Shown here one piece after another: positions 1-64,000 of a stretch of 64,000 nucleotides of DNA (its first letter is position 1; every line of letters starts with the position of its first letter). The translations under genes and the position numbers were made by a program. The notes under the pieces are model-generated. The model made no database searches and was not told where the DNA came from. It saw only the letters and a program-made list of their open reading frames with translations. Source of the DNA: Parietichytrium sp. I65-24A (lineage: Eukaryota; Sar; Bigyra; Thraustochytrida; Thraustochytriidae); contig BLSF01000092.1 in assembly GCA_012862575.1 (NCBI GenBank), positions 1 through 64,000 of the forward strand, given 5' to 3'.

Positions 1-368
1 CCTTTTTCTTTCAAATGAACTGTTTTAAGGTGTACGCGAAGAACTGCAGCGTACCCAAACGCTTTGCCACACTCACCGCACTCATAATTCCTTAATTTGA
101 GATGAACTGTTTTAATGTGCATGCGAAGAGTTCCAGCTTCTCCAAACGCTTTGCCACACTCGCTACACTCATGATCCTTTTCCTTCAGGTGAACTGTTTT
201 CAGGTGTGTGCGAAGATGTTTAGCCCGTCCAAACGCTTTGCCACATTCGCCGCACTCATGCTCCTTTTGCTTTTCTTTCAAATGAACTGCTTTGACATTT
301 CTCTGAAGAGGGCGACCTTCTCCGAGAGTTCGCCCCGACTCGTCGCGCTCCACCCCGCTGTCGCCCAT
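1..368 (-). CDS. C2H2 zinc-finger protein, 3' end cut by window edge
   Basis: The minus strand is open from an ATG at 368-366 to base 1 (122 residues, no stop), so the gene continues beyond the window. After about 25 residues of lead-in it carries at least three C2H2 fingers of the form C-x2-C-x12-H-x4-H, each with CGECGKAFG or a close variant, joined by a linker like LKTVHLKEKDHE. This is the classical nucleic-acid-binding finger type, so a DNA-binding regulator is the likely role; target unknown. The region near the start closely matches the plus-strand copy at 1264-1470, so the two form an inverted duplication. Confidence is high for the finger domain and moderate for gene status, because the downstream part is not visible. 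Confidence 0.8.
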   Translation of the reverse strand, partial: MGDSGVERDESGRTLGEGRPLQRNVKAVHLKEKQKEHECGECGKAFGRAKHLRTHLKTVHLKEKDHECSECGKAFGEAGTLRMHIKTVHLKLRNYECGECGKAFGYAAVLRVHLKTVHLKEK

Positions 369-1263
369 CGTCTTCCAGTCCTTCACTCTTTCCTTCTTTA
401 CCTCCTTCCGCCCACTATTCCACTGTCTTCAAATGTCTTCAACCAACTAATCTGCCACTGCAAGCTCAAGCTCACTCCGCACGCGAGCAGTCTCTTGATG
501 TCTCTTGTCTCTCTTGGCCACCAAGCTAGTCTCTAGCTACCTAGACTAGACTCTGTCTGTGATGATGTGATGATGGTCTGATGAGTCTGATTGTCTCTGT
601 GTGCAAGTGGAAGATAGTCGAAGTGATAGAGAGAATAGAGAGCAGCGGTGGGTCGGTTGACTATGGTTGACTCACAGTTGCGGACATCAAACACGGACCA
701 TGTCTGATGGTGCACTCTAATGCAAGACACAGTGTGGGGTCGGGGAGGAGCAGCGCGAAGCGCTGGATGGGTTTTCACTATACACGAGTAGGAGTATATT
801 AGAGTTTGAGTCATTGTCCGAACCAAAGCTCCAAGTCCGACTCATCCTCACCGTTGAACGGACACTTGGTTCGAAACCGCCGAATTTCTAAGCTCTCCAC
901 TTGCGCAGCTCTGCGACTACTCACCCGCGCGTCCTCTGCCGCACCTCATTTGAAAGCTTGAAAAAAGTTCTCAAAAAATCATTCCATCAAAAATACACTA
1001 TGTCTGGTAAAAAGACGCTCAAATTTGATGATGGGTTTCGTTTGGTGTCCGCCACTGTCAGTGCAATGGTTGACTGTGGTAGGAGCTGAGAAGAAGTTCA
1101 ACAAGTGAAGCGGAAGAGGATTGGAAATGAAATTGGAAGAGGAGAATAAGAAGACAGTGAGTGAGTTGCTGGCTGTGGGTAGCGGTAACCCGGCGGAAAA
1201 AGTGCATGGTGTTGCGCACAGTTGGACTGGGGCAGTGGTGTAGTGGAGCTGTAGGAAGAGAGG
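369..1263. other. Spacer between inverted zinc-finger copies
   Basis: No coding region is supported. Parts of the two 5' flanks resemble each other in inverted orientation: around 675-695 (read on minus) and 1040-1062 (read on plus) both contain GTTTGRTGTCCGC followed by a near match. The duplication therefore extends upstream of the start codons, with insertions or deletions. The symmetry centre lies roughly at 850-870. Confidence 0.5.
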
Positions 1264-1470
1264 ATGGGTGGTAGCGGTGTGGAGCGCGACGAGTCAGGGA
1301 GAACTCTCGGAGAAGGTCGCTCTCTTCAGAGAAATGTCAAAGCAGTTCGTCTGAAAGAAAAGCAACATGAGTGCGGCGAATGTGGCAAAGCGTTTGGACA
1401 AGCTGGGAATCTTCGGGTGCACATCAAAACAGTTCATTTGAAAGAAAAAGATTATGAGTGCGGCGAGTGN
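1264..1470 (+). CDS. C2H2 zinc-finger protein copy, truncated at an assembly N
   Basis: The ATG at 1264 opens a frame nearly identical to the minus-strand copy at 1-368: the same lead-in (GVERDESGRTLGEG), one complete C2H2 finger (CGECGKAFGQAGNLRVH then H-x4-H spacing), and the beginning of a second finger (YECGE). The pattern stops at the single undetermined base at 1470. Sequence after the N is not finger-like, although the frame stays open to 1659. I read this as a contig join or unresolved gap that cuts the gene, not as the natural end of the protein. It could also be a truncated pseudogene copy. Confidence 0.6.
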
Positions 1471-2321
1471 TCGAGTACGATGCAACTAAACGAAAAATCA
1501 GAAGGACATCAGCGCAGTTTTGCTGAGAGGGTGTCCCATTGGAGCAGATTTTATGTACTGGCAAAAATGCAGAATTCAGCATATCCAAGTGGTTATCCAT
1601 TTTACCATTTGCAAACCTCAAAATCTTCATCGACAATGCACATCAACTCTCCGATCTGATCGATCTGAGCTGATCTAAACTGAGCTGAACTGATCTAAAC
1701 TGAAGTTAACTAGATGGCAAGATAGATACCAAAGCGTCCCGCGTTTAAACCTCGACCCCAATTTTCACAATTCCGGTATAAATCCAATATCCAGCGATGT
1801 AGGCGAATGGCTGACTCGATACCCCGAATCATCAACGACCTTTCTTCCGCTATTCAAGTGGAACTTCAATGTGCTCAAGGACCGGGCAGGAAATTTACCG
1901 TTTTAAGGTCAATGCGATTCTTACTTCCTTGGTTGAAAATTATGACTTCGGAATGATGCTTCGTATCCCTGAGAGATGCTGACTTCTTTCCAAATCTTGA
2001 GATTACATGTCAGCATTCGTACATGGCGTGAATAAGGCATTACTATTGTGGTATTCTTGGGTGTTCAGTTGTCTCTATTGCTAAGTGCTCGCTCTTCGTA
2101 GGAACTGCAAGCTTCGAGTCGGTCTGTTATGAATGAGAGATCTGTTTTTTGCCGTCAGAATAATCCCGCTCAAAGAAATAAGTGCTTTTAGTTTTTGCGT
2201 TAGTGACTGAGATGGATTTAAAAAATGAATAAATAATTAGGGAGAGGGTACCAACGTTGCAGCGGGTTTGTTCTATGGTATATGTGGTTTGCGGCATGGA
2301 AAACGTACCTGAGCGATCGCG
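1471..2321. other. Non-coding stretch after the N
   Basis: No convincing gene. At 1655-1710 there is a degenerate tandem of CTGATCTAAACTGAG-like units. A 49-residue ATG ORF sits at 1807-1956 but has no recognisable feature. The 3' untranslated region of the minus-strand gene at 2322-3239 lies at the right end; just beyond that gene's stop the minus strand contains CAG/GTACG, a donor-like sequence. Confidence 0.4.
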
Positions 2322-3239
2322 TCAGAAGGCAAAGGCGAACTGAACGTCACCCGCGCAAGCCGACGCAACTCGATCCCAGTACTGGTCGCACTGTTTGGAG
2401 GTATCGTCAAGCATGGAGGTAGTCAAGCGAATGCTGCTTAAATCCCCGCTTTGGACTTGGGAAAAGATGTCCTGACTTTGGAGCAGTTCAACCGCGACTG
2501 CAACGGAACGCGCGTACAGAACACTGAAGCGCTCTTCATCGTGCTCTGCGGAATCTTCGCACAACGCGGAAATTTCTCCTTCGAGCAGCTCGCTCAAGTC
2601 AGAGAGCTCCCCTTCCGAACTAGGCTGACGCGCCAAGCTGTTCGCCAGGTGCATTGCAGCAGAAAGACCTTCTTTGCCAGCCCTCGTTTGCTTGGCGCGA
2701 TCGTGCTTTACAGCTACGAGGCGTGATTCCAAGTTGTCGAAAGGGTCAAGTGGTCTAGCGTCCTCCACCTCAGCATCCAGACTTAATGGGACCTTGATCG
2801 CCTGTGGTGATTTCCCAGGAGAGGACGAATGCTTGGCCCTTGGACTCTTCCAGCTCCGGCTCATGGACACCGTGGAGTCGTTTGGGTCAGTCTCGCTGGA
2901 AACCTCGACATACAGCTTTGCCAATTCTCGTTTGTGCGTGATATATAAGTTCTCGCCGACGTCTCCCTCAATCTTACCCAAGCACTTTGCCTTTGAGCGA
3001 TGTTTCGAGTGATGCTGATGATGCCGATGACTTTGATGATGATGACCGGTTCGGCCGTGATGGTTGGCAACTTCTTCCAGCTCCAGCAACGCTTCCTCAC
3101 CTTTGACTCCTTCGTCTCCAATCACCTGTTCTTGCGCGAACTTGAACGCTATGCCTTCCGTCAAATTCAGCTGTTCAGCGATGTCCGCATCCTCTTCAAG
3201 GCTCCCATCGCGCAGCCCGTCCTTGCTTTCGCTCTGCAT
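2322..3239 (-). CDS. Hypothetical His-rich acidic protein
   Basis: 305 residues from the first in-frame ATG (3239-3237); a longer frame to 3290 would start on GTG. Not recognised. Visible features are an acidic N-terminal third, a histidine cluster around residues 60-80 (HHQSHRHHQHHSKH) that could bind metal or simply be low complexity, a Ser/Pro-rich stretch near 125-150, and a C-terminal part of mixed, helix-forming composition. No signal peptide or membrane segment is seen. The frame is long and of ordinary amino-acid composition on one strand only, which supports coding status. No function can be assigned. Confidence 0.55.
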   Translation of the reverse strand: MQSESKDGLRDGSLEEDADIAEQLNLTEGIAFKFAQEQVIGDEGVKGEEALLELEEVANHHGRTGHHHQSHRHHQHHSKHRSKAKCLGKIEGDVGENLYITHKRELAKLYVEVSSETDPNDSTVSMSRSWKSPRAKHSSSPGKSPQAIKVPLSLDAEVEDARPLDPFDNLESRLVAVKHDRAKQTRAGKEGLSAAMHLANSLARQPSSEGELSDLSELLEGEISALCEDSAEHDEERFSVLYARSVAVAVELLQSQDIFSQVQSGDLSSIRLTTSMLDDTSKQCDQYWDRVASACAGDVQFAFAF

Positions 3240-3298
3240 CTCTTTCACTTGACGCAATCTCCCGCAGCTCTGCCTCCAACACTCTCTCACTTTCTCCC

Positions 3299-3332
3299 AA
3301 ACCTAAAACCTAAAACCTAAAACCCAAAACCC
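3299..3332. repeat. Heptamer AAACCTA/AAACCCA tract (telomere-like)
   Basis: About five heptamer units, AAACCTA three times then AAACCCA-type units. The other strand reads as TTTTAGG/TTTTGGG units, resembling telomeric heptamers and octamers such as TTTAGGG or TTTTAGGG but not identical to them. It lies just upstream of the minus-strand gene at 2322-3239. It may be an interstitial telomere-like remnant or an ordinary microsatellite. Confidence 0.6.
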
Positions 3333-4065
3333 AATCTGGGTCAAAACGCGAAACTGTCACTGCACCCGTCCCTCTCTTCCAGTGGCCCTACTCAACGTAT
3401 GTACTTAAGTGTACGTACGTACGTACGTGTGCGTATGTATCTACGTATGTATTCGCTCACCACTGTCCGTGTGTTCTTCCCTCTCTCTCTCTCTCTCTTT
3501 TCCTTACGTTCACATTTCTTTGTTTGCCTCTTTCGTCCCTCTCTTTCGCCCCAAAGATTAGCGAATTTGCGTAGCGGCGGCTAGCACGGCCATCTTCGGA
3601 CATGTCGCGAATGTCATGTCAGGGTTTGCCAGTGTTAGAGTATTCCGTAGCGGTAACAGCACGGGTGCCGTCCTGCACTGGTGTTGCGGAAGAAGTGCTA
3701 GGCTGTTTGGTAGAGGGAGAGGTAACGGTGATGAGTGGCACTGTTTAGGGTGTTTGTACTGTTTGGTGGAAGGAAAGCTTTGCCAAGTGAGAAAGTGATC
3801 TTTCTTCGTCTTCTTGGTCATCTTCTTTCGATTGATTGATTGATGGATGATTCATTGTCTTGGTCAAGAAAGATGATCGAGTTTGACAGTTAGATTGCGC
3901 TCAGGAATTGGGATCTTTTATTCTGATTTCTGACCTTGGATTTCTGAGTTATGGTTTGTATGGACTACTTATGCATGGATAGGCCGCGTTTCGGATGCCA
4001 ACTTAGGCGTTCGTCGCCGCCGCTGTCGTCGTCGCCTCTCATGTCCAAAACCATTGACTAATTGT

Positions 4066-4120
4066 ACGATTGATTGATTTCATTTGATTTGATCGATTTG
4101 ATTGATTGATTGATTGATTT
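4066..4120. repeat. ATTG-rich tetranucleotide microsatellite
   Basis: Imperfect run of GATT/ATTG units broken by GATTTCATTTG. A similar short run is at 3832-3847. Noncoding. Confidence 0.7.
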
Positions 4121-4157
4121 CATTGCTTGGCAAGCAGCCTTCACGTTACGCATCTCA

Positions 4158-4179
4158 GATCTCAGGAATTCCTGAGATC
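4158..4179. repeat. 22-bp perfect palindrome
   Basis: Each 11-base arm reads GATCTCAGGAA toward the centre; the dyad is at 4168/4169 around an EcoRI-type GAATTC core. It lies in noncoding DNA between the genes at 2322-3239 and 4983-7139. A dimeric protein-binding site or a cruciform-forming site are possible; nothing in the context decides. Confidence 0.7.
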
Positions 4180-4982
4180 GGTTGAAAGACAGTGTGCGCT
4201 AGCCACGCTACCATAAATCTTAACATTGGTAACAGCAGCTGTGTTCTGCTTCAACGAGTGCTACCCGTTTCTCTATCAGTGCACTATAGATAGCTAGAGC
4301 TAAAATGAGTTTTGTAGGCTTGGGTTATGTTGGGTTAGGTTAGTGGTGGTGTGTGGTTAGCGAGTCCAACCCTGCAACAGAGGCAAGAGCGAGGGACAAG
4401 TAAATGGAGAAGACTTGCATGCGCTGGTTTGTTGTCTTTGGTGCAATGAAATGCAACTTGCAAGTTGCAAGCGCGCAGAATGGGTAATGCTTTGAACGCA
4501 TGCTGTTGAATGTTGAGTTCAGGAGCTTAAAGGTTAGGATGGAGAACGCTGGTCATGCGTTGTTGGTGGAAGCTTGCGAACAAGACTTTGGGCGAAATGG
4601 ATGCAAGCGTTTTTGGCCCTCGATGCCATGGAGAGCCGCGCGAAATTTAGCGGCGGCCACTGCCGGAGTGCCTCTGGCGTTCGAGGTGGTGTTTGGTGGC
4701 CTTTTGGGGATCGGGATGGAGCGCTGGAAGCGGAAAAGATGCCGGGCGGGCTGAGGGCGGTGGTCTGTTCAAAGCGCGCGTGCAAGGACATTTCCTCACA
4801 GTGTCAGAGTATTGCGTAGACGTCGTCTACCTTTGGAGAGGGCACGAACAGATGAGTTTGGGTAGTTTGGGAGGATTGGCAGAGACAGGTACGCGAGTAC
4901 AGAGGATACTGATCTTATTTTTCTTAGAAAGAATTGAAAGGCCAGACGGTATAATATTGAACACAATGCGAACATGATCAGG

Positions 4983-7139
4983 TTACAGGCCGCGGGGAGT
5001 GCTGCGACGCTTCGCGGCCCTGCGTCGCCTGGACGAGAGCTCGTGCCACCTGGGGCGACTGCGCGGCGCCGAGACGACTCTCTTGGTGCCGGCAATCTTC
5101 TCAAGTTCGGCCATCTCTGCGTGCAGCAAGTCGCGGTCGCCTCGCTCAGTTTCGCCAAGCCCAAGGTCAGTAAAATTTAAACCCGCTTCGAGGTCACTTA
5201 TGTCGTCCCACATATCGTCACCATCACAAATTTTCACATACAATTCACGAAGTGATTCATGGCCATTGTCTTTGGCGCACTGCTCCAGAAGCTCCAAAGC
5301 ACTATCCTGATAAAATTCGCGTCCCACTTCGTCCTCTGCTAGTTCCTCGACATTTTTAAGGATGTCTTCGGCAACATCGTCACGGACGTGGAATTTCACA
5401 CTCTTTTGGATAAAAGTTACAATATCATCAAGTTCAACCCTCTCCTGCAATATGCTGCGAATGAGCTGTACTCGAAGAGACGGCTCATCAATTGAGACGT
5501 CTCCAAGCGAGCTGAGATCAAATGCCTCTTCTAGTTCTAAAAAGTCGAGAACTTCCGCAAATCCAGCGGTCCAAAAAGGGTCCGTCAATGAGTACCCCGG
5601 ATGGGTGACAATGTTCGGAAGCGCTTCAAGCATATCCGGGTTGTGATCCATGTGATACGTGTCAATCATATGCCGGCCAGGAATGGAGGGCAAGGTCCCG
5701 TCGATTAGTCGTGACATATGCGCGAGAGCCCACTTCTGCCGCAGAGACTTTGATGTCGTCTGCTCTTCCGCGCTTTCTGAAAAGGTGTCCAAAGTCCCAG
5801 TCCTTTTCAGCTCATTCAGCTCGTCCCTCGAGTAAATGAGGCTGATAAACTTAGAATCCTCAAAATATTCAGAAAACAGCTCCATGTTACTAAAATCCTC
5901 CACGTATAGATCGCCAAAGCTCGTTGCCAGAGAATTCAGGCGCTGGGAAATAAGCAACTCTGATGTAGCAGCAGCGAACCGCGGAAGGGAATAGTCAAAA
6001 GGCGATGTGCTCTTGTCCAGGGCAAACTTTTTGGGAGGAAGCTTTGACCAGTGCACCCCAGGTACAGCAGTAAACCCAAGCGCGATCGTGCTAGTCATGA
6101 AGCACTTGCGCAGGAAATCATGATCGTCTCGAAACCTTTCCTCAATAATCGTGGTGATATCTGTAAGCCTCTGTGAGTCAAAAAAGTTTGGTGTCTCCGA
6201 GGCTGTCTCGCTCAATTTAAAAGATGGTCTCCCAAAGTCCATGAAGGCTAAAAGGAGGTCGTCGTCGGACACAATCTCGTGCTCGCTCGATGAAAAGCAT
6301 TTGGCAGCATATTTTGCGACCAAGTACTTGGAGTCTGACAGACCCCAGTTCTCACTCTGCGTCTTGTAGTATTGTTCCACTTGAAGGTCTGCTGGGCTAC
6401 CATTCCGGGTCTCACTATGCGTGAGTAAAGGCAAGTAGCACTTCAACGCGTTCTCCACATGCGCATTAGCTTGCAACTTTTTGTTCCTTCGCCTACGGTA
6501 GTATGATTGCAAGTGCTCGCATATCAACCTCGTTGACCTCATCACGCGGAGATCCTGATTCGCCAGGATTTGCAAGGCCATACGATCTATGGCGCAAAAA
6601 TATTGGTTCTGGTTTACTAAAATGCCAAGGCGCTCCGCAACCTGCAGGAGCCGAAAGCTATCAGCTGGGTCTGCCTCCTCGATGCACCCGTCAAGCAACT
6701 CATACGTAAGCGCAAAATTCATCTCCATCTTGCGTCCGAGCTTTTCCTGTGTCTGCTCGCAAGCTGCCAAAAGTACAAACCCAGCATCGAATAGTTTTTT
6801 ATCTAAAATGTCTCTCAGCAGCGAATCTCTCTCGTCCTTCATGCCCTGCCACTTGATCAATTCCACCTCGTCTCCCGCGCCTATGCGTTCGTTGCCATCG
6901 CAATTGTTGATTCTACCTCCAAATTTTCCGGACGTGCTCGGCGCAAGCTCCAACTCCCACTTGCATTTCGCGTCAAGCACCCTTCGTATTGTATCTCGAG
7001 AAGATTCCGCACATGAGCTCCCATTGCGCCATTCATCCGAGAGTGGGAACATCCCGGGTGACGAACTCATGTCCCTGAAGCTCGAGGCCGCTCTCCTTCG
7101 AGCGACGTTCAAACCGCGCCGCACGGCAAACACAAACAT
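4983..7139 (-). CDS. Hypothetical protein, probable mitochondrial targeting
   Basis: 718 residues from the first in-frame ATG (7139); the frame continues upstream only to a TTG. The N-terminus (MFVFAVRRGLNVARRRAAS) is rich in Arg, Ala and Val and free of acidic residues over about 25 positions, which fits an amphipathic mitochondrial presequence. The rest is soluble, predominantly helical in composition, with a 140-350 region rich in Leu, Glu and Lys and an acidic stretch before a strongly basic C-terminal tail (RSRPRWHELSSRRRRAAKRR). No domain is recognised. The basic tail could bind nucleic acid, and a role in mitochondrial RNA or ribosome biology is conceivable but is inference only. Coding status is well supported by the length and the single-strand frame. 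Confidence 0.75.
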   Translation of the reverse strand: MFVFAVRRGLNVARRRAASSFRDMSSSPGMFPLSDEWRNGSSCAESSRDTIRRVLDAKCKWELELAPSTSGKFGGRINNCDGNERIGAGDEVELIKWQGMKDERDSLLRDILDKKLFDAGFVLLAACEQTQEKLGRKMEMNFALTYELLDGCIEEADPADSFRLLQVAERLGILVNQNQYFCAIDRMALQILANQDLRVMRSTRLICEHLQSYYRRRRNKKLQANAHVENALKCYLPLLTHSETRNGSPADLQVEQYYKTQSENWGLSDSKYLVAKYAAKCFSSSEHEIVSDDDLLLAFMDFGRPSFKLSETASETPNFFDSQRLTDITTIIEERFRDDHDFLRKCFMTSTIALGFTAVPGVHWSKLPPKKFALDKSTSPFDYSLPRFAAATSELLISQRLNSLATSFGDLYVEDFSNMELFSEYFEDSKFISLIYSRDELNELKRTGTLDTFSESAEEQTTSKSLRQKWALAHMSRLIDGTLPSIPGRHMIDTYHMDHNPDMLEALPNIVTHPGYSLTDPFWTAGFAEVLDFLELEEAFDLSSLGDVSIDEPSLRVQLIRSILQERVELDDIVTFIQKSVKFHVRDDVAEDILKNVEELAEDEVGREFYQDSALELLEQCAKDNGHESLRELYVKICDGDDMWDDISDLEAGLNFTDLGLGETERGDRDLLHAEMAELEKIAGTKRVVSAPRSRPRWHELSSRRRRAAKRRSTPRGL

Positions 7140-8071
7140 CTCTCCGATCTCCCAATTTCTCCACAATCTGCAAACTTCGGTCTGTCTTCAATCAACATAG
7201 ATACCGCGCGAACAACTGTCCCAAAACGCTAAAGTCTCCTCCTTTCACGTACAAAGAAAATAAACCACACTAAATTCCACCTTTCCAGTGCGTCCACGAC
7301 GGAATCTTTTGTGTCTCTTTGTACTTCCCAGCGAGGACACTTCAGTCTAGCGTTCCACTACTATTTAACAGCCTACCATATAATCTAGCGTCTGCAAATT
7401 GCGGCCCGCAGTTGCAAGTGTGCGCGCACGGATGGTGTGCGGCGGCGAGGGCAGTAGCGTTGTATAGTGAATTGAGTAGGAGTTTGGAGACGGACCAAGT
7501 TGGAGGTGGCGAGGGACTAGCGGCGTAAATAGAGAATGGGGTAATGCAGTGCAGAGGACTTGGCGCCGCAGGTTCATGATTCATACTTTATATGCTTTGT
7601 CTGATTGCGTAAAAAGCATTCCGCAAAGTAGCAAAGTTTGGAAACACATTCTCGTTCACAGTTGTCAGGTGATTGTGCAATTCATGGATTACTCTCAGGT
7701 CAATCGCGTGCGATGTCCTAAACCAGGAAAGTGAGCTGAGCAAAAGTCAGAGATTTGGAAGTTCGGAGACAGGAGTAGCAAAGTGCTGTTATATCATGAT
7801 GATCATGATTATTGATGAGGAATGGAGAATGGGAGCTTCTACACTGGAGAGATGAGGAATGCGATCTGGTTCTGTAGTGCGAGAAGTACATTCGGCAACC
7901 CTCTTTGTTGAGGGACTTAACTGCCCAGGTGCGAGCAAAGAGTGAGCAAATGTTTTCGCGTATTGGTCCGCGATTTTGACACGGTATGAAAACGCACCAA
8001 AGCGCGGAGAAGGAGACGAGGGCGCGCTGGTTCAAATTGAGACTCGCGAGCCGGGGACCATCCGGTGTGGT
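7140..8071. other. Intergenic region, nothing recognised
   Basis: Upstream region of the gene at 4983-7139 and downstream region of the spliced gene ending at 8072. Short frames on both strands at 7319-8035 lack any supporting feature. Confidence 0.4.
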
Positions 8072-8703
8072 TCATAGATCGGTGGGCGCGACAAGAGCCG
8101 CTTCAATCACCAACTCTCCCAAGTCTTCCTGCAGAGCATAGACTTCCAAGGGTTTAAACGAGCTTGCGGCCCTTCCCCATTCCCAACTCCGAATAAACGC
8201 CAGCATCTTCATGAAAAGACGTGCATTTGTCTCCAATTGCGCAGCCACCTTTTCGCCACTCACTCTGACGGCTAGAAAATTCACTCCGAAGGAGTATGAA
8301 TATACACCTTGAGTCCGAGCCACATTATGTACGAGAGAATCAGGCCGGCTGGCACAGACGCCGGCACAAAGACCAACAAAAACACCAATCCTCGTTCCTC
8401 AAAACTCGCTTCGAGCTCTTCTGCAGTCTTAGTCCCCAACGCCCTCGCAAACCCGCCAATGTACCTGCACAATCAATCACAATCACAAGTCATCTATCAG
8501 TGCCCAGCTCAATCGCAACAAAGCTGCTCACTCTCTCCATCACATTTGAAGCCAAACTTTCTCACCTAGAGCTGTGAAGCGGGACAGCACGTTGCAGTGC
8601 TCTGCACTTCTCTTCTCGTTAGTCTCCAACAGAGCCAAACTTACACTGCCAGAAACGCCGCAGAGCAAGCAACCAAAGCAACGGCTTTCACTTTAAGATG
8701 CAT
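8072..8703 (-). CDS. Small two-TM membrane protein, four exons (predicted splicing)
   Basis: Predicted on the minus strand as exons 8703-8645, 8601-8566, 8464-8306 and 8264-8072 (447 nt, 148 residues). Introns are 43, 101 and 41 nt: donors GTAAGT, GTGAGA and GTATAT; acceptors GTGCAG, GTGCAG and GTCAG; a CTAAC branch site lies in the first. All junction phases fit. The protein has an N-terminal hydrophobic segment (about residues 7-25, VALVACSAAFLAVAL), a short loop, and a second membrane segment (about 57-82, LVFLLVFVPASVPAGLI), then a soluble helical C-terminal half. If the last 41-nt intron is retained, translation ends at 8281 with a 92-residue protein. Not recognised as a known family. 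The first two junctions are convincing; the very short introns need cDNA support. Confidence 0.45.
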
Positions 8704-9137
8704 TTGGTACTCGCGGACCTAATTCCGTCCCTACTACTCGTGCGTCCTCGCTCTTCTTCGACTATCCACGTGCAACGAAACTCACACGAGATTTTCTCCT
8801 CGGTTTCTACATTCTTATGGTAGCCATGCACTGCTTATCAATGGTGTACTGAATCATATATGTATGCTGGTTGCTCGTGTGGAAGCCTTATATATTTTTG
8901 TCACCACTATTTTATATATTTTTGATTGATTTTAAAAAAGAAGGAAGGCATTGTGCCGATTGTGTCGATTGCGTCGAAGAAGAGAACATAAGCATTCATT
9001 TCATTTGCCTTCGTGCTGTGATATGTATGGTTGGTAGAATAGGTAGAATCCGCGTCTTTTCTTGTCATTCTTGTTGCGCAGCGAGCGGTGGAGGATTGGT
9101 GCAAAGAGCACGTATTGATACGGAGCGCCTGAGTGCC

Positions 9138-9713
9138 CTAGAGCGGGTTGCGACGGACTTCCTCTTTCACGCGTTGGATGTATGCCTCGCGGTCCTTTGT
9201 GAATAATGTGAATGGCTCCGCTTGAGCAGGGCTGTTAGGGTTTGGATTATCCAAAAGGTCTTGAATACCAAGCAAAATACTTTTAAGCGTCACTGTCGGG
9301 TTCCAATCTTCCTCTGCGTTGAGGATAGACAGGCACACGGTTCCACTGGGGTACACGCTGCACCACGAACAAATGAAGCAAATGAAAAAAGAGGAGAACG
9401 AAGTCACGTTAAATATCTGGCAGCTCGAAAACCTATGAAAGAATTTGCAAGCAACTTACTTTGGATGAAAGAGGCAAGGAACAAACTGCACCTTTGGCGG
9501 AGAGGACGGGAAGTCTTCCGGGTAGATGAATCGCAGATGGAACAGCCCGCCCTCCCATATTGTCTTCGCTTTGCCCGGGATTCCAGCGTCCCACCGCATC
9601 AGATTCGTCGACCCATCCTCATTTCTCGCTGGCCGAGCATAAAATCCCGCAGGATGGTCCTTCCTCCACTGCTTTCTCTCTTCGGCGAGACGCTTTCTCG
9701 CTATATCGCCCAT
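9138..9713 (-). CDS. UBC9: SUMO-conjugating enzyme E2 (UBC9/UBE2I)
   Basis: Exons 9713-9460 and 9357-9138, with a 102-nt intron (GTAAGT...TGCAG), give 157 residues, the usual UBC9 length. The intron splits an Asn codon inside the conserved FHPNVYPSG motif. The protein starts [19 protein letters not shown], matches the E2 fold throughout ([22 protein letters not shown]), and has the catalytic Cys93 in SGTVCLS. The WEGG and YPSGTVCLS stretches are typical of UBC9 rather than of ubiquitin E2s. It accepts SUMO from the E1 SAE1/SAE2 and transfers it to target lysines, mainly in the nucleus. The ATG was chosen because it gives the canonical N-terminus; the frame upstream reaches only a non-ATG start. 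An 18-bp palindrome lies 160 nt upstream. Confidence 0.95.
9358..9459 (-). other. Intron of UBC9
   Basis: 102 nt, donor GTAAGT, acceptor GGTGCAG preceded by a T-rich tract. Phase is confirmed by reconstruction of the invariant FHPNVYPSG motif. Confidence 0.93.
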
Positions 9714-9815
9714 CTTCTTCCCGTTCTCTTTCCCAACAAACAAACAAACCAACTAACAAAACCAACAAACACCTTTCTTTTTCAAACGAAAACTTCAACT
9801 TGCGATGACCCAAAC

Positions 9816-9848
9816 TTTTCTTTCTTTCTTTCTTTCTTTCTTTCTTTC
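9816..9848. repeat. CTTT microsatellite
   Basis: About eight consecutive CTTT units, about 100 nt upstream of the UBC9 start codon on the opposite strand (reads AAAG in UBC9 orientation). Confidence 0.85.
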
Positions 9849-9874
9849 GTCCCTTCCAACAACAACAACAAACT

Positions 9875-9892
9875 GTAGTACTCGAGTACTAC
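9875..9892. promoter_or_regulatory. 18-bp palindrome upstream of UBC9
   Basis: Perfect dyad with half-site GTAGTACTC around a CTCGAG-like core, located 162-179 nt upstream of the UBC9 ATG. Similar GTAGTACT/AGTACT dyads occur before the adenosine deaminase and PARP genes. A transcription-factor site is possible but unproven. Confidence 0.35.
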
Positions 9893-10734
9893 TTTGGCGG
9901 TTTCAGCCGAGGATGCCGCTCAGGATTTTGCGATGCACAGTGGCATTACCTAGGGCTCGCAGTAAGGTGTTCCTACCGCGCGAGGACGATGAGGTGGTGC
10001 TGGGTGCCGAGGAGAGGTGTTAGAGTATTACGTGGGAAATAGATTATGGTTCTTTGTTGGTACCCGTGCTGTAAGTGATGTTAGCATTGTTGAGGGAGTG
10101 CGTGAAAGAGTACCGGAGTCCCGCGTTCGTCATTTTAGATTACTAGAAAGGGTAGGGTGGATTAATATGATGACGGAATGGAGAGATTACTGATGTTTGC
10201 TATGCTATTCGGTGATGTAGAGAACCAAGTGGAGCAGCACCCAGGGTTCCAACAGCTACCGAAACCATTGAGAGACTCTCAGTTCAACTTCCTCTCAATC
10301 AAAATAATTAACTCAGGTGTTAGGCGATCACCGAGGAATTCTTAACCGTGAATAGGGTGTGACCATATGAACCCGGTTCTGTGTAGTAGCAAACTCTTAA
10401 GAACGGCTTTTCCTGTCCTCTTTCTCTCTCTCTCTTCTCTCACTCTCTCTCTCCACGAAACACAAAAGCACAACCTGACACAAAGCAAAACCCCTCACAT
10501 TGGACTCACAAAGTACGAAAGCTGAGCCAACTGTGGGGGACGATTTTTAACTGTGGGGTCCTCTCTCTCTCCTTCGTTGATTAATTGTTGGACAGCGTAG
10601 TTGGCTGTGGTGGAATCTGCGATTCTGTCAAGTTTGAGGAGTTGAAAGATCTGGCAGGAACAGTGGGAGATTGGGTGTGTTGCTTGGAGCTTTTGGAGAA
10701 GGCGTGGCGGTCGATGTGCTGGGGAGCTGGATGC

Positions 10735-10945
10735 TGATTGCAGATTGCAGATTGCAGATTGCTGATTGCAGATTGCTGAATGCTGATTGCTAATTGCTGT
10801 TTGTGATTGCAGGTTGCAGGTTGCTGATTGCTGAATGCTGATTCCTGAATGCTGATTGCAGATTGCTGATTGCTGATTGTGATTGCAAGTTGCTGATTGC
10901 AGGTTGCACATTGCTGATTGTTGATTGCAGATTGCAGATTGCGCA
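10735..10945. repeat. Degenerate heptamer array (GATTGCA / GATTGCT)
   Basis: About 30 units of a 7-nt repeat, mostly CAGATTG, CTGATTG and CTGAATG, with a few 8-9-nt variants. It ends about 80 nt before the ATG of the ZC2HC gene, so it probably lies in the promoter or 5' untranslated region. Long frames read across it on the minus strand encode only Gln/Ser/Asn repeats and are not genes. Confidence 0.85.
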
Positions 10946-11023
10946 GCGAACGTCTGGTTTGGGGACGAATCGTTCATTTGGGGCAGTGAAACTTCCGAGT
11001 TTGGGTTTTGACGGAAAGGAAGA

Positions 11024-11755
11024 ATGCCTGTGCCGAAAGGGCCAGTGACTATAACTTGCTATATCTGCGGACGCGGATACGGCAGGAGCTCGTTTGGGAT
11101 CCATCTGCCGCAATGTCAGAAGTTGTTCTTGCAACAAGAGGCTTTAAAGCCTCCGGGTGAGCGAAGGGCCCTGCCGAGCCCACCTCCTGCACTTGCCGCG
11201 GCGATGGGCATGTCTCCAGACGCTGCAGATGATTTGAGTCCCAAGGATTTTGGACATGACGGCCTCGCTTCTATGTCCGCATCTGCGGCAGCAGAACTCA
11301 GCGCGGTAGCCATGGACGCTTACAATACCGAGGCTTTGGTCGGCTGTGAATGGTGTGGGCGTACGTTCCTGCCCGAAGCCCTAGCTCGACACAACAAGAG
11401 CTGTACTCAAGAACGGCCTGCAAAAATGGCATCAGCGAAAAAGGCGACCGCGGAGTCGGGCGAACAGGTACAAAGGCCAGCTTCAGCTAAAATTTCAGAC
11501 AAGTCGCCGGCACGTGGCGCTCCAGTCTCGCGAGAAAGGTTTGCAAGGGCGCAAAAACCTGCTGACGAGACTGCGAACGCAAATGCTTCTGAGTCGCAAG
11601 CTCAAAGTGCACCGAGCAGCCGCGAAGGGCGCAGGCGAGAACGAACTACAAACCCTCCGTCCGGCGAAGACTTGCTTCGGGCTGTTTTGCGAGATCTTGC
11701 AAGTAGAGGCTGGACCAAAGACCGGATCAACGAGGTTGTCCAGCAAGAGATGTAA
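11024..11755 (+). CDS. ZC2HC-type zinc-finger protein (ZNF474/ZC2HC1-like)
   Basis: 243 residues, starting at the first ATG after the heptamer array. Two C2HC fingers with the C-x2-C-x12-H-x3-C spacing of the ZC2HC family are visible: residues 12-31 (CYICGRGYGR...HLPQC) and about 108-127 (CEWCGRTFLPEALARHNKSC). An Ala/Pro/Ser-rich linker separates them, and a disordered Lys/Ala/Ser-rich region precedes a helical C-terminus (DLLRAVLRDLASRGWTKDRI). Family members are common in flagellated eukaryotes and several are linked to cilia or testis expression; molecular role is poorly defined. The presence of other flagellar-type genes in the window is consistent with that, but this is inference. Confidence 0.8.
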   Translation: MPVPKGPVTITCYICGRGYGRSSFGIHLPQCQKLFLQQEALKPPGERRALPSPPPALAAAMGMSPDAADDLSPKDFGHDGLASMSASAAAELSAVAMDAYNTEALVGCEWCGRTFLPEALARHNKSCTQERPAKMASAKKATAESGEQVQRPASAKISDKSPARGAPVSRERFARAQKPADETANANASESQAQSAPSSREGRRRERTTNPPSGEDLLRAVLRDLASRGWTKDRINEVVQQEM

Positions 11756-12315
11756 CCCGTCCAAGTTTCATGACCCTTATTGCTTTCGACTCCCAAAATT
11801 GGCGGCTCGGCTAGAATGCTTCTTGTACTGAAACCATCATAAAATCGGAGCGCATGCATCCATTCATTTACCTAACACGAAACGTGCCGCATAAAGTCAA
11901 CTGGCGCTTGAACCCGTTTCCTTGCAATCCTCCCCGCCTCTCTAAATTTCAGCGCGCCAAACTGCAAAGCACATCCAAGCTTTGAGGTGGCATCGGGACC
12001 GCATTGCAGCGAAAGCTTCAGAGCATGCTTGGACATAGATACATACTAAGACTTGGCGAATGAACAAATGGAACGATAGTACTTTTTGTGTTGTGCTATG
12101 TTGTGCTTTGGAGCTTTGGTGCTGAGTTGACAGTGGATTCGGAGCTCCGCCACCAAGCCAACGTACACAAAACGAAGACATTACAGAGAGAACGGACCTG
12201 CGCCAACGGGATTCGCGTGACAGCGACCACGCTCACGAGCTGTTCTCAAGCCGCGTTTGCGTTTGCACTTGTACCTCGTTTACGAGATTGTCTGGGCGTG
12301 CAAGTCAAGACCAAC
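11756..12315. other. Intergenic region, nothing recognised
   Basis: Lies between two plus-strand genes. The frame of the hydrolase is open from 12088 but its first ATG-based methionines give an implausible N-terminus; a transcription start probably lies here. Confidence 0.4.
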
Positions 12316-13314
12316 ATGCTCGCAAGAAGTGCGCAGCTGGCTGCAAGCTCTCGCTGCTCAGCAGCTCGCAATGTTCGTTTACTTTCTTCGGGGTCTTGCA
12401 GTTTGAACACTGATCTGGCGCACGAGATTATTTGTGCAGACGACCAGACCGCCTCGCGCAACGGGAAGACGAAAACTGCTGTTGTCCTGCACGGCATGCT
12501 TGGGAATCACAAAAATCTAAGGCAGCTCGCAACAAAATTTGCGAACCGATTTCCACACTACCAGATGCTCATGGTGACGCACAGGGCGCACGGCCAGTCT
12601 GAGAGGGGCGAAGCGCCGCACGAAGTGACCAGCTGCTCGAAGGATTTGATCGGATTGTTGCAAGACCTGGACATCCATGAGCCCGACATGCTAATCGGGC
12701 ACTCCTTTGGTGCCAAGGTGTCGCTTGGTGTGTTGGACGTGCTTTCAAAACAAAGCTGTACCGTAAAGGCGCCGCGTGTGGTGTGGTCGCTGGACTGTCC
12801 TCCTGGAGCGTGGCCATCTGAGTTTGCGATTGACAAGCCCCACGACGCAAAACCGCAGCCAGAATCCCAAAGCGTGGACGCCGTACTGCAGTCACTTAAA
12901 ACCCTCCCCCAGCCTTTTGAAAGTAAGCAGGAGCTTATCGATCGCATCACTTCAAAAGGCTTCTCCACCTCTCTTGCACAATGGATGACTCTGAACGTGC
13001 GCCAAGGGGAGGTGAATGGTAAAAAGGGTTTGTATTGGAGCTTCGATCTGGAGATCATTGAGCAGCTCTTTGAGTCGCACAAGCGCACTGACTTTTGGCC
13101 CCTTCTAGAGGGCGAGTGGCTGAAAGAACAAGGAACGATCGTAAACTTTATCATGGCTGGAAAGAATCCTGCTTGGACTGACGCCGTTCAAAAGAAGTTC
13201 AAGGATTGCCCAAATGAGAAGGTGTCATTGATGCGAATTCCCAACGTCGGACATTGGCTGCACGTGGAAGCACCTGACAAAGTTCATGAGATGATTGCTC
13301 CAAGTTTTCATTAA
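12316..13314 (+). CDS. ABHD11-like alpha/beta hydrolase, mitochondrial
   Basis: 332 residues from the ATG at 12316, chosen because the following residues (MLARSAQLAASSRCSAARNV) form an Arg/Ala/Ser-rich mitochondrial presequence; an in-frame ATG at 12088 would add 76 untypical residues. Alpha/beta-hydrolase signatures: oxyanion-loop HG at 59-60 (VVLHGMLGNHKN), nucleophile elbow GHSFGAK with Ser130, and the late catalytic His in NVGHWLH (about 313). The HGMLG...N and GHSxGxK patterns and the length match ABHD11 and yeast Imo32. ABHD11 is a mitochondrial serine hydrolase implicated in protecting the lipoylated 2-oxoglutarate dehydrogenase complex. The substrate here is unknown. Family assignment is good; exact orthology is less certain. 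Confidence 0.82.
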   Translation: MLARSAQLAASSRCSAARNVRLLSSGSCSLNTDLAHEIICADDQTASRNGKTKTAVVLHGMLGNHKNLRQLATKFANRFPHYQMLMVTHRAHGQSERGEAPHEVTSCSKDLIGLLQDLDIHEPDMLIGHSFGAKVSLGVLDVLSKQSCTVKAPRVVWSLDCPPGAWPSEFAIDKPHDAKPQPESQSVDAVLQSLKTLPQPFESKQELIDRITSKGFSTSLAQWMTLNVRQGEVNGKKGLYWSFDLEIIEQLFESHKRTDFWPLLEGEWLKEQGTIVNFIMAGKNPAWTDAVQKKFKDCPNEKVSLMRIPNVGHWLHVEAPDKVHEMIAPSFH

Positions 13315-13496
13315 GTCCTCAAATGAATATTATGTCATTGATTGATTGATCAGGACCAAAAACAGTTTCATGCCAAAAGTAAAAGAAGGGAGGGCGTGGA
13401 GAAATGAAACGAGTTGAGCATCAAGCAAAGTCAGGCTACTTTTTTCTTCACTAGCTCCAATAAGTTACATGTAAACATCAGCAAGACAAGATTAAT

Positions 13497-15176
13497 TCAA
13501 ACAGGGCTCTCCCTGCGAATAGGCGCGAGCATTCGTTTTCGAGGAGACCGCTGCTTTGACAGGTCTTGCAAGAACTTGTTTCTCCTTGCGGCAATTTCCA
13601 CCGAATAATACTGACTATAGGTTTCATTAATTGCAACCTTTGAGCGAATAAAATCATCGCGCTCTCGCAGCTTGTCTTCCTCGCGCTCATTCCGAACAGC
13701 TACCTCTTTTTCCCAACCTTGCATTTTCTGCGCATGCCTCACGGTGAGTTTTGAAAGCTGCATAACGGAGTCATGGTTGAGTTTCCCGTGGAGTTTGCGA
13801 GCAAACCGTGCTTGCTTTACTTCGTGCGCATAGCTTGCCATAAGCTTGTCATGCAAGAGCCGCTTCTCTTTAGCTGTTCGCTTCGCAACCAACTCCTTCT
13901 TGTACGCTTGCCCGACAGTTTTGACAGATCGCTGAACAAGTAAACTTTTCAGCTCACGCCTGGCAGTCCAACACCGATAGGCACGCTGAAGAACAAAAAC
14001 GGCGATACTCTTTTTGGCAACGAGGAATGCGATTTCCACTCGGTATTGACGATTGAATTTGCGCCCAATCATTCCCCTGACCCGCTTCTGAATCAAAGTC
14101 GCGCGACGGCAAAGAAGTAAATGAACTCTGACTGCAATGAGGTTGACATTCTTCTCCACCTGAAGACGTGTTGGGTCGTTTCCCATCCTCTCCACTAATA
14201 GGCGATAGTTTTTGTACAGTAAGTTGACCTCTTCCTTCCTCTTGTACCAAAAAACCCTCTCCCCTTTCCACGGCCGTAGCGCTTCTCCAAGAATCGTGGG
14301 ATGGGCATCCTTGATTCGTAGCAGACTACGCTCCACACGGGCCGCACGGCGATCCAGTCTACCCCGCGCAACAGCTGCTATTTTCGTTGCGTTGTACGCT
14401 AGATAGGCCAAATATCGTTCTCTTTCCGCTTTCAAAGCGGCAGCGGCAGCCCTGCCTCGAATGCCGCGAACGACTGCTTGAATCCTTATGATCGCACGGT
14501 GCTGCAGTCGCAGCAACTTTTTCTGTGCCTTACGGTCCCCTTGGATGCGCAGGGAAAGATCAAATACTCCGACTATCCACGTATGGGTTCGCAGGCATCC
14601 TGGACATTTTGGAAGTGCCTGCAATTTGAAACCGAAGAAAGCATCATCCCACTCCTTCTCTACGTCCAACTTGCTCTGCACTGCATCTACGTTTTCACTA
14701 TTTTCCTCGTCCTCCACGTGGGCATGAGCATCACGAGCATCGTGAGCGCTGTTCTCCTCCGAAGCATCTGCGTCATCTCGTTGCCGTTCGAGCTCAGTCT
14801 CTCTCTCCTTTTGGAGCTTCTCGGCTGTGGCGATTTTTTGCGACACTGCAATGTACTTTATCAGAGCTGTTCGAAGCAGGTTGGTGTCGACGAAGGCGAT
14901 GTGATTGCACTCCGTGCACGTCAAGTATGGTGTGAGATAGAAAGTGTCAAGCGATGGAATCGCCAATACTGCGCTCTCCTCTTCCACTTGCAGCTCGGCG
15001 GTGTCCACATCATCTTCGAAGCCTTGCTCCACTGTGTCGCCTTGTGAGTTTTGAGAATTCTTCAACGTTTGCTCATCCGGTGTCTGCTGCAGCGCAGCGG
15101 CGTTCGGCGAGTAATCCACGTCCGCGGAGAGGTTCTCGCTCTGGTGATGCGGAGGATTGTCATTCGAACCGCTCAT
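13497..15176 (-). CDS. IQ-motif protein with paired CxxC motifs
   Basis: 559 residues. A disordered acidic N-terminus is followed by two CxxC pairs, CTECNH (about residue 87) and CPGC (about 190), which flank a charged coiled-coil-like insert and could close a zinc ribbon. The second half carries four IQ-like motifs: IIRIQAVVRGIRGR (about 229), TKIAAVARGRLDRR (about 263), ATLIQKRVRGMIGR (about 358) and VFVLQRAYRCWTARR (about 390). These are calmodulin or EF-hand light-chain binding helices. The C-terminus is a basic coiled coil ending in PRKRMLAPIRR. No motor or kinase domain is present. IQ proteins of this kind are frequent in flagella and at basal bodies; that location is inference. Tail-to-tail with the ABHD11-like gene, 182 nt apart. 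Confidence 0.8.
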   Translation of the reverse strand: MSGSNDNPPHHQSENLSADVDYSPNAAALQQTPDEQTLKNSQNSQGDTVEQGFEDDVDTAELQVEEESAVLAIPSLDTFYLTPYLTCTECNHIAFVDTNLLRTALIKYIAVSQKIATAEKLQKERETELERQRDDADASEENSAHDARDAHAHVEDEENSENVDAVQSKLDVEKEWDDAFFGFKLQALPKCPGCLRTHTWIVGVFDLSLRIQGDRKAQKKLLRLQHRAIIRIQAVVRGIRGRAAAAALKAERERYLAYLAYNATKIAAVARGRLDRRAARVERSLLRIKDAHPTILGEALRPWKGERVFWYKRKEEVNLLYKNYRLLVERMGNDPTRLQVEKNVNLIAVRVHLLLCRRATLIQKRVRGMIGRKFNRQYRVEIAFLVAKKSIAVFVLQRAYRCWTARRELKSLLVQRSVKTVGQAYKKELVAKRTAKEKRLLHDKLMASYAHEVKQARFARKLHGKLNHDSVMQLSKLTVRHAQKMQGWEKEVAVRNEREEDKLRERDDFIRSKVAINETYSQYYSVEIAARRNKFLQDLSKQRSPRKRMLAPIRRESPV

Positions 15177-16310
15177 CTCCCATGATTGAACAGTTTCGAG
15201 TGCTGGTCACGGGACTCTTCGGCACGCGCTAAACGGTCTGTTCTTTACTGTTTGCCACTCCTTCTCGAGCTTTCCAGCCTTCGAGCCTTCGAGCTTTCAA
15301 GCTTTCCGCGAACGACACGAACGAGCGGGAGTGGAGTAAGCGCTTACTCGAGAGAGTTGCTAAGGTGTAATTCGTTGAACGCATGTTTGCCTGAAAGTTC
15401 AAAGGAACAGCTCTTTGGGAAACGAAACATTGGCGAGTGATCGCCGACGAAGGAAAAGGGGAAATTCACAACGAACGACGTTTCTTGAAGGATCCAAGAC
15501 CACAAAACAATTCTCCCTCTCCACCATAATTCATTCAATGCTTTTCATTTCTCTTCATGAGAGTACGTGATGCACAAAGAACGAAGGCTTTGTCTGCTTC
15601 GTCATAGACTTTCAATAGTCAAATACCCATGTATTGTAATGTCACACAGACTTTCAAGTCCCAAATGTCAATAGTAATCAAAACTTGTGTCCGTTGAAAT
15701 TGCCCAAATCATTTGATCATTCCAGCTGCAATTTTTAAGTTTTGAGATGTTTTGAGTTCAAAAGTTACAGAGCTGGTCGAGCTTTCAACATGAAACGTGG
15801 ATAACACAACCTCGACTTTGGGTCGGCCTTGGAATTAATGCCTGTCGGCCAGTGAGTTGAAATTTCCAAGAGGCCAGTGAAAGTGGCAAGCAAAGAAACG
15901 ACTGCGCAGATCCTGTTGAACATTTTAACGCTGAGCTGACTGAACAGAAACACGCCAGCGGTATTGATGTCAAGTATGTGGTGAACAAGCTGAAGGAGTT
16001 TAGAAAGAAGACAAAGACGATGCGGGAAATATAGAGAAAACCGGAGGAGTACCTGAAACTCGTTTGTTTTATTCGTACTCAAAATTTTCAACCCAAAGAC
16101 TCCGGAAGCGTACTTTCAGGGTAAGCTCTGTGTATGACCTCAACTCGTGGTATGAAGAGGAAGTCCGTCTCTTTGTCATGCTTGCAGTGCTCTCTTTCAG
16201 TTGGGCGTCAGCAAGGCAGCGAGCTTGCTCGCAACTCCAGACACCTGGCACACCCGGGTGCTCGTTCGCGCATGATCTGCACGGCGGCATTTCTCCATGC
16301 TGCTTAGAGG
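15177..16310. other. Intergenic region with a possible degraded coding fragment
   Basis: At about 15915-16035 the plus strand has a protein-like stretch (DPVEHFNAELTEQKH ... VVNKLKEF) that ends in an in-frame TAG and has no usable start. It may be a decayed mobile-element or gene fragment. Otherwise nothing is supported. Confidence 0.3.
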
Positions 16311-17314
16311 ATGGATTTAGTGGCGGAGGATTGGCTCACATCATACCTCACTCGGGTCGAGCACCTCATCCAGCGAGGAGAGTCCGACAAGATCGCAGAA
16401 CTCATGGTGGAGGCAAGAAATCATCTTGCGTTAAATGAAGGGGTGCACGTTGAGAAGTCCGGGGCAGCAGAGGGATGGAAGGGCCGCTTGGAGGACGAAA
16501 GACTAGTCTATTTGGCGCTGCCGGAATACCAGGTGCAAGATGTGAGTTTTCGAAAATCTTCCATCCTGTTTTGCCTCTTTGGCGCCAAGGTTGCGAACGC
16601 AATGTTTCGTTTCCTCAAGTATACGCCCGTCAAAATTACAATGTTTCTTATGGTCTATGTTGGGTTCCTCATGGGCATCATTGCCATGTTTCCCAGATAC
16701 AGAGAACTTGCGTGGTACTCCGTCTTTTGTTTGGTTGCAAGCTTCCCAAGTTTTTTGTTGTGCAGCTTGAAGATGCTCAGAAGCTTGTTTATGACATTCT
16801 CGTTTCTTTTTTACAGCTTCAATCTGATTGGCTTGTTGGTGCTTTTCTGCGGCCTATTTGAATTCGACGACAAAATGACTATATGCGGTGTTGCTCTTGC
16901 AGAAATTGCAGTATTGGTCGCGCTCAGCGATGGATTCCCTCCAGGAATGAAACGCAGGTGGACTGCGGTGATCATTTCTGGGACGGTTGTGTACACATTT
17001 ATTGCATATCCGTGCTTTGTGACTTTGTTGAACACGAAGACATGATTGTAACGCTTGGGACCATGAGGATCTCTTTTAAGTCGAGGATTGTCAGCTTCGC
17101 AACGAATTTAATCTTCGCAAGTTTCTACACAGCATACGATGCATACACAGGGTCCGGATTTACCTGCTCCATTCTTCGTGCGAACTTAGCTCTTGTCAAA
17201 TTACCTTCCGAAACTGCGAGCCGGCTCCATGGCCTCAGCGCCTTGTCGTTGGTTGAAGGTGTGACGAAGTACTTGAGTAGCGTCCAAACAAACGAAAGTA
17301 TACTTTCTGACTGA
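16311..17314 (+). pseudogene. Polytopic membrane protein, paralogue A, single-base frameshift
   Basis: The first frame (ATG 16311) ends at a TGA at 17043-17045 after 244 residues (LLNTKT). Coding continues in the -1 frame to a stop at 17312-17314. Comparison with paralogue B at 17982-19046 shows that the spacing from the conserved PPxxKR motif to the downstream basic residue (SFKSR versus SVKER) is exactly 50 residues in both if one base is missing near 17038-17042, where AAGAC stands for an expected AAGGAC-like sequence. About five or six hydrophobic segments are seen; the soluble N-terminus (DLVAEDWLTSYL) aligns with B. The C-terminal part (LALVKLPSETASRLHGLS) also matches B. Either a recent pseudogene or a homopolymer error in the assembly. 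Function unknown. Confidence 0.7.
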
Positions 17315-17981
17315 TACTCACCGCCTCTCGACTGCCTTGAACGTATCATCTATGATCCATTTCCTCACTTCAAGGTTCCACTCGAACCGAAGATCTCTTC
17401 CATGAATAACTATGGTGCCTTTCTTCATCATGCCTGAATGCTAAATAATTTTCACATATGTTCCTACTTGCAGTTCAACCTTTTCTTAATCCTCATTTTC
17501 CGAGCGCCAGGGCTGTAAACAGCAAGTAGACCACTTGGCACCACTTGCCACCGCAGTTGCACATGATGCACATGCAAGAGGGCAGAAGTACAGCGTCTTT
17601 GTGTCTCGACTGTGAATACAATGCATCATGATGATCAAAACACCCACCACCGGCACTTTGCCGACGTGAAGTAGTCATTTGGTCACTATTTGTTCTCTCT
17701 CTTTATGCTTCGAATAGCTACTAGTAGCAGGACAACCTCGTTCCATATCCGTTGCTCACGTGTAGGCTACTGTGTGTCTGTGACATTCTGTGACTGACGG
17801 ACGCGCAAGCTCAGGGTTGAAGTGTAAGGCCTCTCTCGGACTCTGGGAATGTAAACTACTTCAAATTTGGAGTCGGGGAAAGTGATATTGCGGTTCAGGT
17901 CGTTCAGATTTTAAGGTTTGCTTGCTTTGATATGCGGTGTGGTCCTCGGTGGTCGAGTCTCTGTGTGCGCGGCGCTCGGCC
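17315..17981. other. Intergenic region between tandem paralogues
   Basis: No supported gene. It separates the two tandem membrane-protein copies and presumably holds the promoter of copy B. Confidence 0.4.
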
Positions 17982-19046
17982 ATGAACTTGGTGCCGCGAT
18001 TCTGGGCAGAAGAATGCCTGGATCACGTAGGTGAGCTCGCGGAGAGCGGCAAGTTGGACGAGCTTCGAACATACTTGAGCAAGGTCCGCGAGTTGTCCAG
18101 GGCGGATGGAGAAGATGGAGTTCGCTCCGGCGGCAGGAGAGCTGGCCCGAGTGTGCGGCCTTTGCGGATGGCCGCGGAGAATGATGTCACTGACAAGTGG
18201 GGCGAGCAAGGCGCGAAGAGTGACGTTTACGCTGTCTTCCCAAGCGCGAGTCTCATGACCATCGACTATCGGCGACAGTCGATCGCGGCTGTCTATTGTA
18301 AGCCATGGGTTGCGCAAGCAGCATTTCACATGCTTCAGTCGAGGTTCTGGCAGATTTCGCTCCTCTCCACTTATATTGTTGGGTGGATCTTCAGTTGCCT
18401 GAGCATGTTGGAGAAATTCAATCTCCTGGGTTACTTCACCCCAGTCGGAATTTCTGCGTTCATTCCGACATTGTTGTGCGCAAACACTCGGGTCGTCAGG
18501 ATGATATTTTGGAAGTTCGAAGTGATGTTTCACCTGTTCAACTCCGCGGGTCTGGTCGTTTGCTTGAACGCGCTGTTCCAAGGAGGAGGCACGCGTATGA
18601 CCTGCACAACCGTCGGGTTTGTTGGTCTTTTTGCTCCTGCTTTTGACGCTTTGCCCCCCAAAATTAAGCGAAATCTGGTGTATGGAATCGTAGGCGCGGT
18701 ATTTCTGTACGTATACGTGTTTATTGGACTCGCCTGCAATTGGTTCGGGGCTTCTGAAGTGACCTGGAACCTTCTTACCGTGGAGATGTCTGTGAAAGAG
18801 AGATGCTATAACTTTCTCTTTAACCTCACTTTGCTAAACCTTCGAATGTCTTCCCGCGTGATACTCGAAAGCGAGCACATCTTCTCGACCACCAACTCAA
18901 AGTTGCAAATGGCCAAACTTCCCGAGACGCAAGCTCTGCGTCTGTCCACCCTCAACACAGGCAGAGTGTTTCGAGCGATCATCAGATATTGTGACACAGA
19001 TCCTCGGACGATCTCTTCAAGGGGTTCGAAACATCCGACAAGTTGA
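17982..19046 (+). CDS. Polytopic membrane protein, paralogue B
   Basis: 354 residues from the ATG at 17982; the longer open frame begins on GTG at 17937. The soluble N-terminal about 110 residues are charged (MNLVPRFWAEECLDHVGELA). Five to six hydrophobic segments follow between about 115 and 275 (for example ISLLSTYIVGWIFSCL and IVGAVFLYVYVFIGLA). A cytosolic-like C-terminal region includes MAKLPETQALRLSTLN, the block best conserved with paralogue A. No signal peptide, catalytic motif or known transporter signature is recognised. Product of a local tandem duplication; paralogue A is frameshifted, so B may be the only functional copy here. Confidence 0.75.
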   Translation: MNLVPRFWAEECLDHVGELAESGKLDELRTYLSKVRELSRADGEDGVRSGGRRAGPSVRPLRMAAENDVTDKWGEQGAKSDVYAVFPSASLMTIDYRRQSIAAVYCKPWVAQAAFHMLQSRFWQISLLSTYIVGWIFSCLSMLEKFNLLGYFTPVGISAFIPTLLCANTRVVRMIFWKFEVMFHLFNSAGLVVCLNALFQGGGTRMTCTTVGFVGLFAPAFDALPPKIKRNLVYGIVGAVFLYVYVFIGLACNWFGASEVTWNLLTVEMSVKERCYNFLFNLTLLNLRMSSRVILESEHIFSTTNSKLQMAKLPETQALRLSTLNTGRVFRAIIRYCDTDPRTISSRGSKHPTS

Positions 19047-20156
19047 AACAGCCTGCACAAGTCGTAGCTTTGAAAAAAAGACCATGTCCCGCAGTACACT
19101 TGGAGTGACCAGCTTGAAGGGTCAGCCATGCCTCGCTTGCGCATTTCTTGTCGTTTCTATTAACTTCCCATAATACCCCTCTTTTCCTATTCGGCAAGTT
19201 CCATTTATTGCGGCGAAGCGCTCATCATGCACGCGAGTCAACTCTTTATTTCGTTCACCCATTCCTTTATAAATCGATTCTTTCACTCCTCTATTGGCTC
19301 TCCTCATTCCAACTTCCCCCAACGCAAGTGCGATCAAAGCGTTCTATCAAGATCTGTTTCTGCTGCTCTTCTCTTGTTTTGCCTCCGTCAGAGGCTGGTG
19401 GCGTTCACTGTTAACAAGAGATATGTACCGTTCCAAGCGCAGTCCTCCACTTCGTGGATAAGGTGCAACTCTTTTGGTCGCAGGAATGCCAAACTTGGGA
19501 GCTCCGGATTGACCTATCAATCACCTGCAGGGTTTGTTTGTGGATCTCGAATTGCAGTCAGACTCAAATAACGTCGTTGATAATGTGGCAGAATGAACGA
19601 ACACCTATCCCACCCTCCCGTCTCTTCCGTCCACTTCTTCTTTGCCACCGTTGTTGAAGAAAGTCTTGCCAAACTTGATTTGAAGACAAGTTATCTTTTG
19701 ACTGTGAAACAAGAACTGAAAAAACTCACAGAAACAGACAGAATCTTCGAAAGAGATCAAGTTTCCTCGTCTGAATTCATCTTCATCATGCGCAGGGTGT
19801 AGTGCGTGTTGCATGGTGCGAGGTGCGCTCGGCGAGATGAGATGAGATGAGAGAAAAGACTCAATTCTACTCCACAATTTGTACATGTGAACTATGTAAA
19901 CTCCTGCAAAAGAGAAAAGTGAAAAGATTGCTCCCAAAAAATCGTCAAAACGTTGCAGGGTCTCTCTATCAACTATCAACTATCAACTATCAACCTTCGC
20001 ACACTCCATCCTTCCGAGTCACTTCTTTGGTACTCGCGGACACATTTTGTGCATCGCAGAATCGAGAATCGCAGAGGAGACAGGTCGGCGGGGATCCTGT
20101 TGAATAGAAGGAAGCGAGGGACGGTGGGCGAGAAGAAGCCGAGCAAGTCGTGCGGG
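19047..20156. other. Intergenic region, nothing recognised
   Basis: Contains a CTATCAA heptamer tract at 19966-19994. Short frames on both strands (for example 19605-19979) carry no supporting feature. Confidence 0.4.
19966..19994. repeat. CTATCAA heptamer microsatellite
   Basis: Four exact 7-nt units, about 160 nt upstream of the first exon of the VHS-GAT gene. Confidence 0.8.
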
Positions 20157-21637
20157 ATGGACGCTCTCACAGCGTGGTGGAATGGGGATAACGCGTCGCA
20201 GAGGTGAGTGAGTGTAGCTGTGCAGCTTTGTGAAGTCTAATTGAAGTGATGATGGCCAAGGTTTGAAACTAACAATATCATCATCAATGTTGTGAAATGC
20301 TCGGCGAAATCTTGGGCTGGAATTGGAACGCGTGGAGCAGTAGCGGCGCATGGCCTCTCGTCGAAAGAGCCACGAATGAACTGCTTGCGAGCCCGGACTG
20401 GGGCGCAAATTTGGAGGTGTGCGACTTTGGAAATGCATCACCAGCACATGCAGACCTCGTGTCTGAGAGCCTGCAGCGGCGGCTCAAGTGGAAAAGCCCC
20501 AAAGTGGTGTCGTTGACACTAGAGCTTGTCAGAGCCTGCGCTAAAAACGGAGGAGACTGCCTGCTGGAGGCAATGGCGGGTCAAGGACGACAGTTGATGG
20601 GCACAGTTGCAGCACTTGTTGCTAGACCGTCAGCACCGACTTTATTCGCTAAAAAGAGCAACGATTGGCTTGCAGTTGAGCAGGAAGCGCTTTCCGTGAT
20701 ACAGGATCTTGGGCAGTTTTTTCAGCAGCGCGCATCTGTGTACCCAGAATTTTACAAAACCTATGCTGCTCTCGTTCGAAGCGGTGTCATATTTCCTGTG
20801 TCCGTTGATCCTGGTATGCACTCAAACTTTGCGCCAACACCGGCCAGTGCAGAGCTTGCCCCAATGAGGCCATCGCGCAGGAGACCTAAGACTTCAGGGC
20901 CGCGAACTATTCGTCCTGAAGAACTTGAAAAGCTTGAACAGGATCTCATGATGTTGAGCTGTAAAATAGACGTCGCCGATCACTTGCTAGAGGACTCGAG
21001 TATGGAGCTCGACTGCGAAGAAATTCTGGACGTGCGCGACTTTCTGTTGCAATGCAAGCCTCGCATGGTCGACCTCATCGATGCGAGCGCGAGAGGTCTT
21101 CTTAGTGATAAGTTCTTGGCAGATGCACTGCAACTAAACGATCGGCTCTGCTCTATTATCGACCGAATGGATGGGAAAGCACCGCGGGTTTCCCCTCAAG
21201 CCCCCAAAGTAGAAACCATTGGCGCTTCCCAAATCCCAAAGCTTCGGGGGCCTGAGCCTAAGTCACCGCGGCAGAAGGGATTCACTAACGACACTGCAGA
21301 CTTACTTGGGGATCCTTTTGCAGATTACGAGACGTCATTTTCTCATCACAATGTTACAGTCAGCGCCCCCAAGCCAATCCAGGAGCAAACCAAACGACCC
21401 GATCCCAAGCCCTACAAAGAGCCCGTCCGCGCGCCATTGCAACCTCCTGCAGTGCAAAGTAGCTCGCGTGCAGATGACGATGATGACCCCTTCGAGTACT
21501 TTGCTAGAGTCGAGGAGAAGCCTCTTGTCGCCAAGCCGAAAGCCAAAGCAGCTAACGAAGAGGAGCACGACTTATTGTCGTTTGATGCCGAGGAAGGTCA
21601 AGATGATGGTGACGAGCACAATCGAGATTTCAAGTAG
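20157..21637 (+). CDS. VHS-GAT domain adaptor (TOM1/GGA-like)
   Basis: Predicted exons 20157-20203 and 20341-21637 (447 residues). The 137-nt intron has a GTGAGT donor, a CTAAC branch site near 20268, and its CAG acceptor is one of the first AGs after the branch. An unspliced alternative starts at ATG 20297 (446 residues) and differs only at the N-terminus. The VHS domain spans about 17-145 (PLVERATNELL, then the WKSPKVVSLTLELVRACAKNGG helix region). A GAT-like helical bundle lies at about 205-290 (EELEKLEQDLMML ... LLQCKPRMVDLI). The C-terminal tail carries DPF motifs (GDPFADY, DDPFEYF) and a clathrin-box-like LLSFD, all endocytic adaptor signals. The protein probably binds ubiquitinated cargo and clathrin at endosomes or the trans-Golgi. 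Confidence 0.85.
20204..20340 (+). other. Predicted intron in the VHS-GAT gene
   Basis: 137 nt; donor GTGAGTGAG, branch CTAAC, acceptor AGCAG. Phase 2 on both sides, so the frame is kept. Competes with translation from the ATG at 20297 inside it. Confidence 0.65.
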
Positions 21638-21892
21638 CTGAGAGGCGGATATTTCGCAAAAGAGAGCCTGGTGCTCCTCTAGGGTGCGCCAAAACTGTGA
21701 AGCGATGCATTGGTAAGATAGAATGATTTTGGGTTATACATACATACCTCGTGGCCCACCGGGAAATAAACAGCAGAAAGCAAAGACGTTTCTTTCAAAG
21801 TGAAATGAATAGCAAAGGAAATAAAAAAGAAAAGGGAAATCAGAGTTGGAAAATACAACAACAGAATCGTTTTAGTAAAAGTCAAACCAAAT

Positions 21893-24800
21893 TCACTTTC
21901 GTCGGTTGTTTCTAGGCTTTTGAGAGCCCTTTGCCTGAAACCTCTTCCCAGTAAGGCCCTTAAATTGACGAGCAGCGTCGTGGCGTTTACGTTTGTTGAG
22001 CATCTTTGGGTTGAGTTGAATGTAAGCATATGGCTCAAGCTTGGAGTTCTTTGTCTTCCTGTCTCCGCCTGCATTCGTGGACTTGAACTCTGCTCCGGAA
22101 TGAGTGTTCTGGTTCTTCTTGTTTGTGGCAGCAGTCTTGTCCTGAAATCTGCGTGGCCTGCTTTCTTCCATGTCTTCATCATCGCTGTCGTAGCGCTTGC
22201 GGCGCTTGCGCCCGTCCATTGGTTCGTCGTCATCGCTGTCTTCAGTATCCTTTTGCGCTTTCTTCCCATCCGGGATCACTAAACGACCATCGCTGCCAAA
22301 TTTGAGGCCGTCGTCCGCCTTCTTCTTACCACCCTGTTTTGCGGAGCGCTTCACAAGACCCAGAGCAGATGTGCCAAGCAAGTTGATTGTCTCTCCAGCC
22401 TCGTCCATGACAATGTCCTCGTCATCTGCATCCCGTCTTCCGCGCTTCCTGCCACCTTTTGATGGCTGCGGTACTTCCTCGTCGCTGTCCTCCAAGTCGG
22501 AATCGTCATTTCCTCCTCTCTTCTTCGCAGCCCTGCGCGTGGGTGCACCCTCCTCTTGTTTCCTCTCGTACCTTCGCTGCTTGTAGGCAGTGTTTTTGCG
22601 AATGTAGACCAAGATAGGATGGTCGTCAGGTAGCACATTGGTCTTCACGACGTCGTCAAGTCCAATACGTTTGATCAATCTCTCCACGATGATTCGAATC
22701 TTGAAGCTGTACCTGTTCTTGGTGTCCTTTGCCCAAGGAAGCAGAGCCTTCAGGAGATCAGAAACGATCTCACGAACTGTATCCGCTGGTAGACGAATTG
22801 CGCATACTTTACAAAGCGAGATTACGGACTTGGCAACTTCACGAGATTTTTCCTTTCCAAGCACGAAGGCGACTTGAGCGATTTGAACAAAATCCTTCTG
22901 CACGGGCTTCAGCGTGCCATAAGCACCAACAATTCGTGCGATAGCATTCAAACCCGCGCTGCGCATATGCTGGGTTTTCGCAGCAAGAGTACCAACAAGC
23001 ATTTTCAAGAGCACACGAATTCCTTGCTCGCGGTCATTTTCAGCTTCAAAAGCAGCTTGGAGGCATTCTGCCATATCGATAATTAAAACGTACGCAGCAG
23101 AGCGAGACTTTTTGTTCGCATCCTTGGTGCACAAAATAGCTTCAGGGATGAGCTCTGTAACAATGTTTGTCACTTCAGAAGACGGTGGCCGGTTACTGCC
23201 AGAGTGCAAAGCATGGAGGATATGACCAAGACACTTCAAGCGAGCCGTTTTGGAACTTGCAGAAGCGGTCAAAAGAGAGTCTCGCACCAGGTCCAGCAAA
23301 GTCCGTACGTTCTTAAAGGTCCACTCCGGTTGATGCTGGCACAATGCCTCCAGAATTCGGTATCCACGTTTCTGAAGCAAAGAAGCATCCTCGCTCTCCA
23401 CAAACGGACGGATCGCCCTGAACAAAAGCCCTGAGCTCTCCTCGTCGAGGCCAGGAACCAGCGCAATCGCGAGAGCAGCCAATACGTGAACTTTGCGGGT
23501 GTCTTCATCGCTAAGGACATCATCCTCATCGTCATCATCAGCCTCGCCGGCTCCCGCTCCGTGCTCATCGTCGCTTAAATCATCGTCCTCGTCATCGTGG
23601 CTGTCTTCATCATTGTCCTCCTCCTCATCATCATTCACCTTCTTGGCAGGGGCGTGTTTCTGCCTCTGGGCGCTGGACTGAAGCGACTTGGAGGACGAGG
23701 TGAGAATTAGCTGCTGCAAAAGGTTCTTGAAGAGGTTGTTGACGACTCCAGTTTCGGCGATCGTCGCGTAATGGGCGACCACTTCTCTGACAAGGTAGGC
23801 GCGATCGTTCTTGCCCGCAGCGATGAGCTGATCGTAGAGGTTGAAGAGCACAGGCAGAAATTGAGGTGCAAATTGCCCGATCGCCCGCTTGTCCTCTTCA
23901 GAGTCCTTAGAGGCTACGATGAGAGCACGGAGCGCCTGGCAGATTGAGTCGGTCACCTCTGGGAACATGTTGCTTTCCAAAGTGGACCCAAGGATGGGTG
24001 CCAGTGCACTGAAGCCACAGGGAGCCCCAACGTCGACGGCGTTTGCACTGAAACTTGGAAGCAAAGCCCACAGCTGCGTGCACCGTGTGCGCCACATTTT
24101 TGCGAGATTCTCTCCCATCCCCTTCTCCACGGAAAGCTGATAGCACTCCTCTGCGACGGAGAGAATTGAAGATCTAAAATAATCCAAACTTGATCGCTGC
24201 GGATTGACTCCAGCATTCTCTCGAAGCAAAGGGAGAATCCACGAGCGAATTGGCGCGAGCCCCTTGCTCTGGTGATGTGCATCACTTCCGCGGAGCGGCG
24301 CAATGTCCAGGAAGCGCTCTGCTCCAAAACTCGCAATGGCAGTGGCTACGACGCGATCCACAGAACCCTTCCACACTGCAACAAGACGGGGGTTGTCAAC
24401 TCCAGTGACCGCGTTGATCACCTTTTCTCGGACAGTTACAAGGTTTTCGATCCATTTGTTCTCAGTGTCCTCCAGGGACTGAAGCTGTGGAAACTCATCC
24501 GTGAGAGCATGCGCACGGCATGCAAAGTAGCTGCGAATGATTTCCAGCGAGATTGGCCACGACTCTTGATACTGTGGGGTCAAGATGATGTCTAGGTTCT
24601 CAATAAGTTTCTTGAGAACATCTGGCTTCTTTGAGAGTGAGGTCTCCTCGTTCAAGAGCGAAATGAGGGAGGCGCACGGCATAGTAACCTGAGCAAGTGA
24701 AACTGGTGACTTTCCAGAGTCGAGAGACGCTTTCAGGCCCCCAGCGATGACCTGCGTATAGGCGCTTGCCACGATGTCGATGGTGGACAGGAGCTCATCG

Positions 24801-25777
24801 TTTTTCTCGAGAGAAATTTTATAGATCGCCGACTCGCACCGCTTTACATTGGTAGTCCATTTTGTACAAACGGTTGGATCCGAAAGGATAAACTTGGCTT
24901 GAGCAGTGTTTTCCACTTGGCTGGTAAGGGCCTGTTGGATGTTGATCAACACTTGGAGGATTTTTGCAGTCTCAGAAGAATTGTTGTGTACTTGCTCGAA
25001 GAAGGTCTCCACGGTTGTCATAGATGCATTTGCCAAAACCAGGTGACCAAGACGAACAAGTCCACACAGCTCCTTCACAAGTTTGCCAAGAGTGACGATA
25101 GGGCTGTGGCGCGCAAGAACGGGCATTGCAACGTTTAGAAAGGAGGCAAGCTTTGAAGCCTCGGAGCCCTCGTTGATAGATATATCATGAAGCGCTTTCG
25201 TCACGGCCGAGATCAAGGTTTTGAAAGGCACAGGAAATGGAGCTTGGCCTTCAAGCACTGCAATGCAAGCCTGTTGCGCCACTCTGCGCACCTTTGGGCG
25301 GTTGTCAGTGCAGGTGTTGAGAAGCAAGAGCAATGCTTGGTTGGCACTCTTCCTGTCCCACGATGCTTTGCTAGGCTCTTGCGCTCCGAGCACAACCCCG
25401 AGGGCTGCAAGGGAGTACCTGGTGAGCTTCGCCTCGCCTCCTGCATCGTTCGCCTCGTCGCGAATTGTGTTTAAAATAAGCTGAATGCAATCATCTCCAG
25501 TCTTGATCAAAACCGGCCGAGGGAGCGCGAGCAGAACGTTTGAGAGCAAAAACATCAGCACCGTCCACTGCGGCGTCTTGCGTCCTTGCAACGCAGTCAT
25601 GATGCTCGCAAAGTACTCTGTCGGCGTTGGGGGCCTCGTCCTGTCTCCGGCATCTCTTCTTTCCAATATCACTCCTGTCAAAGCCTCCACGGTCGCCGAC
25701 CGCACCACGTCATCTTCGCCTTTTCCCGCGTGTCTGTACCGCGCCAATACATCATGCTGCTCCTGCTTCGGATCCAT
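21893..25777 (-). CDS. RRP12: RRP12-like ribosome biogenesis protein
   Basis: 1294 residues from the ATG at 25777 (the frame begins upstream on TTG). The protein is a HEAT/ARM-like helical repeat with the NUC173-type central region typical of RRP12 and a length matching yeast and human RRP12 (about 1230-1300). A strongly acidic segment lies at about residues 711-756 (EEEDNDEDSHDDEDDDLSDD). The C-terminal 250 residues alternate acidic patches with basic nuclear-localisation clusters (KGGRKRGRR, GRKRRKRY) and finish with a Lys/Arg-rich tail. RRP12 supports nuclear export and maturation of both ribosomal subunits. Tail-to-tail with the VHS-GAT gene, 255 nt apart. No intron is apparent across 3.9 kb. 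Confidence 0.88.
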   Translation of the reverse strand: MDPKQEQHDVLARYRHAGKGEDDVVRSATVEALTGVILERRDAGDRTRPPTPTEYFASIMTALQGRKTPQWTVLMFLLSNVLLALPRPVLIKTGDDCIQLILNTIRDEANDAGGEAKLTRYSLAALGVVLGAQEPSKASWDRKSANQALLLLLNTCTDNRPKVRRVAQQACIAVLEGQAPFPVPFKTLISAVTKALHDISINEGSEASKLASFLNVAMPVLARHSPIVTLGKLVKELCGLVRLGHLVLANASMTTVETFFEQVHNNSSETAKILQVLINIQQALTSQVENTAQAKFILSDPTVCTKWTTNVKRCESAIYKISLEKNDELLSTIDIVASAYTQVIAGGLKASLDSGKSPVSLAQVTMPCASLISLLNEETSLSKKPDVLKKLIENLDIILTPQYQESWPISLEIIRSYFACRAHALTDEFPQLQSLEDTENKWIENLVTVREKVINAVTGVDNPRLVAVWKGSVDRVVATAIASFGAERFLDIAPLRGSDAHHQSKGLAPIRSWILPLLRENAGVNPQRSSLDYFRSSILSVAEECYQLSVEKGMGENLAKMWRTRCTQLWALLPSFSANAVDVGAPCGFSALAPILGSTLESNMFPEVTDSICQALRALIVASKDSEEDKRAIGQFAPQFLPVLFNLYDQLIAAGKNDRAYLVREVVAHYATIAETGVVNNLFKNLLQQLILTSSSKSLQSSAQRQKHAPAKKVNDDEEEDNDEDSHDDEDDDLSDDEHGAGAGEADDDDEDDVLSDEDTRKVHVLAALAIALVPGLDEESSGLLFRAIRPFVESEDASLLQKRGYRILEALCQHQPEWTFKNVRTLLDLVRDSLLTASASSKTARLKCLGHILHALHSGSNRPPSSEVTNIVTELIPEAILCTKDANKKSRSAAYVLIIDMAECLQAAFEAENDREQGIRVLLKMLVGTLAAKTQHMRSAGLNAIARIVGAYGTLKPVQKDFVQIAQVAFVLGKEKSREVAKSVISLCKVCAIRLPADTVREIVSDLLKALLPWAKDTKNRYSFKIRIIVERLIKRIGLDDVVKTNVLPDDHPILVYIRKNTAYKQRRYERKQEEGAPTRRAAKKRGGNDDSDLEDSDEEVPQPSKGGRKRGRRDADDEDIVMDEAGETINLLGTSALGLVKRSAKQGGKKKADDGLKFGSDGRLVIPDGKKAQKDTEDSDDDEPMDGRKRRKRYDSDDEDMEESRPRRFQDKTAATNKKNQNTHSGAEFKSTNAGGDRKTKNSKLEPYAYIQLNPKMLNKRKRHDAARQFKGLTGKRFQAKGSQKPRNNRRK

Positions 25778-26784
25778 CTTGCCCAACTATCTATCCTCTT
25801 CTTTCCGACTTTCCGACTTTGCCACTTTCGCAGCTTTTGCAAAGTGACCGAAAGGCAATTGTCTCTTTCTCACTTTCGTCAATTCACTCAATTCACTCAA
25901 TTCACTCTGTTTCATTGTTTCACTATGTTTCACTCTAATTAGAATTAGAAGTGATTCAATGAAAACATTGCAAAGACAAGAAAGGAAATTGGTGGACTCC
26001 TCTCGCTGATCCCATCTATGGAGATATTAAGACCCAGTGGAGCTCTTACCGTTAATTGTAGCAGTGGCGAGTCGCAGCCAACCATTCCACAGCTAACCGA
26101 TTGCGTTCCGCAGGAGTGTTAAGAGGGGAGTGTAGCGGGAGGGTAGGTGGGATGGTAGGGGGAGTGGTGGAGCGAGAGGTAGGGAATTGCGTTCCGCAAG
26201 AGATGTTGGTTTTGGTGTTTTGGTTATTTTGGTTGGGAAAATGGAGGAGCATGTCATATGTCAGATTGCGTTGTAGTTGTTGTAGTTGCTCATTGCCAGG
26301 CAATGAGAAACGGGAACCACTGGAACCACGCAAGCCGTGCCTTCGATTGAAGGGAAAAAAAGAATTGACTTTGAATTCGGTGGTGCTTAGTTTCGCGCGA
26401 AAGGGTTGAGCTGCTTGGTGAGCTTGTGTACGAGATTTCATGTGATGGTTTTACGAGCTCACAGTCAGTTTGTGGACAAGGCGAATTCGTCCGTTTTTTT
26501 GGATTTGGATGTGCATTGATAGCAGGAGAAGAGGCAACTGAGTCGAATACAAATTTGAGCCCACGATGTTTATTTTTTACCTTGTGGCGTGTTGAATTGA
26601 CTGTGAAGGTGTGCAAAGGAACGTCGGTGTGACATGGATATGGAAATATACCGGTGTTGTTGATGATTTTTTTAAACATGAAAAAGTCAAGTGCGGAGAG
26701 GTAGAGCTGGATATACTGAAATCAAGGCTTCCGTTACGACCCGCCCAAACTAAAAAAAGCTAAACAAGGTGCGGGCAGGAATGT
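25778..26784. other. Intergenic region with short repeats
   Basis: Holds AATTCACTC nonamer repeats at 25880-25907, about 100 nt upstream of RRP12, and two copies of ATTGCGTTCCGCARGAG at about 26101 and 26187. No gene is supported. Confidence 0.4.
25880..25907. repeat. AATTCACTC nonamer repeat
   Basis: Three tandem 9-nt units upstream of the RRP12 start. Confidence 0.8.
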
Positions 26785-28239
26785 TTACAATCTCTTGCTG
26801 ACGCGTTTGGCGGTTGGGGATCCGATGAAGTCGCGGAGAAAGTTCTCCCAAGCTACATCAAAGGCCATCTCTGCCTTGTATTGCTCCTCGAGAGACAGTG
26901 CAGTGCACTTGTACGATTGGCGACCCAAGTGCTTGAGCTGGGATAAGCTGAGGCCCCAGGCCTTCGCGACAAGAGCAAAGTCAAAGGTCAAGTCCGAGTA
27001 TCCAAAGATGGCCGCATCGTCACTGGATATGGTAAGGCGAATCCCGTTGTTGAGCATGATGTGGCCAGGGTGATTGCGGAGATCGTGAACGTAGCCCAGA
27101 GAGTGGTTGCTCAGCGGGCAGCACTCAATCGTGATTCCTTTCTCCCTCACAATGCGCATCAGAGCAGGGAACTTTGGCAGAGCATAACCGTGTCCGATAC
27201 GAGCAGCACCGATGGCAATGGCATCGTACAATTGTTCTGCATTAGGCTCCAGTGTTTCTCCAGCATGGAGGATAAGTCGGCCACCCTTGTCTTTGAAGGA
27301 AGCCAGCTCCGCCGAGTACCTCGAGATTGGCGAGAGGGTGTCCTCGTGTCCGACGAGGTCGTACCCTGCAACGTATCCCGGAAACTCCTCCATGAGCTGC
27401 AGCACAGTTTGTGTATTCTTGGCGACGGTGTGCTCGTCCAAGAGCTTCAGAGTGCACCAGATCATTTTGGCACCAACAAACTCTGGGTGCTTTTTCATAA
27501 ATAGTTCTGTGGTGCCTTTGAATGCTTTCATAAAATCACGAATACTAACATCGCGGTCAACAGACTCGCCGTCCTCGCTGGGCATCACCCAGCCTTCTGG
27601 GATAAGCTGCTTCATTTCTACATAGGTGACACCTGTCTCGAGAAGCTTCTCCAGCATATGCCAGAAGAAAGATCCCTCGCCGGTCCACAGAGGGATAGAG
27701 TCCGAGAGCTCCCGAATGCGCATCCAAACGTTCTGAAAGACTGGCCAACGCTCCTCCCAAGGCGTTTCCTTTGGCAAGGTCATAATCTCGAGAAGCTCCT
27801 GCGCTGTGAACTCGGAAGCAGGAACCCAGTCCTTGGAGGCAGCTGCCTCCTTCTTTGTCAAATATCTGATCTCGCCGTACAGTTCGGCCACGTCACCCTT
27901 TCCGGTGAACACGTACACCCTAAAGTCGTTGCGAAGATTTTCTACAAGCTTTTCGAACGGTCCAGTGGCAATGCCGTGGGTGTGCAACAGGGCGCCTTTG
28001 GGCATGCCGGACAGGATCTGAAACACCTTGCTCTTCTCGATCTCTTCCTTGGAGTGCATAAACTCCACGCCAAGGTTAATATGCTTGTCTTCCTCCAACA
28101 TCTTTGCGAACGCAGCTTCTGCGGCTTCCTCGAGCCCGCTGCCCCTCTGCACGGCGTAGTCCACACTGTGAAAAGACTCCAACAGCACCTGCGTCTTGAG
28201 AGCCTGCTTCCTCGCCTCGAATAGCGTTGAAGCCTCCAT
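26785..28239 (-). CDS. Adenosine deaminase, ADGF/ADA2 type
   Basis: 484 residues from the ATG at 28239; the longer frame starts on GTG. Metal-dependent deaminase motifs are all present: zinc ligands H86 and H88 in GALLHTHG, the HAGE motif (about residue 325), ARIGHG, ECCPLSN, and SSDDAAIFG (about 403) with the catalytic aspartates. The spacing, the N-terminal helical segment before HTHG and the KQLIPEG-type region resemble the secreted ADGF/CECR1 branch more than classic ADA1. It hydrolyses adenosine to inosine and ammonia. No convincing signal peptide follows this ATG, so a cytosolic enzyme or an unseen upstream exon is possible. A purine permease gene about 8 kb away suggests purine salvage, though they are not co-transcribed. 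Confidence 0.88.
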   Translation of the reverse strand: MEASTLFEARKQALKTQVLLESFHSVDYAVQRGSGLEEAAEAAFAKMLEEDKHINLGVEFMHSKEEIEKSKVFQILSGMPKGALLHTHGIATGPFEKLVENLRNDFRVYVFTGKGDVAELYGEIRYLTKKEAAASKDWVPASEFTAQELLEIMTLPKETPWEERWPVFQNVWMRIRELSDSIPLWTGEGSFFWHMLEKLLETGVTYVEMKQLIPEGWVMPSEDGESVDRDVSIRDFMKAFKGTTELFMKKHPEFVGAKMIWCTLKLLDEHTVAKNTQTVLQLMEEFPGYVAGYDLVGHEDTLSPISRYSAELASFKDKGGRLILHAGETLEPNAEQLYDAIAIGAARIGHGYALPKFPALMRIVREKGITIECCPLSNHSLGYVHDLRNHPGHIMLNNGIRLTISSDDAAIFGYSDLTFDFALVAKAWGLSLSQLKHLGRQSYKCTALSLEEQYKAEMAFDVAWENFLRDFIGSPTAKRVSKRL

Positions 28240-28587
28240 TTTTCCTCTTGCGGCCCTCGTTTTCTCTGCAACCTCCAACCGCAGTCTACCTTCCGCTTTT
28301 CGCAACGAACGAGCCAACGAACACCTCAAGGCCTTCACGCAAAGATCTGGGCGATGATATACCAACACTCACTCGACAACTACGTTTGGAAACTGCCTGC
28401 CTGTCTGCGGACTCGTTTGCGGCTGTGTCTGCGGCTGCGACGATGTTGTGATCCTTTTCAATCAATGAACATTCACAATGTTAGTAAAAAACTCTGCATG
28501 AGTCCAGCAACTAGCACACTCGTTCATTCACTCATTCACGCTTCGCTCAGTTTCCCCTGTTTTCCCGTACTGACACTGACCCAGAGT

Positions 28588-28609
28588 AGTACTGACTGTA
28601 CTCAGTACT
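28588..28609. promoter_or_regulatory. Inverted repeat upstream of adenosine deaminase
   Basis: 8-bp arms AGTACTGA and TCAGTACT separated by 6 nt, about 350 nt upstream of the deaminase ATG. It shares the GTAGTACT core with the palindromes before UBC9 and PARP. Confidence 0.35.
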
Positions 28610-30837
28610 GTGCTTGTACTTGTACTTCTTCCCACGCTGCGCATGTAAAGCACTCGTGCTTCGTGCTAACAGATAACTAAACTTGTCTTGCCCTCCCTCC
28701 CTCCCTCTCTCTCTCCAAACTCTCCAACATGCCTTCATTGTTTGCCCTGTTTGCCCTGAACGAGGGAGCACAGGAAATAGGGCACGGCTACGTCAGAGTT
28801 AGAGCCCAACATGCCCAACAACATCCAACAACCCACCCAGCTCACCAAGCCCAGCTCGTGCCAGTCAGCGGGCTAATGCCGAGCCATTTGGACCTTTGTT
28901 CGCCGTGGGCCGCGATAATCACGAGAGAGAGGAAAAAGACAGAATGAATGAATGAATGAAAGGATGGAAAGATGATGGAAGGAAGGGCTGCGAAGAAGTG
29001 ATGTGTGCGCGGGAGGGTGCCAGTGCAGTGTTGTCTTTGCACTCACTAAACTTAGCAGTAAACTTCACTACAAGTGCACGGTGCAAGGAGAACCCTTCGC
29101 AGAATGCGGCAGTAAAGTTTACTCTCAGCATTCCTTCGCCACGCGGGTGCATGTGGACGTAGAATTAACCGCTTTTGTCAAACTCAACATGATATGTGAT
29201 CAATTGAAAGTCAAATGCAACCCAAGCCCCACAGGTTGCGCAGGTAGCGCAGCAGTGTCTCCGAAGGATGGGTTGACGACTCGTGCTGCTGAGTGTTCTG
29301 CAATGACTAAGGTGGAGGAACTTGTAAGTCTGGCGAGTCCCCCGTTTCATTGACTGTGAAATAATTAATCGAAAACGAGGATTCGCCGAGACCACCACTG
29401 GCAAGCTGCCGCGAAAACGACGAAAAATCTTTTTCAAAGCAACTAGATTGGACAACTCCATTGTCAGTTCATCGCGTGCGCGCTCTTAAATTCTCGAATT
29501 GGACTGCACTCCTCTTCTCGACTGGCGGTTTTGCACTTACTGTTAGCTAGTTTTCATTCGATCATTTCACGCTTCTGGCTTCTGGAAACGAAAACGAAAG
29601 GAAAGCTCGATTGTTGCGAGAGATGCTGGCCACTACCGCGGATGTGACATGTGACGTGTGATCGATCTTGTGTGATCGTTTCAGCCGACTTTTGGTTTTC
29701 TCTCGATTGGTGTGCACCTGAACACCTTTTCAAGGCTTCCTGCACTGTTGGATACCTTTGCATCCAGCAAAGATGTGGCTGCAAGTCAGTTCCAAGCTCT
29801 GACAATTTCAATTTCGTTTTGCTGGAGGTCGATGCGGGTTCGGGGAACACGTCGAAGGGGTGCGCGTTCCGCTGCTTCTGACACACATTCTGACTCGGAG
29901 CACATGGTGGGTCCGGGTCCCGATAGTCCCGATGCACCTCAGTTTTGCTTTCTCCAGTCCCAGCGGACCCAGCGGGTACCGACACGTATGTATGTACGCG
30001 CGGCCTTTGTGCTGACCTGCTGACAGTGAGTACTGCCCAAAAACAATGATCCAGGGCTTCAAGAGAGCCGAGCGAGATTTTTTTACCGCCGAGATGTGGG
30101 CCCTTTAATCATCTTCTGATTGAGCATTTCTGATCTTCTATATTCTGAATTGTGATCTTTCGAACTCTTCAGAATTCGGAGGTTGGACACCATCTTCTTC
30201 CAGGCGATCAATGTCTGACCTCCTCTAATTTCTCCTGGACTAACAACTGCGGATTGTAAAAGTCAGATCTCAGGAGCAAGACTTTCGAAGTTTCAAAAGA
30301 AGGACTTGCTGCACCCACTCTTCATTTTCAGTTCTCAATGAGTCAATCTCAATCAATCAAAATTCAACAAATGAACAATCTCGGATTGAATTGCTCCCAA
30401 CAAGTAATTAATAACACCTGTAATCAGTCGAATAAAACATCAATACGAAGAGCACAAAGGCATACAAATAACGCATCGATAACGATCAGCCTAGCCATTA
30501 ATAATGGCACACATAAGCTACACTAAAGGAAAACAGTAACACCAAGCTGTCCGAGTCCGCTAATAATACACCGGCTTTCCCAGATGGCTCAGCACGTTCA
30601 GAAATGATATGATCGTCCCACGCGCAAGAAGCTAGAAGTTAGAAGCTATAGCACGGACTGTGAGCAGGAGACGTACACGCGAGAGGTCCGCGCATTTGTA
30701 ACGTCCGCACATCGCGAATAACAGACTGCGTGTCCTGGTGAGCGGCCGCTGCTCGAGAGAGAGACTGTGACTTGTGACCTGTGACGGTGCCAGGGTCGAG
30801 GAGGTTGGGAGAAAGTGTGCGTTGAATATATAACTTG

Positions 30838-30920
30838 CAGAGTTGGAGTTGGAAGAGTTGGAGTTGGAAGAGCTGGGTTTAGCCCTCTCGGTTCTCTAGG
30901 TTCTCTCGGTTCTCTAGGTC
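30838..30920. repeat. Short tandem repeats in 5' flank
   Basis: First GAGTTGGA-type units (30838-30877), then two copies of CTCTCGGTTCTCTAGGT. Located 230-310 nt upstream of the UBM/SHOCT gene. Confidence 0.6.
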
Positions 30921-31152
30921 CTCTTGAGCCGAGCTGGCGGGATTGGCGTGTCTGGTGCGATTGATGCCGCGTTTGGCCAACGGATTGTGTTGACCAGAGC
31001 TAGGTCATAGCAGAGAGTCCGGAGGAGGACGGTTTGCGTCTGGACACTGCGTTCATTGTATTCTTTTGGTGCTTTTGACCACTTGTTGCTATCGCGGCTG
31101 ACGGGGACAGGACGAGATTACGAGCGTGGTGATCGGGGAGAAGGGTATTAAA

Positions 31153-33154
31153 ATGGAGCAGACAATGAGGGGAATGGCGGACCGCTTCAAGACCGCCGTG
31201 CTTGGCCGGCCTCGCGACGGAGAATCTGGCTTGGGGGAGAGTTTATTGGGTGACGAAGCCCCCTCGCCTTCCGGGGAGCAAGGTTCTTCTTCGTCGTCAG
31301 CTGCAGTTGGGCAGCAACCAAAACCACATGAAAGATTCATGCAAGGGATGCGCAACGCGTACATGTCGGCGACGGCCAATCTCTCTGGTACAACGCGACC
31401 TTTGAACGAGCGCTCCGACATGTACCAGCAATCGGACCGGGAGAGAAATATTGCCGAAGAGCGAATGATCTATGGCGAGATTCGCGCTCGAAAGGTCTTG
31501 GAGGACGCCGACAGAGAGCTGGCAATGCGCCTGCAAGAAATGGAGACCGGCAATGACATCGCCAGATTGTCTGTGACTGTTCCTGCTGGAATGCACGGCG
31601 GCTCTTTTGTGTCTGTACAGTTGCCCGGTGGAGGGTTTCAGCGAGTCCAGGTCCCTCCTGGCCTAGTGGAAGGCGACCAGTTCACTTATTTGACCCATCT
31701 CTCTGACGGGACCGAAGGAAGGGCTGCAACTGGAGGCTCGAGCAGCCGCGTAATTCAAGCCAGGGTGCCCTCTGGCGTTTCTGTCGGACAATCATTCCCA
31801 GTAGTCCTGCCAGATGGTTCGAGGGTGAACGTTCAGGTGCCGAGTGGGTCAGCTCCTGGCGACGAGCTGTCCATCGTAATTGGCGACGGAATCGGTGCTC
31901 AGCCAGGGGACAGACCTGCCAGGCAACGCGCCCCAATGACGGAAGCAGAGCGGCGCGAGCGAGAGGAATTTTTGGCTGCCCTTCCTCCTGATATCCGAGA
32001 CGAAATCCTGGCTCAAGAAGAGTTTGGGGAAGAGGAGGGTGAGGAGGACTATCTCCCGACTCAAGCCCCTCAGCAGCAGCTCAGACATGGCAATATGGCA
32101 CAGGTAAGGGTACCGCGCGGGGTTCGAGAAGGACAGCAATTCAGGGTCATGCTGCCGAATGGCAGGGAGGTGATGGTCGTTGCCCCACCCGGCTCTAGAG
32201 AAGGTAAGTACATTTCCGTTTGCACTTCATTTTCTGGGAATTCGAAATTTTGGTATGCTAATTGCAATATAACATGCTCTTGCTTTTGATGACACAGGTG
32301 ATCTTCTCGAGGTACCTATGGGCGAGAGTGAGGCCGGAAGGGAGCCTCAGCCCACCCCGCCTCCTGCCCAGTCGATTGGAATAGCAGGGAAAGAGCGAGA
32401 AGAGTTTCTAGCGGCACTCCCAGATGACATTCGTCAAGAGATTCTTGCAGCAGAAGGTGGCAGCCAAACGCCCGGCACGGATGCTGTAAGCCAGGAAGGC
32501 AATAGCCGCACCTATGAAGAAGCTGGGCGCGAAGGCGACCACGCGGTTGATACTGACGAGAGGAGTCTCGCGCAGGAGGAAGAAAGCGAGTCTGCGCTAC
32601 AGGAACTGTACGGCAACCCCTACGACGCACAGCCCAGCGCTGCAGAGAGCAATCGGGCTCAACAGGCAGAGCAAGCGACCGCAGAGTCAGAGGACCTGCT
32701 GTCGTGGGGCGACAATCATCCCCATCCTCCAACGAGCGAAGAAAACCCTGCACCATCGGCTGTTGGGTCGTCCGGCTTTAGTTTCATCGGTCAAGATGAG
32801 TCACAGAGCTCTCAAGCCAAGAATGAATCCGCTGACCTTGGTGGCATTGAAGGTCTAGACTGGAGCGCACCGGCGCAGGCGTTGCCGCAGAGCAGCCCCG
32901 CCCCAGCTCCGATTCCGGCTCCGGTTCCGGCGCCTTCTGCGGCGCCTTCTGCACAACAAATTTCCCAGACGAAACCTGCAGATGCATTCGCCAGTCTCTC
33001 TGCCGCAACGGCTGCTACGATGAAGCCAGCCTCCCCGTCGGGAGGCAAACCGCCTCTTCAGCGTTTAAAAGAGGCAAAGGCCCAGCTTGAACAAGGCGAG
33101 ATCACGCAGGCCGAGTTTGACGAGATTAAGCGCGAGGTCATTGCCGCAATTTGA
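31153..33154 (+). CDS. Multidomain protein: beta-repeats, two UBM motifs, SHOCT
   Basis: Exons 31153-32203 and 32298-33154 (635 residues); the 94-nt intron (GTAAGT...ACACAG) splits a Gly codon in a conserved repeat, which confirms the junction. Three copies of a roughly 42-residue beta-type repeat (VxVPxGxxxGxxFxVxLPxG...VxVPxG...GD) lie at about 138-179, 201-243 and 317-360. Two ubiquitin-binding UBM-like motifs follow the pattern LPxDIRxEIL, at about 275 (LPPDIRDEIL) and 389 (LPDDIRQEIL); this motif is known from HUWE1 and Y-family polymerases. A Pro/Ala-rich linker leads to a C-terminal SHOCT domain (about 603-635, LEQGEITQAEFDEIK). The combination suggests a soluble ubiquitin-binding scaffold; function is unknown. 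The ATG was chosen as the first in frame. Confidence 0.82.
32204..32297 (+). other. Intron of the UBM/SHOCT gene
   Basis: 94 nt, donor GTAAGT, acceptor GACACAG. Splicing restores the third beta-repeat. Confidence 0.92.
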
Positions 33155-34173
33155 TGCCGCGAATTTGCTCGATCGCCAATTGTAATCATTCATGAAAAAA
33201 GAATTCCAAAATTGACCGCCTTTCCGGTTTTCCGTATCGATAACGGCACAAGCTCGAGATCACCAGATCTCGCAGGGACTTGGAAGGTCCGTGCAATGAA
33301 GAAGTGTCCATAACACCGTCGTGCAAGCCCAGTTAAGAACAGTTAGCTTAGAGTGTCAAGCTAATTCGCCAAGGGCAACCACACACGAGAATCATTCACA
33401 TTTACTCGCGTCGCCCTGCCAATGAGGATTTGTGCATCTTGTAGTCCAGCCGACTTTGACAATGCACTCCATAGATATACATCGTCGCACTTGCTCAACC
33501 CCTGTCATCTACATCTGTACTCACTGTCAGTGCAGGGCAGTGCGCTAGTTATGGATGGATTGAAACAGGGCACACTATCATCATCACTAGCTAGAGTCCC
33601 TGTGTTCTGACAATCCCAAAGGTCGCACACAGACGAGCATCGAGGCGCTGTTCCGCGCACACGCCCTCACGTCCACTGCGGCCTCCATAATCTCGGCCCT
33701 ATCTTCCAGCAGCGCATCGACGTCCTGTCCTACAGGCTTATAACAGGGCCGACCGCGGCGCCGATACAAGCTCACAAGCTCAAGAGTTTCCAAGCTTACA
33801 AGTTTCCAAGCTTACAAGGTGACACCCGTGCACAGACGTGCAGAAAGATATATAGACATTCTCAGGGCGCGGGTGCGTTCTCAAGGCTTCCTCTTGGAGA
33901 TTTGTCTTGAGGCTCGGGGCTTGGCTCGGCAGGACGTGGGCAGCCTGAGGTCTTCGCATCCATCGCGGTTGCGTGCCGGTGTTGCTCCGCTGTCCTTCTA
34001 TATACGCGTGTATTCGCCGGCAACTCGATACATGCGCACGCAAGAGCGAGGGAAGTGAAGATTGAAGATTAAGGCGATTCGTTCCGCGCTGCTGGGCTTG
34101 GAGACGGAGCGCGAAGAGTGATTGCGAGGTCAAGTCTGAGTGTTTGCTTTGGTGGTAGCGTCGCAGAGTTCGC
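33155..34173. other. Intergenic region, nothing recognised
   Basis: Contains two tandem copies of a 16-mer (TTTCCAAGCTTACAAG) at about 33785-33818. No supported gene. Confidence 0.4.
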
Positions 34174-35664
34174 ATGAGCATGACCAAAGTGGCTGTCCTC
34201 GGGGGCGGCATCGGCGGGCTCTCCGCCGCGTTCTTGTGCAAGCGCGCGCTGGAAGGCGCCAGCGCGCAGATTTCGCTAGTGGAAAGCGCTTCACGCGCCG
34301 GAGGATGGGTGCTTTCGCAACCCCATAAACCTTGCAATGACCATGCAATTAGAGCTGCGGACGGAAATGCAAGCGCTGGGAAGGACATGTTGTTCGAGCG
34401 TGGTCCGCACTCGTTTCGGCCGGCTGGCCCCAGCGGGACGTCGGCAGTGCGCCTCTTGGAGGAGCTCTCGCTTGAGAATGCGGCCGTCGGAGCTGCGCCT
34501 GGGAAGAGGTACATCTGGATGAACGGAAAGCTGAATGCCCTGCCTTCGAGCGCGAAAGAGGCCGTTTCTGACGCGATGTTGCGGTCGGCAGCAGCCAGGG
34601 ACATGGTGTGGGCCCGGCGCAAGGAGGCTGGCAAGGAGGAGACCGTGCGAGAGTTTATGGCCAGGCGATTCGGCGAGGACATGGCCGATTCACTGGGGGA
34701 CGCAATGGTGCAGGGGATATTCGCTGGCGATACGAGGCAGCTCTCCGTGGATGCTTGCTTTCCGTTGCTCGTGGAGATGGAGAAGAAGCATGGGTCCGTG
34801 TTGCGAGGCATGCTCGCGTCCGCGTTCAAAAGCCCAAAGAAAGCAGACGTGGAGGTCCTCACCGAGGCCGGCAAGAAGCTCGTGAAAGCTACTGGCGTCT
34901 CGTTCCCGGAAGGCATGGCTAAGCTCACAAAGGAGCTCGAACGCCAGACGTTCAAGACGAACGAGTCATTCGACGCAAGGCTGGACCGCAGGCTACTACT
35001 GGGAAGGAAGGTCCAGCGGATCCATGTTGACAGGAAGGTGGAGCTTGACGATGGGTCCGTTTTGGAGACGGACTTTGTCCTCAGTGCTCTGCCGCTCAAG
35101 GCACTGCATGCGGCCTTGCCTGCTGAGCACGCCGCTGCTCTCCAACCTTTGGTGGACAATACAAAATACGCGTCAGTCGGTGTGATCAACCTCAATTACG
35201 AGGGAATGGGAAGGCTCCCTATTGAAGGTTTTGGGCACTTGGTGCCGACGAATCAGGACCGAGGGATTCTTGGCGTCATCTACGATAGCGAGGTGTTTCC
35301 TTCCCAACAACCCAATGGCGATTGCGCGCTCACAGTGATGATTGGCGGCGCCAAATTCCCAGAATACACCACACTCTCGGAAACGGAGATGATCAAATTC
35401 GCAGTAAAAAAAGTCGAAGAGCACTTGGGCATACGCGTAGAGCCAAGCGCTGCAGTAGCTTGCGTCCACAAGAACGCCATTCCGCAGTATGGCATAGGGC
35501 ATCGCAAATTAGTGGCGGACGCAAGAGCGTACCTATCGGAGAAATATCCATTCTTGCGCATCTTCGGAAACAGCTTTGACGGCGTGGGTATCGCCGACAC
35601 GATTGCAAATGCGCGGCGAGCAGTAAACTCGATAGACTTGAACGTGCATATTCCCTTCAAATAG
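34174..35664 (+). CDS. PPOX: Protoporphyrinogen IX oxidase (HemY/PPOX)
   Basis: 496 residues. The N-terminus has the FAD-binding dinucleotide fold (VAVLGGGIGGLSAAF, residues 6-20), followed by the PPOX signature ERGPHSFRP (about 74) and GTSAVRLLEEL. The C-terminal FAD motif GNSFDGVGIADTIANAR is present. The length matches oxygen-dependent PPOX enzymes (about 470-560). It oxidises protoporphyrinogen IX to protoporphyrin IX with O2, the penultimate step of haem synthesis (and of chlorophyll in plastid-bearing cells). No clear transit peptide precedes the FAD motif, so mitochondrial association would rely on internal signals. A 471-codon frame on the opposite strand is a shadow. Confidence 0.93.
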   Translation: MSMTKVAVLGGGIGGLSAAFLCKRALEGASAQISLVESASRAGGWVLSQPHKPCNDHAIRAADGNASAGKDMLFERGPHSFRPAGPSGTSAVRLLEELSLENAAVGAAPGKRYIWMNGKLNALPSSAKEAVSDAMLRSAAARDMVWARRKEAGKEETVREFMARRFGEDMADSLGDAMVQGIFAGDTRQLSVDACFPLLVEMEKKHGSVLRGMLASAFKSPKKADVEVLTEAGKKLVKATGVSFPEGMAKLTKELERQTFKTNESFDARLDRRLLLGRKVQRIHVDRKVELDDGSVLETDFVLSALPLKALHAALPAEHAAALQPLVDNTKYASVGVINLNYEGMGRLPIEGFGHLVPTNQDRGILGVIYDSEVFPSQQPNGDCALTVMIGGAKFPEYTTLSETEMIKFAVKKVEEHLGIRVEPSAAVACVHKNAIPQYGIGHRKLVADARAYLSEKYPFLRIFGNSFDGVGIADTIANARRAVNSIDLNVHIPFK

Positions 35665-36058
35665 CTGTCCGTCCAGACGGCACGACCCCCGCGCCTGTTT
35701 ATTGCAAACCAGGTTTGTCTTTCGAAATTTTCTTACAGTCCGTACTATTTAAGCTGTGACCGAACCAGAGCCTCTTTTGCCACTTTATTATTAACGAGCA
35801 TGCCCCTTTTTTGGTTAAAAGAGCTGCTTTGTGCAATCGGCGCAACATCCGGCGATTCAATAGTTGTCTTTAGAGACCTTTGAATCTGAAAATAGTCGGA
35901 CTATGATCTAGCCCTAAACCCCAATTCGCGCCTTCTCTCACTTGCGCGCGAGAGGAAAGGAGAACAGTGATCGTCAAGGAGAGTGCAGAGGAAGATGGGA
36001 AATTAGAAGAATAAAGAGACAATAAGAGGTATGGAGGTAAAGGAAAATTGGAAGTAGT
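35665..36058. other. 3' intergenic region between convergent genes
   Basis: Short AT-richer stretch shared by the 3' ends of PPOX and the purine permease; nothing else seen. Confidence 0.5.
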
Positions 36059-37540
36059 TTAAGAATAGCGGTTGCGGGAATATTCTTCTGACCGCAAGAT
36101 CAGAGTGGGGCTTCGCACAAAAGAGTCTGTACTATAGTTGCGCGGCATTCCCCCGTTCTTGCTTGCGGAGCCAACCGTGCCGTAGGAGATGGTCTTGCCG
36201 GACTCTACGATCGGGCGGCCACCGTAGGAGTGGTGTGATGAGTCTGGTTCATATGGCGCCTCTGTGTCATATTTGCCGAACACCTCGCCGCAAGTGACAG
36301 ATAGAATCATGTTGGAGACGAGGCCAAAGGCGATTCCATTAGGAATAGAGAAGGTGAATGGCATGAGGGAGAGGGTCAAGAACGCGGGTACAGCGATGCG
36401 CATCTGTTTCCAATCGATTTCAGATGCCTGACCCATCATAGACGCTCCAATGAGAATGACGACCGGAGCAGTGGCCTCTTGCGGAATGGATCCGAAAAGA
36501 GGGGCGAAAAACAAACTAACGAGAAACCAGCAACCAACAACGACAGCTGAAAGCCCACTGCGGCCACCCTCCTTGATGCCTGCTGCTGATTCAATGTGCA
36601 CAATGATTGGGGAGCAACCCAAGCATGCAGCGATCATTGTGGCGAGTCCTGCCGCCATGAAGACCCACTTACTTTTTGGGACTATGACATGGCCGTGCGC
36701 GTCCTCCTTGTCAAGTCCCGCGAGAACCGCGAGGCCAAACATGACACCCGACACGTCGAAGACACCAACCAAGAGGAAGGCCGCAATACCTGAAGAGTAC
36801 TCTGCGAGGTCCTTCCACACGATCGGGAACTGCGTAGCAGACTTGTAGATCGGGCCGCTCTCGTTCGGAAGCTCCACCACATTTGATGGCCAGGAGTTGT
36901 TGAGGATCCACATGATGATGGTGACGGTAAAGATGCCGATGACAACACCGCCCTTAATTCTGTGATACGAGAGCGTCGCCAAGAGCATTAGGCCAGCAAG
37001 GGAGATCCACAGGTCCAAGCGGTCCATTGGTCCTAGTTTGACCAGGGAGTCGTCATTAGCCGCAACAACCAAGCTGATGGACTGCATGCCAATAAAGGTA
37101 AGAAGCAAGCCCATGCCAATCACAGTGGCGACCTTGATGGTAATAGGAATCCATCTCATGGCCACGTCGGCCAGGTTTGTGACTCCAAGCAAAAAGACAA
37201 TTAATCCGGAGATGAAAGCGCTTGTGAGAGCTCCTTCCCACGGGAGATCCTTACCCTTGACGATTCCGTAGCTGAGGTATGCCGAGAGGCCAAGTCCTGG
37301 CGCGAGGCCGAATGGGAGGTTGGCAAAGTATCCCACGACAAAGCTTCCTACGGCGCTCGCAAAGGCGGTTCCGACGACTACATCAGTCTTTGCGAGGCCA
37401 GTGTTTGGTTCTCCCATGATATGCGGGTTCACCAGCAGAATGTACGCCATCGTCAGAAACGTCGACGTTCCTGCACGCACCTCGGTCCAGAAGTCGGTTC
37501 CGAGCTCCTCCAGCCTAAACGTCTTTTCGAAAAAACCCAT
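36059..37540 (-). CDS. Purine/xanthine permease, AzgA type (NCS2)
   Basis: 493 residues from the first ATG (37540); the frame extends upstream to TTG. It has about 12 to 14 membrane segments and the hallmarks of AzgA-like hypoxanthine/adenine/guanine transporters: GTSTFLTMAYILLVNP near the N-terminus, NLPFGLAPGLGLSAY, the VGVFDVSGVMFGLA segment and GCSPIIVHIESAAGIKEGGRSG. The C-terminal about 70 residues are cytosolic and Ser/Tyr-rich. Likely a plasma-membrane proton symporter of purine bases, providing substrate for salvage. Substrate specificity cannot be read from the sequence. Confidence 0.92.
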   Translation of the reverse strand: MGFFEKTFRLEELGTDFWTEVRAGTSTFLTMAYILLVNPHIMGEPNTGLAKTDVVVGTAFASAVGSFVVGYFANLPFGLAPGLGLSAYLSYGIVKGKDLPWEGALTSAFISGLIVFLLGVTNLADVAMRWIPITIKVATVIGMGLLLTFIGMQSISLVVAANDDSLVKLGPMDRLDLWISLAGLMLLATLSYHRIKGGVVIGIFTVTIIMWILNNSWPSNVVELPNESGPIYKSATQFPIVWKDLAEYSSGIAAFLLVGVFDVSGVMFGLAVLAGLDKEDAHGHVIVPKSKWVFMAAGLATMIAACLGCSPIIVHIESAAGIKEGGRSGLSAVVVGCWFLVSLFFAPLFGSIPQEATAPVVILIGASMMGQASEIDWKQMRIAVPAFLTLSLMPFTFSIPNGIAFGLVSNMILSVTCGEVFGKYDTEAPYEPDSSHHSYGGRPIVESGKTISYGTVGSASKNGGMPRNYSTDSFVRSPTLILRSEEYSRNRYS

Positions 37541-37790
37541 CTTCTTGCCAAAATATCTCCAAAGACGTGGCTCCAGCTGGACTCTCCAGTCCTCAAACCT
37601 GTCAAGTTCACATTTGATTTTCGTCCGCCGTCCACCATCCACATCATCCACATGATTCAAACATGTTTTATTGCACAATTCACCAAAACAAAACCGTCAG
37701 CTGTGCGCCATAATACCCAGCAAAAACAAACTAAGGCAACATTTAATCTCGCCCGCATTCCCCTTCTCTCTCTCTCCCTCTCTCTTTACA

Positions 37791-37807
37791 TATATATATA
37801 TATATCT
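37791..37807. repeat. TA dinucleotide microsatellite
   Basis: Eight TA units about 250 nt upstream of the permease start. Confidence 0.8.
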
Positions 37808-39313
37808 TTCGCGCTCCGACACAGACTGTCCCATACATTTTCCCACTTTCCATCTTCCATCTTCCAACCTCGACCCGCTAATCCTCGCGAGCCATCCGCC
37901 CTCACAGTTGTCGCGCCAACTTTCAACTTTCAGCTTTCAACTCACCTCCTCCTACTTCTTTCTCCCGGGGACGAGGGTGTCCTCGCTGAGCTCTCTTCTA
38001 CTCGCTCCCTCACAAGACGCTAACTGTTTGGTGGGAAAGTTTGTCTGTTTGGTTCCACAAGAGAGAGAGAAAAAAAAGGAAGGGGGCACCGATACTATTA
38101 TGGTTAAGAGTAATTGTTCGGTACAGTGGCCCCAAAAACTGTTTGCATTCATTTGCTGAGATATTTTTTGGGGTACTAGGGAATTTGGATAGTGTGCAGT
38201 AGGAGGCGCGAAATTAAGGCGGATGGAGATTTGAATTGGTGGTAGGAACCCTTTAGGAGGGAGCGTGCGGCTGGTCAATGTACTCTGTAAGAGGCAGTAG
38301 ACGTGAAGGAGTAGGAGTACTACAAGATTCGGGAAAGATCTAAAACGCCGCGAGTTGCCTCCTTAATGGTGCCTCGGAGGGAACTTGCACTCAAGTTGCA
38401 TGCTTCATTCTATTCGCCGAAAAGATTATATCAGATATTACATTTCATATCTGCTACTCGTATTTGCATAGTTTCAAATACATTTTGAACTGGAGAACAG
38501 CTCACTGCTCTCTTCTGCTGAACAGACGAAGCGCTCCTCCCCAACCTAACTGGCCCTACGGCATGAGCTATAAGTACTTTTACCGAACACAGTTAAATGA
38601 TAGGATAGGAACCGCCGGAAGAAGGTTGAAATAATCTTACTGTTAGGCATAAGTTAAACTAAACGATAGAGCTTGATAGATAATCACTACCGATTGCGAA
38701 ATTCATTTGGCCATCGTCACGCGCGTGGCGCGGGAGGAGGAAGGAGACTGAAGGAGCGCGAATATTTGTGAGCAAAAGCAAGCTGGCTGACACAAATTCG
38801 AGAGCAAGGGAGGGAAATCCGGTGCGAGTCTTGCACAACTGCGAACGTCGCTGACGTCACTGAGGTCCGACTCCAATCGGGTCCATCGGAGGATTGCGTC
38901 ATTCGATCCCCATAGCCCTTCCATAAAAGAACCTATTGTTGGTTGCCACAGTCTTTCGTCCGGATTTCACGTTGCACCGCTGCCGTCTTGTCCCGGCAGA
39001 AGGAAGGACCATTGTTATCGCTAGCCATCATTACGCGACATGGATTCGGCGAGGTTATGAAGCTGGGCTGGAAATTCGGTTGGAATCTCAGCGTGCACGC
39101 CGCTAACGCGTTCGATAGGAGCGCGCGATTTCCGTCGCGAAGCCAATCCAACCGCCGAAATTAGGATCAAGGATTCGGTCGCGAGTTTTTGATTCCTCCA
39201 TTTTGCGAAGTTCTCGGACGGACGATTCAAGAAGTGCGCTAACAGTGCTGCTCTCCCATCATGCCTAGTCAAATGGTATAGCCCGCCCTCCAGCTGGTCT
39301 GAGCTTATCATTC

Positions 39314-39331
39314 TTCTGAATTCTGAATTCT
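39314..39331. repeat. TTCTGAA heptamer cluster
   Basis: Two and a half units of the 7-nt repeat TTCTGAA; the same unit recurs at 40837, 41365 and 42453. Confidence 0.65.
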
Positions 39332-40412
39332 ATGTCTTCCTCTGCTGCTAGCTTTCGGGGATGGATATATCTATCTATCTATCCATCGATCTGCGTGCAA
39401 CGGGATGTCCCAGGCGCTAATGTGAGGGAATAAATTTGGAAAAATAGAAGGGTCGCATTTGCCTATTTGACTGTATTTGACTTCTCACTCAAAGTCAGTA
39501 AGGGCCAGGCCAGTAACTAATCTCCGCGTCATTCCCACGCGCTGATTGGATTAATTTCGGGATTGACGGCCAGAAAAGATCTCTTTTTTTTTGCACTATA
39601 TTTTCGCTGAGAGATTTCTTTCCCTGAGCGCGCGCGACGGATTTTTAAGAATTGAAAATGAAAATTGAAAATATGCACTGTTTGTGCAACCTCTGTGGAT
39701 GGCCATTTGTCACAGAGTCTGACTGTATCGCGCTCAACCATGTTCAACCCACCCGAGCGACACCATCCACCACCTCATCCGCGTCTATCTCTTCCTCGTC
39801 TTTGATGGTCTAAAATTTCAAGCCGTTCTCGCTTAGATTTACTAGTAGCTTACTTATTCTTCATGACAATGCACAAAGCATCAGCAGAGGTCAACGGAAG
39901 AAGTTGCGTGTGTTACGATTGCCGTTTTTCCGCATCTTCAATCCCGGAAAATATTATTTTATTTTGGTAGATTTGTAGATGCACTGACAGCAGTGATTTG
40001 GCAATGCATCGTCCACCTCTATTTCTATTCATTTTATTTCTTGGACGTTTTATTTTCTATTTTATATATAGCCACAAGAAAATGCACCACGCTTTCGCAG
40101 TCAGGCGAAACTCGTCTGTCTCTCCTTCTCTCCCTGCAAGTGGATGACTCCTCTTCGTTTACGAAACTCGAGAGACTATGCGTGTTTCCGGTCCTATTGC
40201 ATTACTTACGTTAGCGTTATGTTCATTCCAGGTCCGCTACGCCACACAGTAGGCCTATTTTGTGCAGCTCAGAATGGGTCCAAGTCAGTCACTCTCAGAA
40301 ATGCACAGAATGAGTGCTTCGCTATCTAAAAAGGTAAAGGGGACGAGCAGCAACTTTTCACTTCGTCTCGCTAGTCGCTAGTAGCGACTCATAAGCAGCC
40401 CTGGTACTGAGT

Positions 40413-40616
40413 ATGATGCAAAAACACTCTCAAAAGGCCCTCCTCCTGTTGGCGTTTCTCGCTGTTTCACGATCGCCAGTAGTAAGTGCAAGAGATCCCC
40501 TCACGCACTGTTACACCGGCCCTAACGTCCCATCCTACCCGCACCGCTTACACGTCGCCTATCGGACCTTCTTTGTACCGTACGGGCCCTGGGTGCAGAT
40601 TCCACCCATCCGCTAG
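40413..40616 (+). CDS. Possible small secreted peptide
   Basis: 67 residues from an ATG-ATG start. The N-terminus resembles a signal peptide: basic MMQKHSQK, a hydrophobic core ALLLLAFLAV, and a VSA-R cleavage-like site near residue 26. The predicted mature part is about 41 residues, rich in Pro, Tyr and His with a single Cys, so no disulfide-knot pattern is present. It stands alone in the gene-poor region with no homology that I recognise. It may be a chance frame. Confidence 0.25.
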   Translation: MMQKHSQKALLLLAFLAVSRSPVVSARDPLTHCYTGPNVPSYPHRLHVAYRTFFVPYGPWVQIPPIR

Positions 40617-40836
40617 CGTGCGGAGTAAGAAAGCTCTAACAGCACTCAGATCCTGTGGGAGGTGACCTCACAAGGGGAAGAGGAAGGAGGCTGGCGTTGG
40701 CGACTGGATCGCTAATTTCCGCGCCAGGAAGAGGAAGAACACTGCATAAGATTAGATTGTGGGTAGCACAGAAGGAAAGCGTTGCTCTCTCTAATTCATG
40801 ATGTATCTGCTCTGCTCAATCAATAGAATAAACATG

Positions 40837-40858
40837 TTCTGAATTCTGAATTCTGAAC
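40837..40858. repeat. TTCTGAA heptamer cluster
   Basis: Three units of the same heptamer as at 39314. Confidence 0.7.
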
Positions 40859-40924
40859 ATATGATCATCAACCCATCGACAAAAAAGACTGTCAATATCT
40901 GTCAATCCACCTCTCGCATGCAAA

Positions 40925-40950
40925 TCTTGCAGGTCTTGCAGGTCTTGCAG
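40925..40950. repeat. CTTGCAGGT nonamer tandem
   Basis: About three exact 9-nt units in noncoding DNA. Confidence 0.8.
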
Positions 40951-41364
40951 GAGAGAAAGGAAACTGGCCAGCCAGATAGCCAGCCAGCTCACTCGCGGTC
41001 CACATTGGATTTTCTTTTTCTCTCTGTTGGCGAATTCTCTGTCATAAGCTAACCTTTGTATGTACCAATATGTACCAGTACTCACAGTGAATGCCCGGTA
41101 CCGGTGCGGCTAATCCACAGTTGTTTGGAGGAGCAGGAGGAGGAACTGGATAATGCCAGCAGTGACACACCACGCAAGTCCCCCCTACACTCGCCAACTG
41201 CGGCACAAAGCCTCTCTCCCTCTCTGCTGTCGCTCGTTGCCAATCTGGAAGCGAGCAAGTGAGACAAGAACAAGAGAGTGTGTGTGCGCAGCGTTTTGCT
41301 GGAGAGTTATGGAGGGAGGATGTAACTCTTCGAAGTGCAACAAATGACTTGTGCAAAACAGCCT

Positions 41365-41408
41365 CCTGAATTCTGAATTCTGAATTCTGAATTCTGAATT
41401 CTGAATTT
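41365..41408. repeat. TGAATTC heptamer microsatellite
   Basis: Six tandem 7-nt units, the longest of four clusters of this unit in the gene-poor region. Confidence 0.85.
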
Positions 41409-42452
41409 TGGATTCTACCTTTTTAATAACAGCAAAGTCGACGCTTCGACGCTTCGACGAGCGACGATTGATGATGATCGATGATGATCGATGACCCGCT
41501 GGCTGGACTGTCTGGACTGCGAAATACTGTGATACACCAGGTACTCTGCACAATCCACCCGCAACCAATCCGTTCCCGCATTCGTCGAACTAGGCTAGCG
41601 ACCCACCATAAACCTGTACGCTTCATGGCCGTCGCGTATGGGTGTTTATATACCGCCGATATGGCCGCCGCTACTCGTTCTTACTTTGCGGCCTCCTGTT
41701 CTTCACGCTCCTTTTGCGTCTCTACTGTCGCTACGCCCTCACTCAACACAGGACGAGAAAGTGCAGGACTCAAACGCAATGGACCAAATCGACCCGGACT
41801 AGACTGTGCAAGAGCCGCGGAAAGAAAGCCGGAAAGTATTCATAACTTATAACGAGAGAACGCACACAAGTAAAAGTGAATTGCAAAGCTCGCACAAGAC
41901 GAGCTTGACCGATTCTTGAGCGCGCGTTTCCGTCTCTCTGCTTTTGATCGAGAAAACCTTCGGATGAGAACCTCAACTCCGAAGTCTGAGTGAATTATAC
42001 TGTGAACTATCAGCTCGCAGCCATTGCTTTCGCCCGAATGCTGGCCCCGAACTTGCTGCCGGCCTTGAAAAAGGTGCTCTGATTCTTGGGGCAGAGAGAG
42101 CCTCACATCCAAGCACCGCAGGAAGGAAAATACAAGAATGAGACCTCCGATTCCTACAATTTCTGCATGCAAAGCGCTTCGTTCTTACTCTCCAGGTGTC
42201 GAGATTTTGGAAAGCCTGAGCGAAGAATAAAATAAAAATTAAGATTTACTGTTAACAAGAATGATTCGTTTCTTTTGCATTGCAATCTTTTTTAATCTTG
42301 GCTATCTTGACGATGGCAATTCCCCCCCCCTCATGCTTCCTCCGCCCACCACTATTGATTATTCGATTGTGTGAGTCTCTCTCACACGTCAGGACTGCTC
42401 GACCACAGGCACGATACTGGTACTCGGTACAATGCACTTACGTGCTACGAAC

Positions 42453-42467
42453 CCTGAATTCTGAATT
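42453..42467. repeat. CTGAATT heptamer cluster
   Basis: Two units, the fourth cluster of this heptamer. Confidence 0.55.
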
Positions 42468-44506
42468 GTGCCATTTTATAGGCAGTAGATTAGACATTTT
42501 GGAGAGGGAACGTCTGGACATGTCTGGACTTCTTCTCCTGTGTAACTTTGTAATCAAGTGAGCGACTGAAGCTCTTGCGATGTTGTTGTGCAACGTCGTA
42601 GAGTTGCGAAATTTCAGAAGTTCAGAGTTTATTATTATTTGAGTGCAATGTTATTCAAACTTCATCCTTCAAATTCGATCTATCGTCTCCCCGCTGTCTC
42701 CGAGAGATTTAATAATAAAATCCAGGCAGAGTTCTTGTGGACTTTTGTGGTTGACTGGGTCGAGTGCTGTTGCACTACGTTGCATTTCCCAATGCCAAGG
42801 AACGGTACCGCACTACTATCTAGATCGCTACAAACTACTACACCACAGAACCGCTAAGTACCGCCGAATACAGTACTCGCTCTCGCAGCTCTATCAAAGT
42901 GCTACTGCTCGTCAGCCGAAACACCATGTCGAGCTCGCATTTCTAATTAGGTTAGAAAAATGAGCAATTAGAATTATTCTGAAAGTACTCTCTGCCTTCC
43001 TTCTCTTCCTCCACAAAATTCTGGATGAGAAATCACTCTCTACTCTCTGAAGACTACTCATTTTTCATTTTTCATTCGTCGTCACGAGAGTCACGAGCCA
43101 AGAAATAAATTGTTCGAAGAGCAAAGGAAACAATGGAGCAGCAAACGAATATCAAACCAAAGCCCTTATTGCCCACTACTACCTCACTACAGCAACCAAC
43201 TGCGGAACTGCTCCAGTGACCAATAGGATACAATACAAGTAGGCGTAGAATGGTTCGCTACCTGGTTGGTCCTTCTGGAATCGTCTCTCCCACATTCAAC
43301 TCGAATGACAAAGTGAACAAAATGACGGATCCGTCAGTGAGAAGTGAGAGAGAATGAGAAAATGATTTGTGTTTGGAAAGAAGCATGGGAAACTTGAACT
43401 CAACTTCTGAGTTGGCAGTGAATACCAAAAAAGAAACGAATAAACGGAGGAAAACAGGTATCCAAGTCAGAAAAGTACGCGTCGGAAAGAGGCAAGAGCG
43501 TAGGCCGAGAATAAGTACTGCTACCACCCAGCCTTCCATTGCCCGCTGGCTTGATAGTGGAGAGTAGATGATGTATACCAGAGAATTTCGGAAAAAAATG
43601 CCCGCCCCGAATTTCGTCCAGCACAACCAATCATTTTTACAACGACACGTTTTCTCCCCGTGGCGTCGCGTTAAGCCTTGCTAGAATCTAACATAAAGAC
43701 AGGGAGAAAGTAGACCTATGCGGTAGAATAGAAGGGTCTAAGGAGAAAGGAGGAGCGGGGCGGCGTGTCGATGTTTTGACAACAACAGTCGGGGTGCGGT
43801 GCTGTAGAATTACTAGAGTATTGTCTATTCGGTGACATTGGTTCTTTTAACTTGAAATCCTCCGTTACTAACACCTATATGGACGTATCTCTAGCCCCAG
43901 GGCATGGCTGTGCCATGGGAACTTGCCTTCCCTCGCTAGCCGCGTTTAACCCTTAACAAAATCTCTAGATGTAGCAGTAACTAGCCCATTCGAACGTGCG
44001 AGCATCCGGAGCGATCCATCACCGTTTTCACTGACTGCATCTCTAGCGACTCGTTCCCATCCAGGATTTTCCACGCCGACCGGCAGTCCCCTAGTGCTAC
44101 CTAATACACACCTAACTCTAAAGACCGCGGGCAGACCTCTGCATGCAGAAATCGCGAGCCCAAACGCAGGTGAAACCATCGCGATCAGCAGTAGGGAAAG
44201 AGGAAGGAGAGGCACGGGAGAAGGAAGGACCTCGAGACGAAAGCACGGAAAGAAGAAAGAGTGGGCGGAAAGTGCTAGCGGCTGCACTGGAAGATCCTAT
44301 GGTAGTCTACGTTGGCGTCTAGCTGGAAGGAAGAAGATTCAACGATCGACTCAAAATGCAAAAGTCATCTGCCAAAACAACAACCAAACCCGAAATTCAA
44401 TTCGGCGCAAGTTAGAACCAACAACAACAACAACAACAACGACACGGCGATCGAGCGAAGAAAGACAGTCGACAAGTAAGTAGCGGTTCCGGAAAAGGAC
44501 GAAGGG

Positions 44507-44555
44507 CGACAGAGAGAGAGAGAGAGAGAAAGAGAAAGGGAAAGAGAGAGAGGGA
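44507..44555. repeat. GA-rich microsatellite upstream of glutamate 5-kinase
   Basis: GAGAGA and AAAGAG units, about 245-295 nt upstream of the ATG; probably 5' flank or untranslated leader. A CAA trinucleotide run lies just before it at 44417-44440. Confidence 0.8.
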
Positions 44556-44800
44556 TCAAAGATCTTGGTCAGCTATAAAAGAAAGACAGAGAGAAACGAA
44601 AGACGGCCCGGATTGATTGAAAAAATCAAGCTCTGCTGTGCAGATAGATTGACTGACCAGACGACCGCTTTTGTTTTCAAAGACTCAAAGACCCAACGGC
44701 AAAGGCAATTCCAGGCATAGCAGAATAGCAAAGCAGCGAATCTTGGGAGTCAGCTCGAAAGACAACAAGACAGAAGAAGTCGAAATCGAAATCAAACAAG

Positions 44801-46408
44801 ATGGCGAGCGAAGATCAGAGCAAAAACCAATCTGCATCGACGACCCCGGTCGAAGAAGCCAACCAGGTAGCAGCAGCAGCAGAAGGAGTTGAGGTGTCCA
44901 GCGTGAACGTGGCACAGGAGCAAGCCGGAGAAATGCCGTCACATCCAGATCGCGCAGAGTCCACAAGAAGTCGCTCGTCCAGCGGAAGCGAGGGCAGCGA
45001 TGGGCCTCTGCCAAGAAAAGTGTACAGTATTCCTCAGGAGGAGCCGCAGACTGTGGAGAACCCGCGGAGAAAAAACAAGCTCCGTATCGTCGTCAAGATC
45101 GGTACATCGAGCATCCTCGACACCAACAACAACGATGGAGAGGTGAGTCTTGCGCTTGTCCATCTCGCGACCACCGTCGCCCTGCTCTGCGACCTCCGCC
45201 AGAAGGGCCACGACGTGGTTCTCGTCAGCAGTGGTGCCGTCGGAGCAGGATGCCACACTGTTGGTCTCTCCGAGCGGCCAGAGTCCATCGTCACTAGACA
45301 GGCCCTGGCGGCCATCGGACAGGTGCACCTCATGGGCAAGTACGAGCTCATGTTCAACGCACTCGCCCACAAATCCGCCCAGGTGCTCCTCACCTACGAG
45401 AACTTTGTGGACCGCGTGCAGTTCCTCAACGCGAAGAACACCTTTAGCGAACTGTTCAAGTTCGACGATGTCATCCCAATTGTGAACGAGAACGACACCG
45501 TCGGCATTCACTACCTCAAGGCCAACAACGACAAGCTCGCTGGCATGGTCGGAAACATGATTGAGGCAGACCTCGTCTTCATGATGACTGACGTCGACGG
45601 TGTCTTCACCGCCAACCCACACAACGACCCGAACGCCAAGCGTATCAAGTGGGTCAAGGATATTGATGAGCTCGAGCAAATCTGCAAACTCGGGGATGGA
45701 GACGGCCCAAGCTGGGGAACTGGCGGCATGGCCGCAAAGATTTCCGCGGCAAGCCTTTCCGCTTCCCTTGGCGTCCGCACAATCATCATGCACGCCGACC
45801 ATGCAGAGAAGATCAAGGAATACGTCGAGCAGGAAATTCTCGAGGAGGAAGGTGCCGCGCTCGGACCTGAGCGCTTCGCGTTTGGAACCACCTTTGAGAG
45901 AAATCCAAACCCACCTCGCGAGCGCACGCGCTGGATCCGCAGTCTCCACAAGCGTGGAACCGTCGTCGTGGATGCTGGAGCTCGCAACGCCATCGCAAAC
46001 CGCAAGACCTTGTTTGCGATCGGCGTAGTGGCTGTGGAAGGAAACTTTACCGCTTTTGAGGCAGTCTCTCTGCAGGACGAGGAAGGTATGGAAATTGGCT
46101 CCGGGCTTTGCAACTTTAGCTCCGATGAGATTCGCCAGATTCGCGGAATGGACTCAGACCAGGTCTTTGAGCTCTTCGGACAGAGCGCAGAGGTCGTGGA
46201 GAAGGAGAACATGGATGTGCAGATCGAGGTCAACTCGCAGATGCCAGCAATGCGCTCGCCATCCAACGAGAAGAGTAGCGAGGTCCCCAGACTTATGCGC
46301 CACAGGAGCAATAGCTTTGGAAGCCAATTGTCCCACAATTCTTTCGTACCTCCTTCTAAGCGTCCATCGGACGAGGTTCTCCCTGAAGTCAAGGCCACTT
46401 CATCCTAA
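44801..46408 (+). CDS. Glutamate 5-kinase with PUA domain
   Basis: 535 residues. A disordered N-terminal extension of about 90 residues (Ala/Ser/Glu-rich) precedes the amino-acid kinase domain (about 92-370) with VVKIGTSSI, LVSSGAVGAG, the proline-binding loop region PIVNENDTV (about 227) and GTGGMAAKI. A PUA domain follows (about 385-460: GTVVVDAGARNAI ... GLCNFSSDEI). The C-terminal about 75 residues are Ser-rich and probably disordered. It phosphorylates L-glutamate to gamma-glutamyl phosphate, the first step of proline synthesis. It is a stand-alone kinase as in bacteria and fungi, not the P5CS fusion of plants and animals. The N- and C-terminal extensions are unusual for the family and may be regulatory. 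Confidence 0.92.
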   Translation: MASEDQSKNQSASTTPVEEANQVAAAAEGVEVSSVNVAQEQAGEMPSHPDRAESTRSRSSSGSEGSDGPLPRKVYSIPQEEPQTVENPRRKNKLRIVVKIGTSSILDTNNNDGEVSLALVHLATTVALLCDLRQKGHDVVLVSSGAVGAGCHTVGLSERPESIVTRQALAAIGQVHLMGKYELMFNALAHKSAQVLLTYENFVDRVQFLNAKNTFSELFKFDDVIPIVNENDTVGIHYLKANNDKLAGMVGNMIEADLVFMMTDVDGVFTANPHNDPNAKRIKWVKDIDELEQICKLGDGDGPSWGTGGMAAKISAASLSASLGVRTIIMHADHAEKIKEYVEQEILEEEGAALGPERFAFGTTFERNPNPPRERTRWIRSLHKRGTVVVDAGARNAIANRKTLFAIGVVAVEGNFTAFEAVSLQDEEGMEIGSGLCNFSSDEIRQIRGMDSDQVFELFGQSAEVVEKENMDVQIEVNSQMPAMRSPSNEKSSEVPRLMRHRSNSFGSQLSHNSFVPPSKRPSDEVLPEVKATSS

Positions 46409-46753
46409 ACAGTGAGAATATCTCAGTAGCTCAGATCGCCCTCACTGCGTGTCTTTATTCCTTCTGCCCATACTATTCCACACAGCGCTTTCACCTTTTT
46501 TTTTACATGAAACACACAAGACCATCTGATGATTTGCTAGGATTCGGGCTTTTGCGACGCATGATATACTTTCATTCATGTAGCGCGCTCCAAGCCCGAT
46601 CACATTTTTCAATTCTTTACTTTTCCTACACTAAAGTACTACTTGATCTTTTCTTGCACGTTGCAGCGCAGCTCAGTCAAAAGTACGCTAATTTTATAAA
46701 ATCTCTCGAAAAACGTTTGTACATTTTTATTGACATCCTTCTCTTTGTTGAGT

Positions 46754-46843
46754 TTGTGCGCTTGGATATGTCTTTCCGTTTTGGTTTCGCATATTTGAGT
46801 TCGAGGAGTTTGTGCGCTTGGACATGTCTTTCCGTTTTGGTTT
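46754..46843. repeat. Imperfect direct repeat (about 36 bp, two copies)
   Basis: Two copies of GAGTTTGTGCGCTTGGA followed by TGTCTTTCCGTTTTGG, at 46749-46788 and 46807-46844, separated by about 20 nt. Noncoding; origin unknown. Confidence 0.7.
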
Positions 46844-47097
46844 CTCACGGCCAAACAACTCTACTTGAAGCGCGACTTGCGAATACATGCACATCCCCAG
46901 TCTAAACTTGGTCGCTTTTTCCGTCATCAAAGACATCAACGTCGGTCTCAGCCGATGCTAGTCGCTGTCCAAATCGTGTAACACACATCTCTTTCATGTC
47001 TTTCATCAAATTTAATAATTGACAGTGCAGCTCTTCAGCCTCTTGTTGTTCCTTGTAATTTAATTCGAGACATCCACCTCGCCATATTTCATTCTTG

Positions 47098-47100
47098 ATC

Positions 47101-47132
<32 letters not shown>
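47098..47132. repeat. AATC tetranucleotide microsatellite
   Basis: Eight AATC units. Confidence 0.9.
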
Positions 47133-47136
<4 letters not shown>

Positions 47137-47271
47137 AATTAACAATCCAAGCCAAGGACTCCAACTTGAAAAGATTGCATTCCAACGCCACTTGCTGCTG
47201 CTTGTTCTGTGGCGTGCACCCAGTACTGTATGTATCGGACCTCCATTAGTACTATCGAGCCGTTACGAGCG

Positions 47272-47295
47272 CTTGCAACTTGCAACTTGCAACTT
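47272..47295. repeat. TTGCAAC heptamer microsatellite
   Basis: Three 7-nt units followed by degenerate TTCAACTTG copies, about 150 nt upstream of the EF-hand/WW gene. Confidence 0.75.
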
Positions 47296-47438
47296 GTTCA
47301 ACTTGAACGTGTTCAACTTGGAAACCGTGCACAGTGAAGAGAAAGCGGCCAATTGCGAAGAGGTGCGAATTGTAGTTGCTTGCTTTGCTTCCTTTGCTTG
47401 CGCGCAGGAAGAGCTCGAGAGAGTGCGAAGAAGGAGCG

Positions 47439-48397
47439 ATGGGCGGAGGGGTTTCCAAGGATAACCAGACAGAACTGGCGAAAGCCGTGGAGGATGAGAA
47501 GAAGAAACCAATCGATGCCGTGGATATCAACACGCCCCGCGGCGTATCCGCAGTGGAAGAGGTGAAGAGGCTCCGATCGCTGCTCGCCAAGGTTGAGCTC
47601 GAGCAGATCGTCATGGCCAAAGCGCTGATGGGCAATGCGCCGTCGCTGCAAGAGTACTTTCAGACCGTCTTCGCAAAGTGGGACGAGGACAAGAATGGGC
47701 ACTTGTCCCCCGCAGAGTTCTGGAGCATGATGGACGCGCTTAAGCTCAACCTCTCGCAGGAGGAGGTGGAAGAGCTTCAGCGCCTGACCGATCTCGACAC
47801 AGACGGCAATGTCTCGCTTGAGGAATTCTCCAAAGCGGCGCCGGGATTCCTGAAGCAGGCGTCGGAGAAGCATGAGGAGTCGCCTCAGCTGGACTGGATG
47901 CAGCTGGAGACCGAGGACGGCCACGCGTACTTTTACAACAAGCGCACTGAGGAGAGCCGGTAAGTCGTGCGCAGCATGATAGAGGTGAATGTTTAGAATT
48001 TAGATTTTTGTGTGGTGACGCTAACAACTTGAAATCGTGTTGCAGGTGGGAGGCACCGGAAGAGTACCTGCGAAACATGGACGCAGCAGCGCAGCAAAAG
48101 GAAAGCGAAATGGATTTTGACTTGAAGGAATACCTGGTGAACGCCTTTACTGAATTTGATGTCGATAAATCAGGGCTTTTAGACGCCGACGAATTCTGGA
48201 ACCTCTTGCAGCACCAAACAAACCTCGGCTTTCAAGAGGAGGACTTTGAGAAGTTGCGCGCTATCATAGACGCCGATAGTGACGGTAAGATCCGCTGGCA
48301 AGAATTCGTCCTTGCGGCCGAAAGCCTTCTTAACCAAATTCACCAAAAGTACAGATCCGCCGACGCCAGCGCCGAGCCGGAGCCTTCATCCGAATAA
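47439..48397 (+). CDS. EF-hand/WW domain protein, predicted N-myristoylated
   Basis: Exons 47439-47959 and 48046-48397 (290 residues) with an 86-nt intron (GTAAGT...TTGCAG, branch CTAAC) that splits the WW domain. The start MGGGVSKD fits the N-myristoylation consensus (Gly2, Ser6), suggesting membrane anchoring. Four EF-hand loops are visible: DEDKNGHLSPAE (about residue 82), DTDGNVSLEE (about 118), DVDKSGLLDADE (about 214) and DADSDGKIRWQE (about 251). Between the pairs lies a WW domain (about 151-180: first Trp in LDWMQL, Tyr pair in AYFYN, second Trp in RWEAP). The layout EF-EF-WW-EF-EF suggests Ca2+-dependent control of a proline-rich ligand interaction. Specific function unknown. Confidence 0.88.
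47960..48045 (+). other. Intron of the EF-hand/WW gene
   Basis: 86 nt; donor GTAAGT, branch GCTAAC, acceptor TTGCAG. The join restores the second WW tryptophan. Confidence 0.92.
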
Positions 48398-48483
48398 CTC
48401 GTGTATATGGCATCAGAAAAAGAATTTAAAATTAGAACAAATCCGTTGTGCATGAATATAAGTTTCCCGCGCCTCCAAGCACG

Positions 48484-48945
48484 CTACTTCCCATCCACCA
48501 TAGCGCTCAGCTTCTCCGTCGCAAGGGCCTCTTCCGACTTTAAGTTTTGCCGTTCCTGTTCTTTCAGAGCTTGCAGCCTTTTGCATCGTGTCCTCTCCGC
48601 ACGCAAGCTGGCATCCAGAGCCTTTTTCGCGCTACCAAGCTCGCCGGAAAGCGCGTCCAATGCCTGCTGGCTCTCTTTCTGCGCCATGTCCAAGCGCTGC
48701 AGAATTTCATTCTCCGCTCCCAAGTTTCCTACATTTCCCGTGTCTCCTACATGTCCTGCTTGTCCAACATGCCCTCCTGTCGCCTGAGACGACACCTTTG
48801 CCTTGGCTTTCATCTGAAGTATCGGTGGATGCCTTCTTTTCGTGGAATGTATGTATGTCGCTGCCTTCGTTTGCCTATGCGTTCGTTCACTCCTGCGACT
48901 GCATTTGGGGTTTGCTTTGGTTTTGGGCTCTGAGAATATTTCCAT
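48484..48945 (-). CDS. Short coiled-coil protein, hypothetical
   Basis: 153 residues from the ATG at 48945, or 109 from an internal ATG at 48813 that follows an acceptor-like ACTTCAG. The middle has GHVG/NVG-type repeats (GGHVGQAGHVGDTGNVGN). The last 75 residues form a charged heptad-like helix (EILQRLDMAQKESQQALDAL ... LKEQERQNLKSEE). No domain is recognised. It lies tail-to-tail with the EF-hand/WW gene, 86 nt apart. Composition of the C-terminal half supports coding; the first 44 residues look less convincing. Confidence 0.5.
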   Translation of the reverse strand: MEIFSEPKTKANPKCSRRSERTHRQTKAATYIHSTKRRHPPILQMKAKAKVSSQATGGHVGQAGHVGDTGNVGNLGAENEILQRLDMAQKESQQALDALSGELGSAKKALDASLRAERTRCKRLQALKEQERQNLKSEEALATEKLSAMVDGK

Positions 48946-49335
48946 CTTGGGTTCTTGAGTTCTTGAGTTCTTGGGTTCTTGAGTTCTTGAGTTCTTGGGA
49001 TACTGTCTTAGAGTTTTTGAGGTTTTTAAGCTCGTTCATAACTTTTTTGTCTTACTTGAGGACTTGAGTTCCTGCGTTTTTGGGTTCTTAATGTTTTGAG
49101 AGTGCTCGAGTTCTTCAAGTGGATTTTCGAGGGTACTTGAATTCTAAGACTCTTGGGTTCCAAAGCTCTGACCCTATCAGAAAGGTGCTTCAAATCACGA
49201 ACTTTGGAAACAGAAGTGAAATTAATTTTAATGCGATGCGGCTTGGTCAGAACAGATTGGAATCCGCGGATACTGCGGATTGCGGCAAGCCAGGGCTGTA
49301 GCCATGGTGGCGCAAAGAATGACGAGGACCAGAAC
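48946..49335. other. Intergenic region with TTCTTGAGT repeats
   Basis: A TTCTTGAGT-type 9-10-nt tandem repeat fills about 48951-48999 and continues in degenerate form to about 49115. Nothing else seen. Confidence 0.55.
48951..48999. repeat. TTCTTGAGT nonamer/decamer tandem repeat
   Basis: About five units of TTCTTGAG(T) or TTCTTGGG(T), immediately upstream of the coiled-coil ORF on the minus strand. Confidence 0.8.
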
Positions 49336-52300
49336 TCAGCTTTTTGCAGCTCGCGCGAGAGCTCTTCGCTCCCGGGCGCTCATACCGCTCGAAATATTCA
49401 CCGGCGCGGTTTCAGGGCTCGCGATGGGTTCTGGCTTTGCTCGCTTTGCTGGAGCCTTCTTCTTGGCAGCTGGTGCCTTGGGGGCCTTTGGTGCTTTCGC
49501 GGGCTCGGTCTTTGCAGCGGCCTGTTTCGCTGCGGGTTTGCGTTTGTTCGGCCCGGTTTTACGAGCAGTTTTGCGAGCGACTTTGCGAGTAGAGCCGGAC
49601 TCATCAGGCTTGGCCTCGTCTTCGGGCTCGCATGGAGATGGAGCCGATTTCGGCTCCGTTGCGCCGCCCTGCAATTCAACACGAGACCGCTTAGTGTGGT
49701 CGGTAATTTCCATTTCCTCGTCCTCAGGCTCTTCCCCAATCAGGCGCAGCCAGTTCGGCGGAGTAATATTTTTTCCGACGGGAGAGACGACCATGCCGGT
49801 TGCTGGCAAAGGCTTGGAGTCACGAACGGTGAGGCGGAGAAGGTACCTGATTCTCACCTGCGCGACATTGTACACGATGAATTCGTTTGCGTCACAAGAG
49901 CTTCTGATGCCGTTGCTTTTACACCGTCCGATGGGAATCGTTATATTCTCAAAGGTGCGCAAGTCGCATTGCGGGTCCGGCACGATCGATCCCATTGCGT
50001 GCGTCGAGTGCGTGCCCGGCCTAGCCGTCTCCATATACTCGTCCCTGTATGCTTCGTGCTCCGTGCCAAGCGCAACCTCGCACGCCATGATGAGCATATC
50101 GTCCGAGCCGGCGGTTCGACAGTAGTTTGCGCTCTTGCTGATGGCGTCCGCAAAATAGCAGCCTTTCCCAAATCTGTAGCCCGAGCATGGAGCTTCAGGC
50201 GGAGCGATGCGCAGCCCTTGGGAGAGAATACCGCAGTAATTTGTAGTTCTGCTACCGTGCCAGAGAAATTTGTGATTGTCGAGCCCACTGCTATATGCGT
50301 CAAAACGATCCTTCTCTCCAGCACGATCGACTTCGAAGGCGTCCACGAGCTTGAGAGTCTTCCAGTCATTGTAACCGAGCTTCTTGGTGTTCTGCACCCA
50401 CTCGTCAAGTTTGATCCAGTCACTGCCACCCACCTTAACAGGTCGGAGACCTGTTTTAAGCTTTTCGTACTTCAAGTCAGCATCTGTCTTTTCGATGGAG
50501 TCATCTGCGTCTTCGGTCTCGTTTAGAAAGCGGGTCGCCACCTCCATGTCGCGCAGAGCATCCACGAGCTTGATCTTTTGATTGAGCTTGTCTTGGTCGT
50601 CGATGATTGGAATTGCGCCAACGAACGCGTGGGGAATCAAATGGTAAAACTTGTTGGAGAGAGCGACGAGACTATCCTTCTTGCGGTTCTCGTCTGCGCT
50701 CGGAGTAGCCCCGCTTAGCACGTCGGCGATCTCCGAGAGGGTCTTGTATCCCTTTTCAACGTGCGCCTCAGTGAGTGCTCCGAGGGGAAACTTCTGCAGG
50801 TCTATCTCCATTTCCAGCAAGGTCGACTTCATGAGCTCAGTATCGTAGATCAGCTCGATCAGGTCCAGCACACGCTTGTGTAAGATTCGCGAACCGCTCT
50901 CCTTTGCTTTTCCGTTGCCATTCTTGGAAGCAGTATCCACCAGCCGAGTCTCGATGTACTCGAACAGGGCAGGCTGCTTCACAAATTTGTGTCGCGCCGA
51001 CCAGTCGTTTCCAGTCTTCTCTTTGAACAAGGCCAAGAATTCCGAAATGGCAGACTCGGCGCTATCGTGCCTCCCAAGTTTGTTGTTCTTCACCTTGGTG
51101 CCAGTTCGACCCCACTCGCGCGAGCAGTAGTATACAAACCCAATATTGATCACCTGCAGTTTGTAATAGCTGTTGCGGTTGGTCTGCAGATCTGCAAGGG
51201 ACAAAACCGCGTGGTAGACATCCTTCTTCCCGTAGTCCAGTACACGCGCATGTGTCCCAAGCTCACTCCAAGCCGAAGAGTGCACTGCAACGCGGGCTCC
51301 CTCGGGGATCACTTCTATCCCTTCCTCCTCTGCTTCCATAGCAGAGACGTCTCCTCTACGTCCCGTATCGAGTCTATACGCCTGCGAGTCCATCATGGTA
51401 TTGTTCGCGATGGAGTGCTTGACAAAGGATTCACTCACAACAGCGACCTTGTTCTGCTTGGCAAGCTTTACAAGCGGGTGGTTTTTCTGATAACTGGAGA
51501 CATCGTCTAGAAGAAAGGAGACTGACATGTCCACCTTGTCGCTCCACACCCCGCCGTGTTCCTCTATCTGTTTGCGGATGTCGCCCAGCTCGCTCGACTC
51601 TTCGCGACAATGCGCAAACACCCATCCTGAAAAAATCTTTCGCTCTCCATTTGCATCCACTGGAGCAGACGGCCGCTTCACAGGGACCGTTTTCTTTGCT
51701 GTGAATTTTGAGAGCTCCTCTGCCATCGCGGTGTATGCGGCAAGTTTATCCTTCGCTTTCTTGGTGAGCTTCTTGCCCTCCTCATCCTCCTCGAATTGCA
51801 AAAATTCAAAGGGGGCGCACAATACGTCTGCAGGGGCAGCCTTGTACGGGCATCGGGAGTACTCGAGATTGGCCATGCATTCCCACTTTCCCGAATTCTC
51901 GCTGAACTCGAGGCGCTTTTGGGGGTTTTGGCAGTCCGGGCACGTTGGAGGCACGCCAAATTGTACAAGCTTGGCCACTCTCGGCAAGAGTGTCGCGAAC
52001 AACTCACCGCCTTTGTGCCAGACGCCATTCAGATCCAGGAGCTCGCGCAACCTCCCCGCATCGGTGTTTCTCTCCAACAAGTCCTTAATCTTCCAAAATT
52101 CCGCGCTTTGTGCAGTGAACGCCACTTGCTCTGCACTCGGCGCAGGCTCCTTGGCCTTGGCATTTTTCCCGCGGCCCTTTCCCTTACCTTTACCTTTCCC
52201 TTTGGCTGCACTCTCGGAGGGCTGGGCGCCCCCGCCGATTTTCGCTTCCACTTTGGCCTGATCCTCTGGCCGCAAACTGCCAAAACCGTCAAGGATTGAG

Positions 52301-52482
52301 GTGGAAGTGAGGCCACGCGGCTTGAGGAAGAAGCAGTCAAAATGGTGCCAGTGCGGGTCTTTGCCGTCGCGGTACAGCGACTGCACCATGATGGCGAGCC
52401 TCAAGTGGCCTTTCTCAATCGTCGACTTGCATCCTTTGCACTTGGACCTGTTGCTCTTCGCGTAATCTGTCAGGTGCTCCAT
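49336..52482 (-). CDS. Poly(ADP-ribose) polymerase, PARP1-like, one N-terminal zinc finger
   Basis: 1048 residues from ATG 52482 (the frame extends to a TTG at 52587). Domains in order: one PARP-type zinc finger (about 1-85; Cys15, Cys18, His47, Cys50); a KGKGKGKGRGK basic linker (about 112); PADR1/zinc-ribbon region (about 140-270, with CPDC ... WECMANLEYSRC); BRCT (about 300-390); WGR (about 430-530, NKLGRHDSAESAI); PARP regulatory helical domain (about 575-695); catalytic domain with the H-Y-E triad (LWHGSRTTNY, GKGCYFADAISKSANY, Glu867 in NEFIVYN). The C-terminal about 130 residues form a Lys/Ala/Pro-rich tail absent from animal PARP1. It senses DNA breaks and makes poly(ADP-ribose) from NAD+ in the nucleus. 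Animal PARP1 has two such N-terminal fingers; only one is seen here. Confidence 0.94.
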   Translation of the reverse strand: MEHLTDYAKSNRSKCKGCKSTIEKGHLRLAIMVQSLYRDGKDPHWHHFDCFFLKPRGLTSTSILDGFGSLRPEDQAKVEAKIGGGAQPSESAAKGKGKGKGKGRGKNAKAKEPAPSAEQVAFTAQSAEFWKIKDLLERNTDAGRLRELLDLNGVWHKGGELFATLLPRVAKLVQFGVPPTCPDCQNPQKRLEFSENSGKWECMANLEYSRCPYKAAPADVLCAPFEFLQFEEDEEGKKLTKKAKDKLAAYTAMAEELSKFTAKKTVPVKRPSAPVDANGERKIFSGWVFAHCREESSELGDIRKQIEEHGGVWSDKVDMSVSFLLDDVSSYQKNHPLVKLAKQNKVAVVSESFVKHSIANNTMMDSQAYRLDTGRRGDVSAMEAEEEGIEVIPEGARVAVHSSAWSELGTHARVLDYGKKDVYHAVLSLADLQTNRNSYYKLQVINIGFVYYCSREWGRTGTKVKNNKLGRHDSAESAISEFLALFKEKTGNDWSARHKFVKQPALFEYIETRLVDTASKNGNGKAKESGSRILHKRVLDLIELIYDTELMKSTLLEMEIDLQKFPLGALTEAHVEKGYKTLSEIADVLSGATPSADENRKKDSLVALSNKFYHLIPHAFVGAIPIIDDQDKLNQKIKLVDALRDMEVATRFLNETEDADDSIEKTDADLKYEKLKTGLRPVKVGGSDWIKLDEWVQNTKKLGYNDWKTLKLVDAFEVDRAGEKDRFDAYSSGLDNHKFLWHGSRTTNYCGILSQGLRIAPPEAPCSGYRFGKGCYFADAISKSANYCRTAGSDDMLIMACEVALGTEHEAYRDEYMETARPGTHSTHAMGSIVPDPQCDLRTFENITIPIGRCKSNGIRSSCDANEFIVYNVAQVRIRYLLRLTVRDSKPLPATGMVVSPVGKNITPPNWLRLIGEEPEDEEMEITDHTKRSRVELQGGATEPKSAPSPCEPEDEAKPDESGSTRKVARKTARKTGPNKRKPAAKQAAAKTEPAKAPKAPKAPAAKKKAPAKRAKPEPIASPETAPVNISSGMSARERRALARAAKS

Positions 52483-53278
52483 CTTCTCTCCTTCTGCAAA
52501 TGCTCTTTCCCTTGCGTTCTTGGTCTGCCGCAATTTTGGCTGCTTTCCTCGCGTCTCGCAAGCCCACGAAAAGGCTCTTTGGTGCAAGATTGGCTGGCAT
52601 ACACCGTAGTACTAGCTAGCACTGCCTGTGAGCACCGGCACGAACAGTAAGATGAGGAAAAATCACCCATTGCGATGGTCAAAATCTGGGCAAAATTACT
52701 ACGGAGATCGATGTCGAACATTACGCCACGTAGGCTGTATAGCATAGGAATAAGAGCACGCTGGATCTACCAGTGTGTTCTGGCTCTCTTCTTTCCAATC
52801 TTTCCAATCCTAGTCAAGTAGTGAGCTCTAGAGCTAGTGTTCACCTGCGCAGTCATGAATTCCAAGTCGTTCGTAGCAGACTGCGTAGCGGGCCTTCGTT
52901 CTTGAGGGAAACCCCTGGGGGTAGTGGGTTGCCGAGTGTGCAGGAGCGACAACAGCGTTTCGCAAGAATCGCAAAACAGGTTGGAACGCAGTTTCAACGA
53001 GAGCGTGATTTCGTTCGAGTCATTCACACATGCGTCAGATGAAAAAATCACAAAATCCAAGGACGGCGAAAGCGTCTCCAGTGTGAATGAGCAATTGTGT
53101 GATTGACTGTGAAAAAGAAAAAAAAAAGATAAAAGGTTTTGACTTGTACAAGTTTAATCTCAGCGAGGAAACAACCACAAAGATCGCTCGAACGCTTCTC
53201 GATTATGAGGGGGCTCCAAAAAAACTGCTTCCCAAACGCGTGAAGCTCAAGAGACCACTTCCAGAAACGCGTGGGGGC
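52483..53278. other. Intergenic region, near-palindrome by PARP start
   Basis: At 52603-52620 GTAGTACTAGCTAGCACT forms a near-perfect dyad about 120 nt upstream of the PARP ATG. No gene is supported in the remaining sequence. Confidence 0.4.
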
Positions 53279-55240
53279 TCAAGAAACTGCTGGCGGCGGA
53301 GGCATGAGCGAGTCCGAATGCGCAGTGGAACCATATTCGCTTGGTCTGTGCCAATAGCCGCCGTTCTGATGGCTATGACCGTGGCTTTCATACATAGGAA
53401 GCTCATCGTCAAGCAGAGGCTCAGTCTCCGCGATCGGCGGCAGCCCGACACTATCCTCGTCGTCGAACGGTTCGGCGGTTTGCAATGCGAACGCGATAGC
53501 CGTTGATACACGACGAAAGCCGAGACCGAGATATTTGATCGCCCCTTGCTCTTCCGCGTCCACTCCGGCGTCGTTGAAAAATACTCCTGAAAAGACCAGC
53601 GGCAGGAAAAAGACCAGCAGCATGAAATTGCGCCCTGTGGTTTGCCGCAGGCCCACGTGCTCATCGATGAGGTACCAGAAGCCAGTGATATTCAAGAAAT
53701 TGCCCAAGAGACCGAGGTACTCCACCAGCCACGACCAAATCAACCCGAGCCCCTTCGTGCGATCGAGCACATAGCCAAATGGAAGGTGTAGATCCACCTG
53801 TGCAGCCACATTTCGCGTGGGCTCCACGCACGAGTGGATCAGGAAAGTCTGCGTCAAAAGCATCAGCGCGAGTCCGACACCCATAAACATCAATTCGTGC
53901 TGCGCGCCAGGAAAGTCCGGAAATTTCAGCCGAACAGCGTGTAAAACGAGCCAATGATTAATTTCTTCCAAGTCTTGTTCGAATGCGTCACCGCTCTCCT
54001 TGTCCAGCCCCATCTCTGCGCGGGCTTTGCCCGGGAAGAGCCAAATTTGGCAAATGCGATCCACCCCAAGCCACGAACAAGACTGCATGAACAGACTGAG
54101 GAGGGAAAGCACAGCATAACGCATATTTGCCACCCTCTGCCTAGCTTTGATATGGCTCATAATCCTTCGAAGACGCGACTTCATCGTCATTTGAGGGGTA
54201 AACTCCGGCAAGAGCTCGTCGAGCTCCTCTCGCACCTCTTCCTGTGTGGTGGGCTCTTCCCAAGGCTCGATGACCACCATTGAGCCAGGGTCTAAAAGGG
54301 AAGAGATGTGAACGACACGTTGCGGCTCGGGAATCGTGACGCCTAGGATCACCTGCTCATCTGCATCTGCCTCGCCTTCCATCACCTCAATCGAGAGGCC
54401 CACTTTGTAGTACTCGTAATACACAATGACGGAGGTGAACCCGGCCAAGCCGAAGAGCATGATGCAAATGTCCTTGATCGGATGTGGGTCAATTTGGCTC
54501 ACAAACACTTGAATGAACATGTACATCCCACACGTGCAGCAGACCTGCCCAAAGTACGCAATCATTCCGCGGAGAGCCAACAGCACATTTGACTCCACTC
54601 TCTCGCTCCAGTACCTTTCGATACTGGAAAACATCGGGTCGTCAGGAGCCACCACCTGACCATTCTGCAGCAACGACCCGGCCAGATAAGCGAGTGAGAT
54701 GCCCAGAACCATCAGGCAAATTGGCAGCCAGTACGCTGGGGCCGTGCACTGATACCCGTCATCATTATCCAAAATACTTCGGCAGTCCAGCAGACCCACG
54801 CCAGTCAAACTCAGATTGTTCCAGATAGCAACCCACGAACCCACGCTCGAATATACGGCCACCACTCCGATGCTGTACAATGCTGCCAGACGCATAGCCG
54901 ATTTGCGAACCGAGATCTCACCATCCTTGTCCATCCAGTCTGCCGCAGGATGTTCGCAATTAGCCAATGCGCAGTCATGCTCAAAGTCGTACTGGCATGT
55001 GGAATGCGAAACTGTCGTCCCTCGCTCCCGGAATGACCTACCGCTGCGCCTGCTGCGGTGGCTGCGTCTGGCTGCCGACATTCGCGAAGTGCGAGTGTTT
55101 CTGTCATCTTCCTCGTCCTCATCCTCTTCTTCATCCTCCTCTTCCGTCTCCTCTCCTTCGCGTCCGCGGGCGCCTGTCCATCGAACTTCACGGGCCATAC
55201 CGTCTGAAGCTACCAGCGGCTCTCGGAGCCCAGATTGCAT
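53279..55240 (-). CDS. Multi-pass membrane protein, unknown family
   Basis: 653 residues, ATG at 55240. The cytosolic N-terminus has a REPLVAS start, an acidic stretch (EETEEEDEEEDEDEEDD, about 30-47) and an Arg/Ser-rich stretch. About eight membrane segments are visible at roughly 118-140, 168-190, 220-247, 255-278, 380-405, 455-478, 500-528 and 540-560, with a soluble loop of about 100 residues (280-380) between the fourth and fifth. The region after the first segment contains Cys pairs (NLSLTGVGLLDC, DDGYQC) that could form an extracellular or lumenal disulfide. The C-terminus contains an acidic dileucine-like ETEPLLDDE, a sorting signal for endosomes or lysosome-like vacuoles. Not recognised; a channel, receptor or transporter is possible. 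Confidence 0.78.
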   Translation of the reverse strand: MQSGLREPLVASDGMAREVRWTGARGREGEETEEEDEEEDEDEEDDRNTRTSRMSAARRSHRSRRSGRSFRERGTTVSHSTCQYDFEHDCALANCEHPAADWMDKDGEISVRKSAMRLAALYSIGVVAVYSSVGSWVAIWNNLSLTGVGLLDCRSILDNDDGYQCTAPAYWLPICLMVLGISLAYLAGSLLQNGQVVAPDDPMFSSIERYWSERVESNVLLALRGMIAYFGQVCCTCGMYMFIQVFVSQIDPHPIKDICIMLFGLAGFTSVIVYYEYYKVGLSIEVMEGEADADEQVILGVTIPEPQRVVHISSLLDPGSMVVIEPWEEPTTQEEVREELDELLPEFTPQMTMKSRLRRIMSHIKARQRVANMRYAVLSLLSLFMQSCSWLGVDRICQIWLFPGKARAEMGLDKESGDAFEQDLEEINHWLVLHAVRLKFPDFPGAQHELMFMGVGLALMLLTQTFLIHSCVEPTRNVAAQVDLHLPFGYVLDRTKGLGLIWSWLVEYLGLLGNFLNITGFWYLIDEHVGLRQTTGRNFMLLVFFLPLVFSGVFFNDAGVDAEEQGAIKYLGLGFRRVSTAIAFALQTAEPFDDEDSVGLPPIAETEPLLDDELPMYESHGHSHQNGGYWHRPSEYGSTAHSDSLMPPPPAVS

Positions 55241-56419
55241 GAATCGCGCTCGCGAAGCAACGCTCTTACGCTCTCCTCCAACGGGCTCTTACCTACCACG
55301 TGCGATATACGATCTAAAAATTTGCGTCCTTCCGTTGCGAGATTAGCTCTTCTTCGCGCAAATACCCAAATACAACACGAGTAAACTCGAACGAGCAAGC
55401 CCCTGAATGCCTCGGCGCAGGCTCGCGAGTTGGTGTATGCCCTACTCACCAGCTCAACCCTGACCCATAAACAATAACCGATGACCCAGTGACCAATGCC
55501 ACTGTCGTTTCCACTGATCCACCCGCAAGCAAGGCAACACAAGCAAGCAAGCAAGCAAAGCACGTACGCCCGAACGAACGAACGAACGAACGAACGGTGA
55601 CACGGAGGAACCTCCCGCCCTCTGTCCTCAACTGCCGCTACCTGGCAAGACCACCCTGCACTGTGTGACGCCCCGAGGCGGCTAATTTCGACGGCCACAC
55701 ACAACCCCAACCCCAATCCCAAACGCCACGCGTCGTGTGCGCGCTGAGGTTTGTCGTTCACCAGCTCCACGTGAACTCTGCGAGCTGTGCGAGCCCTGCG
55801 AGCTGTGTGTCTGTTCGCTTGATCGATTATGATCGATTATGATCGATTGATCGATTGATTGTTCATTGATTGATGGATAAGACAAGTAACAGGTGTAAAG
55901 ACTACATACACTTGGGCACTGTCAGAACTGTCAGTGCGTAGCTCAAGTAGTTGAGCATCAAGAACATCAGGGCGTCAGCAGCAAGGCGCCTAAGACCTTG
56001 CTCACAAGGCTGAATGAAGCAAGACCAGCATGTAAAGAATGTAAAGTTTAGTTTGTTTAGTTGTTTGTATCTTGATCATTTGAGGCAAGACAGCGCCAAC
56101 GTGTGTCCGCGAGTGAGCCTCTCAGTACTCGCCTACAGGGTAGCGTACGTACGCGCTGGATAACTGCAGCACTGTACGCACAAGTTGCCAGAGGTCGGGC
56201 CGGTCACTGGAATCTCGCTTGGTCCGCGGTGGCGTGACACTGGGACTCGGGACTCATACAACGCGAAAGTGTCCTAGACTGTGGACGAAGACGAGAAAGG
56301 CTTGATTGAAAGCGGGCACGGGGCCAAGATTGGAGCAGAAAGGGGGCTGGGACGCTGGGCAACTGGGCAGAAGTGTTAGTGGGTAGTTTTGATCGGAGCA
56401 GGTTTGTCACTGTCTCGAA
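55241..56419. other. Divergent intergenic region with microsatellites
   Basis: Contains AAGC (55541-55559) and GAAC (55571-55597) tetranucleotide runs and a GATCGATT/ATGATCGATT tandem at about 55820-55870. No gene is supported. Confidence 0.5.
55541..55597. repeat. AAGC and GAAC tetranucleotide microsatellites
   Basis: About five AAGC units, a short spacer with CACGTACG, then about six GAAC units. Confidence 0.85.
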
Positions 56420-58341
56420 ATGTTCGACATAGTGCTCAGGAGCTCGTCGGCCGGGAAGGCTATTTGGAATGCACGCGGAGGAATGAGCGGGTTGCGCAGC
56501 AGCGGCCTGGTGCCATGGCCATGGAGGCTTCAGCAGCAGCGGCGGCTGGTGTGGGACAGGGTCAGAGGAGCGACAGATGTTCCCCACAAACTGCCAATCT
56601 CAGAGCCGCGCATCCAGAAGATGAGCCACGGGACCTTTGACGTGTTTGTCTTTGACGCACAAGGAAAGTTTGCAAGGCGGCGCATGACAAAAGCGGAGCT
56701 CATTGGGAAAACTCAGCTCAATGCGAGGGATTTGATTGTCTTGGATTCTGGATACCATCGCAGACCTCGCCCCGTGATCCTCGTGCGACCAACGTCGACC
56801 GTAATAAGTTTGGCGTACGTCAGAGCAATTATCCGCCACGACTCAGTATATCTTTTCCACCCAACGATTTCTAGTGTGCAGGCATTCGCGCTTGGTCTGG
56901 GAGAGTTTCTCCAAGGTAAACGGAGCCCATTCTTGCCGCACGTAAATTTGGGCAGCGACGCTAGTTCGCATCCACTCGAATTGCAAGATGACGACGAAGA
57001 AGCGAACGCCATCACGGCAGCGGCGCAGCAGGACTGCAAGTCAGCTCCTGCCCCATTGCCCTACGAATTGCGCGCCTTAGAGGGTATTCTCAGCCATGTT
57101 TCCAGACGATATCACAACAGGACTCTGCTGCTGTCGCCTCTTGTAAAAAGCGTTCTTCATACCCTCAGCTCTAAGCAAGTCGAGCCAGAAATTCTGCACC
57201 AGTTGCTACCAATGAAAGACACGCTCTCGCAGTTTGAAATAGAGACAACACTGATGAGAAATGTTCTCACGGAGCTGATTCACAGCGAAGATGACATGCT
57301 TGAAATGCTCTTGACGGAAAAGGCCGCCAACAATGGGACTCTTCCTGCCCGGGAGCAGCACGAAAAGGTTGAACTGCTCTTGGAAAATTATTGCTCACAG
57401 TTTGTGGACATAGCCCAAGAATCATACTACCTCCGGAAACGAGTCGAGTCTACCCAGAGCATCATTGAGCTCAAATTGGTAAGTTTTTCTTGCTACTACA
57501 CAGCAGGACAAGCCATAGCATGGAGCTCACATACTTTGTCGTGTGTGTACGCGACTCTCGGGCACTTCAGGACACTCATCGCAATTACATGTAAGTTTGG
57601 AGAATGTGGACTTTCCGCATGCACAAATTGGGGGAAAAGGAAGAAGCAAGAGAAGAAATTATCTGACTTCCCACGTGTCACCCCAAAGCCTTCGCGTAAA
57701 TATTCAAATCGCCATTGGGTCTATGGCTATTGGGCTTGGGACTCTCATCTCAGGTTGGTTTGGGGCGAACTTAACAAATGGGATGGAAAGTCATCCCACC
57801 GCGTTTTACTGGCTCGGCGTTCTAACCACAGGAACAATTGTAGGGTTGTTCCAAATTGTCAAGCGCAAGGTGGACACCTCCATCCCGCGGATGCTCGAGG
57901 GGGACCCCTTTGATAGTATTTTTAATCATCTTGACGAGATCCAGCAGATACTCTCTGTGGCACGATCGAGGCTCTACACCAACAATCGTAGCCTAACGAG
58001 GAACGAGCTACAGTCCATGCTCCGCAAAATCGCGGTAAGTTTTTCATTTCACTTTAGCTTGATTCATTCCGTCGAGCGCTACTGACAACACACCGCTCTG
58101 GCATTATGGTTGGCCAATGCAATTTGGAATACAATAGGGAGTTAAGGTCTCCGATGAAGACCTGGATATTATATACAACACGTTTGACCTCGATCGCGAC
58201 GGAGTCCTCACAAGCGAAGAAGTCTCACGCGGGGGCGAAGCATCAATTTCAAGCGACAAAGAACTCCGAAAGCTAGAGTGGGTCAAATCGAGGGAGCTCT
58301 CCGGAATGCACATTAAGACAAGACGCGCACCAAGCTTTTGA
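56420..58341 (+). CDS. MRS2/CorA-type Mg2+ channel fused to C-terminal EF-hand
   Basis: Four exons predicted: 56420-57478, 57569-57588, 57689-58034, 58138-58341 (1629 nt, 542 residues); introns 90, 100 and 103 nt, all with GTAAGT donors and matching phases. The N-terminus (MFDIVLRSSSAGKAIWNARG) is Arg-rich and acid-poor, suggesting mitochondrial import. The MRS2 family core follows (FDAQGKFARRRMTKAEL, RDLIVLDSGYHRRP, LPYELRALEGIL, PMKDTLSQFEIE, DDMLEMLLTEKA). Two membrane segments are at the end: VNIQIAIGSMAIGLGTLISG and FYWLGVLTTGTIVGLFQI. The pore signature after the first reads WFGANL rather than the usual GMN. After an MLEGDPFDSIFNHLDEIQQI helix the last exon encodes a canonical EF-hand loop (DLDRDGVLTSEE) preceded by a degenerate partner. 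Likely a mitochondrial inner-membrane Mg2+ channel with a Ca2+-sensing tail. Confidence 0.85.
57479..57568 (+). other. Intron 1 of the MRS2-EF gene
   Basis: 90 nt; GTAAGT donor, CACTTCAG acceptor, phase 0. Confidence 0.85.
57569..57588 (+). other. 20-nt microexon of the MRS2-EF gene
   Basis: Encodes DTHRNY and two bases of the next codon. It is needed to connect the coiled helix to the first membrane segment with an Arg-Asn pair typical of this position in MRS2/CorA proteins. Confidence 0.75.
57589..57688 (+). other. Intron 2 of the MRS2-EF gene
   Basis: 100 nt; GTAAGT donor, CTGAC branch-like site, CCAAAG acceptor, phase 2. Confidence 0.8.
58035..58137 (+). other. Intron 3 of the MRS2-EF gene
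   Basis: 103 nt; GTAAGT donor, CTGAC branch-like site, CAATAG acceptor, phase 0. Without this splice translation would stop in the intron at 58083 and the EF-hand exon would be lost. Confidence 0.82.
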
Positions 58342-58551
58342 AGGCGTGTCTGTTCAAATAGACAATTTATTGCGTGAAATTACCCAAGTCGGGGTCCACT
58401 TCACGATTATGAATCGCATTGACAGTGTGAAGCTTTTCTTTATGTAGAAATAGAAGACATGTAATTATTTGGCCTCTCCCTATCTATGTATTGTTCAATG
58501 TTCTTCTTCTCACAAATCATGATTCAGCGCCAGGACGGCAAATCTAGCACA

Positions 58552-61500
58552 TCAGTCGCTGGAGAATATGGAAACTGGGGGAACGTCCCAAGGTACCTTC
58601 TTTCCAGAAGGCAGCTTAGCTTTGCGCACAACCCGGATTCCCTTTTTGTGGACTGGACCGTCCAAAATATCCTGGATTTTGTCCAATTGGGACGGCTTCA
58701 AGTCATGAATGCCATGGTGAGAGACGAACGAAGTGTTATCAACTACCACCTTGTCTTTCCAAGCCTGCTTTTCGCGTGCAACAGCCAACTTTCGCTCCTG
58801 CTCAACACCATCACCGCCCATATGCACGGATTGGAAAAAGTCCGGATTTTTGGTTCCGTCCTGGTTGTACCCACCGAAGACCTCATAGTCATTCGTCGGC
58901 ATGCAATCAAAATTCGATTCTGACTTGGTCCTGAACTCCCGTTTCTCCTCCCAAGGAACCTTTAACTCCTCTGACCTAGCCTCGCTAACTTCAAGACCAC
59001 GTCTCCTGTCTTCCTCAAGAGAGCGGGCCACTGGATACACGAAGCCCCGCTTGGTGATAAATTGGTCTCGCGCACGCTGAGCCTCGTCGCGAGCGACTTG
59101 ATCCTCATTGACCAAGCTGAATCCAAGACTCTGAAAGTCCTTAGAGTACGTGTACGTCGCGTTCTTGTGTTTGGACAGCTTCTTGCGCAACGCTTCTTGA
59201 CTTTTCTCCACAAAGTTGAGTTTTTGGCCAGAGTATGTGAATATCTCTCCGTTTGGCCCACCAAACTGGCGCACCAGTTCCTCATCTGCATCTCTTCTTC
59301 GTTCCATACGCTCTTCGAATTCTTTACGAACTTTTGCTTGTTCCACTCGGCTCTCCGCCAAAAAGTCTCTTGTAGTACGATTCGCGATTGCTCGCTCGAA
59401 TTCCGGGTTGCACGACACGGTTGGACCTTTGAGGCGACTGTTCGCGAAGCCACCATCCTTCTCTTCAACATTACATCTAGAGTCCTCAATCTGATTTGAG
59501 CTTGCAGGAATCGGGCTGGTCTCATGGGAGGGTCTCTGAGAGAGTTTGACTGATCTTCTTCGAGCTGCAGCTGGAACCCCGTCAAGGTCCTCTATTGATA
59601 CACTTTCGCCGTATTTGGACTCGAGCTTGGAGAGCATCTCCACGGTCGGGAAACTTTGTGTTCTTGACAAGCGCTTGCTTCGGGTGACACTTCTCAGAGC
59701 AGTCAAAAGGAGAAGAGCTTGTCTGCACGTCTCTTCGACTTTAAACGAGTCATAGATGTCAGGAGAGAGCATGATGTAACGCAGCGGATCACGCAGCCGA
59801 ATTACCTTGAGATCAACGTCAAAAGATGCGTAAAGCCTGTTCACGTAGCGCACCTGGGAATTACTGATGACTCGAACTTGGTCAGTGTTTCGGATTCGCG
59901 GGAGTGAGTTGAGAAACCTGGTTATCGAGCCGTCTCCAACGCCCTCAACGACTATAATTCGAAATTCGTCGTCCAACACCTGAAATCCAGTGAGAATATC
60001 GAGCTCCCCGTTGTTGGCAGACTGCCGTTCGTCCTCTCGAAGCTGATACGACCGTAGACTTTCCACGTGAGGCACTGCCTGCTGGTTGATTTCGTTGTAC
60101 GTCTTCCGAAGAAGAGTCATCATATCCCTGTTGCGGTATTCCATTAAAACAACAACTCGCTCAAATAATGGTGCGCGTACGCCCAAGGTACGAGTTGCAC
60201 GGGTTACAATTGCCGATGACGGAACGGTGTTGGTGTCTTCCAAACACAGACGAGCATTCTGGGATTCTATTGAGAGATGGTGGTGATGCAACGGAACGGA
60301 TATACTTGCGCTCAGACGAACTTGCGTGTCAGCTTCGAAATAGCGGCCAGGCTGCCTCACGAGATATTCAACCTCCGAAAGGTCGAGCTCTGCCCTTTCC
60401 ACTTCTCCTCCAACCGGAATTTTACGCTTTCTCGGAGCAACAGTCGCTCGCAGCGAGACGCTTGCCGCTTTGTTGCTCTTTCCGAAGGGAGTTTGTCCGA
60501 TACCGTGGAGATCTTTCCTTAGTCTGTTGGCCAACTCTTTGGAGGAGCTCCAGAGCTCATCTAAAGCGAACGTTGCCACACCGCATGCCTGTTGTTCGCT
60601 ATCGCTCTCTATGATATGGGAATACTTGGTCCAAGCCTCTCTATCAAGGTCTGCAATAATTTTCTGCAGCTCCGGGGCTGCGGGTTCCGAAGAGGTTGCT
60701 TCAAGCGCATCCTTGTCCTTCTGTGCAGGTGCCTTCTTGTCCTTCTGTTTTGCCGAGTTTGTCGCTTCTTTCCGGGCGCTGAGAAGACTCTCTTGGCTGG
60801 CGACGTCTGCATACTTTCCGCTCATTTCCTCTACCAATGCTTTCACAGCATTCGTTGTTGTTACCAGTCGCACGTCCCGGTCGTGAAGAGTGACAGTGAC
60901 TGGCTCGCTCTCCAGCTGCTCTGCAAATTTGTCTCGACTCAAACTTCCGACCAGTATGGTGGTCTTTAGTCGCATATGCACGTGTTTCGCACCTTGTTGA
61001 TAGCCTACGCTGCGGATAAGACGCTCTTGTGGAATGGCAGACTTAAAAATCGTCATGCGAGCGTAGATCGGTTCGCAATAGCGCTTGACCAGGAGGAACG
61101 GGTCTCTCAGGCCAGTCTCCTTGTCTTGAATACAGCTTTCCATCTTTGGATTCCCGTGCTCCACGATTGTTCCGGGCAATGCTTTCACGGAAGTTATTTC
61201 AAGTGTCAAAGGGTTGAGAAGGCTGGTTAGTTGCTCAGATAATATGGCGGATTCCGCAACTACTGAGATGCGAACTGCGTCGATCATGTCTGTGCAAAAG
61301 TTTGGCGGGGCAACTAGGTGATTTGAATCTCCAAATTGGCCCCACTGACCACTCAGTTGGAGCTCCCCATCAAGTAACGGAGACGCGTCCATCGAGAATG
61401 CGCCAATCCACTCCTCTTTGCTATTGCAAGCGCTTATGACCAAGGTGGAGTCATCGTTTAACCGATTGGCCCACGCTGCGTCCACGCACACGTCGAATGG

Positions 61501-61890
61501 ATAGGCCCAGTTCAACGTAACGACCTCATCCAAATTCTGCTCGCCTGGCTCAGCTTCTCCGCTCTCGGAGATTGTTGCTGCTTGCTGGTCCTCATCCACA
61601 ACTTCAAATGGATCGATGCTATTTGCATCGCCCCGTCTCCAAGTCTTCAAACCGTCGGACACCACAAGCTTCTCGGTCCCAGGAAACACGAATCGAAATT
61701 TAAGCCCATCTTTCCCAGCCTCATCTCCATCTCCCGCGTCGACGATTTCCCGCAGAGCCACTCGAACGCTGATCATAACTGCAAGTTTGACCTGCTTGAA
61801 GTCTCCAGCAGCTTCACCTTGTGACGCCTCATCTTGCCCTTCCATCTGCTCTGGAGGCTGGTGGGCCTCGTCACTTGTCTTTGGCGCCAT
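58552..61890 (-). CDS. CFAP92/KIAA1257-like flagellar protein (tentative)
   Basis: 1112 residues from the ATG at 61890 (MAPKTSDEAHQPPEQM); the frame is open upstream to 62100 with other possible starts. The first third has C2-like beta-rich blocks (VKLAVMISVRVALREIV, ITSVKALPGTIVEHGNPK). A VTVTLHDRDVRLVTTT segment (about residue 330) and a Lys-rich low-complexity insert follow. The central part (about 480-800) includes LDILTGFQVLDDEFRIIVVEG and DVDLKVIRLRDPLRYIMLSP. The last 250 residues are charged and helical. This arrangement resembles the DUF4550-containing CFAP92/KIAA1257 family of cilia-associated proteins; I assign it from pattern memory, so orthology is tentative. It faces the MRS2-EF gene tail-to-tail, 210 nt apart. 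Confidence 0.7.
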   Translation of the reverse strand: MAPKTSDEAHQPPEQMEGQDEASQGEAAGDFKQVKLAVMISVRVALREIVDAGDGDEAGKDGLKFRFVFPGTEKLVVSDGLKTWRRGDANSIDPFEVVDEDQQAATISESGEAEPGEQNLDEVVTLNWAYPFDVCVDAAWANRLNDDSTLVISACNSKEEWIGAFSMDASPLLDGELQLSGQWGQFGDSNHLVAPPNFCTDMIDAVRISVVAESAILSEQLTSLLNPLTLEITSVKALPGTIVEHGNPKMESCIQDKETGLRDPFLLVKRYCEPIYARMTIFKSAIPQERLIRSVGYQQGAKHVHMRLKTTILVGSLSRDKFAEQLESEPVTVTLHDRDVRLVTTTNAVKALVEEMSGKYADVASQESLLSARKEATNSAKQKDKKAPAQKDKDALEATSSEPAAPELQKIIADLDREAWTKYSHIIESDSEQQACGVATFALDELWSSSKELANRLRKDLHGIGQTPFGKSNKAASVSLRATVAPRKRKIPVGGEVERAELDLSEVEYLVRQPGRYFEADTQVRLSASISVPLHHHHLSIESQNARLCLEDTNTVPSSAIVTRATRTLGVRAPLFERVVVLMEYRNRDMMTLLRKTYNEINQQAVPHVESLRSYQLREDERQSANNGELDILTGFQVLDDEFRIIVVEGVGDGSITRFLNSLPRIRNTDQVRVISNSQVRYVNRLYASFDVDLKVIRLRDPLRYIMLSPDIYDSFKVEETCRQALLLLTALRSVTRSKRLSRTQSFPTVEMLSKLESKYGESVSIEDLDGVPAAARRRSVKLSQRPSHETSPIPASSNQIEDSRCNVEEKDGGFANSRLKGPTVSCNPEFERAIANRTTRDFLAESRVEQAKVRKEFEERMERRRDADEELVRQFGGPNGEIFTYSGQKLNFVEKSQEALRKKLSKHKNATYTYSKDFQSLGFSLVNEDQVARDEAQRARDQFITKRGFVYPVARSLEEDRRRGLEVSEARSEELKVPWEEKREFRTKSESNFDCMPTNDYEVFGGYNQDGTKNPDFFQSVHMGGDGVEQERKLAVAREKQAWKDKVVVDNTSFVSHHGIHDLKPSQLDKIQDILDGPVHKKGIRVVRKAKLPSGKKVPWDVPPVSIFSSD

Positions 61891-62780
61891 TTCTCTCCAA
61901 GCACGCCCTTGATACTCTGCTTCAAGCGTCTGCCAAGAAGCCAGCGCTCGCCAATCTCGGCCACTCTTCGTCCGCTGCTTCAAAACTTGTGCGCGAACGA
62001 AAGCAAAGTCAAAAGCCACTTTCTTTGCTCTTCTTATTCTCGCGCTAGAATAGGTATAACATGGGACCATTAAATTTATCCATAATACCTCTTGCAACAA
62101 AATTTCTCAAAAAATTTTCGGAACCCCTAACTGGCACACTATATGTAAACGTTAGTGCCGTGCCTCCGAAAAAGAAATTGTTTACGAAGGTACAGTAGCG
62201 AGCCATTAGAACTACCCAACGGATCAAAATGAAATTGGTAGAGCGATGGTTAAGAATACTTGTACGAGTCTCAGTGAACTTGTGAAACAAAAAACGCACA
62301 AATGAAGATAGAGGTATTCGATATTCGATATGCATATTCGAGCACGTGGCAACAGATCTTCATTGACACAAAGAGAAGGAAAGAGTCCCGTGCTTGACAG
62401 TGAATCGAGTATTCGTCTTCTCTGTCGTCTGGGCGACTCGATGCTCACCATGAAAAAGGTTTTGTTCACTTCAAAGTAGTTCTTGCATTCCACGCACACC
62501 GCTGTTCCTTCACTCGACCGTGTACTTTGGAGCCGCGCAGCGTTGAAATCGGTGTGTACCTTGAGACCTTGGCTCCCTTGGCTGTGAGCTTACTGGCAAG
62601 AAAGTCGGACTAGTTTACAACTCAACGGCAAAGTGTAAGGCTCTAGTCGAACGCAAAACAATTATTGGTGCTGGTACAATTGAGTTGGCACAAGCTCCTT
62701 ACTCATTGAAACACAGATTTGGCGGGCAGACGCTTCAGCAGAAGGAGGGATCGCGCGCGCTGCCGGGCACAGAAGCAAAC
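61891..62780. other. Divergent intergenic region, nothing recognised
   Basis: Upstream region shared by the CFAP92-like gene and the truncated plus-strand gene. The plus frame is open for about 25 codons before the ATG at 62781, so an upstream exon ending in an AAACACAG acceptor cannot be excluded. Confidence 0.35.
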
Positions 62781-64000
62781 ATGTATGTAACGAGACGTCA
62801 GCGAAGGCTTTCGCAGGATGCTCGCGTGGTGGAGAATAGACTCATGAAGATGGTGGAGCCCACTGGTGGCTACGAGATGGAGGAGAAGGAGGATGGTGGC
62901 GACTTGGCGCTCAGCCTGGACGAGCTCTCGACTCTCTTCGAGAAGAGAAACACCGACCCACGGGTGAGCCAAAAAACGACCGAGCTCGTGCAACAGATCT
63001 CTTCAGAAATCACCAGGATACTTGACTACGAGACAATGAGCAGTCAGTCTGGGAAGGTGAGCACCATCGCAGACCAAGCTTGCAAAGGCCAAGAGGTATT
63101 TCAGGCCGCGAATTCACCGAAGGCAGAGCAGGCTCATCCTCCCGCACCACCATCGCGGCAAGCGTCGGCTCCTATCCAGCTCGAAGAGGGCCAACTGGAA
63201 GAAGATCTCGAGTCGCTGTTTAGCTATCTGAGTGATGAGGCTGGCGAATATTGCTCCCAAGAGTCTTTGGTGTCTTCGTTGGAAACGAAGAGCGCGCTGA
63301 CTCCGTATGATATTTGGAAGCAATCGAGAAATAGAGGAGCGAATAGCGGCAAGAGCCCCAAGAAACTCAATGAGCGTGAATGGGCAAATGTAGTCGAACG
63401 ACTGACAAAATATCAAAGAGATAAGGAGGAGGCCATTATGCGAGTGCAATTCAATGTCCTCAGCGAGCAGCTCGCTTCCGCAAGATTTCAACCCGCGATC
63501 AACGAAAAGTCTCGCAAGATTGCGCGGGTGAAGCCCCTTCGTGAGCGATTGAACAGTATTATAGAAGAACGCGCGAAGAAGGTCGAGCTGGAAAGGCAGA
63601 GGCTAGCAGAGGAAGAGGTTGCTTCTTTCACTGGGGTTCCGCAAACGAACAAGACGAAGCGCTGGAAGGGAATTGTTTCTAAAAAATATTTGAATGCCAA
63701 CAAAGAGCACCTGAAGGAGAGCGATGCAGAACTAACGTTTTCGCCAAAAGTGAACAAAGTTTCTGCCCGACTCGCTCAAAAGGCTTCGCTCGAGGGAACG
63801 CGCATTTCAATAACAAATCCCACTCAAAAATCAACCAAGCGTCCAACCGCTGTGGAGCAACCCACGTTTCACCCAAAGATAAACCATCGATCGAGGAAAC
63901 TTAATCGTCCTGGAGACGAGCCAATACATGAGCGGTTATACCGATCGAATTCTGCGGGAGCGTTTGATTGTAAAGGCATCGGTGCGCCTCAAGCGTCTGT
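62781..64000 (+). CDS. Flagellar-style protein with TFxPKIN motifs, 3' end cut by window edge
   Basis: Continuous frame from ATG 62781 to the window end: 406 full codons plus two bases, no stop. The protein is charged and helical, without membrane segments. Near the end are two repeats of a motif common in protist axonemal proteins: LTFSPKVNKVSARLA (about 322) and PTFHPKINHRSRKL (about 364) followed by HERLYR. Middle segments (ALTPYDIWKQSRNRG, EWANVVERL) have no recognised domain. An extended tandem of these motifs probably continues beyond the window. Location in or near the flagellum is inferred from the motif style and the neighbouring CFAP92-like gene. Confidence 0.75.
   Translation, partial: MYVTRRQRRLSQDARVVENRLMKMVEPTGGYEMEEKEDGGDLALSLDELSTLFEKRNTDPRVSQKTTELVQQISSEITRILDYETMSSQSGKVSTIADQACKGQEVFQAANSPKAEQAHPPAPPSRQASAPIQLEEGQLEEDLESLFSYLSDEAGEYCSQESLVSSLETKSALTPYDIWKQSRNRGANSGKSPKKLNEREWANVVERLTKYQRDKEEAIMRVQFNVLSEQLASARFQPAINEKSRKIARVKPLRERLNSIIEERAKKVELERQRLAEEEVASFTGVPQTNKTKRWKGIVSKKYLNANKEHLKESDAELTFSPKVNKVSARLAQKASLEGTRISITNPTQKSTKRPTAVEQPTFHPKINHRSRKLNRPGDEPIHERLYRSNSAGAFDCKGIGAPQAS

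Follow-up and report, generated by a model that had tools for sequence, protein, structure and literature searches.

We present a gene of the thraustochytrid Parietichytrium sp. I65-24A that is best read, from its sequence, as encoding a mitochondrial-type MRS2 channel with a pair of EF-hands at its C-terminus, one of them canonical, and with GAN in place of GMN in its selectivity filter. The gene lies in a 64,000-nucleotide stretch of contig BLSF01000092.1, referred to here as the window. The combination suggests that this protein may not share the ion choice and control of the MRS2 proteins known so far. For human MRS2 it is debated whether Ca2+ controls the entry of Mg2+ into mitochondria, and in what way; an MRS2 that naturally has both an EF-hand and an altered filter would make the Ca2+ link and the role of the GMN methionine testable in one protein.

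That Ca2+ can control an MRS2 protein would not in itself be novel, as human MRS2, which has no EF-hand, is reported to be Ca2+-regulated (He et al. 2025, cited in PMC13022745), and Ca2+ binding by its N-terminal domain is described as weak, at about 1 mM (PMC9909464). A fusion of MRS2 or CorA to an EF-hand was not apparent in the literature, judged by titles and the starts of abstracts with partial coverage, and such a fusion may well already be listed in public domain databases.

Gene model

The four phase-compatible exons of the original prediction proved exact: they splice in phase into a 542-residue product, and all introns run from GTAAGT to AG (Table 1), with 58034 as the final base of exon 3 and the donor of intron 3 from 58035 onward. 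The splicing is predicted from the genomic sequence. Judged by homology, the 20-nt exon 2 is real, its residues DTHRNY aligning with LDSHRN of human MRS2 with no gaps over either junction.

Table 1. Predicted exons and introns of the MRS2-EF gene, in positions of the window.
Feature	Position	Strand	Description
Exon 1	56420..57478	+	Basic N-terminus and MRS2 matrix domain to the start of the stalk helix, residues 1-353; open frame, Pfam PF22099 MRS2-like
Intron 1	57479..57570	+	GTAAGT...CAG, 92 bp; human MRS2 alignment gapless across it
Exon 2	57571..57590	+	20-nt micro-exon: DTHRNY plus two bases, pore-gate segment; D354 and R357 correspond to human D329 and R332
Intron 2	57591..57688	+	GTAAGT...AAG, 98 bp
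Exon 3	57689..58034	+	TM1, GAN filter (385-387), TM2 (about 398-416), linker, and the first, degenerate EF-hand with its loop at 455-466 (LYTNNRSLTRNE)
Intron 3	58035..58137	+	GTAAGT...TAG, 103 bp; retention gives a frameshift and a stop
Exon 4	58138..58341	+	Canonical second EF-hand (loop 492-503, DLDRDGVLTSEE), C-terminus and stop codon

In the genomic DNA the frame of exon 4 differs from that of exon 3, and therefore the second EF-hand needs the splicing of intron 3. The EF-tail cannot be a separate gene, because the transmembrane helices and the first EF-hand lie in one exon; assignment of exon 4 to another gene was considered and rejected, since exon 3 holds the first EF-hand together with these helices.

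Channel core and pore

The MRS2-like core and the two membrane helices of the original prediction are supported. The 542-residue protein matches Pfam PF22099 (MRS2-like) with 144.5 bits (E 4e-42, cut-off 27), and two transmembrane segments with a short loop between them lie towards the C-terminal side, with hydropathy maxima at about 359-386 and 398-417 and with support from the alignment to 8ip3. The closest solved proteins are Chaetomium Mrs2 (112 bits) and human MRS2 (91 bits), against which two other MRS2 genes of the genome score lower (96 and 61 bits, and 79 and 59 bits). The N-terminal 50 residues include nine Arg or Lys and two acidic residues, which makes this stretch more basic than the N-termini of the paralogues, for which start codons were picked by eye, and the amphipathic moment of this segment as a targeting sequence is modest. 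A mitochondrial-type MRS2 is the best reading of these features, with the mitochondrial location itself a prediction.

The mitochondrial MRS2 proteins of human, Chaetomium and yeast have in common with this protein the matrix domain, the long stalk helix continuing as TM1, the Arg ring and the two transmembrane helices, as well as the filter Gly and Asn and the Glu facing the intermembrane space (IMS). The protein differs from them in having GAN for GMN and an additional C-terminal EF-hand lobe. Mapped on the alignment, the human pore residues D329, R332, N339, filter N362 and IMS E368 are all kept, including the pore Asp (D354) and the pore Arg ring (R357), whereas the human gate residue M336 is replaced by Leu and E369 by Ser. 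Among the regulatory positions, matrix site 2 is largely kept (human E261, E263, E267, E290, E293 and E297 read E, D, M, E, E and E) and matrix Mg2+ site 1 is not kept at the four positions mapped (E243, T246, D247 and E312 read Q, I, E and Y; E138 was left out); human D216 and D220 are not kept either. In all, two of the matrix Mg2+ sites of human MRS2 are absent. Site 1 is seemingly in part not conserved in Chaetomium, according to an alignment judged by eye, and thus its absence is not by itself evidence that control has changed.

Further 2-TM genes of the genome comprise three more MRS2 genes and one CorA-type gene (L006, L007, L008 and L015), and GMN is found in all of them. The three MRS2 genes stop just past TM2, ending in GLLIN or GLLIT, and thus have no tail, and the CorA gene has no EF tail within the portion read. 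When the same genome was searched with the tail, the matches other than the gene of origin were all weak, with E 1e-5 or worse, and lay in long EF-hand-like open frames. A search for FabA, as a marker of the thraustochytrid PUFA synthase, gave no match. Relatives carrying the tail were not found in the viral contigs or prokaryote genomes searched, as expected for a eukaryotic gene.

Selectivity filter

The filter occupies residues 385-387 and is encoded by GGG GCG AAC. It departs from the strict GMN signature and agrees with the looser GxN, after which the superfamily is named (2-TM-GxN; PMC6972854). A simple read error is less likely here, because GCG and ATG differ at two bases. The work of Palombo et al. 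(2013) is reported to have found that the Met of GMN is required for the integrity of the Thermotoga (T. maritima) CorA pentamer. Both Gly and Asn are kept in GAN, and in the human and Chaetomium structures it is these two residues that coordinate Mg2+, Gly through its carbonyl and Asn through its side chain (PMC10632456, PMC11919701).

Mutations of GMN are described as abolishing transport or altering selectivity (PMC9909464), the yeast Mrs2 GMN-to-AAA mutant is impaired (PMC11919701), and the natural AMN and GIN variants of cereals complement poorly or not at all (PMC9948656, PMC4613352), with no complementation by those of rice and weak complementation by AMN of maize (PMC9948656). These monocot MRS2/MGT proteins (e.g. 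OsMRS2-4, -5 and -8) are likewise natural departures from GMN, while in the protein described here it is Met that is replaced, by Ala; an EF-hand is not mentioned for them in the parts of PMC9948656 and PMC4613352 drawn on here. In the parts of the literature on GMN variants drawn on here, we found no report of GAN itself as a tested variant.

With Ala in place of the filter Met, transport of Mg2+ may be impaired, and the ion selectivity of the channel is probably changed, judging from the filter sequence; the pore may thus be less strict for Mg2+. The original prediction had overlooked this filter. Its assignment to MRS2 stands, but GAN weakens its premise that the channel is an ordinary one for Mg2+, as the natural GMN variants that have been tested lack Mg2+ complementation or show it at a reduced level.

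EF-hand tail

A canonical loop with a degenerate partner had been proposed at the C-terminus, and profile and pattern searches agree with this. The tail (residues 422-542) matches EF-hand_7 with 32.7 bits (E 9e-8, cut-off 30), and a PROSITE-type loop pattern occurs at residue 492, with a chance frequency of 354 in 200,000 shuffles of the tail. For the full-length product, the domain composition expected from the original prediction was recovered for the MRS2-like part, while EF-hand_7 reached 29.6 bits (E 9e-7), 0.4 bits below the cut-off that it exceeds on the tail. The exon 3 half by itself has no EF-hand_7 match and the exon 4 half scores 19.3 bits, both less than the joined tail.

The first loop begins with Leu and is thus degenerate, and as a Ca2+ binder it is unlikely. 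The second loop has all canonical ligands, with six of six loop positions fitting the consensus: positions 1, 3 and 5 are Asp, and position 12 is Glu. This is the EF-hand arrangement that prefers Ca2+. As judged from these patterns, the C-terminal EF pair is more than chance and includes one canonical loop, and of the two loops only the second is a likely, predicted Ca2+ site.

Among the alignments listed, the C-lobe of MICU1 is the best single-domain PDB match to the tail, with one one-residue gap in 70 residues and no gap at the splice junction; the match is weak (19.3 bits, domain E about 0.01), and we do not claim descent of the tail from MICU. In the MICU1 C-lobe, EF3 is degenerate and EF4 canonical, and the two hands of the tail follow the same order, with the odd one first. 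The lobe described here differs from that of MICU1 in being fused to a channel and in being expected in the matrix rather than in the intermembrane space. A query of the genome with the human MICU1 C-lobe found no clear MICU, although introns may hide one.

Proposed mechanism and alternatives

We give an about even chance to the reading in which a mitochondrial-type MRS2 subunit carries a MICU-like, single-site EF lobe fused behind TM2, with the lobe modulating gating by matrix Ca2+. Five such subunits, or a mixture with other subunits, would assemble into a pentamer of the inner mitochondrial membrane, and its N-terminal funnel would share the matrix side with the EF lobe. The tail would be placed there because of the topology of MRS2 (PMC10632456 and PMC10404273), from which the earlier proposal that the C-terminus lies on the side of the gating domain would also follow. 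Most economically, the second EF-hand would become occupied with a rise in matrix Ca2+, and the loaded lobe would then change its packing on the funnel or stalk and so alter opening. A coupling of Ca2+ to Mg2+ uptake, as originally suggested, would be a possible consequence of this arrangement. In a more far-reaching version, a Ca2+ sensor within the protein would have replaced feedback by Mg2+ as the means of control, and the channel would be gated by Ca2+ and altered in its selectivity. This version would bring together the missing site 1, the matrix EF lobe and GAN; we regard it as rather improbable.

Other readings concern what the lobe and the filter do. The GAN protein could be a regulatory or altered-selectivity subunit and not the main Mg2+ channel, pairing with another MRS2 or passing other cations, with the EF-hand adding Ca2+ control. 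This is possible, if doubtful: GMN is kept in the four other 2-TM genes, and the rice AMN and GIN proteins fail to complement, that of maize with AMN is weak (PMC9948656) and the yeast AAA mutant is impaired (PMC11919701), whereas the ion-coordinating Gly carbonyl and Asn side chain are both retained (PMC11919701, PMC10632456) and none of the genes compared looks more mitochondrial by similarity. The lobe could also be structural, a Mg2+-occupied or protein-docking module without Ca2+ sensing that is always loaded or always empty in the matrix and serves assembly or as a partner tether. The Leu at position 1 of the first loop would fit this, and free matrix Mg2+ of 0.5-1.5 mM could compete (PMC9909464). 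We consider it unlikely, given the Ca2+-preferring ligands of the second loop and the example of MICU1, where a lobe of one odd and one canonical hand can be a working Ca2+ sensor.

The gene model might also be wrong at intron 3: the main transcript could keep this intron and stop about 17 codons on, so that the canonical EF-hand is missing, or only some transcripts might include exon 4. The weak pyrimidine tract of the 3' splice site speaks for such a misprediction; against it are the consensus GTAAGT donor, a length like those of introns 1 and 2, the preserved phase and the near-gapless EF pair restored by joining exons 3 and 4, and the tail with the intron kept has no family match in the profile search. 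On balance, we hold this to be very improbable.

Neighbouring open frames

Downstream of the gene, a convergent open frame of 1184 aa (58552-62106, minus strand) ends 211 bp past the MRS2 stop and has no Pfam match at E 0.1; because it ends so close, at 58552, there is little room for another plus-strand gene. Upstream, a 669-aa open frame (53279-55288, minus strand) has several hydrophobic stretches and likewise no Pfam match at E 0.1. Farther upstream, an open frame at 47375-47960 on the plus strand contains two canonical EF-hand loops, DEDKNGHLSPAEF and DLDTDGNVSLEEF, and its N-terminus, MGGGVSKD, could be myristoylated; a third EF loop pattern occurs at 48158.
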